Source: Magnetococcales bacterium (GTDB lineage: Bacteria > Pseudomonadota > Magnetococcia > Magnetococcales > DC0425bin3). From it: DNA of 45,625 bases. The notes under the pieces are model-generated. The model saw nothing but the letters and a program-made list of their open reading frames with translations, did no database searches and was not told the origin of the DNA. Shown piece by piece: positions 1 to 45,625 of this stretch. Each line of letters begins with the position of its first letter. The first letter of the stretch is position 1. Location of the stretch: contig JADGBZ010000019.1 of NCBI GenBank assembly GCA_015231175.1, positions 1 through 45,625 on the forward strand, in the 5' to 3' direction. Made by a program: the position numbers and the translations under genes.

Positions 1-200
1 GGTGGTGGTGTGACCGACTTCTTCGTGGCGGAGGGTGGAGAGGCAGGGGCGGGTTCGGAATGGGTACGGGTTGCGGAGTGGTCAGCCTCATGCTTTCCAG
101 CCAGGGCGAGCAGGCTGAGGAGGACGGCTGGGGTCAGGAAAACCTGCATCTGAAGTTTCCAGAGGTGAGGCAAAATCAGCAAAAACCACAATGGCAGCAT
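1..200 (-). CDS. Start of an unidentified exported or membrane protein, cut by the window edge
   Basis: On the minus strand a frame opens at an ATG at 200 (alternative in-frame ATG at 149) and stays open to base 1, so about 66 residues are visible and the rest lies outside. The N-terminus is strongly hydrophobic in two stretches (residues 1-14 and about 18-33), the second looking like a signal peptide or anchor. It is followed by a Pro/Ala/Ser/Thr-rich linker. A GGGGAT sequence sits just upstream of the first ATG. I do not recognise the family. The gene is divergent from dsrA, with an interspersed element between them. Confidence is moderate because only the start is visible. Confidence 0.45.
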   Translation of the reverse strand, partial: MLPLWFLLILPHLWKLQMQVFLTPAVLLSLLALAGKHEADHSATRTHSEPAPASPPSATKKSVTPP

Positions 201-256
201 GGTCCATCCCCGCAATGGAAATATGGTCTGTAGATCGCGTGTACCTTTCAGGAACA

Positions 257-405
257 GCCACTATTCAGCACCCGGCAACAAACCGGGGTCCAGGGGGCTG
301 GCTCCCTGCCAGGGCCTTGGACAGAAGACTGGTGGGGTTCGGGGCGAAGCCCTGTCCAAGGCTTTCATGTTCAGGCTTTTCTTGCAAGGGTGCTGAATGG
401 TTGCC
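257..405 (-). repeat. Interspersed element, copy A (terminal inverted repeats)
   Basis: The ends CTATTCAGCACCC (261-273) and GGGTGCTGAATGG (388-400) form an imperfect terminal inverted repeat. The inside carries the reverse complement of the family core GCCAGCCCCCTGGACCCC, so this copy is inverted relative to the copy at 16002. No coding potential is convincing. It looks like a small non-autonomous, MITE-like element or structured intergenic repeat. It lies between the divergent gene at 1-200 and dsrA, about 300 bp upstream of dsrA. Confidence 0.7.
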
Positions 406-587
406 AGGCACATTAATCTTTACATGCGTCGTTGAAAAGTAAAAACTCTCCCCCTGCGATCGATCACCCTGGCGGGGATTATACTTGACGACGGAGAGGA
501 AAGCGGGAAGAATCGGCTGATGGGTCGATTAGAAAAGATTGGGTTGCATATGGGATTTTTTTGGGTTAAGAAACCCTTGATTGCCAT

Positions 588-616
588 TTCAGAACTTTAT
601 GATGTTCTGATATGCT
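588..616 (+). promoter_or_regulatory. Candidate dsr promoter with overlapping palindrome
   Basis: A perfect 7+7 inverted repeat, TCAGAAC (589-595) and GTTCTGA (604-610), is separated by 8 bp and directly abuts a -10-like TATGCT (611-616). A weak -35-like TTCAGA (588-593) lies 17 bp from it and overlaps the palindrome. Predicted transcription would start near 623, leaving a leader of about 75 nt before dsrA. The geometry suits a dimeric regulator acting on the dsr cluster, but the regulator is unknown. The call rests on sequence pattern only. Confidence 0.35.
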
Positions 617-698
617 AATAAATCAACTTATGAACGATTAATTCTCCTTCTACCAATCGCTTGTCCAAAAACCACAAGTTTTCAAAGGGAGTCGCTGC

Positions 699-1994
699 AT
701 GAGTGTCAAAAACGATGCCCAAAGGATGGCGTTGAATACCCCTCTCTTGGACCAACTGGAGTCAGGTGGCTGGCCCAGCTTTGTCACGGATCTGAAAGCG
801 TATTCCAACAAGCGGCCCCAGGTCGGGCAGTTGTTGAACCAGCTCAACGAGTCGTATGAGAACCGCTGGAACTACTGGATCGGCACGGTTCTGAACGTGC
901 CTGGTTACGGTGGCGGCGTGATTGCCCGTCTCTCCCAGAAGGCCGACAAATATCCTGATCTGGCGCAATTTCACACGGTGCGCATCATTGAGCCGCCGGG
1001 TTGGGTGTACAACACCAGCAAGTTGCGCGAATTGGCGGATGCCTCCGAAAAGCATGGCGCGGGTATTCTTCAGCTGCATGGCATGAGCGGCGATGTGCTG
1101 TTGTTGGGATTCGACAACGACCAGTCCATGTCGGTTGCCGAGGAGCTGATGGAAAAAGGTTGGGACATCGGGGGTTCCGGTGGTGCCTTGCGGACTTTGC
1201 AGTGCTGCGTTGGTCAGGCCCGTTGTGAGATGGCCTGTTACGACACGATGAAGGTCACCAAGCACCTGACCGACACCTTCATTCATTATCTGCATCGTCC
1301 GGAGTTTGTCTACAAGTTCAAATTCAAGCTCTCCGGCTGCGCGAACGATTGCGCCAACGCCATGATGCGTTCCGACATGCCGATCATCGGAACCTGGCGT
1401 GGAGAGATGCAGGTCAATCAGGGCAAGGTGAAAGAGTACGTGAAGGCCAAGGGCCGCGCCTACGTCATCGACAACGTGATCACCCGCTGCCCCACCAAGT
1501 GTATCTCCCTGAAAGACGATGACACCCTTGCCGTGGAGCATCAGGATTGTGTGCGTTGTATGCACTGCATCAACGTGATGCACAAGGCCCTGAAGCCTGG
1601 CAAGGACAAGGGCGTGACCATCTGCATGGGTGGCAAACGGACCCTGAAGATTGGTGATACCATCGGCATCATGATTGTTCCCTTCATGAAGTTGGAGACC
1701 GATGAGGATCTGGATAAGTTGACTGAGTTTGTCGAGCGGGTGTGGGAGTTCTGGAATGACAACGGCATGGATCACGAACGGGTAGGGGAGTTCATCGCCC
1801 GTGTGGGTCTGTCGACGTTCCTGGCTGGTATCGGGATTGAACCGGATGCCCGCATGGTGATGCGCCCGCGCAGCAGTCCCTATATCAAGTTCGAGGAGTT
1901 GGCTCCGAGCCGTTTTGGTGGTGAGCAGACCAAGATGCCCCCGGTCTGGAACAAAGAGCCCGAAACGACCGAAGCTGCCCAGGCCCAGCGGTAA
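699..1994 (+). CDS. dsrA: Dissimilatory sulfite reductase alpha subunit
   Basis: Encodes a 431-residue protein of full DsrA length. With DsrB it forms the cytoplasmic siroheme enzyme that interconverts sulfite and sulfide-level sulfur; next to dsrL the oxidative (reverse) direction is most likely. Siroheme/[4Fe-4S] cysteines are visible as C170-x5-C176 and C214-x3-C218 (LSGCANDCANA). An inserted ferredoxin domain has C264-x3-C268 and C284-x2-C287-x2-C290. The start is supported by AAAGGGAG ending 7 nt before the ATG. dsrB follows after 24 nt, so the two are surely cotranscribed. A clear member of the family; the reaction direction is inference from dsrL. Confidence 0.97.
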   Translation: MSVKNDAQRMALNTPLLDQLESGGWPSFVTDLKAYSNKRPQVGQLLNQLNESYENRWNYWIGTVLNVPGYGGGVIARLSQKADKYPDLAQFHTVRIIEPPGWVYNTSKLRELADASEKHGAGILQLHGMSGDVLLLGFDNDQSMSVAEELMEKGWDIGGSGGALRTLQCCVGQARCEMACYDTMKVTKHLTDTFIHYLHRPEFVYKFKFKLSGCANDCANAMMRSDMPIIGTWRGEMQVNQGKVKEYVKAKGRAYVIDNVITRCPTKCISLKDDDTLAVEHQDCVRCMHCINVMHKALKPGKDKGVTICMGGKRTLKIGDTIGIMIVPFMKLETDEDLDKLTEFVERVWEFWNDNGMDHERVGEFIARVGLSTFLAGIGIEPDARMVMRPRSSPYIKFEELAPSRFGGEQTKMPPVWNKEPETTEAAQAQR

Positions 1995-2018
1995 TCCACA
2001 TCCCAGACTTTTGGAGCG

Positions 2019-3104
2019 ATGACGGACATGAGCGAAACAAAGATGGCGCCCCGCGATCAGGGCGCACCTGATTACAAGATCAACCTGCATCCGGTCATGC
2101 TGAAAAACTATGGCAAGTGGGATTATCACGAGCGGGTGCGCCCGGGCGTGTTGGTCCATGTGGCCGAGAATGGGGAGAAGATTTGGACCATTCGCGCCGG
2201 TTCTCCCCGCACCCTGAGTGCGGACAAGGTGCGGGAGATTTGTGCGGTCGCCGACAAGTACTGCAAGGGGTATTTGCGGTTTACCACCCGGGCCAATGTC
2301 GAATTTTTGGTGGATGACGAATCCCTGATCCAGCCGTTGATCGACGAAGTTGAAAAGGGGAGCCTGAAGTTCCCCGTCGGTGGTACCGGGCCGTCGGTTT
2401 CCAACGTTGCGCACACCCAGGGCTGGATGCACTGCAACCTGCCCGGTTCGGACGCAGCCGGTTCCGTGAAGGCCCTGCTCGACGAGTTGATCGAGGACTT
2501 CAAGAGCGAGCGGATGCCCAACCGGGTTCACATCTCCTCGTCCTGTTGCCAGATCAACTGCTCCAGCCACGCCGATATCTCTGTGATCGTGCAGCATCAT
2601 CATCCACCGCGGATCAACCACAGCAACATGCAGATTTGCGAACTGCCCAAGGTGGTCGCGATCTGCCCGGTGGCTGCCATTCGTCCCGCTGTGGTCAACG
2701 GGCATGAATCGGTGGAGGTGGTGAAGGAAAAGTGCATGTATTGTGGCGCTTGCCACGGCCAATGCCCGAGCATGGAAATCCGCGATGCGGAGACCGACAC
2801 CCTCTCCATATGGGTTGGCGGCAAGACCTCCAATGCCCGGACTCCCCCCACCCTGATGAAGCTGGCGGTGTGGGGCCTGCCCAACAATCCGCCCCGTTGG
2901 CCGGAGGTGGGCCAGGCAGTGCGGACCATCCTGGACGCTTACAGGAAGGGTGGCAAGGCCTATGAGCGTGTGGGAGAGTGGATTGAGCGGATTGGTTGGC
3001 AGCGGTTTTTCGAGGTGACGGGTTTCCCCTTCACACGCTACCACATCGAAGACAGCTCTGATGCCCTCCTGACGTTCAACCGGTCCACCATGGTTCGGAT
3101 CTGA
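2019..3104 (+). CDS. dsrB: Dissimilatory sulfite reductase beta subunit
   Basis: Encodes a 361-residue DsrB, partner of DsrA in the alpha2beta2 sulfite reductase. Cofactor-binding cysteines are seen around HISSSCCQINCSS (C176, C177, C181), with a ferredoxin insertion CMYCGACHGQCP (C239, C242, C245, C249). A start at the ATG at 2028 is also possible (MSETKMAP), which would shorten the protein by three residues. It follows dsrA by 24 nt and precedes dsrL by 40 nt. In better-known sulfur oxidisers dsrEFHC comes next; here dsrL follows directly. Confidence 0.97.
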   Translation: MTDMSETKMAPRDQGAPDYKINLHPVMLKNYGKWDYHERVRPGVLVHVAENGEKIWTIRAGSPRTLSADKVREICAVADKYCKGYLRFTTRANVEFLVDDESLIQPLIDEVEKGSLKFPVGGTGPSVSNVAHTQGWMHCNLPGSDAAGSVKALLDELIEDFKSERMPNRVHISSSCCQINCSSHADISVIVQHHHPPRINHSNMQICELPKVVAICPVAAIRPAVVNGHESVEVVKEKCMYCGACHGQCPSMEIRDAETDTLSIWVGGKTSNARTPPTLMKLAVWGLPNNPPRWPEVGQAVRTILDAYRKGGKAYERVGEWIERIGWQRFFEVTGFPFTRYHIEDSSDALLTFNRSTMVRI

Positions 3105-3144
3105 CGGTCTTTTTGTCGTCACCAGGTTAAAAGGAACCGCACGC

Positions 3145-5025
3145 ATGCAGACCAGTATTTTACAGGAAGGACTTTCTCGGGACCAGGTGGCCGACCTCCT
3201 CAAACCCTTTGCGGGTGAGGAGGTTGTGGTTCGCAACGGTGCGAGTTGGAAATGTCCCACTTATGTTCAACGTCAGCCCCCCTGTCGGCACGAATGTCCT
3301 TCCAGTGAGGACATTCGTGGGTATCTTACCGTCATTGCCCAGGCCCAGATGTTCAAAAGGTCCACGGATGAAGCCTTGGACGAAGCCTGGTACCTCCTGA
3401 CGGACAAAAACCCCATGCCGGCGACCCATGGTCGTATCTGTCCGCATCCATGCGAGACTGGATGCAATCGGCAGCACAAGGAAGATGGATCCGTGGCCAT
3501 CAACAACATGGAACGGTTCATTGGCGACCACGGCCTGCGCCGCAAGCTCAAATTGAAAAAGCTTACCGAGGAGAAAACCCGCCGCAAGGTTGCCGTGATT
3601 GGCGCCGGTCCGACGGGGCTCTCCTGTGCCTATCAACTGGCCCGCCGGGGCCACTCGGTCACCATCTTCGAGGCTTTCGAGAAGACGGGTGGCATGCTGC
3701 GGTACGGGATTCCCCGCTACCGTTTGCCGGATGATGTTCTTGATGCCGAAGTCCAGAACATTCTTGATCTGGGCGTCGAGTTGAAGCTCAAGACCCGTAT
3801 TGGCAAAGATGTCTCCTTTGAACAGATTCGTCGGGATTTCGATGCTGTTTATCTGGGTATCGGCGCCCACAAGGGGAGCAACCTGGGTATTTCTGGTGAA
3901 GAGGGTGCTGCCAACGTGTTTACCGGCGCATCCTTCCTGAACCGGGTCAACACCGGCGCCAAAATTGAGGTGGGCAGCCGGGTGGTGGTCATCGGTGGTG
4001 GTGACAGTGCGGTCGATGCGGCACGTGTCTCCCTTCGTCTGCAAGCCGAGTTGGAAAAGGCCCAGGACACCGGCGACGAGAAGGCCATGTTGGCTGCGGA
4101 ACAGGCCTATGACAAGGAGGTCCACAAGGAAGAGGGCACCCACATGACCGCCAAGATTGCCGTGGATTCGGCACGGGCGTCCTTGCGGGTTTCCAAGTAT
4201 TCCGAAGTGACCATCCTCTACCGCCGTACCAAGAACGAGATGCCGGCCATCGCCAAGGACGTGGTGGAGGCTGAACACGAGGGCATCAAGTTTGAGTTTT
4301 TGGCTGCGCCCAAATCCCTGATTCGGGAGGGTGGGCGTGTTACGGCGATCGTTTGCCAGCGGATGCAGTTGGGTAAACCGGACAAGTCAGGTCGGCGGAG
4401 TCCGGAGCCCATCCCGGGAGATGAGTTTACCCTGCCGGTGGACACGGTCATCGTTGGCATTGGTCAGGTGCCGGAGTTGGAAGGCGAACTCTCTGCGCTT
4501 GCCAACAAGTGGGGGTGGGTCACGGCCTCCACCTCCATGCAGACCGAGCAACAGGGGGTTTTCGCCGGTGGCGATGTCCTGGGGCTTGGTATCTCGACGC
4601 GCTCGGTGGGGCAGGGTCGAATCGCTGCGCAGGCGATCGATGCCCAGCTCCTTTCCAAACACTATTCACCTCCAGCCAAGGGCAGGCCTGTACGCCAGAC
4701 CGACATGCGTCTGGATTTTTACAAGGCCATGCCGCGTAACGAAGAGGCGCAAATCCCGGTCGATGAGGCCACCCAGGGGTTCCAGGAGATTTTTTCCACT
4801 CTCTCCACGGAACAGGCCCTGACCGAGGCGAAGCGATGCATGAGCTGTGGGCAGTGCTTCGTTTGCGACCGGTGCCGCATTTTCTGTCCGCGTGAGGCGA
4901 TTTCCCGTGATCTGAAACGCCCCAAGGGACAGGTGATGCATACGGATTACACCCGCTGCAACGGTTGCCATGTATGCAACATGGCGTGCCCTTGTGGTTA
5001 CATCCAGATGGGTATGGGTCTGTAA
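3145..5025 (+). CDS. dsrL: DsrL, NAD(P)H:acceptor iron-sulfur flavoprotein of the Dsr pathway
   Basis: Encodes 626 residues resembling the glutamate synthase small-subunit type oxidoreductase DsrL. In sulfur oxidisers DsrL takes electrons from the DsrAB reaction and passes them to NAD(P)+. Domains in order: an N-terminal cysteine-rich iron-sulfur part (PCRHECP, RICPHPCETGC); an FAD site with VAVIGAGPTGLSCA (about 150-163); an NAD(P)H site with VVVIGGGDSAVDAARV; an FAD-closing GVFAGGDVLG; and a C-terminal two-cluster ferredoxin (CMSCGQCFVCDRCRIFCP and CNGCHVCNMACPCG). The ferredoxin tail is intact, as expected for a DsrAB-interacting DsrL. It lies 40 nt after dsrB and ends at a strong terminator, so this appears to be the last gene of the transcript. 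Confidence 0.93.
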   Translation: MQTSILQEGLSRDQVADLLKPFAGEEVVVRNGASWKCPTYVQRQPPCRHECPSSEDIRGYLTVIAQAQMFKRSTDEALDEAWYLLTDKNPMPATHGRICPHPCETGCNRQHKEDGSVAINNMERFIGDHGLRRKLKLKKLTEEKTRRKVAVIGAGPTGLSCAYQLARRGHSVTIFEAFEKTGGMLRYGIPRYRLPDDVLDAEVQNILDLGVELKLKTRIGKDVSFEQIRRDFDAVYLGIGAHKGSNLGISGEEGAANVFTGASFLNRVNTGAKIEVGSRVVVIGGGDSAVDAARVSLRLQAELEKAQDTGDEKAMLAAEQAYDKEVHKEEGTHMTAKIAVDSARASLRVSKYSEVTILYRRTKNEMPAIAKDVVEAEHEGIKFEFLAAPKSLIREGGRVTAIVCQRMQLGKPDKSGRRSPEPIPGDEFTLPVDTVIVGIGQVPELEGELSALANKWGWVTASTSMQTEQQGVFAGGDVLGLGISTRSVGQGRIAAQAIDAQLLSKHYSPPAKGRPVRQTDMRLDFYKAMPRNEEAQIPVDEATQGFQEIFSTLSTEQALTEAKRCMSCGQCFVCDRCRIFCPREAISRDLKRPKGQVMHTDYTRCNGCHVCNMACPCGYIQMGMGL

Positions 5026-5058
5026 CCGGTTGAACAGGCATCACAGAAGAGCAGGATA

Positions 5059-5100
5059 ATCCCATGCCGGGTTTCCCAATCCCGGCATGGGATCTCTTTA
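5059..5100 (+). terminator. Rho-independent-type terminator of dsrABL
   Basis: A perfect 13-bp stem, ATCCCATGCCGGG (5059-5071) and CCCGGCATGGGAT (5081-5093), has a 9-nt loop and is followed by CTCTTTATCT. It lies 33 nt after the dsrL stop. The U-tract is imperfect but the stem is very strong. Confidence 0.85.
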
Positions 5101-5226
5101 TCTAATATATGTTATTAAAAACAAACTCTTGCGTGCGACAGAAAAATAGATGCTTCCCTTAGGAAATCAATTTGTTATCTTGTGAGGGGCTTGCAACCGC
5201 CTTATTGTCCCAATTGGAGTCCGAAC

Positions 5227-6522
5227 ATGACATCGTCCGATGAAAATAACAGAGTCTTCGACTTCCTGGACCACTCCACACACCTGGAAGGGGATCGTCT
5301 GGTTGGGGAGTACCAGGGTTTGCGTTTGTTCAGCCACTTTCAGTCGGTATTCAGCCTCGCCCATCAGCGGCAGGTCGGAGTCGAGGCCATCTTCAGTGGT
5401 ATCGATCCGGGCAAGCCGGATGAGGGGACACTGACATCCTTCAACGTCTTCTCCAGAATTCCGCCGGAAGCTGTGGTGCCGATGGATCAGCTTCGCCAGT
5501 ATCAGCATTTCAGGAATTTTGTCGGCGCCAACATGAAAGATCGTTGGCTCTTCATCAACCTTCATCCGAAGATTTTGATGAGTCAGGGGGGGCAGGATAT
5601 TGAATTTCTGGGCGACCTTTTGCAACATGTTGGCCTGAAACCCCATCAGGTTGTCGTTGCCTTGCGGGAGCACTCGGATGTCGGCAGTGACAAGATCGTC
5701 CGCACGATGGAAGGCCTGCGCAAACTGGGCACCCTGATTGCGTTTGATGACTACAGCTCCGGTATTGGCAATCTGGACCGTCTTTGGACCCTGCGTCCGG
5801 ATATCGTCAAGCTGAAGCACAACTTTATTGAAAATGCCATGCAGCATCCCCAGGCCATGCGCATGCTGAATAAGTTGGTCTCCCTGATTCACGCCTCGGG
5901 CTGTCTGGTTTTGATGGAAAAGATCGAGACTGCCGATGAAGCCGTCGTGGCGATGGAGACCAGCGCCGATTTTGTCCAGGGGCACTTTTTTGGCGGCGCC
6001 CATCCCCGGCCCATGCGCAAGGATGTTCGTTTCAGCAGCGGATTTTTTGCCGACCTGGCGGAAAAGCACGAGCGTATCCTCGTTCGCCGAACGCGGAACC
6101 TCAAGACCGATCTCTCCGATTTGACCAACGACTTCATGGATTGTGCCTGGGGTATCGCTGATGGCGGATCCATCGATGATGCTGGCCAGGCTATCCTGCA
6201 ACGGCGGCGGACTGAGCGGCTTTATCTTCTCAATGAGCATGGCGTCCAGGTTGGTGAGCACATATACGGACATCACCAATCGGCCCACAACGATCCCCGT
6301 CATCTCCCCCTTGAGGATTCGATGGGCTCCACGTGGACCCGGCGTGCCATCTTCACTGATGCCATTCGCCACCCCTCCATTGTGCAGACTTCTGCGCCCT
6401 TCCGCTCTATTTCCAGTTTGAACACCTCTGTCACCCTGTCGGTTTCGGTGCGTATTGGTGGCAAGTTGCATGTGCTTTGCTGCGACGTGCGCTGGGATGA
6501 GGGTGTTGTGGAAAATGGTTGA
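5227..6522 (+). CDS. EAL-domain protein, probable c-di-GMP phosphodiesterase with C-terminal sensory-like domain
   Basis: Encodes 431 residues from the ATG at 5227, chosen because GGAG at 5216-5219 sits 7 nt upstream; an ATG at 5182 would add 15 residues without a ribosome site. The EAL domain spans about 25-265. Catalytic positions appear kept: E53 (EAI instead of EAL), N111 (FINLHP), E148, D174-D175 (AFDDYSSG), K195, E231 (MEKIET instead of AEGVET) and Q251 (QGHFF). No GGDEF domain is present. Residues about 280-431 form a second domain that may resemble the PAS-like C-terminal domain of YkuI-type EAL proteins; this assignment is tentative. The gene stands alone between two terminators, so it is probably monocistronic. 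Confidence 0.85.
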   Translation: MTSSDENNRVFDFLDHSTHLEGDRLVGEYQGLRLFSHFQSVFSLAHQRQVGVEAIFSGIDPGKPDEGTLTSFNVFSRIPPEAVVPMDQLRQYQHFRNFVGANMKDRWLFINLHPKILMSQGGQDIEFLGDLLQHVGLKPHQVVVALREHSDVGSDKIVRTMEGLRKLGTLIAFDDYSSGIGNLDRLWTLRPDIVKLKHNFIENAMQHPQAMRMLNKLVSLIHASGCLVLMEKIETADEAVVAMETSADFVQGHFFGGAHPRPMRKDVRFSSGFFADLAEKHERILVRRTRNLKTDLSDLTNDFMDCAWGIADGGSIDDAGQAILQRRRTERLYLLNEHGVQVGEHIYGHHQSAHNDPRHLPLEDSMGSTWTRRAIFTDAIRHPSIVQTSAPFRSISSLNTSVTLSVSVRIGGKLHVLCCDVRWDEGVVENG

Positions 6523-6629
6523 GGGGTGCTGTTTTAAAGACCAGGTTTTGTAGTTCCCGAGGCTTTGGTTTGCCCGGGATTTGGAAATGGACCCTAAGTG
6601 CGCCAAGGGGGGAGTGAGTATCTCTCCAA

Positions 6630-6668
6630 CTTGGACCTTGGGGTCTTTTTTTTGTCCAAGCTTTTTTT
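6630..6668 (+). terminator. Probable terminator downstream of the EAL gene
   Basis: CTTGGAC (6630-6636) pairs with GTCCAAG (6654-6660) and is followed by C and seven T residues. A smaller nested GACC/GGTC hairpin (6634-6645) is followed by eight Ts. It lies about 110 nt after the EAL stop and 27 nt past the 3' end of the convergent methyltransferase gene. T-runs on the plus strand indicate plus-strand termination. Confidence 0.5.
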
Positions 6669-6694
6669 GAAGGATTCCGGTTTGTTGCTGAAGG

Positions 6695-7306
6695 TTATAA
6701 CCTGCGGAACCGGCAATAAATAAAACTTTGCTTTTTGTTTTTGGGCGTCGTGTGAATCTCCGGGATCGATTCCAGCAGCTCGAAATGGGGACCGAGTTCG
6801 CGTGACAGCGATTTGGGTGTATAGCGAACGGTCTCGAGGTTGCTGCATTTTTCGGGTCCATCCACGGAAAAGGTGGCGATGATGACATGGCCGTTGGGTT
6901 TGACGTGTTCTTCGAGGCTGGCGATATAAGCGCGACGTTGGTCGCTTTGGGTGAAAAAATGGAAGACGGCCCGGTCATGCCAAAGGTCAAAGGGGCCCGG
7001 GCTGTCAAATCGAATGACATCGGCCTCAATCCACTCCACCTCTCTTTCCCGGTCCATAAGGCGCAGGCGGGCGTTTTCCAAGGCTACGGATGAGATATCC
7101 AACACGGTCAGGTTTTGATAACCGGCTGTCAAAAGGTGATCCACCAGCGTCGAAGCCCCTCCGCCCACATCGATGATGGCTCCATCCTCGTTCATCGCGG
7201 TATTTTCAATCAAGGTCATGGACGTCAGCGGGATTCTTTGGTACCAACTTGTCTCGGTAATCTTTTTTTTGCCGTAGATTTTTTCCCAATGCGCTTTTCT
7301 GTCCAT
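6695..7306 (-). CDS. Class I SAM-dependent methyltransferase, substrate unknown
   Basis: Encodes 203 residues. The SAM-binding motif I is visible as AIIDVGGGASTLVDHL (about 44-59), followed by an acidic loop (TVLDISSVAL) and a motif-II-like FDLWHDRAVFHFF. The N-terminus (HWEKIYGKK) and overall length match small Rossmann-fold methyltransferases of the methyltransf_11/25 kind. An AGAGGGGG ribosome site precedes the ATG. It lies 32 nt downstream of the aspartyl protease gene on the same strand, so glnS, protease and methyltransferase may be one transcript. The substrate cannot be told from the sequence. Confidence 0.8.
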   Translation of the reverse strand: MDRKAHWEKIYGKKKITETSWYQRIPLTSMTLIENTAMNEDGAIIDVGGGASTLVDHLLTAGYQNLTVLDISSVALENARLRLMDREREVEWIEADVIRFDSPGPFDLWHDRAVFHFFTQSDQRRAYIASLEEHVKPNGHVIIATFSVDGPEKCSNLETVRYTPKSLSRELGPHFELLESIPEIHTTPKNKKQSFIYCRFRRL

Positions 7307-7338
7307 GTGATTCCCCCTCTGTCAAGGGTGTTGGATGG

Positions 7339-8211
7339 CTATGACTTGCTGCCGTCCTGCTTTGGGCCGGGATCGACAGGTGAACCCTTTTTAGAACGCC
7401 AACGCAGGGTCATCCTATCTCCTTTAACCTCCCAGGAAAGCATTTGATTGAAGAATTGTATGCCCAGGAGGGCCGTGCGCATGGGGGCGCCGTTTATGTT
7501 GGCCGTGACCCCCTTCATGTGCAGATCTCCCAGCCTGAACTCTTCCAGCACCACGGTGGCAACTTGAAGGTTGCCACGGGTTGTGGGAAGGGTTTGATCA
7601 AAGTTTAAATTTTCCGGACGGAATCCAAGTTTGCGCGCTGTTCGGGGTGGCAGCACAATGCCGGATGATGCGGTATCGATCAGGAAACTGACGGGTTGCT
7701 TGTTGATCAGGGCTTCCATGTAGAAGTGTCCGTTGGTTGCCCGGTAGAGGGTTGTGGAGGCGGATTGTTCATCATAGCCAAAGCGGGGTATCAGACTGGC
7801 CATGACGTGGTCCATCAGGTGGTGAATCTCCGTTCTGAGGGCCAAACCGGCTCCAAGGCACACGACGATGGACCACCATATCGTGTTTCGTTGTATTTTT
7901 CTGAACAATTGCTTCACAGTGTTGGAGGCCAGCAACCAACCCGCCACGATGGCCAGAACCAACGGACCGCCCAGGGAAGTGTGCAGGTCGTGACCTGACA
8001 AGGGGCCTACAAACAAAGTGTGGCCGAACAGGACAATCGCCACCAGGGGTCCGGTAAAAATCAGGAACCTGAACCAGGACCAGTTTGTCTTGTCGTTGTT
8101 TTGCGGGGCATGGGCGTGTTTGTGGCGCATGCGTTTCAGGTAGCAGGGCTGATCCTTGGGTTGCCTGGCGCCAAGCGCGACGATGGGTATGGGGTCCGGT
8201 CCTGGTGTCAT
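7339..8211 (-). CDS. Membrane-anchored retropepsin-like aspartyl protease (clan AA)
   Basis: Encodes 290 residues. The N-terminal third is basic and His-rich, then carries about three hydrophobic segments (roughly residues 44-70, 78-95 and 110-128). The C-terminal domain (about 150-280) resembles the single-domain clan AA proteases of the TIGR02281 type. The active-site motif reads FLIDTASSGIVLP, so the usual D-T-G-A/S is D-T-A here. A downstream ALLGIQFFNQ matches the conserved 'LLG..fl' element. Such proteins are thought to be membrane-bound proteases of unknown substrate. It lies 32 nt downstream of glnS on the same strand. The Gly-to-Ala change next to the catalytic Asp is noteworthy but may be tolerated. 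Confidence 0.8.
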   Translation of the reverse strand: MTPGPDPIPIVALGARQPKDQPCYLKRMRHKHAHAPQNNDKTNWSWFRFLIFTGPLVAIVLFGHTLFVGPLSGHDLHTSLGGPLVLAIVAGWLLASNTVKQLFRKIQRNTIWWSIVVCLGAGLALRTEIHHLMDHVMASLIPRFGYDEQSASTTLYRATNGHFYMEALINKQPVSFLIDTASSGIVLPPRTARKLGFRPENLNFDQTLPTTRGNLQVATVVLEEFRLGDLHMKGVTANINGAPMRTALLGIQFFNQMLSWEVKGDRMTLRWRSKKGSPVDPGPKQDGSKS

Positions 8212-8243
8212 GGTCGATCCGATCCTTGTTCAGGAGGTCATCC

Positions 8244-9935
8244 TTATTGTTTTGCCTCAATTTTTGCCCAGGAATCACGCAGGGTGACGGTGCGGTTGAA
8301 TACGGGCTTTCCGGGGGTCGAGTTTTTGGTATCGACGCAAAAATATCCGAGGCGTTCCAATTGGAAGCGGCTTCCGGGCGTGGCGAGGTCCAGGGAGTTT
8401 TCCATGGGGCACGTTGGCAGGGTGTGCAGTGAATCAGGATTCAGGGAGTCCCGGAAGTCTTTCTCTTCCCGGTCTTCGCCAGGGTTGGGTTTGCTGAACA
8501 GGCGGTCGTAGAGACGGATTTCGTGCCGGACGCAATGTCGGACCGACACCCAGTGGATGACCCCTTTGACTTTGCGTCCCTCCGGGTTGGCATTCAGGGT
8601 GGTGGGATCCAGGGTGCAATGCAACGCGACGACGACGCCGGTGTCAGGATCTTTGGTGACCTGATGGCAACGGATCACGTAGGCGTGGCGCAGACGCACC
8701 TCTCCGTGCAGGGCCAGGCGCTTGAATTTGGGGGGTGCGATCTCTCGGAAGTCGTCCCGCTCGATATAGATGTCGCGACTGAACCCCAAGGTCCGGGTGC
8801 CCATGTCGGGATGATTGGGGTGGCAGGGGACTGTCAGCATCTCCTCCTGTCCATCCGGATAATTGTCGATGATGACCCGGATCGGGTCCAACACGGCCAT
8901 GGCCCGGGGGACGCTCTCTTCCAGGTCGTCGCGCAAGCAGTTTTCCAACAGGCTCATCTCCACCTTGTTGGGGGCTTTGGTAATGCCGATGCGATGGCAA
9001 AATTCTCTTATGGATTCTGGTGTATAACCGCGTCTGCGCAAGCCGGAAATGGTTGGCATGCGGGGGTCATCCCAGCCGCTGACCACTTTGGACACCACCA
9101 GCTCGTTGAGCAGGCGTTTGCTCATTACTGTGTATTCCAGGGAGAGCCGGGAAAATTCAATTTGCCGGGGGTGGCATGGCGTGGACAGTTGATCCAATAC
9201 CCAATCATACAGGGGGCGATGGTCCTCGAACTCAAGGGTACACAGGGAGTGGGTGATTCCCTCCAGGGCGTCTGACAGGCAGTGGGTATAGTCGTACATG
9301 GGGTAGATGCACCACTGATCGCTGGTTTGATGGTGTGATGCATGGATGATTCGGTACAAAATGGGATCCCGCATGTTGATATTGGGGGAAGCCATGTCGA
9401 TACGGGCGCGCAGCACATGTGCCCCATCGGGGAATTCGCCGGCCCGCATGCGGCGGAACAGATCCAGATTCTCTTCCACGGAGCGGTTGCGGTAGGGGCT
9501 GTCTTGTCCGGGTTCTGTCAGGGTTCCACGATACACCCGGATTTGTTCCGCGCTGAGACTGCACACATAGGCTTTGCCTGCCATGATCAGGGCTTCTGCA
9601 TAGGCGTAGATTTGGGGAAAATAGTCCGAGGCAAAATAGCGCCGTTCTCCAAATTCAAAGCCGAGCCAACGGACATCCTCCTCGATGGAACGGATATACT
9701 CCGGTTCCTCCCTGGTGGGGTTGGTATCGTCAAACCTGAGGTTGCACTTTCCCCCCGGATTTTCCTGGGCAACTCCAAAGTTGAGGCAGATGGATTTGGC
9801 ATGCCCGATATGCAGGTAGCCATTGGGTTCGGGTGGAAAACGGGTCACAACCTGGGCATGTTTGCCACTCCGCAGATCTTCGGCCACGATGGCCCGAATG
9901 AAATCGATCGGTTTGGCCTCTTCCGGTTTTGCCAT
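8244..9935 (-). CDS. glnS: Glutaminyl-tRNA synthetase
   Basis: Encodes 563 residues, the usual bacterial GlnRS length. Class I signatures are present: [16 protein letters not shown] (HIGH motif, about 32-47) and [11 protein letters not shown] (the KMSKS equivalent). It charges tRNA-Gln directly with glutamine; a GlnRS is typical of gamma-, beta- and some other proteobacteria rather than those relying only on the GatCAB route. A GGAGTGAG sequence lies just upstream of the ATG. It is divergent from the coiled-coil gene at 10255 and is followed at 32 nt by the aspartyl protease gene. Confidence 0.97.
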
Positions 9936-10254
9936 GGGGACTCACTCCACTCCTTGATTGCTGGCGCTCCTGATGGGGAACAACTTCCGGTAAAATATAC
10001 ATTTTGTGCAGCCTCGCCAACCCTTTTTCCCACCGCAGGCGACAATCTGTGTCAGTATCATGACGATCGTCAAAAACTCAACACGCAAACGCCGTGGAGG
10101 CGTGGCATCGGCTGTGGTTGAGGGCCTTCCATTCGTGTTTTTGAAGATTGGCGACCTTTGGCCCGAAAATTGCTCTAACCCTGACGACTGTCCATTTTGC
10201 CCCAGAATTGGCTGTAAATGACGTAAATAAATATAAAACGGAAAGGTTGCAAAC
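9936..10254. other. Divergent intergenic region, no gene seen
   Basis: This 319-bp gap separates glnS (-) from the coiled-coil gene (+) and must hold the promoters of both. GGAAAGG at about 10239-10245 is the likely ribosome site of the plus gene. A -35-like TTGACG occurs on the minus strand near 10072, but I see no matching -10. Short frames here show no family resemblance. Confidence 0.5.
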
Positions 10255-10761
10255 ATGTCCACACAGACTGTCGATCTTGACAAGTTGGCCAAGGTCTTGA
10301 ATTTGACCTTCGCTGACCGGGAGGGTGAAGTTCTCAATGCAACCCGTATGGCCATACGGATGTTGAAGAATGCCCGCATGGATTTTAACGATATTTTTCG
10401 GCTGTCACAGGGTTCTCCCCGGGTGGAGCAGGAGCAGGCATTGACGGTGCAAGGCGTTCGCAAGGAGTACGATGCGTTGATCGAGTCGCTGCATCGCGAC
10501 TACGCCATGCGCATCGCCTCCCTGAACAGGAGGATTGCCCAGATGAACCAACAACCCTCTTCGCAACAAGCTGCCCCCGCTGACGTAAAGAGCAAGGAGT
10601 ATCAAGAGGAGATCAATGCCTTGCGTCGGCAGGTTGAGTGGTGGAAGGCGAGGAACAATCAGCAACTGGAAAAAGCCCAGGAGAAACACCGTCGCGAGAT
10701 TGACCACCTCAATCGAAGGCTCGACTTTTGGCGCAACTTTGCCACGGCGCAACGCGCATAA
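10255..10761 (+). CDS. Coiled-coil protein of unknown function
   Basis: Encodes 168 residues, charged and soluble, with no signal peptide. Residues 7-52 form a helical block (LDKLAKVLNL ... RMAIRMLKN) that faintly resembles the DUF2786-type motif of small DNA-processing or phage-associated proteins. Residues about 62-98 and 112-165 are strongly heptad-like and rich in Glu, Arg, Gln and Lys (QVEWWKARNNQQLEKAQEK), so a dimeric coiled coil is likely. A linker with QQPSSQQAAP separates the two halves. GGAAAGG precedes the ATG. It is convergent with the four-gene unknown operon and separated from it by a strong hairpin. Confidence 0.75.
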   Translation: MSTQTVDLDKLAKVLNLTFADREGEVLNATRMAIRMLKNARMDFNDIFRLSQGSPRVEQEQALTVQGVRKEYDALIESLHRDYAMRIASLNRRIAQMNQQPSSQQAAPADVKSKEYQEEINALRRQVEWWKARNNQQLEKAQEKHRREIDHLNRRLDFWRNFATAQRA

Positions 10762-10776
10762 GCATCATGGCGAATA

Positions 10777-10834
10777 CCAGGGCTGCCATGGCTGTGGCTG
10801 ACGTTGGGTGCAGCCAAGCCATGGAGAGCCCTGG
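10777..10834. terminator. Long hairpin between convergent genes
   Basis: CCAGGGCTGCCATGGCT (10777-10793) pairs with AGCCATGGAGAGCCCTGG (10817-10834) with small bulges. GGCTG (10796-10800) and CAGCC (10811-10815) extend the stem inward to a loop of about 10 nt. The near-palindrome sits 15 nt after the stop of the plus gene and 21 nt beyond the minus gene end. It could therefore serve both transcripts, although no U-tract follows on either side. Confidence 0.55.
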
Positions 10835-10855
10835 AGTGTGTACGTTGAGGGGGCG

Positions 10856-11386
10856 TCAGCATCCGTGGACGCGGTCGCTCAACTCGGCGAGGGCGCGTTC
10901 CATATCGCGCAGTTCCTGTTCTTTGAGCGTGACATCGGTTTTGACCAATTTGATGGTGTCGGCGATAAAATGGCGTATCACCTCCTGGCGGGGACCGGGG
11001 GGGATATCATGCAAACGTTCCACAAAGCTCTGCAGCTGTCCGCGTGCGGTGTGGATGGAGAGTTCGAGCTGGACGGTTTTTTGCTGCCGTTCCAGGATTT
11101 CGTCACGCACCTGAGCCAATTTCAGTTGTTGGCCATGGTCGAAATCCCGGGCGCGCCGATCCAGATAGATCTGGTAGGCGCTTTGGAAGCGTGCCCAGAG
11201 GCGTTCGTCTTCTTCGTCTCCCGTTGAAGGGATACCGCGCAGTTGGTTCATGATACGCCGCAACGTTTTGCCGGTGGTCCGCCAGTCCTGGGAATGGATC
11301 AAGCTTTCAGCGGTACGTACCAGCATCTCTTTACGGACACGGTTGATCAAGCGGAGCTTGTGATTTTCCCGATTCTGTTCTTCCAT
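10856..11386 (-). CDS. DUF349-type helical protein
   Basis: Encodes 176 residues, very charged and predicted mostly helical. Residues about 30-78 match the DUF349 pattern: an 'SQDWRTTGKTL' helix, a Gly-Ile-Pro turn, then ERLWARFQSAYQIYLDRR. DUF349 repeats occur in bacterial proteins with a suggested nucleic-acid-related role, but function is not established. The C-terminal half (about 85-170) looks like a coiled coil. It is the last gene of a tight minus-strand operon (gaps of 17, 7 and 12 nt) with a TPR protein and two unknowns. Confidence 0.75.
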   Translation of the reverse strand: MEEQNRENHKLRLINRVRKEMLVRTAESLIHSQDWRTTGKTLRRIMNQLRGIPSTGDEEDERLWARFQSAYQIYLDRRARDFDHGQQLKLAQVRDEILERQQKTVQLELSIHTARGQLQSFVERLHDIPPGPRQEVIRHFIADTIKLVKTDVTLKEQELRDMERALAELSDRVHGC

Positions 11387-11398
11387 GGGTGCCGTGCT

Positions 11399-12004
11399 CT
11401 ATTGATGGGTGGCGTTGAGTTCTTCTTGCAGGGCGTTGCGGTCGAACCACCAATCCCCCATGACCATGACTTCCAGCCCATCGATGACTTTGGACAGATA
11501 AAAGTCCGGTTCATTCAGGCGGTTGGCAACGACCCAATCCTGAAACGCCTGCTCTCCCTCGGGAACTTTTTGGGATTCACAGATCAGGTGCAACATCTGC
11601 TGAGCCTGGGCGACGGCAAACTCACGGCCTGCGTCATCTCCCTTCCGGTGGCGGGCCAAAAAATAGGCCAGGGCGCCCATGGGACCGGCGAGTTCGTGTT
11701 GTGGTCCGATGGTCATGACGACCTCCCGCAAAGCCGTTACCACAGCGATGGCGGCAACGTTGCTTTTGAGGGCCATCCAGGCGCGCTGTGCTGCCGCCTT
11801 GTGGGTATGGGGAAAGCGCCGGCTTGTGGAGAGATCGGTCAAGACCTTGAGTGCTTCTTCCCAGTTGCGCTTTTCACTGCACTCGGTCAGATAGAGGATT
11901 TTTTCCTGCCACGGAGTCTCTGGAGGGGCACTCAGCCCGGGGGGAGGGGAGGGCATGGAAATAGAGATGGGGAAGGTTTTTTTGGATTCTGTAGTTCCAG
12001 ACAT
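11399..12004 (-). CDS. Unknown protein of the TPR/DUF349 operon
   Basis: Encodes 201 residues from the ATG at 12004, chosen because AAAGGTGAT lies 7 nt upstream; a longer frame back to 12097 lacks this and would overlap the upstream gene. Residues 1-40 are Pro/Ser-rich and probably disordered. The rest is helical, with an aromatic block ending WWFDRNALQEELN. I recognise no family. Residues 42-75 (YLTECSEKRNWEEALKVL) have a TPR-like rhythm. It starts 7 nt after the 81-codon gene and ends 12 nt before the DUF349 gene, so it is certainly part of the same transcript. Confidence 0.75.
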   Translation of the reverse strand: MSGTTESKKTFPISISMPSPPPGLSAPPETPWQEKILYLTECSEKRNWEEALKVLTDLSTSRRFPHTHKAAAQRAWMALKSNVAAIAVVTALREVVMTIGPQHELAGPMGALAYFLARHRKGDDAGREFAVAQAQQMLHLICESQKVPEGEQAFQDWVVANRLNEPDFYLSKVIDGLEVMVMGDWWFDRNALQEELNATHQ

Positions 12005-12011
12005 GACCAGA

Positions 12012-12257
12012 TCACCTTTCGGATGCCTGAGAGAACAACTCAGGAGCCTGATGGCGTAGGAGATAGAGTTCGGCGGTGATGATTGGTGCATCGACACGTT
12101 TGGCGCGGTGAAGCCGCTTCGCGACCAGAGGGATTAAACGTTTTCTTTGACTGTCCGTCAATAACGAAAATTCATTGCCATCCAGGATTTGGGCAACTTG
12201 AGCTTCCAGGCGGGCCATCCGTTCCGGGGTGTCCAGCGCAATGGATTGTTGGGTCAT
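12012..12257 (-). CDS. Small unknown protein of the TPR/DUF349 operon
   Basis: Encodes 81 residues from the ATG at 12257, 17 nt after the TPR gene stop. A GTG at 12296 is in frame but lies inside the TPR gene. The protein is helical and basic in the middle (SQRKRLIPLVAKRLHRAKR), with an N-terminal amphipathic helix (ERMARLEAQVAQIL). No Shine-Dalgarno sequence is obvious, consistent with translational coupling to the upstream gene. No family recognised; a DNA- or protein-binding accessory role is possible but not shown. Confidence 0.65.
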   Translation of the reverse strand: MTQQSIALDTPERMARLEAQVAQILDGNEFSLLTDSQRKRLIPLVAKRLHRAKRVDAPIITAELYLLRHQAPELFSQASER

Positions 12258-12274
12258 GGGGTCACGTTTCGTTT

Positions 12275-13105
12275 TCAGTGTGGTTTGCCAAGCCACCAGG
12301 GCGGTGGTGCCGACGAGGGATCAAACAGCCAGTCATCGGAGCCGACCAGTGACTCCAACAAATGGTTCAAGGCGGGCAAGAGCTGGTTGACATCGTGCCA
12401 CTGTGGGTCACTGAGCCAGGCATCCAACTCCTCGGGGGGAATTTCCCGGGCATCGGCACAGGCGGCCAACAGGAGGAGGGCTTTGGCGCGCTCCTCGGAG
12501 TTGGGCAGTTCGTTGCCTTTGCAGCGCAGCAGGAGGAGGGGGGCGCCCGCTGCGATCAACAACCCGCCGGGTGATTCCGGCCCCAATTCGTTGAGCATTT
12601 CGGCGCAGCGATTCAGCAGGACATCAGGGGTGACAGGTACCCGCAACGCCAGCCACAAGGCTTGTGCCCGACCTGGGCGGATGGCATCCTTGTCGATGAA
12701 GGCGTGGTTGTTCACCACGGTGACCAGATCCGACCAGGCGTCGGCGCGTTCCAGTGCGGTGATGGCCTGGAGGTTCAAGCGGATGGCCTCGTCATAATCC
12801 TTGGCCTTGAAGGAGACGAAGGCCATATTGGCGAGGGTGTTGGCCATGCCCTCCAGGTCTCCCTGGCTTTCGCGCAGCTCCATGGCGTGGCGAAACAGAA
12901 CCATGGCACGCTCCGCATCGTCGGTATGGACGGCCAGAAGGGCCATTTGGTGAAGCGTGGTCGCTTCGCCAGGGTTATCCCCGCAACCCTGATAACCCTC
13001 CAGCGCCTGCCGGTAAAAATTCAAGGCGCCTTCATGATCTCCCTGCATGGAGGCCTGATTGCCTTGTTTCAGGAGCCATTCGTTGGGGTCGTGGTCTTGG
13101 TTCAT
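12275..13105 (-). CDS. TPR-repeat protein
   Basis: Encodes 276 residues. At least four tetratricopeptide repeats are readable between about 8 and 150: GNQASMQGDHEGALNFYRQA, ALLAVHTDDAERAMVLFRHA, ANMAFVSFKAKDYDEAIRLN, and a following degenerate one. Residues 150-230 are Leu-rich helices and the C-terminus ends in a Trp/Pro-rich tail (PPPWWLGKPH). TPR domains are protein-protein scaffolds. It is the first gene of a four-gene minus-strand operon whose other members have no known role, so it probably organises that complex. The DUF3301 gene lies 51 nt upstream and may be cotranscribed. Confidence 0.8.
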   Translation of the reverse strand: MNQDHDPNEWLLKQGNQASMQGDHEGALNFYRQALEGYQGCGDNPGEATTLHQMALLAVHTDDAERAMVLFRHAMELRESQGDLEGMANTLANMAFVSFKAKDYDEAIRLNLQAITALERADAWSDLVTVVNNHAFIDKDAIRPGRAQALWLALRVPVTPDVLLNRCAEMLNELGPESPGGLLIAAGAPLLLLRCKGNELPNSEERAKALLLLAACADAREIPPEELDAWLSDPQWHDVNQLLPALNHLLESLVGSDDWLFDPSSAPPPWWLGKPH

Positions 13106-13156
13106 GGTGGAGTTTCGCTTTCTGGAAAAGGATCCCGGTGTGGCAGGGGGTTGCGG

Positions 13157-13483
13157 TCAGCTCGGAATGACCGGAGAATCTTCGATCAGGAGGGTTTCCA
13201 GGTGACCACCCAGATAGATGACGGTTCCTTGTCGGCGGAGTTGTGTTTGATCCGTAAACTCGAACGTATAGACACGCTGGATGCACATCTGGCCGGAGGC
13301 GTTACGGCGGAGGCCCAGGTAGCTGATTGCCACCGTGTCATCCAGGAGTTGGATGGCCATGTCGTCACACACCCTTTGGGCCAGGAGCAGGGTGCGCTCC
13401 CTCGCCTGCATTTGAAAATACCAGACGACAACGACCAGGAGTATGCAAGGGATGAGCACGGATTCAGTCACGCAGCGACCCAT
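13157..13483 (-). CDS. DUF3301 family membrane-anchored protein
   Basis: Encodes 108 residues from an ATG at 13483; GTG codons at 13468 and 13459 are alternative starts. An N-terminal membrane helix (LIPCILLVVVVWYF) is followed by a helix with ARERTLLLAQRVCDD and then beta-rich sequence (VAISYLGLRRN, RVYTFEFTD, GTVIYLGGHLETL). This order and the length match DUF3301, a proteobacterial family of unknown function. The frame continues open upstream through the oppA region in antisense, but only this part shows family features. It is divergent from the oppA-like gene. Confidence 0.7.
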   Translation of the reverse strand: MGRCVTESVLIPCILLVVVVWYFQMQARERTLLLAQRVCDDMAIQLLDDTVAISYLGLRRNASGQMCIQRVYTFEFTDQTQLRRQGTVIYLGGHLETLLIEDSPVIPS

Positions 13484-13609
13484 GGGCAAATCATATGGTT
13501 GGCACGGATGATGCCGGGCATTTGAGATATTGTCATGGGGCCGTTGCCGTGGGGCGCCCATCCAGATCCCTCCACGGTACATCGAACCCACGAGAAAGAC
13601 AAAAGAAAA

Positions 13610-15211
13610 ATGATGCTCCGGCTGGTTTTGGTGATGACAATCTGGACGTATGGGCTGTCGGCCATGGCGGAAGATGCCGTGGATCATGCGCGGCAGCGCA
13701 TCACCCTGGCCATGACCGAGGAACCCCCGGGTCTCAACAGCATGAAGGCGACGGACCAGGTGAGTTTTTTTATCCTCAACCATATTGGTGAAGGGTTGGT
13801 GCGCTATGGTGAGGGGAACCGTCTCGAGCCGGGAGTGGCGGAAAGCTGGCATCTGGACGAACAGAGCGCCGTGTTTCATTTGCGTCCGACGGCCCGTTGG
13901 AGTGATGGCCGACCAGTCACGGCGCATGATTTTGTCTTTGCCTGGCGGATGGTCGTGGCCCCGGAAACAGCGTCGGAATACGCCTTTTTTCTCTATCCTG
14001 TCCGCAACGCCCGGGAGATCAACATTGGGCAACAACCTGTCAGCAATCTTGGCGTCGTCGCCCTGGATGATCACACCCTGCGGGTTATCTTGGCCAGGCC
14101 ATGCAGCTATTTTTTGCGTCTGACCGCCTTTGGCACCTATTTCCCGGTTCGGGAGGATTTTTTTCGCAGCCGGGGCGAGCGCTATGCAGCCGATGTCTCC
14201 GACCTGCTCGCCAACGGTCCCTTTCGCTTGACGCGCTGGGTCCATGGAGCCTCGTTGCGCCTGGAACGCAACGAACTGTATTGGGGTCGGGAGCAGGTCA
14301 ATCTGCGGGAGATCGATATTCCCTTCATCACCTCCAACCCGGCTACGCTTTTCAACCTTTTCCGGGATGGCAAAATTGCCATGGCCGGCCTGGATGCGGA
14401 AACCTTGCAGGAGGCTTTGCGACGCCGGTTTCACTTGCGCCGTTTTGCTGACGGGTCGGTGTTTTTTCTGGAATTCAATTTTCGACCGGACCGGGTGACC
14501 CGCAATCTGAATCTACGCAAGGCGATGCAGTTGGTGTTTGATTCATCCGAGCTGGTCAACAAGGTGATCGGACTGCCTGGCACTTTGCCGACTCCTTCCC
14601 TTTTTCCGACCTGGCTCAAGGGGGTCAAACAAACGTTCCGGGAGGAGTTTCCGGTTCCCGAGATGCACCGGGATACGCATCTGGCCCGGGAGCATCTGGC
14701 CATGGCCAGGAAGGAACTGGGAGTGACCGCCATTCCTCCCCTGGTGTTCCTGACCGGGGACAGCGACAGTTCTGCCAAGGAAGCTGAATATTTTCAGTAT
14801 CTTTTTAAACGTGAACTCGGCTTGCATTTGCGTATTGATCGCCAAACCTTCAAGCAACGTTTGGCCCGCATGAGTGCGGGGCAGTTTGACATCACCTCGG
14901 CGGCTTGGGGGCCCGATTTTGATGACCCCATCACCTTTGGCGATCTTTTTGCCTCCTGGAATCAGAACAATCGAGGGCGTTATGTCAGTGCTGTTCTTGA
15001 CCGGTGGGTGGATGTGGCCAGGGATGAGCTTGATCCTGCCCTGCGCATGCAAGCCTTTGCCGGCATTCAGGAGCAACTGATTCGTGATGTGGTGATCCTG
15101 CCAGAGTTTGAGCGGAGTCTGGTTTATGTCCAAAACCCCCGTTTGAAGGGGGTGGTGCGGCGTATTTTTGGCGCCGACCCGGATTATACCCATGCCCGGG
15201 TGGTACCCTGA
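13610..15211 (+). CDS. Periplasmic oligopeptide-binding protein (OppA/SBP family 5)
   Basis: Encodes 533 residues from the ATG at 13610 (an adjacent ATG at 13613 is equivalent). A signal peptide is evident (MMLRLVLVMTIWTYGLSAMA) with no lipobox cysteine, so a soluble periplasmic protein is expected. Family signatures include TEEPPGLNSM at the start of the mature protein, LEPGVAESWHL, LRPTARWSDGRPVTAHDFVFAWR and NLNLRKAMQLVFD. It would deliver peptides to an ABC transporter or to a sensor. No permease or ATPase gene is next to it; the following gene is a YdjM-type protein 16 nt downstream. Confidence 0.9.
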   Translation: MMLRLVLVMTIWTYGLSAMAEDAVDHARQRITLAMTEEPPGLNSMKATDQVSFFILNHIGEGLVRYGEGNRLEPGVAESWHLDEQSAVFHLRPTARWSDGRPVTAHDFVFAWRMVVAPETASEYAFFLYPVRNAREINIGQQPVSNLGVVALDDHTLRVILARPCSYFLRLTAFGTYFPVREDFFRSRGERYAADVSDLLANGPFRLTRWVHGASLRLERNELYWGREQVNLREIDIPFITSNPATLFNLFRDGKIAMAGLDAETLQEALRRRFHLRRFADGSVFFLEFNFRPDRVTRNLNLRKAMQLVFDSSELVNKVIGLPGTLPTPSLFPTWLKGVKQTFREEFPVPEMHRDTHLAREHLAMARKELGVTAIPPLVFLTGDSDSSAKEAEYFQYLFKRELGLHLRIDRQTFKQRLARMSAGQFDITSAAWGPDFDDPITFGDLFASWNQNNRGRYVSAVLDRWVDVARDELDPALRMQAFAGIQEQLIRDVVILPEFERSLVYVQNPRLKGVVRRIFGADPDYTHARVVP

Positions 15212-15227
15212 AGGAAACCGTGACGCC

Positions 15228-15977
15228 ATGGCCAACTTTCGCACACATTTCAATGTGGCTGCCGTGGCAGGCGGTGTATGCGCCACCTCCTTGCTTGTTG
15301 CCGGGGAGATGGGATGGGGGGAGACGTTGGCCTGTTTTTCGGCAGCCATCATCGGGGGGTTGTTGCCTGACCTGGACGCCGACAACTCCACACCCCTGAG
15401 TGTCGCCTTCAGTATTCTGGCCGTCTGTTGTTCATTTTTGCTGATGTTCAGCCAGGTGGGTCGGTTTTCCGTGCTGGAGCTGCTGTTTTTGTGGGGTGCC
15501 GGCCATTTTTTGGTGCGGCAGGGGGTTTTTCGCCTGTTTAACCGGTTGACTGTGCATCGAGGCATTTTTCACTCGGTGCCGGCCATTTTTTTGTTTGCTT
15601 ATCTGACGGTGCTTGTGGTGTGGGGGTTGTGCGGCGCTTCCCCGAAAACGGCTTGGCTGACAGGAACCTTTGTTGGCATAGGTGTCTTTATTCATCTGTT
15701 TCTGGATGAAATTTTCGGCATCAACCCGCTCAATCCCATGGGCATGAAACACGCCATGGGTTCAGCCCTGAAACTCCACTCCCGGGAGTGGCTGGCGACC
15801 GGCTTGATGTATGTGGCCGTTGCCGCACTGTACCTTGCCACGCCGCACACCGATGGCCTCTATCAACACCTGCTCCGGCAAGACACCTGGCAGCGGATCG
15901 AACAGAGGTTCATGCCAAAATCCGGCTGGTTTGTGGGAGGCTTTTCTGGACCCGTCAGCAAATCAACAGGTCTGTAG
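15228..15977 (+). CDS. YdjM-type inner-membrane metal-dependent hydrolase
   Basis: Encodes 249 residues from the ATG at 15228; AAGGA at 15211-15215 lies 12 nt upstream and overlaps the oppA stop. Five to six membrane segments are visible. Family motifs are FRTHFNVA near the start (His ligand), GGLLPDLDADNS, HRGIFHSVPAIF, and IHLFLDEIFG. These acidic/His clusters define the YdjM/DUF457 group of predicted membrane-bound metal hydrolases. In E. coli ydjM is LexA-regulated; no LexA box was seen here. It is probably cotranscribed with the oppA-like gene. Confidence 0.85.
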   Translation: MANFRTHFNVAAVAGGVCATSLLVAGEMGWGETLACFSAAIIGGLLPDLDADNSTPLSVAFSILAVCCSFLLMFSQVGRFSVLELLFLWGAGHFLVRQGVFRLFNRLTVHRGIFHSVPAIFLFAYLTVLVVWGLCGASPKTAWLTGTFVGIGVFIHLFLDEIFGINPLNPMGMKHAMGSALKLHSREWLATGLMYVAVAALYLATPHTDGLYQHLLRQDTWQRIEQRFMPKSGWFVGGFSGPVSKSTGL

Positions 15978-16001
15978 CACTATTCAGTGGATCGGATTTT
16001 C

Positions 16002-16170
16002 GTAACTATTCACCACCCTTGCAAAAAAAGCCTGGACAGGAAAGCCTTTGTCAGGGCTTCGCCCCGAACCCCGCCAGGGCTCTGCCCTGGACCCGCCAGG
16101 GCTCTGCCCTGGACCCACCAGGGAGCCAGCCCCCTGGACCCCGATTCGTGGCCGGGTGGTGAATAGTTAC
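16002..16170 (+). repeat. Interspersed element, copy B (full length, perfect inverted ends)
   Basis: The ends GTAACTATTCACCACCC (16002-16018) and GGGTGGTGAATAGTTAC (16154-16170) are a perfect 17-bp inverted repeat. The interior has two tandem copies of CCGCCAGGGCTCTGCCCTGGA-like sequence, then the core GGAGCCAGCCCCCTGGACCCCGATT. It lies exactly between the convergent YdjM and esterase genes and has no coding capacity. This is the best-preserved copy in the window and defines the family. Confidence 0.85.
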
Positions 16171-16180
16171 GGATTTTCTT

Positions 16181-17149
16181 TCATGCTCCTGGTTCCAACC
16201 CCCAAAACTGCGTCAGGCGCTCGCTGACACAACTTGTTGTGTCCGGAAAAAAGAGCCCCTGCCGGCCACAGCCATGGCTTGGATCCACGGATTGTCCGTG
16301 TCCCTGATCGAGCCGATGTTCCTCCACGACGACATCCCCCTGGGGTAGTCGGTACTGGAGGCGCTGGTGACCGTCCACTCTCTCTTGTTGTCCATCATGC
16401 GTGTCTACACCGTGCAACGAACGCCACTGCTCGACAAGTTCCCGGGCATTATCCGGATTGACCACCCAATCGTGACTTCCCTGCCATATGGAGACCCGGG
16501 GCCAATGTCGGGGCGGGGAAACGGCCTGACGCACCCGATCTCCCCACTCCTGCGCCGTGCGGTCCGGGGCAAAAGCCATGCACAGAGCCCCTTGCCAGGC
16601 ATTGCTGGCACACCGGGCAGGTATGCCCGCAACGATCCCGCCACCGGCAAAAGTGTCTGGCGAGGTGGCCAACATCAGGGATGCCATGGCGCCGCCCCCC
16701 GACAGACCGGTGATGAACACCCGTCGCCGATCGACAGGGTACGTTCGAGTCACTTGGCCGATCATGGCCATGATGGAGGCCACCTCTCCGCCCCCATGGG
16801 CCTCTTTGCTACCGAACCAGTTGAGGCACCGCATGGGGTTATTCCAAAACTGTTGTTCCGGCAGCAGAAGAATCAATCCAAGTCTCTCGGCCTGTGCCAC
16901 CCAGCCGCTGGCCTGGGCAAAGTGCGCCGCCGACTGGTAACAGCCATGCAGCGCAACGACCAGGGCTGGATGGGGCGCCACCTTCCGGGGCAGATAAAGC
17001 CACATGTGTACATGACCCGGATTGGGAGAAAAATTGTCCACATGGTGCAACCCGGTTTCTTCTCTCGGGACAACCAGGTAGATGACCCATAAAACACCCA
17101 TGACCAACCCGATGCGACGCCGCCATCGATACCGCAACCACATCGCCAT
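16181..17149 (-). CDS. PHB depolymerase-family esterase (alpha/beta hydrolase), membrane-anchored
   Basis: Encodes 322 residues from the ATG at 17149; a GTG at 17176 would add nine residues. An N-terminal membrane anchor (RRRIGLVMGVLWVIYLVV) places the catalytic domain outside the inner membrane. The hydrolase shows the oxyanion region VVALHGCYQSAAHFAQ, nucleophile motif ITGLSGGGAMA, acid region GSHDWVVNPDN and a His in DQGHGQSVDP. This matches the LpqC/PhaZ-type esterase family. Polymer degradation is not implied; such enzymes also act on feruloyl or other esters. It ends the minus-strand envelope cluster and is flanked by interspersed elements on both sides. Confidence 0.85.
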   Translation of the reverse strand: MAMWLRYRWRRRIGLVMGVLWVIYLVVPREETGLHHVDNFSPNPGHVHMWLYLPRKVAPHPALVVALHGCYQSAAHFAQASGWVAQAERLGLILLLPEQQFWNNPMRCLNWFGSKEAHGGGEVASIMAMIGQVTRTYPVDRRRVFITGLSGGGAMASLMLATSPDTFAGGGIVAGIPARCASNAWQGALCMAFAPDRTAQEWGDRVRQAVSPPRHWPRVSIWQGSHDWVVNPDNARELVEQWRSLHGVDTHDGQQERVDGHQRLQYRLPQGDVVVEEHRLDQGHGQSVDPSHGCGRQGLFFPDTTSCVSERLTQFWGLEPGA

Positions 17150-17172
17150 GGATTTTTTTTTTCCGTCATGGG

Positions 17173-17250
17173 GCACTGTTCACCACCCGACAACGCATTG
17201 GGGACCGGGGGGCTGGCTCCCTGGCAGGTCCAGGACAGAGTCCTGTCCTG
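17173..17250 (-). repeat. Interspersed element, copy C (one end only)
   Basis: The end GCACTGTTCACCACCC (17173-17188) is followed by the inverted core (GGGGGGCTGGCTCCCTGG) and a GGACAGAGTCCTGTCC hairpin. The other terminal repeat is missing. The element stops where the methyltransferase stop codon (17251) begins, so it fills the gap between that gene and the esterase start. Confidence 0.65.
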
Positions 17251-18177
17251 TTACCCATCCAGACCCCCTGTGGTGGCAACGGGCGTTTCCTCATGGTCCG
17301 TGGATGGGGGTTTACGCAGATGAATCAAGATAATGGCCGCCATGGAAATGAATCGGGCATGGCCAACAAAGAGAAAATCCAAAAATTTCAAGGGTGCCAA
17401 TGGCACGCACAGGAGGAGATAAAGCAAGCCTTGCAGTTTTGGTTGACCAAAGCTGAGCAGAATGGAAAAAAACTCCGTCACGGCTGCGTTGAAGAGGGAA
17501 AAAGGACCGGCCACGGTGATTTGTTGGAGCACCTGCCAGCCGGAAAAAAGGTGCGCCAGACCGGCATGGGTGTAGCGTTGGAAATCGTCAGGCGAGGCGT
17601 GAAAGGGGTAGAGAAATGGAACCACATGAATATTCTCACCATTGGGCTTGGTAATCCTTTGGATTTCTTCCCAGGCATGATGGATGTATGGAATGTGTTC
17701 CATGACATTGTTGGTCAGTACCATCGTCACTGAATGGGAGCGAAATGGCAGTTGGTGGATGCTGCACACAATATCCACAGCTGCATAGTCCACGACATCT
17801 ATGGCGAACACATCCGGGTGGATCCGATGGTTGCCGCTTCCCAAATCCAGGACGATCTCCTCGCCGGGCCGACAGGATTTCAGCAGATATCCCAGAGTGT
17901 CATACGGGTAGCTTGGAGATATGGCGGGCCGGACAAGGCGATAATAGAGTGGACCCAGGAGACGTTTGAAATGATATTTCATCCCATCCAGGGAGTCTTG
18001 GGTCTGGATGGGGGTGATAAAATGGATGGCGCCATTTTTCACAGGATAGGTGGCGTGGCAGGATGGACACACCAGAGCCGAATCCTGCTGGGTCGACTCT
18101 CCTTGCTGGATCAGATCCCCCTTGCAACCGGGACAAACACAAACTCTGAGGATTTTTGCAAATTTTTCCGGGTTCAT
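17251..18177 (-). CDS. Zinc-ribbon SAM methyltransferase with C-terminal membrane segment
   Basis: Encodes 308 residues from the ATG at 18177, supported by AGGA upstream; a longer frame to 18495 overlaps the ubiC gene. Residues 10-50 form a Trm112-like zinc ribbon with two Cys pairs (CVCPGCKGDLI and VCPSCHATYPVKNGAI). A Rossmann methyltransferase follows with VLDLGSGNHRIHPDV (about 112-126) and NVMEHIPYIHHAWEE. A hydrophobic stretch near the C-terminus (LLYLLLCVPLAPLKFLDFLF) suggests membrane association. Such proteins occur in glycan and lipid-linked sugar clusters. It starts 17 nt after ubiC. Confidence 0.8.
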   Translation of the reverse strand: MNPEKFAKILRVCVCPGCKGDLIQQGESTQQDSALVCPSCHATYPVKNGAIHFITPIQTQDSLDGMKYHFKRLLGPLYYRLVRPAISPSYPYDTLGYLLKSCRPGEEIVLDLGSGNHRIHPDVFAIDVVDYAAVDIVCSIHQLPFRSHSVTMVLTNNVMEHIPYIHHAWEEIQRITKPNGENIHVVPFLYPFHASPDDFQRYTHAGLAHLFSGWQVLQQITVAGPFSLFNAAVTEFFSILLSFGQPKLQGLLYLLLCVPLAPLKFLDFLFVGHARFISMAAIILIHLRKPPSTDHEETPVATTGGLDG

Positions 18178-18194
18178 TTTCCTGGATCCTTTTG

Positions 18195-18770
18195 TTACGG
18201 CCACGCAAGGAACATTTCCAGGATGCGCGCCCGCATCACAGAACCGGTCAAAAACAGGGAGCGCCTGCACCAAAAAGGGTGATGGGGGAGCATGCCTGCA
18301 CGCAGAGCCAACTCTGGCGCCCTGACCCGGGCCAACTCCAGGTGCTGGCGGCTGACCTCGCCATCCCGTTCCTGGAACACCATACCCAAGGGTTCTTCGC
18401 CTTGTTCCACGGCACTCCGAACGACCTGTGCAAGGCCATCCAGCAACATTTCCGAGTGGGCAAAGATCAAATCTTTCCGAGCAATGCTCAGCCAAGCCTC
18501 CCGAACCAGGATTTCCTTGCCAACCGGAAGCTGGGGAAGTCCCTGCCAGAGCACCAAGTTTTCTTGCCAGGATGGCCGCAGAGTCTGCCGCTCCAGGCGA
18601 ACCCGCAAAGGCTTTCCTGTGGTGGTTTCCAGGTGGCGGGTCAATGAACCGTCACAAACTAAGGCCTGCTGCAAAGGGGGATCCAAAACGGAGAAGGATG
18701 CACTTTTTTCGGTCAGAGACAAGCAACCTTGCCATCCCTCAAAAATCTGTAATGAAGAGAGGATATCCAT
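18195..18770 (-). CDS. ubiC: Chorismate lyase-like protein (UbiC family)
   Basis: Encodes 191 residues, close to E. coli UbiC in length. UbiC removes pyruvate from chorismate to give 4-hydroxybenzoate for ubiquinone. By eye it parallels E. coli UbiC in several places: SLTRHLETTTGKPLRVRLER, VREAWLSI (its Arg corresponds to the catalytic-site R76), EPLGMVFQE, and the end block FWCRRSLFLTG...ILEMFLAW (its Glu corresponds to E155). Sequence similarity is modest overall. The gene lies between a glycosyltransferase and a methyltransferase rather than next to ubiA, so a role in another 4-hydroxybenzoate-derived product cannot be excluded. Confidence 0.72.
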   Translation of the reverse strand: MDILSSLQIFEGWQGCLSLTEKSASFSVLDPPLQQALVCDGSLTRHLETTTGKPLRVRLERQTLRPSWQENLVLWQGLPQLPVGKEILVREAWLSIARKDLIFAHSEMLLDGLAQVVRSAVEQGEEPLGMVFQERDGEVSRQHLELARVRAPELALRAGMLPHHPFWCRRSLFLTGSVMRARILEMFLAWP

Positions 18771-18852
18771 GGTCCCGTCATCTCATCCCGACCCAAGAAA
18801 AACCGGAGTCCCGCCCAAACCACCCCATCTGGCAGGGTGCAGCCTTTCCAGG

Positions 18853-19833
18853 TCAACCTGTTTTTCGCGTGCCTCTCTTGGCCTTGAGTTCATATTGGGA
18901 AATGCCGTCTTTCTCGTGCATGATCCGAATGATCAACTCCCCGAGCAAACCGTGAGCGACCAGTATCACCCCCGTCAGCATCATGGTCACACCCAACAAA
19001 AGCAGGGGTCGTTCGCCAATATTGTGACCCTGGACAAATTTCACCCAGGCCAGGTACAGGGAGATCAGGAAACCGCTGCCTCCGATATAAAACCCCAAGC
19101 GACCGAAAAATTGGATGGGCCTTTGAATATACTTGCGCAAAAAATTGATCAGCAGAAGATCGAGGACGACTCTGAAAATTTTATTCAGGCTGTATTTGGA
19201 TTTGCCAAAGACTCTGGGACGATGATTGACCGGGAGTTCACGTATCTCCGCACCAACGGCGCTGAGCAGGGCAGGCAGGAAGCGGTGCAACTCCCCATAG
19301 ACCCGCAGCCGGGATAGAACATCCCGACGGTAGACTTTCAGGGAACAACCATAATCATTCAGGTGAACGCCGGTTTTTTTGGATATGATGCGGTTGGCGA
19401 CCTGGGAAAAGAAAACACCCAGAGGGGGATCTTTGCGAATTTTCCTCCAGCCCGACACCACATCCACATCTTCGGTTTTCAGGTGATTCAGCAAAAGGGG
19501 AATATCTTGCGGATCGTTTTGCAGATCCCCATCCATGGTGATGACGATGTCACCCTGAGCGTGATCGAATCCGGCCTGCAATGCGGTGGACTGGCCATAA
19601 TTCCTGGCCAACCGGATCACACGCAGTTCCGGAACTTCCGGTATGAGGCGCTGGAGGTTGGGCACCGTTTGATCGCTTGAGCCGTCGTCGACAAAGATGA
19701 TTTCGAAGGTTTTGCCCAAGCTTCTGGCCACATCCAGGATCTCCTGGGCGAGCATGCTGACGTTTTCTTCTTCGTTATAGACTGGAATGACGAGGCTCAA
19801 ATCAGTGGGAGCTTCTCCAGATAAATCACTCAT
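18853..19833 (-). CDS. Family 2 glycosyltransferase, DPM1/ArnC/GtrB type
   Basis: Encodes 326 residues from the ATG at 19833, chosen because GGAG (19841-19844) is 7 nt upstream; the ATG at 19839 is too close to it. GT-A features are SLVIPVYNEEENV, IIFVDDGSSDQT and TMDGDLQNDP. Two C-terminal membrane helices (about 228-258 and 268-292) place it with polyprenyl-phosphate sugar transferases. These load glucose, mannose or aminoarabinose onto undecaprenyl phosphate at the inner membrane. It sits between a methyltransferase and ubiC in the minus-strand envelope cluster. The sugar cannot be deduced. Confidence 0.9.
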   Translation of the reverse strand: MSDLSGEAPTDLSLVIPVYNEEENVSMLAQEILDVARSLGKTFEIIFVDDGSSDQTVPNLQRLIPEVPELRVIRLARNYGQSTALQAGFDHAQGDIVITMDGDLQNDPQDIPLLLNHLKTEDVDVVSGWRKIRKDPPLGVFFSQVANRIISKKTGVHLNDYGCSLKVYRRDVLSRLRVYGELHRFLPALLSAVGAEIRELPVNHRPRVFGKSKYSLNKIFRVVLDLLLINFLRKYIQRPIQFFGRLGFYIGGSGFLISLYLAWVKFVQGHNIGERPLLLLGVTMMLTGVILVAHGLLGELIIRIMHEKDGISQYELKAKRGTRKTG

Positions 19834-19905
19834 TCTCATGCTCCACAGCGCCTTCAGGGTAGTCCATGCACCGATAGGTCAAGGCAAAACGGTACCGTGT
19901 GTCGG

Positions 19906-20667
19906 TCAGAACGGGATATAGTATACGTTTCGCTCATGGATGCAATGCAGCAACTCGCGCAGATAGGCCCAGGAGAGATAGTGGCGCAGATATCCCGGCG
20001 CCATGCCCCGCATGCCCTTGCCGTGTACGGTGGTATTGAACGAAAGATGGTAGCCTGGCACCTTGTAATTCCCACGGAGATAGCCGAGGACACCATAACT
20101 CCGGTACGGGCGACAGCCGAGTTTGATGAAATAGTCACAATGTTTCAGTACTTCTTCATAAAGTTCCGGGGTCTCTTTGGGATGAGTCGGACCATAGGCA
20201 TCAAAAATGATATCGAAATGCAGATCGGGTTGCGAACGGAGGTATTCCAGGGCGTTGGCGCAGACATAGTTGACGCCGGGAAAGAGCTTTTTTGCTGTGG
20301 AGATGGCCAAAGGGTTCATATCCAAGCCGACCACGTTGGGAATGGAGTGACTCAAAAGCCAAGGGCTGACACCAAACCCACAGGCAATTTCAAGGAAACT
20401 TCCTGGGGGTTTCTGATCCAGGTAGCGGAAGATGGGTTTTTGTCGCTCCGTGATCCAAAACATGACGGTCAAGATATTGGACAGGGGATTGTGCGGTTCG
20501 AGAAATGTCTTGTTCAGAGGGTATTCAATCTCCAACCCTTGGATTTTGTCCAAAATATAATTTTTAAATCGGACAGGTCCATCCTTGTTCAAAAAATAAT
20601 CGTTGATCGCTGTCAGATTGTCATATTTTTTATGGAACGTCCTTGAGTATAAATAACTGATTCCCAT
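19906..20667 (-). CDS. SAM-dependent methyltransferase of the envelope cluster
   Basis: Encodes 253 residues from the ATG at 20667, preceded by GAGAAAG; a TTG at 20715 is an in-frame alternative. Motif I reads GSFLEIACGFGVSPWLLS (about 88-105 in the shorter form), then GLDMNPLAISTAKKLF and FDIIFDAYGPTHP. The C-terminal third is aromatic and basic (GYLRHYLSWAYLRELLHC). No substrate can be assigned. It lies between a polytopic membrane protein and a DPM1-type glycosyltransferase, so modification of a lipid-linked or surface sugar is a reasonable inference. Confidence 0.75.
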   Translation of the reverse strand: MGISYLYSRTFHKKYDNLTAINDYFLNKDGPVRFKNYILDKIQGLEIEYPLNKTFLEPHNPLSNILTVMFWITERQKPIFRYLDQKPPGSFLEIACGFGVSPWLLSHSIPNVVGLDMNPLAISTAKKLFPGVNYVCANALEYLRSQPDLHFDIIFDAYGPTHPKETPELYEEVLKHCDYFIKLGCRPYRSYGVLGYLRGNYKVPGYHLSFNTTVHGKGMRGMAPGYLRHYLSWAYLRELLHCIHERNVYYIPF

Positions 20668-20757
20668 ATTCTTTCTCAATATCAAACGGTTTAGGGGAGG
20701 GATTGTCGCTGTCAAGAGGTTCGGACCATTCGGAAAGGCGGGGGCCTCATGCCGTGC

Positions 20758-22731
20758 TCAGGGTTTGTCGCAATTGTGGCGATCCGCAAGAAAATAGAGA
20801 TGGACAGGACCAAACTTGCCAGCAAAATCCAGATACAACCTGGCAGGGTTGGCCAACTTGAATCGCGACAAAACAACACGTCCGCCCATGCGAACAAACT
20901 GGCACATATCATAATCCAGAGGAATCTCCGCCAAGTGACGGCTTTCTTTGGCTACATGGGCATAGAGATGCGAAGCAATCTTGTTGTCGAGGTGGTCTTT
21001 GGCTTTTTCCCGGGCATGAATTTTTTCAAATTCATAAAAATAGGCGAGGGGGAAATCGTAAAAAACACCGTCCAGTATGGGATAGCCATGAAACAGGGCA
21101 ATCGAGGGTGGTATCCCGATGCTGAGCACCTTTGCGGCCTGTTTGCCGGCAGGGACACGCGCCCGGACGAGGGGATCGATCTGGCGGAAAACATCCAGCA
21201 TGTAGTAGTCGCGCAGTCGAAGGTATCCGCGATCATTCATGATGAGGGAATCTTCCGAGGTATAGACCTCTGTCCCTAGAATTTTGCCCAAGGTTACCCT
21301 GCTGTCTGCGCTGCCCTGCAAAATCTGTTGGTTGCCGGAGATCCATTGGACCATGGCAGCCCTGAACCCCATCTCCGGGGAGAGTCCCAGGCGATCCTTG
21401 ATGGTCTCCTTGGCTCCCGGAAACTGGAACAGGGTATGAAGTGTCGCCAGCACCGTAAAAACGATCAAGAGTTTTTCCATGCCCAGCCATGCACGTCGTG
21501 CGATGGTTTCGTGAACGATGTGGAGACTCAGGGCGAAAACAACCCACCACACCGTTGGCGAGATCGTATCCAGGCGCTTCAGATCCAGGGGCAGGTTGAA
21601 CCATTTCATCAGGAACTGCTCGCTGTCGAAAAGGGCAAAAAAGAGGCTGATCAGGAGTTGCAATCCCAACAGAAACCAGAGCAGCCTGCCGGCATTTGCC
21701 AGCGGTTCCTGACTCAGGGCACTCTCCTGACGACCCTCTGCCACTCCCAGCGGAGTGGTACCTTTTCCACCCACCAAACTGGCCCATCCAACCATGACCA
21801 AAGCCATGAAAACCCAGGGGAAGTGATAGGAAAAATGGCGGGTTTTCAGACCCAGGAAAAAGTGATTGAAGAAGACACTCAAAACCTTGCTCAATTGGAA
21901 CTCGGTGTGGATATCAAATTTTCCCTGTATGCGATAGGAAGTATATTCGTAGGCTGGGAAAAACCAGTGATAAAAAAGACGGTGCTCGCCTGCCACGGAG
22001 ATGACAACGAGAAGGAGGGTCGCCAACGCCATGTGCCGCCGGGTCGGGTGGCCGATCCAATAGGCATGGAGCGTTGCCAGGAGCAACCAGCCACAGGCCA
22101 TGAATCCACCCCAGGCCAAGGCGGAAAAAAATGGGTATACACAGATGGCCACCCAACTCATCGCTCCCGCACGACTGCGCCAGATGTTGATGGTGGCCCA
22201 TGCCAGGAGAGGGAGATAGACCACGGTGCCACTGCGTGTCATGGAGTGCGGAATAACAGCAAAAGCAAAGGCAACCACCCCCACAATAGAGGCTTTCAAC
22301 CGGCTGTTTTGGGGAATGATGTGGTCGTGCAACAACAACATCATGCCGAAAAAGGCCACCCCATGCACAAGGAAGCGTTCGACGACAAACCCCGTGAAGG
22401 GATCGAAAAGCCGGTACAGGTTGTAGGCCAGGTGGAAATCTCCCATGGCCAGGGCATTGTACGGCATCCCTCCGGCCAGATCCGGGACCATGTAGTTCAA
22501 GTCCAGGAACAGGCCAGGAAGTCTGGCCCGCAGGACATAGTATGGCAGAAAGCTGTCCAGAAAATCTTGGGCAATGGCAAACGCATTTCCAGGAGGCAGG
22601 CTCTGAAAGACCAGCAGGCCGACCAACAGCATCGCAAAGAGAACCAGAATCAGATGCCTGGAACGATCCGTGGAGGGGGCGGAGCGATTCACGCAAGAGG
22701 CCTCATCTGTAAAAGATTGAAATGGGGGCAT
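20758..22731 (-). CDS. Polytopic membrane protein, possibly DUF6044-like
   Basis: Encodes about 657 residues if the ATG at 22731 is used; the frame extends to 22833 without a better start. Ten or more hydrophobic segments are visible in the first two thirds (for example HLILVLFAMLLVGLLVF, FFGMMLLL, WLLLATLHAYWIG). They are followed by a soluble C-terminal region of about 200 residues. The layout, with an early acidic 'AQDFLDSFLPYYV' loop, resembles large bacterial membrane proteins of the DUF6044/YkoS or GT-C type, but this is tentative. It heads the minus-strand cluster with methyltransferases and a polyprenyl-type glycosyltransferase, suggesting an envelope glycan role. Confidence 0.7.
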   Translation of the reverse strand: MPPFQSFTDEASCVNRSAPSTDRSRHLILVLFAMLLVGLLVFQSLPPGNAFAIAQDFLDSFLPYYVLRARLPGLFLDLNYMVPDLAGGMPYNALAMGDFHLAYNLYRLFDPFTGFVVERFLVHGVAFFGMMLLLHDHIIPQNSRLKASIVGVVAFAFAVIPHSMTRSGTVVYLPLLAWATINIWRSRAGAMSWVAICVYPFFSALAWGGFMACGWLLLATLHAYWIGHPTRRHMALATLLLVVISVAGEHRLFYHWFFPAYEYTSYRIQGKFDIHTEFQLSKVLSVFFNHFFLGLKTRHFSYHFPWVFMALVMVGWASLVGGKGTTPLGVAEGRQESALSQEPLANAGRLLWFLLGLQLLISLFFALFDSEQFLMKWFNLPLDLKRLDTISPTVWWVVFALSLHIVHETIARRAWLGMEKLLIVFTVLATLHTLFQFPGAKETIKDRLGLSPEMGFRAAMVQWISGNQQILQGSADSRVTLGKILGTEVYTSEDSLIMNDRGYLRLRDYYMLDVFRQIDPLVRARVPAGKQAAKVLSIGIPPSIALFHGYPILDGVFYDFPLAYFYEFEKIHAREKAKDHLDNKIASHLYAHVAKESRHLAEIPLDYDMCQFVRMGGRVVLSRFKLANPARLYLDFAGKFGPVHLYFLADRHNCDKP

Positions 22732-22983
22732 GCACCCGGGCAACCACGGCTGGGCGTCGCATGGCCACGCGCCGGGTATGGTATCCTTTGTCGCCCTTGA
22801 TGACAACCGACCGTCACCCGGATTCCAGGGCAATCGCCTGAAAAAGGGCAGTGCATCTCTTTGGTTGATCGTGCAGAACCCTGCGGGAGTGTTCTATCTG
22901 CCAAGGAGGGTATGATGGCTGTCGTGGATGTTCGGTGTCTCTGTGTGTGGAAGTTTGAAGGTTGTAAAATTCAGGAAACAGGT

Positions 22984-23235
22984 TCACAGGCTCGAATAAG
23001 CCTCCACCGGAACCTGGATGGTCCTCATGGGTTTCTTGCCTGTGCTCTGAATGGCATGAAAATCGGCCTCAATGCGCTTCAAAACGGTGGACTCGAAATA
23101 CCGTTCACCACAAAACTCGCATTCCAGACAAGGGACATCGGTCACCACCATGAATCGCTCTCCAAACCGGTAGAGATATTCCACCTGCCTGGCAACCATG
23201 TGGCGGTGGCCGCAGAAGGGACATTTTCCAGCCAT
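22984..23235 (-). CDS. YgiT-type zinc-finger antitoxin
   Basis: Encodes 83 residues from the ATG at 23235, with AGAGGGG 8 nt upstream. Two CxxC pairs (KCPFCGHRH at the start and CEFCGERYF in the middle) form the YgiT/MqsA-type zinc finger. A C-terminal tail (KPMRTIQVPVEAY) matches the end of this family. Such proteins neutralise a small RNase-like toxin and often repress their own operon. It starts one nt after the DUF4258 gene stop, so the toxin is translated first, as in mqsRA. Confidence 0.85.
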   Translation of the reverse strand: MAGKCPFCGHRHMVARQVEYLYRFGERFMVVTDVPCLECEFCGERYFESTVLKRIEADFHAIQSTGKKPMRTIQVPVEAYSSL

Positions 23236-23236
23236 A

Positions 23237-23551
23237 TCAATCACCCCTCTCGAAAGGTGTTTTAAACTTCGGCGGGCCGGGAATGTAGACGGTGATGATC
23301 ACCATCCGTTCTTCCCATTGACCGCAAACCACATGCACAGGCTTACCCGCATGGGTAAATCCAACCACCAGACAGCTTTCCCCACGTCCAGTGTCGTCGT
23401 ACTGCTCCAGCATCCGCCCGGTAAGAATGGCTTGTTCAACTTCAACGAGGGTCAGGCCGTCGTTGCCACGCTCCTGATCGCCATGCCGGGAGTAGAAGTA
23501 GGTATCTTCACGGACGGAGTGTCGAATCCATTCCAGGTCTGTCAATTCCAT
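23237..23551 (-). CDS. DUF4258-domain toxin
   Basis: Encodes 104 residues. The DUF4258 pattern is visible: an N-terminal helix (DLEWIRHSVRED), EVEQAILTGRMLEQY, then strands with RGESCLVVGFTHAGKPVHVV and MVIITVYIPGPPKF. This family belongs to the RelE/BrnT-like toxin-like folds and is commonly paired with YgiT-type antitoxins. GGAAAGGG immediately precedes the ATG. The pair sits at the edge of an accessory patch of transposase relics. Toxic activity is inferred from family and pairing only. Confidence 0.82.
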   Translation of the reverse strand: MELTDLEWIRHSVREDTYFYSRHGDQERGNDGLTLVEVEQAILTGRMLEQYDDTGRGESCLVVGFTHAGKPVHVVCGQWEERMVIITVYIPGPPKFKTPFERGD

Positions 23552-23651
23552 CCCTTTCCATCACAACAGACTATCTTTTGGGTCAGCAGCCCGTTGATCG
23601 AGATTCCCTGGTCGCGAGGGCATGCGGTCCAACACGGGGTGGGAATCTCCC

Positions 23652-23970
23652 GTGGATCCTGATGCTCAGGCGGCCAGGCTGAAGGACGGCAGTACGCATT
23701 TTGCCTACAAGCCGGGACACGCGGTGGATTTGGAAACCGGGGCGGTCGTGGCATTGGAAAAGGGTTCATGGAAAAGCCGGATTGCCGAACCTGAGCGGTC
23801 TGGGGTCCAGCACTGGCGCGGCGATGATGAGGCACGCCGGACGGTATACAACAACCGTATACGGTTTTCGTCCGAGATCGGCAAGGCAATGATGCGCGAG
23901 CGCGACGAGCTATTCTGTTCATCGTTTTGGTCATGGCTCCGAAGGCTGCAAATCTTCTGCTGGTGGTCTT
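23652..23970 (+). pseudogene. Transposase relic (IS1182/IS5-like), internally deleted
   Basis: The plus frame reads VDPDAQAARLKDGSTHFAYK then PGHAVDLETGAVVALE, a signature of the DDE core of IS1182/IS5-type transposases. It jumps directly to a later part of such proteins (KSRIAEPE...QHWRGDDEARRTVYNNR, then GKAMMRERDELFCSSF). The middle of the gene is therefore deleted in frame. After about 23925 the similarity ends or shifts frame. No start, ends or inverted repeats were recognised. Confidence 0.65.
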
Positions 23971-24139
23971 CATGGCACCCTTGTTGGAGTTGTAAAAACG
24001 GGGTTTTTCAACGGGCTGTTAATATAAGATCCTTTTTATTTCTTGCAGTGCAAAAAGAAACAGAAAATAATAATGGTTAGGAGAAAATGCATAAAAAGGA
24101 ATTATGAAGGAAATCTAAGATAAATAAAATAAATTAAGC

Positions 24140-24562
24140 CTATCGAAAAATAAGCAGAAGAATAATAACGATTAAGAGAAATTTCGTAGAAAAAAAGAAT
24201 CCTGAAGAAAATCCAATGTAAATAAAATAGATTAATATTATCGAAACAGATGCACCAAATATGAGAAATAAAATATTTTTAATTAATTCACTAATATTAT
24301 TTATAATTTTCTTTAAACTAATTCTTTTTACTGATCCACCAATATTATTTAGAATTTTTTTAAAGGAAAAAGATTTAATAAATTTAAATGCTATATAAAA
24401 TATCATTATAGATATTGCAGAAACAAGAAAAATAAAACTATAATTTACTAAAAACATAGTTTCGATATATAGAACATCCTGCTGGTCAAACACAATGAAA
24501 AAGATCCATAAAATATTGATAGTGGCAATAATAACTGGCTTTCGGTTGCTCCAATGAACCAT
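24140..24562 (-). CDS. Small AT-rich-encoded membrane protein, unknown
   Basis: Encodes 140 residues from the ATG at 24562, which overlaps the Sel1 gene stop (TGATG), so translation is coupled. Three to four hydrophobic segments are visible (PVIIATINILWIFFIVF; NYSFIFLVSAISIMIFYIAF; NILFLIFGASVSIILIYFIY; FLLIVIILLLIF). A basic stretch with KKILNNIGG and KKIINNISE lies between them. The DNA is very AT-rich and Ile/Asn/Lys-coded, unlike nearly all neighbours. This suggests recent transfer together with the Sel1 gene. No family recognised. Confidence 0.65.
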   Translation of the reverse strand: MVHWSNRKPVIIATINILWIFFIVFDQQDVLYIETMFLVNYSFIFLVSAISIMIFYIAFKFIKSFSFKKILNNIGGSVKRISLKKIINNISELIKNILFLIFGASVSIILIYFIYIGFSSGFFFSTKFLLIVIILLLIFR

Positions 24563-25053
24563 CACAAAAGAAACATCAATAAAATCAAGAGAAGATCTAA
24601 AACAAACGGTACGTTATTATCTCTAAGGTAACGTTGAGCATGAGCATTCCCCTTTTCTGCCGCCAGCTGAAACCACTTTATGGCCTCCTTGTCGTCCTGG
24701 GGAACACCTCTGCCAGAGTGGTACATTTCACCAAGCTGTACCTGAGCGTCAGTATCCCCCTTTTCTGCCGCCAGCCGAAACCACTTTATGGCCTCCTTGT
24801 CGTCCTGGGGGGGAGCACTTTTGCTTGGAAAACGTATCAACAAACGATATTTTGGACCAGGGCGATCACTCAGGTGTATAATTCCCTTTTGGTCAACAAA
24901 AGCAAAAATATCCGCATAGGCTGACTGGTTGACCAACAGTGCTTCAACAACCAATATAGTCAACAAAATTATAAATAACTTCAATGTTTTATATTGGTGC
25001 TCGAAATGGTCCGGGCGTCTCAATGAACAGCTCCACTTATCCACGAAATCCAT
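24562..25053 (-). CDS. Secreted or anchored DUF4124/Sel1-repeat protein
   Basis: Encodes 163 residues. An N-terminal hydrophobic segment (KLFIILLTILVVEALLV) acts as signal or anchor. A DUF4124-like motif follows (ADIFAFVDQKGIIHLSDRP). Two Sel1 repeats of 36 residues then occur, each with DDKEAIKWF, LAAEKG and AQ, and the C-terminus is hydrophobic (LDLLLILLMFLL). A 33-nt stretch is identical in the two repeats (24670-24702 and 24778-24810, period 108 nt), showing recent duplication. Sel1 proteins mediate protein contacts at envelopes and in stress or effector-immunity systems. The partner is probably the coupled membrane protein downstream. Confidence 0.75.
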   Translation of the reverse strand: MDFVDKWSCSLRRPDHFEHQYKTLKLFIILLTILVVEALLVNQSAYADIFAFVDQKGIIHLSDRPGPKYRLLIRFPSKSAPPQDDKEAIKWFRLAAEKGDTDAQVQLGEMYHSGRGVPQDDKEAIKWFQLAAEKGNAHAQRYLRDNNVPFVLDLLLILLMFLL

Positions 25054-25135
25054 CGCGTTCGACGGTCAGTCTTGCAAGATCTTCTTCGGACACTCTGACT
25101 CCGACTCTATGGCACAGCCCATGGGTACGTTCAGA

Positions 25136-25360
25136 CTAGCACACCGTTGATGAAGTCGCCACAGCACGCAACGGTCTTCCCTCAATCGCCACAACATCCT
25201 GGAGTTCACGGCGGAGGCCATCTATCCAGGCTACAAAACACTTTCGAAACGCTTTCGGGTCCAAGGCGGGGAAAATGTCTCCCAACGTATCGCAGGAGGA
25301 GACCCTGTTCTCGAACGGCATAAATTTCCTCATAAATTCAATCTTCTCATCCCATATCAC
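25136..25360 (-). pseudogene. ISAs1-family transposase relic (N-terminal part)
   Basis: The minus frame gives MPFENRVSSCDTLGDIFPAL, then DPKAFRKCFVAWIDGLRREL and VVAIEGRPLRA. This is the typical N-terminal 'DDE_Tnp_1-associated' region of ISAs1/H-repeat transposases, ending at the conserved AIDGK-like site. The catalytic core is absent and the frame ends shortly after. The fragment overlaps the 3' end of rsmE by 14 nt at the DNA level. Confidence 0.7.
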
Positions 25361-26096
25361 CCCAGAGGGTCTGGACCATGGTCAGAACGGCCAGTGCGGC
25401 TGTTTCGGTCCGCAAGGTGCGTGGACCCATTCCGACGGTTTGAAAACCCAATTGGTCGCGGGCGAAGGCGACCTCATCAGCTGTCAACCCACCTTCCGGG
25501 CCGGTCAGCAGGGTCACGGGCGAACCAGGGCGAGGCGGAGGCAGCGCTCGCAGACCGGTTCCATGCCGTTCCTCTTCCCAAAAAAGCAGGCGGGTTCCTT
25601 CCGGAATGGCGACGGCGAGGGAGTTCCAGGAGAGTGGGGCATGGACATGTGGTATCTGTGTGCGTCCGCACTGTTCGGCAGCTTCGATGGCAATACGCCG
25701 CCAGCGTTCGAGCTTGTTGGCGCCTTGCCGCTCATCCGGACGGCTGACGCTCCTTTTGGTCAACAGGGGGATCACGGCCACGGCGCCCAGCTCAACCCCT
25801 TTCTGGATGACCAGCTCCATGGGCGCCGACCGCGACAGGCCATGTACCAGCGTCACGGCAAGAGGGGATTCACATCCCCCGGGTAAATGTCGCACCAGCC
25901 GCACCTCGGTTCGACTTCCAGCGGTGTGCAGGATCGCTTCCCACTCCCCTCCCGAACCATCGAACAGGCGCACCACATCTCCCGAGGACAACCGCAGCAC
26001 ACGTTGCAGATAGTGCCCACCGCGTTCATCCAGGGGGTGGATCTCCCACCCTGGTTGCAGGCCTTCAGCGATGAAAAGGCGCGGAACGGTTGACAA
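25347..26096 (-). CDS. rsmE: 16S rRNA m3U1498 methyltransferase
   Basis: Encodes 249 residues. RsmE methylates N3 of U1498 in 16S rRNA using SAM through a SPOUT knot fold. Diagnostic blocks are PRLFIAEGLQPG at the N-terminus, ELVIQKGVELGAVAVIPLLT, RWRRIAIEAAEQCGRTQIP, TLLTGPEGGLTADEVAFA and MGPRTLRTETAALAVL. The start appears to be TTG at 26096, one nt after the hinT stop, with no clear Shine-Dalgarno sequence. Translational coupling to hinT is therefore likely. It is the last gene of the his transcript as I read it. Confidence 0.94.
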   Translation of the reverse strand: MSTVPRLFIAEGLQPGWEIHPLDERGGHYLQRVLRLSSGDVVRLFDGSGGEWEAILHTAGSRTEVRLVRHLPGGCESPLAVTLVHGLSRSAPMELVIQKGVELGAVAVIPLLTKRSVSRPDERQGANKLERWRRIAIEAAEQCGRTQIPHVHAPLSWNSLAVAIPEGTRLLFWEEERHGTGLRALPPPRPGSPVTLLTGPEGGLTADEVAFARDQLGFQTVGMGPRTLRTETAALAVLTMVQTLWGDMG

Positions 26097-26097
26097 G

Positions 26098-26451
26098 TCA
26101 GCGCCGGGAGGCTAGTGGTCCAATCGGTCGTCCACCCAGGATATGGACATGAATATGGAACACCTCCTGGCCACCAAATGCGCCCACATTGGTGCTGACC
26201 CGATAACCATTCTCGACCAACCCCAACTCCCGGGCCACATGGGCCGTCCGCTCCAGGAGGTATCCTGCCATGTCCCGGTCATCCAGGGTGAAACTGTCCA
26301 GAGACGCATAATGATGTCTGGGAATGACAAGCACATGGACCGGCGTCTGTGGATTGATGTCGTAAAAGGCGACCACGCGATCATCCTCATAGACGATCTG
26401 GGAAGGAATTTCCCCCTTGGCAATCTTGCAAAAAACACACGTCTCAGACAT
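26098..26451 (-). CDS. hinT: HIT-family purine nucleoside phosphoramidase
   Basis: Encodes 117 residues from the ATG at 26451, supported by GGGAGAG upstream. The family signature HIHVHILGG (the HxHxH triad) is near the C-terminus, with CVFCKIAKGEIPSQIVYEDD at the start and HVLVIPRHHYASLD in the middle. HinT-type proteins hydrolyse nucleoside 5'-phosphoramidates. It follows hisE-pilZ by 47 nt; a hisE-HIT neighbourhood is common in proteobacteria. Confidence 0.93.
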   Translation of the reverse strand: MSETCVFCKIAKGEIPSQIVYEDDRVVAFYDINPQTPVHVLVIPRHHYASLDSFTLDDRDMAGYLLERTAHVARELGLVENGYRVSTNVGAFGGQEVFHIHVHILGGRPIGPLASRR

Positions 26452-26498
26452 GACGACTCTCCCTTGCCGGAGCTTGCACGACAACATGGATGGTACGA

Positions 26499-27239
26499 TC
26501 AATCCGTGCGAAAGGCATCCTTGAATGCGTCTTTCGACAGGGCGAAAGTAAACAAGCCCAAATTATCGACGATCCTCAAGCCAATTCCGTTATCGGTGAC
26601 CCGGACCACCTCGAACTCAAAGCGAAAATCCTGGCCATGGGCCAGACACCCCTGGTTCAGATGGACCTGAAATTCCTGGTCACCCACCTCGATTCGTACA
26701 CCCGTTGTTGGCAGGGTCGGATTGATATCAGGTGGCATTTCGATTTCAAAAAACCCGCGTTCGCCGATCAGCTGCCATTTGGGCTCGTAGTCGATCTCCA
26801 GTTGGAGACCCTCCATGCTGACATCCGTCGTGGCGCCCATCAGGGTCAAGCCACTGAACATGTTTAGAGTCAACTGTTTATTGTGGGTACGGCGTTCGCT
26901 TGTGCGCCGGGGAACGGCTGCCATGGAGAGGCCGGAGGTACCAAAACGGTCCAGCAGTTCCTGAAAAACGACATCGGGATGAATATCCATATCGGCCAAC
27001 ATGACCCACAGGTGGAACAACAGATCTGCGGCCTCGTGGATCACTTCGGCAGGGTTGTCATCTTTCCCGGCCATGACCACTTCAAACGCCTCCTCGTCCA
27101 CCTTGCGCAAAATCTCCCCACGTCCCTTATGGTACAACTGTGCCACATAGGAGTGTTTGGGATCAGCCAATTTTCGTTGCAAAATAATCTCATACAAATC
27201 CAGAAGGACTGTCTGGGTGGTGGGCCCTGACGCGCTCAT
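26499..27239 (-). CDS. hisE: HisE (phosphoribosyl-ATP pyrophosphatase) fused to a C-terminal PilZ domain
   Basis: Encodes 246 residues in one uninterrupted frame. Residues 1-104 are a complete HisE, which cleaves phosphoribosyl-ATP to phosphoribosyl-AMP. The MazG-like acidic motif is E50xxE53 and E69xxD72 (KVDEEAFEV, HEAADLLFH), and the domain ends in the usual RFGTSGL. Residues about 110-225 look like a PilZ c-di-GMP-binding domain, with RTSER (112-116, RxxxR) and DVSMEG (139-144, D/NxSxxG) at normal spacing, then beta strands to GIGLRIVDN. The tail (226-246) ends FKDAFRTD. Its ATG overlaps the hisI stop (ATGA). An allosteric link of histidine synthesis to c-di-GMP is inference. A lost stop codon joining two genes is the alternative. 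Confidence 0.85.
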   Translation of the reverse strand: MSASGPTTQTVLLDLYEIILQRKLADPKHSYVAQLYHKGRGEILRKVDEEAFEVVMAGKDDNPAEVIHEAADLLFHLWVMLADMDIHPDVVFQELLDRFGTSGLSMAAVPRRTSERRTHNKQLTLNMFSGLTLMGATTDVSMEGLQLEIDYEPKWQLIGERGFFEIEMPPDINPTLPTTGVRIEVGDQEFQVHLNQGCLAHGQDFRFEFEVVRVTDNGIGLRIVDNLGLFTFALSKDAFKDAFRTD

Positions 27240-27625
27240 TTGCCGTAGATCTCCTCCGGGTTGATTTCTGGTGCGCATATTTCGGCCCACCTGTCGTCTT
27301 GGACCTCCAGGTAGAAACAGTTGTGTCTTCCGGTGTGGCAGGCGACGCCAACCTGATCCACCAGGAGCAGGAGGGTATCCCGGTCGCAATCGGTGCGAAT
27401 GTTCTTGATCCGTTGCACATGTCCCGAGGTTTCTCCTTTTTTCCAAAATTTTTGCCGGCTGCGGGACCAATAGCAGGCGACGCCGCTACGCAGGGTTTCG
27501 ATGAGGGAGTTTCGGTTCATCCAGGCCATCATCAACACTTCGCCGGTATCGTGCTGTTGGGCAATGGCGGGGATCAACCCATCGGCGTTGAATGTCAGGC
27601 TATTCAGATCGGGGAACGTATCCAT
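27236..27625 (-). CDS. hisI: Phosphoribosyl-AMP cyclohydrolase
   Basis: Encodes 129 residues, a stand-alone HisI. It opens the adenine ring of phosphoribosyl-AMP, the step after HisE. Signatures are [34 protein letters not shown] and [14 protein letters not shown], with zinc/magnesium ligands C..D.D and [12 protein letters not shown]. The start lies inside the hisF 3' end (22-nt overlap) and the stop overlaps hisE by 4 nt, so all three are translationally linked. Confidence 0.96.
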
Positions 27626-28431
27626 GGTGGGTTCTCATATTCGGACGCGGTGCATGAAGTGCGAACTTCGACACCGTTCGCACGCAGATAGGCTTTGGCC
27701 TCGGGTATGGTATGTTGGCGGAAATGAAAAATGGAGGCTGCCAGGACGGCATCGGCCCCACTGAGTTGTAAACCTTCCAGCAGGTGTTGCAGGGTTCCCA
27801 CACCACCGGAGGCGATGACCGGAACGGTGGTGGCTGCGACGATGGCCCGGGTCAAGGGGATATCGTAACCGATTTTGGTGCCATCTCGGTCCATGGATGT
27901 GAGCAAAATTTCGCCCGCCCCGTAGGCTTCCATGCGTTGTGCCCAGGCCACGGCATCCAGGCCGGTCGGTTTGCGCCCGCCATGGGTGAAAATCTCCCAA
28001 CGGAGGGGTTGGTTGTCGGCCCCGCGCTCCACACATTTGGCGTCGATGGCCACGACGATACATTGGGAGCCAAACTGGTTGGCAGCCTCCTGAACAAATT
28101 CGGGTCGAAACACCGCTGCCGTGTTGATGCCCACCTTGTCGGCGCCCGCATTCAACAGGTTGCGGATATCCTGATTGGTGCGCACGCCCCCGCCGACTGT
28201 CAGAGGGATAAACACCTGTTCGGCAGTCCGGCGCACCACGTCCAGGATGGTATCCCGGCCTTCGTGGGAGGCAGTGATATCCAGGAAGGTCAATTCGTCA
28301 GCCCCTTCGGCGTCATAGCGCCGGGCGGCGGCCACTGGATCGCCGGCGTCCACCAGCCCCTCGAACTGGACCCCCTTGACAACCCGCCCCTCCTTGACGT
28401 CCAGACAGGGGATAATGCGTTTGGCCAGCAT
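27604..28431 (-). CDS. hisF: Imidazole glycerol phosphate synthase, cyclase subunit
   Basis: Encodes 275 residues from the ATG at 28431, the standard start of the family ([20 protein letters not shown]). The catalytic aspartates are D11 in that block and the one in [12 protein letters not shown]. HisF uses ammonia from HisH to build imidazole glycerol phosphate. The C-terminus (LRANGVEVR and beyond) is about 20 residues longer than usual because the frame runs into the hisI start. It begins 5 nt after the SemiSWEET gene stop. Confidence 0.97.
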
Positions 28432-28436
28432 GCTCC

Positions 28437-28724
28437 CTACCCTCCTGTCTGTTGGTGACCAAATTTGAGTTTCATGGTCAACATGCAGAGCGACAAAGTG
28501 AGGATGATTCCATTGGCGCTGATGATGGGTACGGACCCAGCCAGGAAACCATACCACAACCAGAGTCCAGCGCCGGCGGAGTTGATCAGGAACATGCTCA
28601 GGGAGATATCCCCGACCGAACGGGTGCGCCACGTCCGAACCACCTGAGGGAAGAACGCGGCGCAGGAGAATATGGCAGCGACATATCCCAGCAGGTCAAG
28701 TCCTGGCGCCAAGAGGGGTATCAT
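28437..28724 (-). CDS. SemiSWEET-family transporter embedded in the his operon
   Basis: Encodes 95 residues with three membrane helices ([59 protein letters not shown]). The PQ-loop motif [18 protein letters not shown] is the hallmark of SemiSWEETs, which dimerise to transport small sugars. The length is typical of the family. The ATG overlaps the hisA stop by 4 nt (ATGA) and hisF begins 5 nt later, so it is an integral part of the operon. Its substrate here is unknown; a link with histidine synthesis is only suggested by position. Confidence 0.88.
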
Positions 28725-29461
28725 CCCTTGGTGGCGGCCACAGCAGCAGCCAAGTCAAGGCCACCATCGTAAATGGCCTTGCCTGTGATGACGCCGGATA
28801 TTTTGCCGCCATTCGGAAACGGCCCGGCGTTGACCATCACCTCACGTATATCCTGGAGAGAGGAGATTCCTCCCGACAGGATCACGGGTACCCGCACATG
28901 ACTTGCCAGGGCACGGGTTGCTGGAATGTTGGGCCCTTTGAGGACACCATCGCGGCTGATATCGGTAAAGATGATCTCGGTGGCTCCCGCATCTTCGAGG
29001 CGTTGCGCCAGATCCAGGGCGGAGATTTCCGTCGTTTCCGACCATCCATCGATGGCCACGCGACCGGCGCGTGCATCAATACCAACGGAGATTCGGTCTG
29101 GAAAGGTTCGGCAGGCTTCCCGGACAAAATCCGGATTGCGGCATGCCACCGAGCCCAGGATGGCGATGGAGACCCCCATGGTGAAACAATTCTCAAGGAT
29201 CTGCATGCTGCGCAGCCCGCCTCCCAGCTGCACTGGGATGGTTGCCGCATCCAGGATGGCCCGGATTGCTTCCAGATTGACGGGGTGGCCGGCAAAGGCG
29301 CCGTTGAGATCCACCACATGGAGCCGTTCCGCACCTGCTTCTTGCCAGCGGGCGGCGATGGCCCCGGGGTTATCCGAGTAGACGGTGTCGAGATCCATGG
29401 CTCCCTGATAGAGACGCACACAGAGCCCATCTTTAATGTCGATAGCGGGGATAACGATCAT
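28721..29461 (-). CDS. hisA: ProFAR isomerase
   Basis: Encodes 246 residues, the usual HisA length. It isomerises ProFAR to PRFAR. The (beta/alpha)8 barrel shows MIVIPAIDIKDGLCVRLYQG at the start (catalytic D8), DLNGAFAGHPVN, VQLGGGLRS and a second half with FTDISRDGVLKGPN and ILSGGISS. The C-terminus has GVITGKAIYDG. It follows hisH with a single-nt gap and overlaps the SemiSWEET gene by 4 nt. Confidence 0.97.
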   Translation of the reverse strand: MIVIPAIDIKDGLCVRLYQGAMDLDTVYSDNPGAIAARWQEAGAERLHVVDLNGAFAGHPVNLEAIRAILDAATIPVQLGGGLRSMQILENCFTMGVSIAILGSVACRNPDFVREACRTFPDRISVGIDARAGRVAIDGWSETTEISALDLAQRLEDAGATEIIFTDISRDGVLKGPNIPATRALASHVRVPVILSGGISSLQDIREVMVNAGPFPNGGKISGVITGKAIYDGGLDLAAAVAATKG

Positions 29462-29462
29462 G

Positions 29463-30098
29463 TCAGGTTGACCACTTCAGAAAGTTGTGGAGAAGCCGCA
29501 AGCCATGTTGCTGGCTTTTTTCCGGGTGAAACTGGGTTGCGAACAGGTTCTCCTTGGCCACTGCGGCAGTAAAGCCGACACCGTGGAAGCTGGAGCCGGC
29601 CACATCCGTCGCGTGGGTGACCTGGCCATGGAAGGAGTGGACAAAATAGAAGTGACTGTTGTCCGGGATTCCGACCCACAGGGGGTGATTTTGTTCCTGG
29701 TGCACCTTGTTCCAGCCCATGTGAGGCACTTTGAGGTGGCGTTCGGGGTCGGTTGCATCTGTCATTGCGCGGGAGAACGGCACCACGCGGCCCGGAATCA
29801 AATCAAGGCCGGGATGGTACCCAAACTCCTCGCCAGCGGTAAAGAGCAGTTGCATACCCACACAAATGCCCAGGAAGGGACGCCCCGTCCGGAGATGTTC
29901 CAAAACGGGTTCTGTCAGACCTCTGGCGTCCAGGTTGGCTCGGCAATCGCCGAAGGCGCCCACTCCGGGCAGGACAAGCCGCTCAGCACGGGAGATATCC
30001 GCCGGGTCACTGCTGATCCGCACCCGACCGCCGACGATCTCCAGAGACTTTGTCACGGAACGGAGGTTACCCGACCCATAATCCACGACAATGATCAT
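29463..30098 (-). CDS. hisH: Imidazole glycerol phosphate synthase, glutamine amidotransferase subunit
   Basis: Encodes 211 residues from the ATG at 30098, which overlaps the hisB stop (ATGA). It hydrolyses glutamine and feeds ammonia to HisF. The class I amidotransferase triad is visible: nucleophile Cys in [12 protein letters not shown], and His plus Glu in TQFHPEKSQ. The N-terminus [15 protein letters not shown] is typical. hisA follows at once. Confidence 0.97.
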
Positions 30099-30691
30099 GT
30101 ATTCAAGGTTCCTTTGGTGCTGGGAACCTGGCCTCCCAGATTTGGATCCAGGGCGCAAGCGGTGCGCAACGCCCGTGCCAAAGCTTTGAAGCAGGATTCG
30201 ATGATGTGGTGATCATTCTGGCCATACAGGCTGGTGACATGCAAGGTCATGCCGGCATTGTTGGCAAAGGCCACGAACCACTCCCGAAACAGTTCGGTGT
30301 CCACCACTCCCAGCCGGGGAGTGGCAAAGGTCACATCCCAAACCAGGCAGGGCCGATTGGACAAATCCACGACGACACGCGACAACGCCTCGTCCAATGG
30401 AACGTAGGCATGGCCAAAACGGGTGATCCCCTTGCGTTCGCCCAAGGCTTGACGGAAGGCCTGTCCCAGGACGATGCCGACATCCTCGACCGTATGGTGA
30501 CCATCCACGTGGAGATCCCCCTCGGCATGGACGCGCAGATCAAAAAGTCCATGCCGACCCAGTTGCTCCAGCATATGATCGAGAAACCCCAGCCCGGTAC
30601 GAATTTCCGTGACTCCGTTGCCATCCAAAGCCACCTCTGCCCGTACCCGAGTCTCACGTGTCGGGCGTTCGACAACAGCCTTGCGTTCCAT
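30095..30691 (-). CDS. hisB: Imidazoleglycerol-phosphate dehydratase
   Basis: Encodes 198 residues from the ATG at 30691, a single-domain HisB without the phosphatase part found in enterobacteria. Manganese-binding His motifs are [25 protein letters not shown] and [19 protein letters not shown] at 30712 would extend the frame by seven residues but is unlikely. It is the first his gene on the transcript; hisG, hisD and hisC are not in the window. Confidence 0.97.
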
Positions 30692-30786
30692 TTTGGTCTC
30701 TATACATCTCAACTTTCGCAGTTCGCGAAATGGCTTGGTGGCCTGATTTCCGCCAAATACCCGGGTGAGGCCGGCCCTTTTGTGCT

Positions 30787-30816
30787 AAAATATTGCTTGC
30801 GAATTCAATATGTCAG
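30787..30816 (-). promoter_or_regulatory. Candidate his operon promoter
   Basis: On the minus strand CTGACA (complement of 30811-30816) and TATTTT (complement of 30787-30792) are separated by 18 bp. They could start transcription near 30780, giving a leader of about 90 nt before hisB. No attenuator-type His-codon leader peptide was seen. The match to consensus is moderate. Confidence 0.35.
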
Positions 30817-30836
30817 CACGAGAAAGGCTGGCCTCA

Positions 30837-31120
30837 TGGATAAGAATACCAGGAATCAGGCAGCATTGCCCACCCCCATGATCGATGACATCAAATCCCG
30901 GTCCTTCGGGACATTCGGGGTAGATGGCGCCGTGTTTGATCTCCTCAAGGAAATGGCCTTTTTGGGCATTTTTTCCCGCCATGGATGGAGCAAGCGCTCC
31001 GGCAAGGATCTGCCCGTCCTGATCGTCCTTCTGATCATACATCCACTGCTGAAGGTGCGTTCGGTCGTGTCTCCAGGTTGGTGGAAATTCGGAAGCGGCA
31101 TAACCCCGACACCTCGTCAT
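30837..31120 (+). pseudogene. Transposase relic, N-terminal part (IS4/IS1380-like)
   Basis: From an ATG at 30837 the frame reads VFDLLKEMAFLGIFSRHGW, then SKRSGKDLPVLIVLLIIHPL and LKVRSV. This resembles the N-terminus of IS4-superfamily transposases, which continue with a 'WP.LK..S' block. After about 31075 the similarity is lost or shifted in frame, and no DDE core follows. The family assignment is uncertain. Confidence 0.5.
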
Positions 31121-31124
31121 TTGA

Positions 31125-31929
<805 letters not shown>

Positions 31930-31958
31930 CTTATTCACCGAAGATCCAAGGCAGTGCC

Positions 31959-32819
31959 CTACGACTTGAACCGCATCTCCAACGCATGGTAACGCTCCGT
32001 GGCGACAATATTCTTGAAGGCGTCAAAATCAACCGCCCGGGTGCCCACCACACCACGCTCACGCATCTCCCGGAAACAGCTCCTGATGGCTGCTGTCGCT
32101 TCAAACAAGGCCGACAGGGGAGAGACCCCCAGCTTGAACCCCATGGCCGCCAGATCCTGGAAAGGTAAGTTGGGCGTGCGCCCCCCCTCGACCAGGTTGA
32201 CCATGAGAGGCACGCCGGAAAGCTCTCTGGCGATGGTACGCAACTCCTCTTCCGACTGCGGCGCCTCGATGAAAATCATGTCCGCCCCGGCTGCATGATA
32301 ACTCCGCCCCCGCTGGATGGCCTCTTCCAGACCCAACGCCGCCCGGGCATCGGTCCGGGCCACCACAACGATGTCCCCTGCCTCCTGCCGGGCCTCCACC
32401 GCAGCGCGGATTTTCTCGACATGCTCCTCCCGGGAGATGACCCGTTTGCCGCTCATGTGCCCACACCTTTTGGGCCATTCCTGATCCTCCAGAATCACCC
32501 CGGCAACGCCCAACCGCCTGGCCATGGTGACGGTCCGGATGACGTTCAGGGGATTGCCATAACCGGTATCCATATCGGCAATCAGAGGGATGCGCAAAGT
32601 CGCGGCGATGTTTCCCGCCGCCTGCAACATCTCCGTGCCGGTGATCAACCCGATATCCGGCAAACCCAGCAACGCCGCAGCCATACCATAACCGCTGGAG
32701 AAAGCCAGCTCACAACCGCTCTGTTCGGCCAACCGGGCGCTCAGGCAATCATATACCCCGGGGCCAAACAGGAACCCTGGACGGGCCAACAAGGCGCGCA
32801 ACTGCTCACATCTCTCCAT
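31959..32819 (-). CDS. Isocitrate lyase/PEP mutase family protein
   Basis: Encodes 286 residues. The barrel fold of this family is clear from PGVYDCLSARLAEQSG, ADMDTGYGNPLNVIRTV (metal-binding Asp residues), ILEDQEWPKRCGHMSGKRVI (family KRCGH loop) and VVARTDARAALGLEEAI. Possible reactions include oxaloacetate decarboxylation, carboxyphosphonoenolpyruvate-type chemistry or 2-methylisocitrate cleavage. The KRCGH form favours a lyase or decarboxylase, but I cannot decide. GGAGGGGG lies just before the ATG. It ends the hrcA-to-dapB gene run, 32 nt after the acidic protein gene. Confidence 0.88.
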   Translation of the reverse strand: MERCEQLRALLARPGFLFGPGVYDCLSARLAEQSGCELAFSSGYGMAAALLGLPDIGLITGTEMLQAAGNIAATLRIPLIADMDTGYGNPLNVIRTVTMARRLGVAGVILEDQEWPKRCGHMSGKRVISREEHVEKIRAAVEARQEAGDIVVVARTDARAALGLEEAIQRGRSYHAAGADMIFIEAPQSEEELRTIARELSGVPLMVNLVEGGRTPNLPFQDLAAMGFKLGVSPLSALFEATAAIRSCFREMRERGVVGTRAVDFDAFKNIVATERYHALEMRFKS

Positions 32820-32851
32820 GCCCCCTCCGATACCCGGGCCATCACTATACG

Positions 32852-33214
32852 CTAGGCGCTCTTCTCTGCTGCGGCGTCGGCATCTTCTTCCCCTTCATCC
32901 TCTTCCTCATCCATCTCGATGCCACCGACAGGCCGCCCAAAAAAATCCCGGATCTTCTTGTTGAGGCCAAAATTTTTCCGATCCTCGGCGAGGGCCTCCT
33001 CCAGAGAGAGGGAGACCGGCTCCATGCTGTAGTGCAGGGGTTCATCCTCGACGATGGCCTCGTCCAGAATATAAAACTCCCTCTCCTCGGGGAACCAATC
33101 CTCCACCTTGAACTTTTTTGGTTCGTCCAGTTTGGTCAGCACGGCCTCCCGTTCACCAAACTCCAGGGTCAAATTTTGGCCGGGCTTGATTTTGGCAACT
33201 TCGATACGATCCAT
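32852..33214 (-). CDS. Acidic-tailed protein of unknown function
   Basis: Encodes 120 residues from the ATG at 33214, with AAGGAA 7 nt or so upstream. The N-terminal part is beta-like (RIEVAKIKPGQNLTLEFGER, AVLTKLDEP), followed by VEDWFPEEREFYILDE. A helix with LNKKIRDFFGRPVGG leads into an extremely acidic tail (about 98-117, mostly Glu and Asp). I recognise no family. It lies 37 nt downstream of dapB and 32 nt upstream of the PEP mutase-family gene, so it belongs to the same transcript. Confidence 0.75.
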   Translation of the reverse strand: MDRIEVAKIKPGQNLTLEFGEREAVLTKLDEPKKFKVEDWFPEEREFYILDEAIVEDEPLHYSMEPVSLSLEEALAEDRKNFGLNKKIRDFFGRPVGGIEMDEEEDEGEEDADAAAEKSA

Positions 33215-33251
33215 GGCGAGGATTCCTTCTTGGACGGGAGCAGCTTGACAG

Positions 33252-34061
33252 TTAACGGAAACCCAAAACATCTCGCATGTCATACAGACCCGGCGCCCGA
33301 CCCTGGATCCACTGGGCAGCACGCGCCGCACCCCGGGCAAAGGTCAACCGGCTGCTGGCCCGATGGGTGATCTCCAGCCGTTCCCCCTCGCCGGCAAAGA
33401 GCAGGGTATGATCCCCGACCACATCACCCCCACGCACCGTGGCAAAGCCGATGGTCTGCCGATCCCGGGCGCCGGTGTGTCCCTGCCGGCCATAAACGGC
33501 CACATCGGCCAGGGAACGCCCCAAAGCGTCGGCAATCGTCTCCCCCAGACGGACTGCCGTCCCGGAGGGGGCATCCACCTTGTGCCGATGGTGGGCCTCA
33601 ATGATCTCGACATCAAATGCGTCACCCAGCACTTGCGCCACCTGGGCAGCAACCTGAAACATCAGGTTGACGCCGACACTGAAATTGGGAGCCAGAACAA
33701 TGGGCACCTGCGCCGCCGCCTGGGCAATCCGTTCGCGGGCTTCGGCACTGAAACCAGTCGTGCCAATGACCATGGGCGTCTGTGTCGCCACGGCCAGGGG
33801 CAGATGCTCCAGGGTCGAGGGGATGGTGGTGAAATCGATCACCACATCCGCAGCAGCAAAACCCGCCTGGGCCTGATCACCCAAAACCACACCCAGGGGC
33901 TGGCTGCCAACCAACTCGCCCACATCCCTGCCCACCAGACCATGGCCCGGCTTCTCCCAGGCCGAGGCCATGCGCAAGCCCGGCTGATCCAAAACCGCCT
34001 GGATCAACATCCTGCCCATGCGCCCGGCGGCACCCGCAACGCCAACGCCCCACTCGGACAT
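33252..34061 (-). CDS. dapB: 4-hydroxy-tetrahydrodipicolinate reductase
   Basis: Encodes 269 residues from the ATG at 34061, with GGGAGGG upstream. DapB reduces HTPA with NAD(P)H in the lysine and peptidoglycan (DAP) pathway. The nucleotide-binding motif is [13 protein letters not shown] near the N-terminus. The catalytic His/Lys motif is [18 protein letters not shown]. The C-terminus has [12 protein letters not shown] and [11 protein letters not shown] as expected. It lies 70 nt after dnaJ on the same strand, a frequent neighbourhood in proteobacteria. Confidence 0.96.
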
Positions 34062-34131
34062 ACCCACCCTCCCGCTTCTGGCCGCAACACCCCATGCCAC
34101 TCCAACCCCATGCCGCACCCGAAAGCAAGGC

Positions 34132-35280
34132 TCAGGTGGAAATCTTTTTATCCAAAAAATCCTTGACCCTGTTCAAGAAGGAGTGGGATTCAGGTTGACA
34201 ATCCTGCCCGGAACAACGGGCAAACTCCTCCATCAACTCCCGCTGCTTTTTGTTCAGATTGATCGGGGTCTCGACCTGAACCTCCACGACAAGATCCCCG
34301 AAAAGCCCGGGGCGGTTCAGGTGCGGCAATCCCTTGCCCTTGAGAACAAAACGCTTGCCGGTCTGGCTGCCGGGAGGAAGCGTCACCCGGGAGCGTCCCC
34401 GCAATGTGGGAACCTCGATTTTGCCACCCAGAGCCGCCTGCGGAAAGGTGATGGGCACCTGACAAAGCAGATCGGCATTGTACCGCTCAAAAATGGGGTG
34501 CTTGGCCACCTCGATGATGATGTAGAGATCGCCAGAAGGACCATTGCTCTGGCCCGCCCCCCCTTCGCCGGAAAGACGGATGCGGGTTCCGGTCTCCACA
34601 CCTGGGGGAATCTTGACCGTCAGATTCTTCTCCGACCGCTTGCGCCCCTGTCCCTGGCACTCCGGGCAAGGGTTACGGATGATGGAGCCCCGGCCATGGC
34701 AAGCCCCGCAAGGGCGGGCAATGGAGAAAAACCCCTGTTGGGTCCGCAACTGTCCGGCACCCCCGCACACCCCACAGGTCTCCGGCCCGGAGCCGGCTTG
34801 CGCACCACTGCCACTGCACTTGTCACAGGCCACAACCGCCGGGATGCGCAAACGCTCCTCGGCCCCCTCCATGACATCTTCCAACTTGACGGTCAGATCG
34901 TAGCGAAAATCCTCGCCTCGCTGCGACGAGGAGCGACCACCCCGGCCACGTCCGCCGCCGGCTCCAAAAATATCTCCGAAAAACTCCTCGAAAATATCTC
35001 CAAAGCCACTCTGACCACCGCCCGGGAAACCACCCGGATGACCGCCCCCCACATTCTGACCCAGTCCGGCATGGCCAAACTGGTCATAGATGGAGCGCTT
35101 CTTCGGATCCTTCAAGACATCGTAGGCCTCATTGACCTCCTTGAACCGGGACTCCGCATCCTTGTTGCCCGGGTTGCGGTCCGGATGGAGCTCCATGGCC
35201 AGTTTGCGGTACACCTTCTTGATGTCTTCCGCAGGGGTGTTGCGGGGGACACCAAGGATATCGTAATAATCCTTGGGCAT
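34132..35280 (-). CDS. dnaJ: Chaperone DnaJ (Hsp40)
   Basis: Encodes 382 residues. The J domain starts [20 protein letters not shown] and carries the HPD motif ([10 protein letters not shown]). A Gly/Phe-rich linker follows ([20 protein letters not shown]). Four CxxCxGxG zinc motifs then appear: [32 protein letters not shown]. It delivers substrates to DnaK and stimulates its ATPase. It starts 19 nt after dnaK. Confidence 0.98.
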
Positions 35281-35299
35281 CGGCGGTCATTCCGTGGAA

Positions 35300-37225
35300 T
35301 CAATGGCTCGGCTTCTTGTTTTCGTCCTTGATGTCCTCGAACTCCGCTTCAACCACATTCTCGTCCTTGTCAACATGTGGCCCTGCACCTTCAGGGGCGG
35401 TCCCCTCTCCAGGTTTGGGTGCAGCATCTTTGTAGATGGCTTCGCCCATCTTCATGGAAACTTCCATGAGTGCCTGGGTCTTGCTTTCGATGGCATCGAC
35501 ATCATCGGCCCCAATCACCCCCTTCAACTGGGAGACGGCGGCCTCGATTTTTCCCTTGAGATCCGCATCCACCTTGTCGGCATGCTCCTTCAGGGATTTT
35601 TCCGTGGTGTAGATCAGGGAGTCGGCATGATTGCGGGCATCGATCAGCTTCCGCTTTTTGCCGTCCTCCTCGGCATGCGCCTCGGCCTCCTTGATCATCT
35701 TCTGGATTTCGCTGTCCTTCAAACCACCCGAGGCCTGAATGCTGATGGATTGCTCCTTGCCGGTCCCCTTGTCCTTCGCCGACACCTTGACGATGCCATT
35801 GGCGTCAATATCGAAGGAGACTTCAACCTGGGGCACGCCCCGGGGGGCCGGTGCAATGCCCATCAGATCAAACTGGCCCAACAGCTTGTTGTCCCCAAAC
35901 ATTTCCCGCTCGCCCTGGGCCACCCGGATCGTCACAGCCGACTGGTTGTCCGCTGCGGTGGAAAAGATTTGCGATTTTTTGGTGGGGATGGTGGTGTTTT
36001 TGTCGATCAGTTTTGTGTACACCCCGCCCAGGGTCTCGATGCCCAACGAGAGCGGCGTGACATCCAGCAGCAGGATATCCTTCACATCCCCCTTGAGAAC
36101 ACCACCCTGGATGGCCGCGCCGATGGCAACCACTTCGTCGGGATTCACCCCCTTGTGGGGCTCCCTGCCAAACAGCTCGGCGACCAGCTTCTGGACCTTG
36201 GGCATCCGGGTCATGCCACCGACCAGGATCACCTCGTCTATCTGAGAAGCAGTGATTTTGGCATCACGCAGGGCAGTCTTGCAGGGCTCGACGGTGCGTT
36301 GAATCAAACTGTCGACCAGGCTCTCCAGTTTGGCTCGGGTAAAGCTCACGTTCAAATGCTTCGGCCCCGAAGCGTCCGCCGTGATGAAGGGGAGATTCAC
36401 CTCGGTCTGCGTGCTGGTGGAAAGCTCGATCTTGGCCTTCTCTCCAGCCTCTTTGAGACGTTGCAGGGACATGCTGTCCTGGCGCAGGTCGATGCCGTTT
36501 TCCTTTTTAAACTGGTCGGCAAGGTAATCGATGATCGCCTTGTCAAAGTCCTCACCACCCAGGAAGGTATCCCCGTTGGTCGATTTGACCTCGAACAGAC
36601 CATCCCCAATTTCCAGGACGGAAATATCGAAGGTACCACCGCCCAGGTCATACACAACGATGGTCTGTCCCGCCTTTTTGTCCAACCCGTAAGCGAGGGC
36701 CGCCGCCGTCGGCTCGTTGATCACGCGCAAAACATCCAGGCCGGCAATACGCCCGGCATCCTTGGTCGCCTGGCGCTGGGCGTCGTTGAAGTAGGCCGGG
36801 CAGGTGATCACCGCCTCGGTGACCTTTTCACCCAGATAATCCTCGGCGGTCTGTTTCATCTTTTGCAAAATCATGGCAGAGACTTCGGAGGGGCTGATCT
36901 TGCGACCGCCACCCTCCACCCAGGCATCACCGTTCTCCGCCTTCACAATCTTGTACGGGACAATGTCCTTGTCCTTGCGGGTCATCGGATCGTCATATCG
37001 CCGCCCGATCAAGCGCTTGATGGCGTACAACGTGTTAGTCGGATTGGTCACCCCCTGCCGTTTGGCAGCCTGCCCGACCAGGCGCTCCCCATTGCTGGCG
37101 AAAGCCACCATGGATGGAGTCGTCCGCACACCTTCGCTGTTTTCAATAACTTTCGGTTCACCACCTTCCATCACGGCTACACAGGAGTTGGTGGTGCCCA
37201 GATCAATGCCGATGACTTTACCCAT
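35300..37225 (-). CDS. dnaK: Chaperone DnaK (Hsp70)
   Basis: Encodes 641 residues from the ATG at 37225, preceded by AGAGGGA; a TTG at 37231 is in frame but less likely. Family signatures are [32 protein letters not shown] and [19 protein letters not shown] in related form, with the substrate-binding domain and a variable acidic C-terminal tail ending DENKKPSH. It works with DnaJ and GrpE. The 165-nt gap to grpE is the largest in this group and could hold a secondary promoter, though I could not pick one. Confidence 0.98.
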
Positions 37226-37390
37226 TGCCAAAATCCCTCTCTCGTTGCTTCCTGACCCGCCCGGAATTCAGATGCACCCCAGCAAAAGGGATCGCACCCC
37301 TCGACATGGATATGGAAACGACCAACCCTTCTGTCAAGCCCATGCTGCTCATTTTCCTTACCCTGTCCGATTTTATTTTTTTTCCACCGC

Positions 37391-38014
37391 TCACTGGGCA
37401 ACCGCCACCAACGCCGGTCGCAACAGACGCTGATGCAACAAATATCCTGCCTGAAATTCCTGGACGACACTCCCGGGAACCGCTCCCTCCTTGGTCACCT
37501 GGATCATGGCCTGATGTTGATTGGGATCGAACGGCTGATCCAAGGATTCAATCCGGGTCACGCCATGCTTGTTGAAAATCCGCAACAACTCGGTGCGCAC
37601 CAGGGTCACGCCATCAAGCAGACCCTTGACGCCCGAATCGGGCGATTCTTCACCGGATTGACTCCCCTCCAGGGCACTCAAGGCCCGGTCCAGGTTGTCC
37701 GCCACCAATAACAAATCCTTGGCAAACCCCTCCAACGCAAATTTGCGGGAGGCATCCATCTCCCGTGCCGTGCGTTTGCGCAGATTGTCCATGTCCGCCA
37801 TGGAACGAAGATAGGCCTGCCGCCACTCTTCGACCTTCTCTTCCAGCACCCGCACCCGCTCCTCGGGATCCACAGCCGGCTCAGGGGCGACCTCCGGTTC
37901 AACCTGGACGTCACCACCCTGCTGCTCGGGTGACTGCACCTCACCAACCGGTTCGGACGTATTGGTCACAGACTCCTGACGAGATCCGTTTGTTTCGTCA
38001 CCTTGGCCATTCAT
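37391..38014 (-). CDS. grpE: Nucleotide exchange factor GrpE
   Basis: Encodes 207 residues from the ATG at 38014, with AGGAGGAAGG upstream. The N-terminal 60 residues are Glu/Gln-rich and disordered. The core has the GrpE pattern: a long helix with YLRSMADMDNLRKRTAREMD, then ALEGFAKDLLLVADNLDRAL. The C-terminal beta part shows PNQHQAMIQVTKEGAVPGSV and AGYLLHQRLLRPALVAVAQ. It releases ADP from DnaK. It sits between hrcA (39 nt upstream) and dnaK. Confidence 0.97.
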   Translation of the reverse strand: MNGQGDETNGSRQESVTNTSEPVGEVQSPEQQGGDVQVEPEVAPEPAVDPEERVRVLEEKVEEWRQAYLRSMADMDNLRKRTAREMDASRKFALEGFAKDLLLVADNLDRALSALEGSQSGEESPDSGVKGLLDGVTLVRTELLRIFNKHGVTRIESLDQPFDPNQHQAMIQVTKEGAVPGSVVQEFQAGYLLHQRLLRPALVAVAQ

Positions 38015-38053
38015 GGGTGAAACCTTCCTCCTGCCAGATTGCAAAAAACCAAA

Positions 38054-39130
38054 TCACGATTCAGGGCGTTCAACCATCTCCGCCGGCGTTACCCCAGAAG
38101 AGAGCAGGCCACTCAACGCCAGAACGGTAAACTCCACCAGGGGAATGACATACGAGTAGTCCAGGCGGGTCGGCCCCAGCACGCCCAAGGTACCGGAGAG
38201 AAGGTTCTCCGGCCCGGTGAACTTGCAGGCCACCATGGCACACCCCCCCTCCCGGCTCAACTCCGACTCCGAACCAATGAACAGTTGCACGCCGTTGGCG
38301 CGCAAACAATGGTCCAAAAGGTCGATATATTTTTTCTTCTCCTCAATCTCCGCAAGCACATCAAGAAGGCGACCGGAACCCGTCAGGTCATCGGGACTCA
38401 ACAAATTCAAATGCCCGTTGACTATCAGCCCCGCGCCCTCGGACCATGGTCCCACGGCCCCTTCCAGCAATTTTTTTTGCAAATCCCGATAGTCCTGTTC
38501 GCCGCTGGCAACCTCTTCGGCAAGCTGCTGTCGCGCCTCCTTCAGGGTCAGCCCTTTCAAACGCCGACTCAAGGAGCGACCTATGGCATCCAACTCCTTC
38601 TGCGTATAGGACTCCTCCAGGGTCAGGATGCGATTCTGCAACTGTCCGGAGTGGGAAACCAGCAATGCCACGATCTTGCTGCCACGCACCCCTTGCCGCC
38701 CCTCCAAACGGATAAAATGGATCCGCTCCAGAATGGCGTTCTTCATGTCGGGAGGAAGAACAAGGCAGGCTTGATGGGTCAAATCCGCCACTTCCCGGCT
38801 GATCTGGTGCAACGTGGCGGGCAGATCCATCCCCCCCTTTTCGCACGCCTCCAAAATGCGGCATTTGGTCCCATTCCCGAGTGGATCCCGCTCCAGCAAA
38901 GCATCCACGTAGAAACGAAAGCCCCGATCCGTGGGAATCCTCCCCGCCGAAGTGTGCGGTTGCGTCAGATAACCCATGACCTCAAGTTCCGACATGGCGT
39001 TGCGAATGGTTGCCGAGGAGAGGTTCAGGCGCGCCTGCTCCCGCACGGCCTGCGAGCCCACGGCCCCCCCATGCGCTATGTGGGACTCCACGACAAGTTT
39101 GAGTATGGTGCTGTGACGCTGGGTCAGCAT
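38054..39130 (-). CDS. hrcA: Heat-inducible transcription repressor HrcA
   Basis: Encodes 358 residues from the ATG at 39130 (MLTQRHSTILKLVVESHI), the family start; an upstream in-frame extension to 39199 is unlikely. The winged-helix region includes GSQAVREQARLNLSSATIRN and the conserved LTQPHTSAGRIPTDRGFRFY. The C-terminal part has GPTRLDYSYVIPLVEF. HrcA represses chaperone operons by binding CIRCE boxes. I found no clear CIRCE (TTAGCACTC-N9-GAGTGCTAA) upstream of this gene, so self-regulation is not evident from sequence. Confidence 0.95.
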   Translation of the reverse strand: MLTQRHSTILKLVVESHIAHGGAVGSQAVREQARLNLSSATIRNAMSELEVMGYLTQPHTSAGRIPTDRGFRFYVDALLERDPLGNGTKCRILEACEKGGMDLPATLHQISREVADLTHQACLVLPPDMKNAILERIHFIRLEGRQGVRGSKIVALLVSHSGQLQNRILTLEESYTQKELDAIGRSLSRRLKGLTLKEARQQLAEEVASGEQDYRDLQKKLLEGAVGPWSEGAGLIVNGHLNLLSPDDLTGSGRLLDVLAEIEEKKKYIDLLDHCLRANGVQLFIGSESELSREGGCAMVACKFTGPENLLSGTLGVLGPTRLDYSYVIPLVEFTVLALSGLLSSGVTPAEMVERPES

Positions 39131-39579
39131 GACGGGAAAATCGGAATCGGGATAAACCTGCGCAAACACAAAAAACCGAAACGAAGAAAGCGCCCCCATT
39201 CCGGCAAACCGAACCTGCTCAAGACCGCAGGATATAACCAGCCCCTGCCTCTGTCAAAGCACAACCCGCTTCCCCGGCAGCATTCAGGCCTCACAGTCAG
39301 ACGATCAGGACAGCAGAATAACAAGGAAATCCGCATCCGCCCAGCCCAACCTCCACAATCTTGCCATGCACCTGGAAGGCTGTTATGCTCGGCCAGGTGG
39401 GTGGGTATGAAACCGGTGCGACCGCCCAACAGGCCAGACAGGCAGCCCCTCCCGGAGCCCCCTCCATACATACACCCGCAGATCCCGACCGGTACCAATC
39501 CGCATCAACGGGGGATGCCTCCCGGGCACCACACCGCACCTGATATTCGCCAACCTGGAGAGTCGATTCGGAGGCGCAC
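39131..39579. other. Divergent intergenic region upstream of hrcA and the DUF3124 gene
   Basis: This stretch of about 450 bp contains the hrcA promoter described separately. The likely DUF3124 ribosome site (CGGAGG just before 39580) is at its right end. I see no CIRCE box, no convincing heat-shock sigma element and no gene with family resemblance in it. Confidence 0.5.
39229..39257 (-). promoter_or_regulatory. Near-consensus sigma-70 promoter for hrcA-grpE-dnaKJ
   Basis: On the minus strand TTGACA (complement of 39252-39257) is a perfect -35. Exactly 17 bp later TATCCT (complement of 39229-39234) is a fair -10. Transcription would begin near 39222, leaving a leader of about 90 nt. A housekeeping-type promoter here fits HrcA-type control better than sigma-32 control. 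Confidence 0.7.
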
Positions 39580-40101
39580 ATGCGTGACCATGGTTTCGTT
39601 CTGACTGTCGCCATCCTGTTGCCCTTTTCCGCACTGGCGGGAGATGTACCGGATACTCCTATGGCGAAGAAACAGATGGTTTATGTCCCGGTCTATTCAC
39701 ACGTGCTGCATGGCAACACGAAGCGCGATGGCAAACCCGAAGAGATGCTGCTCTCCTCCATGTTGAGCGTCAGAAATACCGACCCAACGTATGGCATGAC
39801 TATCACCAGCGCCGACTATTACGACACAAATGGCCGGATTATCCGCCGATACCTGTCCGGCCCAAAAAGCATGCCAGCCTTGGGTTCCACCGATTTCTTC
39901 GTGGAAAATCGCGATCGAACCGGCGGCACGGGAGCCAATTTCATTGTCGTGTGGGAAGCCGCCCAACCCATCAACCCGCCTATTCTGGAATCGGTTCAGG
40001 TCTATTTTTGGGGAACCCAGTCCCAGGCCTTTGTCAGTCGGGGACAAGCCATTCGCCCACACCCTGTCCCCGCAAAACCCCACGAAATTCCACGCCCATG
40101 A
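39580..40101 (+). CDS. Exported DUF3124 family protein
   Basis: Encodes 173 residues with an N-terminal signal peptide (VLTVAILLPFSALAG). The mature part matches DUF3124: MVYVPVYSHVLHG, LLSSMLSVRNTDPTYGMTIT, SADYYDTNGRIIRRYL, LGSTDFFVENRDRTGGTGAN and FIVVWEAAQPINPPILESV. The family is a periplasmic or secreted beta-rich domain of unknown function. The final 30 residues are Pro-rich. CGGAGG lies 6 nt before the ATG. It is convergent with asd. Confidence 0.85.
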   Translation: MRDHGFVLTVAILLPFSALAGDVPDTPMAKKQMVYVPVYSHVLHGNTKRDGKPEEMLLSSMLSVRNTDPTYGMTITSADYYDTNGRIIRRYLSGPKSMPALGSTDFFVENRDRTGGTGANFIVVWEAAQPINPPILESVQVYFWGTQSQAFVSRGQAIRPHPVPAKPHEIPRP

Positions 40102-40205
40102 CATCGGCCCCGGCCCGACAGGGCACGGCGATGTTGACCAAATCCGAAGGGGCGGGCGGAAACCAATCAAGCCACCCCCCCCCTCCGACTTGGCAAATCA
40201 GCGGC

Positions 40206-40240
40206 ATCCCGATTCGTCGCCAGGCGCTGAATGGTTTCGA
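40206..40240 (+). repeat. Interspersed element remnant, copy G
   Basis: CCCGATTCGTCGCCAGGCGC followed by TGAATGGTTTCGA aligns with the right end of copy B (CCCCGATTCGTGGCCGGGTGGTGAATAGTTAC) with several changes. Only this end survives, between the convergent DUF3124 and asd genes. Confidence 0.45.
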
Positions 40241-40264
40241 GTCAAGTAAGCATCATGTCCCGGA

Positions 40265-40290
40265 CCTGATGCGCCCCCGCAGGGGTCAGG
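40265..40290 (-). terminator. Hairpin at the asd stop codon
   Basis: CCTGA-TGCG-CCCC and GGGG-TCAGG pair around a CGCA loop with a four-nt bulge. The stem overlaps the asd stop (40286-40288). No T-run follows on either strand, so it may be an mRNA-end stabiliser or a weak terminator for asd. Confidence 0.35.
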
Positions 40291-41305
40291 CCAGGTGATC
40301 GCGAATCAAAACTTCGGCAATCTGCACGGCATTCAGTGCGGCGCCCTTGCGCAGATTGTCCGATACCACCCACATCTGCAACCCGGAGGGAATGCTCTCA
40401 TCCTCCCGGATGCGGGAGACATAGGTCCAGTCCGTACCCGACGCCTCCAGGGGCGTGGTGAAACCGGCATGTTCGGGATCATCCACCACCTTCACCCCGG
40501 GGGCGCGGCTCAGAATCCCCCGCACCTCGGCAACAGTCAGCTTTTTCCCGGTCTCCACATTCACCGCTTCGGAGTGACTGTTGAACACAGGCACCCGAAC
40601 GCAGGTCGCCGTCAGGCGAATATCAGGATCGAGTATCTTGCGTGTTTCATTGACCATTTTCATCTCTTCCTTGGTGTAGCCATTCGCAAGGAACTGATCA
40701 ATCTGGGGAACTAAGTTGCAGGCAATCTGTTTGGCCATCTTTTTCGGGGAAACGGCAGGACCGAGACCATAATGGGCCTTGTTCTGGCCATCCAGTTCAT
40801 CGATGGCCGCCTTGCCGGCGCCAGACACGGCCTGGTAGGTCACCACCACCACCCGCTTGATGGTGGCAGCATCGTGAATCGGCTTCAGGGCCACCACCAT
40901 CTGGATGGTTGAGCAGTTGGGATTGGAGATGATGTTTTTCTTGCGATATTGGGCAATGGCCTGGGGATTGACTTCGGGCACCACCAGAGGCACATCCGGA
41001 TCCATGCGGAAAAAAGAGGTGTTGTCGATCACCACACAACCCGCAGCGCTCGCCTTGGGAGCGAACTCCTTGGAAACCGAAGCCCCCGGGGAAAACAAGC
41101 CAATCTCCGCTTGGTGAAAATCAAAGGTTGCCAAATCCTGTACAGGCAGTTCCTCCCCCCGAAAAGGCAGACTTAGGCCCAACGAACGGCTGGAAGCCAA
41201 CAAATGCACCTGATTCACCGGAAAATTCCGCTGCTCCAGAATTCGGATCATTTCCCGTCCGACATTTCCCGTGGCGCCAACCACGGCAACATTGTATTTC
41301 CGCAT
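40286..41305 (-). CDS. asd: Aspartate-semialdehyde dehydrogenase
   Basis: Encodes 339 residues from the ATG at 41305, with GAGGAAT upstream. It reduces aspartyl phosphate to aspartate semialdehyde, the branch point to lysine, threonine and methionine. The NADP site is VAVVGATGNVGREMIRIL. The active-site Cys is in IISNPNCSTIQMVVAL, and the catalytic His region is LTATCVRVPVFNSHSEAVNV. The gene lies downstream of leuB, separated by an interspersed element, so leuCDB-asd may be partly cotranscribed. Confidence 0.97.
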   Translation of the reverse strand: MRKYNVAVVGATGNVGREMIRILEQRNFPVNQVHLLASSRSLGLSLPFRGEELPVQDLATFDFHQAEIGLFSPGASVSKEFAPKASAAGCVVIDNTSFFRMDPDVPLVVPEVNPQAIAQYRKKNIISNPNCSTIQMVVALKPIHDAATIKRVVVVTYQAVSGAGKAAIDELDGQNKAHYGLGPAVSPKKMAKQIACNLVPQIDQFLANGYTKEEMKMVNETRKILDPDIRLTATCVRVPVFNSHSEAVNVETGKKLTVAEVRGILSRAPGVKVVDDPEHAGFTTPLEASGTDWTYVSRIREDESIPSGLQMWVVSDNLRKGAALNAVQIAEVLIRDHLA

Positions 41306-41346
41306 GGGTCTATTCCTCAAAGGTCTGATATGATAAATTTTTATTA

Positions 41347-41454
41347 GGGCTTTGCCCCGATTCCACCAGAAATCTGTCCTGGACTTTCCTGGAAGCCAGC
41401 CCCCTGAACCCCGGTTTGTTGGATTTCTGTGCGCCGGGTGCCGGACAGTTGCGG
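41347..41454 (+). repeat. Interspersed element, copy E
   Basis: GGGCTTTGCCCC (41347-41358) is followed by CTGTCCTGGACTTTCCTGGA, the core GAAGCCAGCCCCCTGAACCCCGG and a degraded right end, CGCCGGGTGCCGGACAGTTGC. It is in the same orientation as copy B and lacks a recognisable left terminal repeat. It lies between the asd start and the leuB stop, inside a presumed same-strand gene run. Confidence 0.65.
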
Positions 41455-41459
41455 TGTTT

Positions 41460-42539
41460 CTATCCAACCATGGCGGCAACCACGGCAGCACCCATCTCCC
41501 GGGTGCCAACTTGTTGCCTGCCGGTCTGCATGATATCCGGCGTCCGTAGCCCCTGATCCAGAACCTGATGGACAGCCCTTTCGATGCGCTCCGCCGCCGC
41601 AGGCAGCTCCAACGAATGCCGAAACATCATGGCTACGGAAAGAATCGTCGCCAACGGGTTGGCCACACCTTTGCCGGCAATATCAGGCGCGGAACCATGG
41701 ATCGGCTCATAAAGCGCGTACCGGTCTCCCAACGAAGCCGAAGGGAGCATGCCAATGGAACCGGTCAACATGCTGGCCTCGTCGGAAAGAATATCACCGA
41801 ACATGTTGGTGGTCAGGATCACGTCGAACTGGCGCGGATTGCGGATCAACTGCATGGCGGCATTGTCCACATACATGTGGCTGAGTTCCACATCCGGAAA
41901 CTCGGCGTTGCGTATGTCGGTCACCACCTGACGCCACAACTCCGTGGACTCCAAAACATTGGCCTTGTCAACCGAGCAGACCCGGTTCTGGCGTCGTTGT
42001 GCCGCCTTGAAAGCGGAACGGGCGACACGCTGGATTTCATCGGTGGTGTAGACCAGGGTGTTGAAACCACGTTTCCGCCCATCCGCAAGGGTTTCCACCC
42101 CGCGCGGTTCCCCGAAATAAATACCCGAGGAGAGCTCCCGCACCACCATGATGTCGATCCCACTGACCACCTCTGGCTTCAGGGAGGAGGCATCGGCCAA
42201 CTGGGGAAACACCTTGGCAGGTCGCAAATTGCAGTACAGGTCCAACCGCTTGCGAATGCCCAGCAAGCCCCGTTCCGGACGCACGCTGTAATCCAGGGAT
42301 TCCCACTTCGGCCCCCCCACAGCGCCCAGCAGGACGGCTTCCGCCTCCTTGGCCTGCTCCACGGTCCTCCCCGGCAACGGGGAGCCGGTGATATCGTAGG
42401 CGCTGCCGCCAATCAACCCCTCCGTGAGGCGAATCGGCAACTTGTCGTGGGCGATGACCCACTCCAGCACCTTGCGCGCCTCGGCCACGATCTCCAACCC
42501 GATGCCGTCGCCAGGCAACAGCAGAATGGTCTTGTCCAT
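41460..42539 (-). CDS. leuB: 3-isopropylmalate dehydrogenase
   Basis: Encodes 359 residues, the standard LeuB length. It oxidises and decarboxylates 3-isopropylmalate with NAD+ to the leucine precursor. Signatures are [20 protein letters not shown] at the N-terminus, [11 protein letters not shown], the substrate Arg region ([20 protein letters not shown]) and the metal-binding end [20 protein letters not shown]. The C-terminus has [20 protein letters not shown]. It follows leuD by 17 nt. Confidence 0.98.
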
Positions 42540-42556
42540 ATCTCGTCTCTCTCCAA

Positions 42557-43198
42557 CTATGGGGCCATAGCCCAGGGTTCCGCCTGCCGTCGCCGGGCCT
42601 CGAAAGCCTCGATGGCCGGAAGGTGCTCCAGGGTCAGACCAATATCATCCAGCCCCTTGAGGAGGCAATGACGGCGGAAGGAATCAACAGTAAAAGGGTG
42701 CTCGGTCCCATCGGGAGCCGTCAAAATTTGCCGTTCCAGATCAACCGTGATCTCGGCGCCGGGACGCGCCAGCACAGCAACAAAAAGGGCATCGACGATC
42801 CGGGCCTCCAGCACCAGAGGAAGAATGCCGTTCTTGAAGCAGTTGTTGAAAAAAATGTCGGCATAACTCGGCGCCACAATGCACCGGAAACCATAATCCA
42901 GCAAAGCCCAGGGGGCATGTTCACGGCTGGAGCCGCAGCCAAAATTATCCCGCGCCAAAAGAATCTTCGCCCCCTGATACCGGGGTTGGTTGAGAATAAA
43001 TTCGGAATTGAGAGGTCGCCCGGCATTCGGCTTGCCCGGCTCGCCACGATCCAGATAGCGCCACTCGTCAAACAGGTTGGGACCGAAACCGGTACGCTCG
43101 ATCGATTTTAAAAATTGTTTGGGAATGATGGCATCGGTATCGACATTGGCCCGATCCAGAGGGGCTGCCAGTGCTGTCAAGCGGACAAAGGGTTCCAT
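42557..43198 (-). CDS. leuD: 3-isopropylmalate dehydratase, small subunit
   Basis: Encodes 213 residues from the ATG at 43198 ([20 protein letters not shown]). The longer frame to 43306 runs into the repeat array and is not real. The swivel domain shows [18 protein letters not shown], the conserved [16 protein letters not shown] and the substrate region. LeuD and LeuC together isomerise 2- to 3-isopropylmalate. Unusually, leuC is 420 nt upstream, with a hairpin array between. Confidence 0.97.
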
Positions 43199-43261
43199 GA
43201 TCGTCATCCTGGTTGTGTGAAAAAAAACTGCACCTTGCGGGGGGGTGCCTCGGATACCGCA

Positions 43262-43581
43262 GTTTATCGCCCCGGCCCCCATACGGGGCGTTGCCCCGAG
43301 CCCCATGGCGGGGTTTTACCGGGTTGCGCCTCGAACACCGTGCGGGGCGTTGCCCCGGACCCCATGCGGGGCGTTGCCCCGAGCCCCATGGCGGGGTTTT
43401 ACCGGGTTGCGCCTCGAACACCGTGCGGGGCGTTGCCCCGAGCCCCATGGCGGGGTTTTGCTGGGTTTCGTCTCGAACACCGTGCGGGGCGTTGCCCCGG
43501 ACCCCATGCGGGGCGTTGCCCCGGACCCCATGCGGGGCGTTGCCCCGGACCCCACCAGAGAGGAAGGGCGCAGCCCTTCCT
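43262..43581. repeat. Hairpin-rich tandem array between leuC and leuD
   Basis: Seven exact copies of GGGGCGTTGCCCC (a GGGGC/GCCCC hairpin with GTT loop) start at 43285, 43344, 43368, 43427, 43486, 43510 and 43534. The steps are 59, 24, 59, 59, 24 and 24 nt. The 24-nt unit adds GGACCCCATGC-like sequence; the 59-nt unit adds a CCCCATGGCGGGGTTTT element and a GGGTTGCGCCTCGAACACC spacer. A further perfect 9-bp hairpin, AGGAAGGGC and GCCCTTCCT, closes it at 43561-43581. Because 59 is not a multiple of three, the copies fall in different frames and the array is not a coding repeat. Confidence 0.9.
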
Positions 43582-43618
43582 CCTGGACCTCCATCCCAGT
43601 CTTTCAAACGTTTTTTTA

Positions 43619-45034
43619 TTACGCTTTTTTCGCCCAGGTACGCACATCGACAAAATGCCCGGCGATGGCACTGGCCGCCGCCATGGCCGGACTGACCAGA
43701 TGCGTCCGCCCATCCTTCCCCTGCCGGCCCTCAAAGTTTCGATTGGAGGTGGCAGCACACCGCTCACCCGGGGCCAGGACATCGTCGTTCATGGCCAGAC
43801 ACATGGAACACCCCGGCGCCCGCCACGAAAAACCCGCCTCGGTAAAGATACGATCCAGCCCTTCCGCCTCGGCCTGCTGCTTGACCAACCCCGAACCGGG
43901 AACGACCATGGCCAAACGGACACTCGCCGCCACCTTGCCCCCCCGCACCACAGCAGCCGCCTCACGCAAATCTTCGATGCGACCGTTGGTGCAGGAGCCG
44001 ATGAACACCTTGTCCACGGCGATCTCGGTCATCGGCGTTCCTGGTCGCAACCCCATATAAGCCAGCGCCCGCTCCATACCCCCGCGCCGGGTCGGATCCT
44101 TCTCCTGGGCTGGATCGGGAACCCGCCCATGGATCGGCACCACCATCTCGGGGGATGTGCCCCAACTCACCTGAGGTGGGATATCCGCTGCGGCAAAGGT
44201 CATCTCACGATCAAACCGGGCGCCCGGATCCGAGTGCAGTTGCCGCCAGAATGCCACGGCCTGTTCCCACTGCGCCCCCCTGGGGGCAAACGGCCTGCCA
44301 TGCACATAGGCGATGGTTTTATCGTCTACCGCCACCATGCCGGCCCGCGCCCCGGCCTCGATGGCCATGTTGCAGACAGTCATGCGCCCTTCCATGGAGA
44401 GATCCCGCACGGCGGAACCGGCAAATTCAATCACGTAACCCGTCCCCCCTGCCGTGCCGATCTGACTGATCAGGTAGAGGACCAGATCCTTGCCGGTACA
44501 CCCCTCCGGCAAGGCCCCTTCGACGGCGATGCGCATGGTCTGCGGCTTTTTTTGCAGGAGGGTCTGCGTCGCCAGGACATGTTCGACCTCCGAGGTGCCA
44601 ATGCCAAACGCCAGCGCACCAAAGGCCCCATGCGTGGCGGTGTGGGAGTCGCCACACACCACCGTAAAACCAGGCAAGGTCAACCCCTGCTCCGGCGCCA
44701 TGACATGCACCACCCCCTGACGCAAATCCCCCATGCCAAACAGGGTCACGCCAAATTCACGGCAATTTTTCTCCAGGGTCTCCACCTGAATGCGTGACAC
44801 CGGATCCACAATGCCCCTCTCCAGATTGTGGGTGGGCACATTGTGATCCGGCACGGCAAACGTGGCCTCGGGATGCCGCATGCGCCGGCCATGCATCCGC
44901 AACCCGGAAAAAGCCTGCGGACTGGTCACCTCATGCACCAGATGTCGGTCGATATACAAAAGCGCCGTCCCATCCTCCCCCGTGCGAATCACATGGGCTT
45001 GCCAAATCTTGTCAAAAAGCGTCTGCGGCGTCAT
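43619..45034 (-). CDS. leuC: 3-isopropylmalate dehydratase, large subunit
   Basis: Encodes 471 residues. The aconitase-type [4Fe-4S] cysteines are in [14 protein letters not shown] and in [10 protein letters not shown]. The N-terminus [12 protein letters not shown] and the block [20 protein letters not shown] are typical. AAGGAAG lies about 7 nt before the ATG. It is first in the leucine gene run; leuD follows only after the 420-nt repeat-filled gap, with leuB beyond. Confidence 0.98.
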
Positions 45035-45082
45035 GAAAAACTTCCTTCGGAGGTAGGTGCAAAATTTACGTGCAAACGTTCT

Positions 45083-45112
45083 ATACTAGTATGGTTTGAG
45101 GGTGGTTGACAA
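45083..45112 (-). promoter_or_regulatory. Candidate leuC promoter
   Basis: On the minus strand TTGTCA (complement of 45107-45112) and TAGTAT (complement of 45083-45088) are separated by 18 bp. Start of transcription would be near 45076, about 42 nt before leuC. This leader is too short for a classical leucine attenuator. Confidence 0.5.
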
Positions 45113-45378
45113 GGGGGATTGTCAGCATCAGGAGCGCACATCGACCCAAAAAAACATCGGCGTGCGCCTGCAACCATCCATAAAATGGGTGGATCCCCCT
45201 CGCGATTGCAACTTCCCAACCCCGGAGCGTCTAAATCACATATTTTGTTTCGGAATAAAAATTTTTGGGAAGAACCAGGTCAGCACATTCCATCGCTCAT
45301 ATCAAGGATGCAGGCAAAAATTATGGTGTTTTATGGGTTTTTTAAAGAAATGCTTCTGTTGTGAGGCTATTATGTTGA

Positions 45379-45606
45379 AAATACATAGATGGACGCCAGG
45401 AAGGCATCCAGATCGGTGAACAAAAAGGCGAGGCCACGACTCTGCTTCGCACCCTCCGCCGCCGTTTTCCCGACCTGCCCACCTGGGTTGAGTCCAGGGT
45501 TCTTGCCGCCAATCTGGAGACCCTGGATACGTGGATAGACAGGGCCATTGACGCACGCTCGATCCATGACATCTTTGGTGACGAGACAACCGGCGGAACG
45601 ACTTGA
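45379..45606 (+). pseudogene. C-terminal relic of an Rpn/PD-(D/E)XK-family transposase-like nuclease
   Basis: After an in-frame TGA at 45376-45378 the frame reads KYIDGRQEGIQIGEQKGEAT, then TLLRTLRRRFPDLPTWVESR and LETLDTWIDRAIDARSIHDI, up to TGA at 45604-45606. This is the typical end of Rpn-family/DUF4351 proteins: a GRQEG repeat linker, then RRFG.LP.W...R...A....L..W.DR...A. No start or nuclease domain is present upstream. It is most simply a fragment left of a larger gene. Confidence 0.6.
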
Positions 45607-45625
45607 ACGCAACAGTTGCGCAAGC

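Follow-up and report, generated by a model that had tools for sequence, protein, structure and literature searches.

The seven hairpins that lie between leuC and leuD very probably represent a locally multiplied copy from a dispersed family of non-coding palindromic repeats whose 83-nt core has two G+C-rich hairpins; this copy would have come to lie right after leuC, expanded by slippage or unequal exchange and remained near-neutral. The window, meaning the whole stretch of 45,625 nt analysed here, comes from a Magnetococcales bacterium; its relevant features are collected in Table 1.

Architecture of the array

We recovered seven exact copies of GGGGCGTTGCCCC on the + strand (43285-43546) at the positions claimed in the initial annotation, with steps of 59, 24, 59, 59, 24 and 24 nt between successive cores. 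Although all seven cores are identical, the repeat units are not, since alignment resolved two kinds with small differences among them, one of 24 nt, GGGGCGTTGCCCCGGACCCCATGC, the other of 59 nt with 35 extra bases. Tandem Repeats Finder reported an 83-nt period (59+24) with a 95% match. The steps had also been said to break the reading frame, which holds for 59 nt but not for 24 nt, a multiple of three, and the region is intergenic anyway. As claimed, the array separates leuC from leuD, with both open reading frames (ORFs) intact on either side. At its leuC-side end, an 83-nt element copy adjoins the leuC stop codon and matches the family query with 95% identity (E 1.2e-31).

Table 1. Coordinates of features in and around the leuC-leuD insert (positions in the window).
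Feature	Coordinates	Strand	Remarks
Degenerate member of the 147-bp MITE family, between leuB and asd	41340..41440	+	match by eye; absent from G002
leuD, intact, 213 aa	42557..43198	-	Pfam Aconitase_C, E 4.4e-38
leuC-leuD intergenic insert, 420 nt	43199..43618	none	67% G+C (window 56%); gap in the two relatives of the genus: 21 and 24 nt
Imperfect hairpin then U8, just upstream of leuD	43225..43265	-	-11.5 kcal/mol, z -0.5; weak, terminator-like
59-nt unit 1	43285..43343	+	core 43285-43297 plus 35-nt extension
24-nt unit	43344..43367	+	core 43344-43356
59-nt unit 2	43368..43426	+	core 43368-43380; identical to unit 1
59-nt unit 3	43427..43485	+	core 43427-43439; extension diverged
24-nt unit	43486..43509	+	core 43486-43498
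24-nt unit	43510..43533	+	core 43510-43522
Dispersed 83-nt two-hairpin element copy	43534..43617	+	seventh core 43534-43546, then CCAGAGAGGAAGGGCGCAGCCCTTCCTCCTGG, T7 end
leuC, intact, 471 aa	43619..45034	-	Pfam Aconitase, E 1.3e-180

Copy numbers were taken from a draft assembly of 175 contigs, and many element copies sit at contig ends (e.g. L301), so assemblers evidently stumble on such repeats. It is nevertheless extremely improbable that the array itself, or its copy number, is an assembly artefact: individual units are told apart by variants (several positions differ in unit 4), the flanks are unique, and the contig runs on for about 2 kb beyond the array. Moreover, short-read assemblers usually collapse repeats rather than expand them.

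The locus in related genomes

The 420-nt gap compares with only 21 nt (G002) and 24 nt (G001) in two relatives of the same genus; the insert is therefore specific to this lineage. Alignment to the G002 contig showed that the order leuC-leuD-leuB-asd is kept without the insert. Both genes were located in 27 relatives, with a gap of 6-55 nt in 17, 147 nt in one and 706-1033 nt in nine, so that the expectation that leuC and leuD normally abut describes most relatives but not these nine (L058, L059, L061, L069, L072, L074, L076, L078 and L079). In the wide-gap relatives read, a further ORF lies between the two genes; its product starts like M-D/S-L-E-L-ACPFAQR and, judged by eye only, is possibly a glutathione S-transferase-like protein.

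A dispersed 83-nt element with recurrent tandem expansion

The GGGGCGTTGCCCC core has 25 exact copies in the genome against one for the reversed control pattern, and its exact clustering is far beyond chance. At other sites, the core belongs to an 83-nt element laid out as GGGGC(K)TTGCCCC, RAACCCCA, a 14-bp stem CCAGGAGGAAGGGC/GCCCTTCCTCCTGG and then ACCTCCATCCCAGTCTTTCAATNGTTTTTTT. We found at least 56 copies of this element in the genome, the window copy (43534-43617) being among the best matches, and those inspected lie mostly between genes, as far as crude gene calls can tell. Dozens of copies occur in the sister species G002 and diverged ones in G001, while farther relatives have mainly the first hairpin in common. 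A special tie of the array to the leucine operon is thus not borne out, since the same hairpin stands at many unrelated loci and the relatives are without the insert.

The 62 distinct copies were too alike for covariation to be informative, giving only three compensatory A-T to G-C cases. A search of 41000-45625 against Rfam covariance models returned nothing at E <= 1, and we identified no mobilising enzyme for the 83-nt element.

Tandem arrays on such elements recur at many other loci of this genome with periods of 18 to 154 nt (for example, 18 nt x5.9, 23 nt x4.0, 24 nt x3.2, 53 nt x3.0 and 111 nt x3.8). Hairpin pairs spaced by 24 nt are also common in other Magnetococcales and in Acetobacteraceae genomes, and were not found in the viral contigs scanned. 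Among the matches listed, 85 runs of 24-nt-spaced cores were examined, 83 with two cores and two with three; the leuC-leuD array is therefore unusual in copy number, not in kind. Its seven copies exceed any other array examined (most have two to four, one has 5.9). A second hairpin array, GGGGTGTTGCCCCTTGTT x5.9, adjoins an 83-nt element at a contig end (L030, end of contig C64, locus positions 1407-1513).

These observations favour the earlier suggestion of an expanding repeat, with amplification acting on DNA: the array belongs to an element family spread over the whole genome and has grown in tandem. The initial annotation had named identical arrays at random sites as contrary evidence, and these exist in part, namely as the hairpin and shorter arrays at other loci.

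Relation to REP elements and MITEs

REP/BIME elements and REPINs are short G+C-rich palindromes, mostly extragenic, present many times per genome and sometimes in tandem clusters (PMC3733652, PMC3116915), and one end of the REP palindrome bears a GTAG or CGTC tag (PMC3733652, PMC8266576). The family at leuC-leuD resembles them in being short, G+C-rich, clustered and of high copy number, mostly extragenic by the same crude gene calls, and one RAYT is present in the genome. A classical REP/BIME or REPIN mobilised by a RAYT transposase is, however, a most unlikely reading of the array. The 83-nt consensus contains neither tag and none adjoins GGGGCGTTGCCCC, and all seven copies stand head-to-tail instead of being paired inversely, an arrangement that is rare in REPs (PMC3733652). 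Furthermore, the palindrome bordering the single Y1_Tnp match of the genome, the only RAYT found, is another one, GGGAGCGCGGGCGTCCCGCCCGC. This RAYT (NCBIfam REP_Tyr_transpos; contig C36:28775-28999, locus L081) lies in frame inside a long ORF that matches models of DUF1156/anti-phage-associated methylases, and the bordering palindrome is itself read in frame. The leuC-leuD element is a dispersed palindromic repeat in the broad sense, with local tandem expansion, REP-like or MITE-like and not a classical REP.

The 83-nt element has part of its left half in common with a 147-bp element bounded by 17-bp inverted repeats, GTAACTATTCACCACCC. With up to two mismatches allowed, the 15-nt end motif of the 147-bp element was counted 451 times across the genome (control, 2), and 16 copies of its family have perfect 8-bp target duplications. 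The ends of a resident IS66-family element measure 19 bp (GTAGTCGTTCAGAGACCCC / GGGGTCTCTGAACGGTTAC) and are accompanied by an 8-bp duplication that is nearly perfect; because these features are similar, the 147-bp element is likely an IS66-type MITE. Its length forms of 125 and 169 bp differ from 147 bp by exactly one 22-nt hairpin module. The window holds an intact MITE at 16002-16170, with perfect 17-bp terminal inverted repeats and GGATTTTC as its 8-bp target duplication; a further 22-nt hairpin module brings it to 169 instead of 147 bp. An older 148-bp copy of the family, at 257-404, has an 8-bp target duplication with one mismatch.

Unlike its 147-bp relative, the leuC-leuD copy has an indistinct left boundary without recognisable terminal inverted repeats or an 8-bp target duplication, and a search for both at the 83-nt copies gave one weak case only. 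We therefore dropped the reading of the leuC-leuD element as a MITE bounded by terminal inverted repeats.

Folding and possible effects on the operon

The initial annotation had proposed that the array might stabilise the leuC message or impede transcription. As a regulatory device, its transcribed hairpins would keep 3' exonucleases off the leuC message, or would slow transcription or end part of it, and so set the leuC:leuD ratio. Such roles have been hypothesised for REP elements, which may stabilise mRNA or affect termination (PMC3733652). The element copy does fold well as a single strand, with -37.4 kcal/mol and z -4.1 on the + strand and z -2.3 on the - strand, and the imperfect hairpin with U8 that precedes leuD could cause some termination on the operon strand, its fold not being unusual. 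On the other hand, shuffled versions of the whole insert fold just as stably as its operon-strand RNA (z -0.01), and an intrinsic terminator scan called none in the array on either strand. The opposite-strand terminators suggested earlier do correspond to CCCCATGGCGGGGTTTT, present three times on the + strand with a T4 tail, but the stem has only four G-C pairs plus two weak pairs and was likewise passed over by the scan, so that the suggestion is weak.

Because LeuC and LeuD are parts of a single enzyme, there is no obvious gain in a strong imbalance between them. Considering also that both same-genus relatives lack the insert and that the element occupies many unrelated loci, we regard a regulatory device as unlikely. 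The putative message-stabilising or transcription-impeding roles are not needed to explain the array.

Origin of the array and implications

We propose that a member of the 83-nt family was placed directly after leuC in this lineage and that the small hairpin module of the element then multiplied in tandem, giving the 24-nt steps, while uptake of a 35-nt stretch into the module would account for the 59-nt steps. Foldable single-stranded DNA probably allowed the multiplication, through replication slippage or unequal exchange. Its intergenic position, with the leuD start region left in place, may explain why the array has been tolerated. We consider it near-neutral, closer to genomic litter than to a device built for regulation, and a putative regulatory effect on leuD expression is possible.

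Since its seven copies exceed every other array examined, the array may bring a benefit specific to this site. In a scenario that we judge very unlikely, the dispersed palindromic element would have been recruited and expanded inside the operon, and the multiplied hairpin module would serve as a regulatory tract of variable copy number, adjusting leuD against leuC.

An eye-catching array is thus explained as the expansion of a dispersed repeat, which warns against reading regulation into it. Our literature search found no account of the exact motif, nor of REP elements or MITEs in Magnetococcales, and no description of the abundant population of palindromes and MITEs that this Magnetococcales-like genome harbours. 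The hairpin modules of this population vary in copy number, which makes them of use in studies of repeat biology and in the assessment of assembly breaks.
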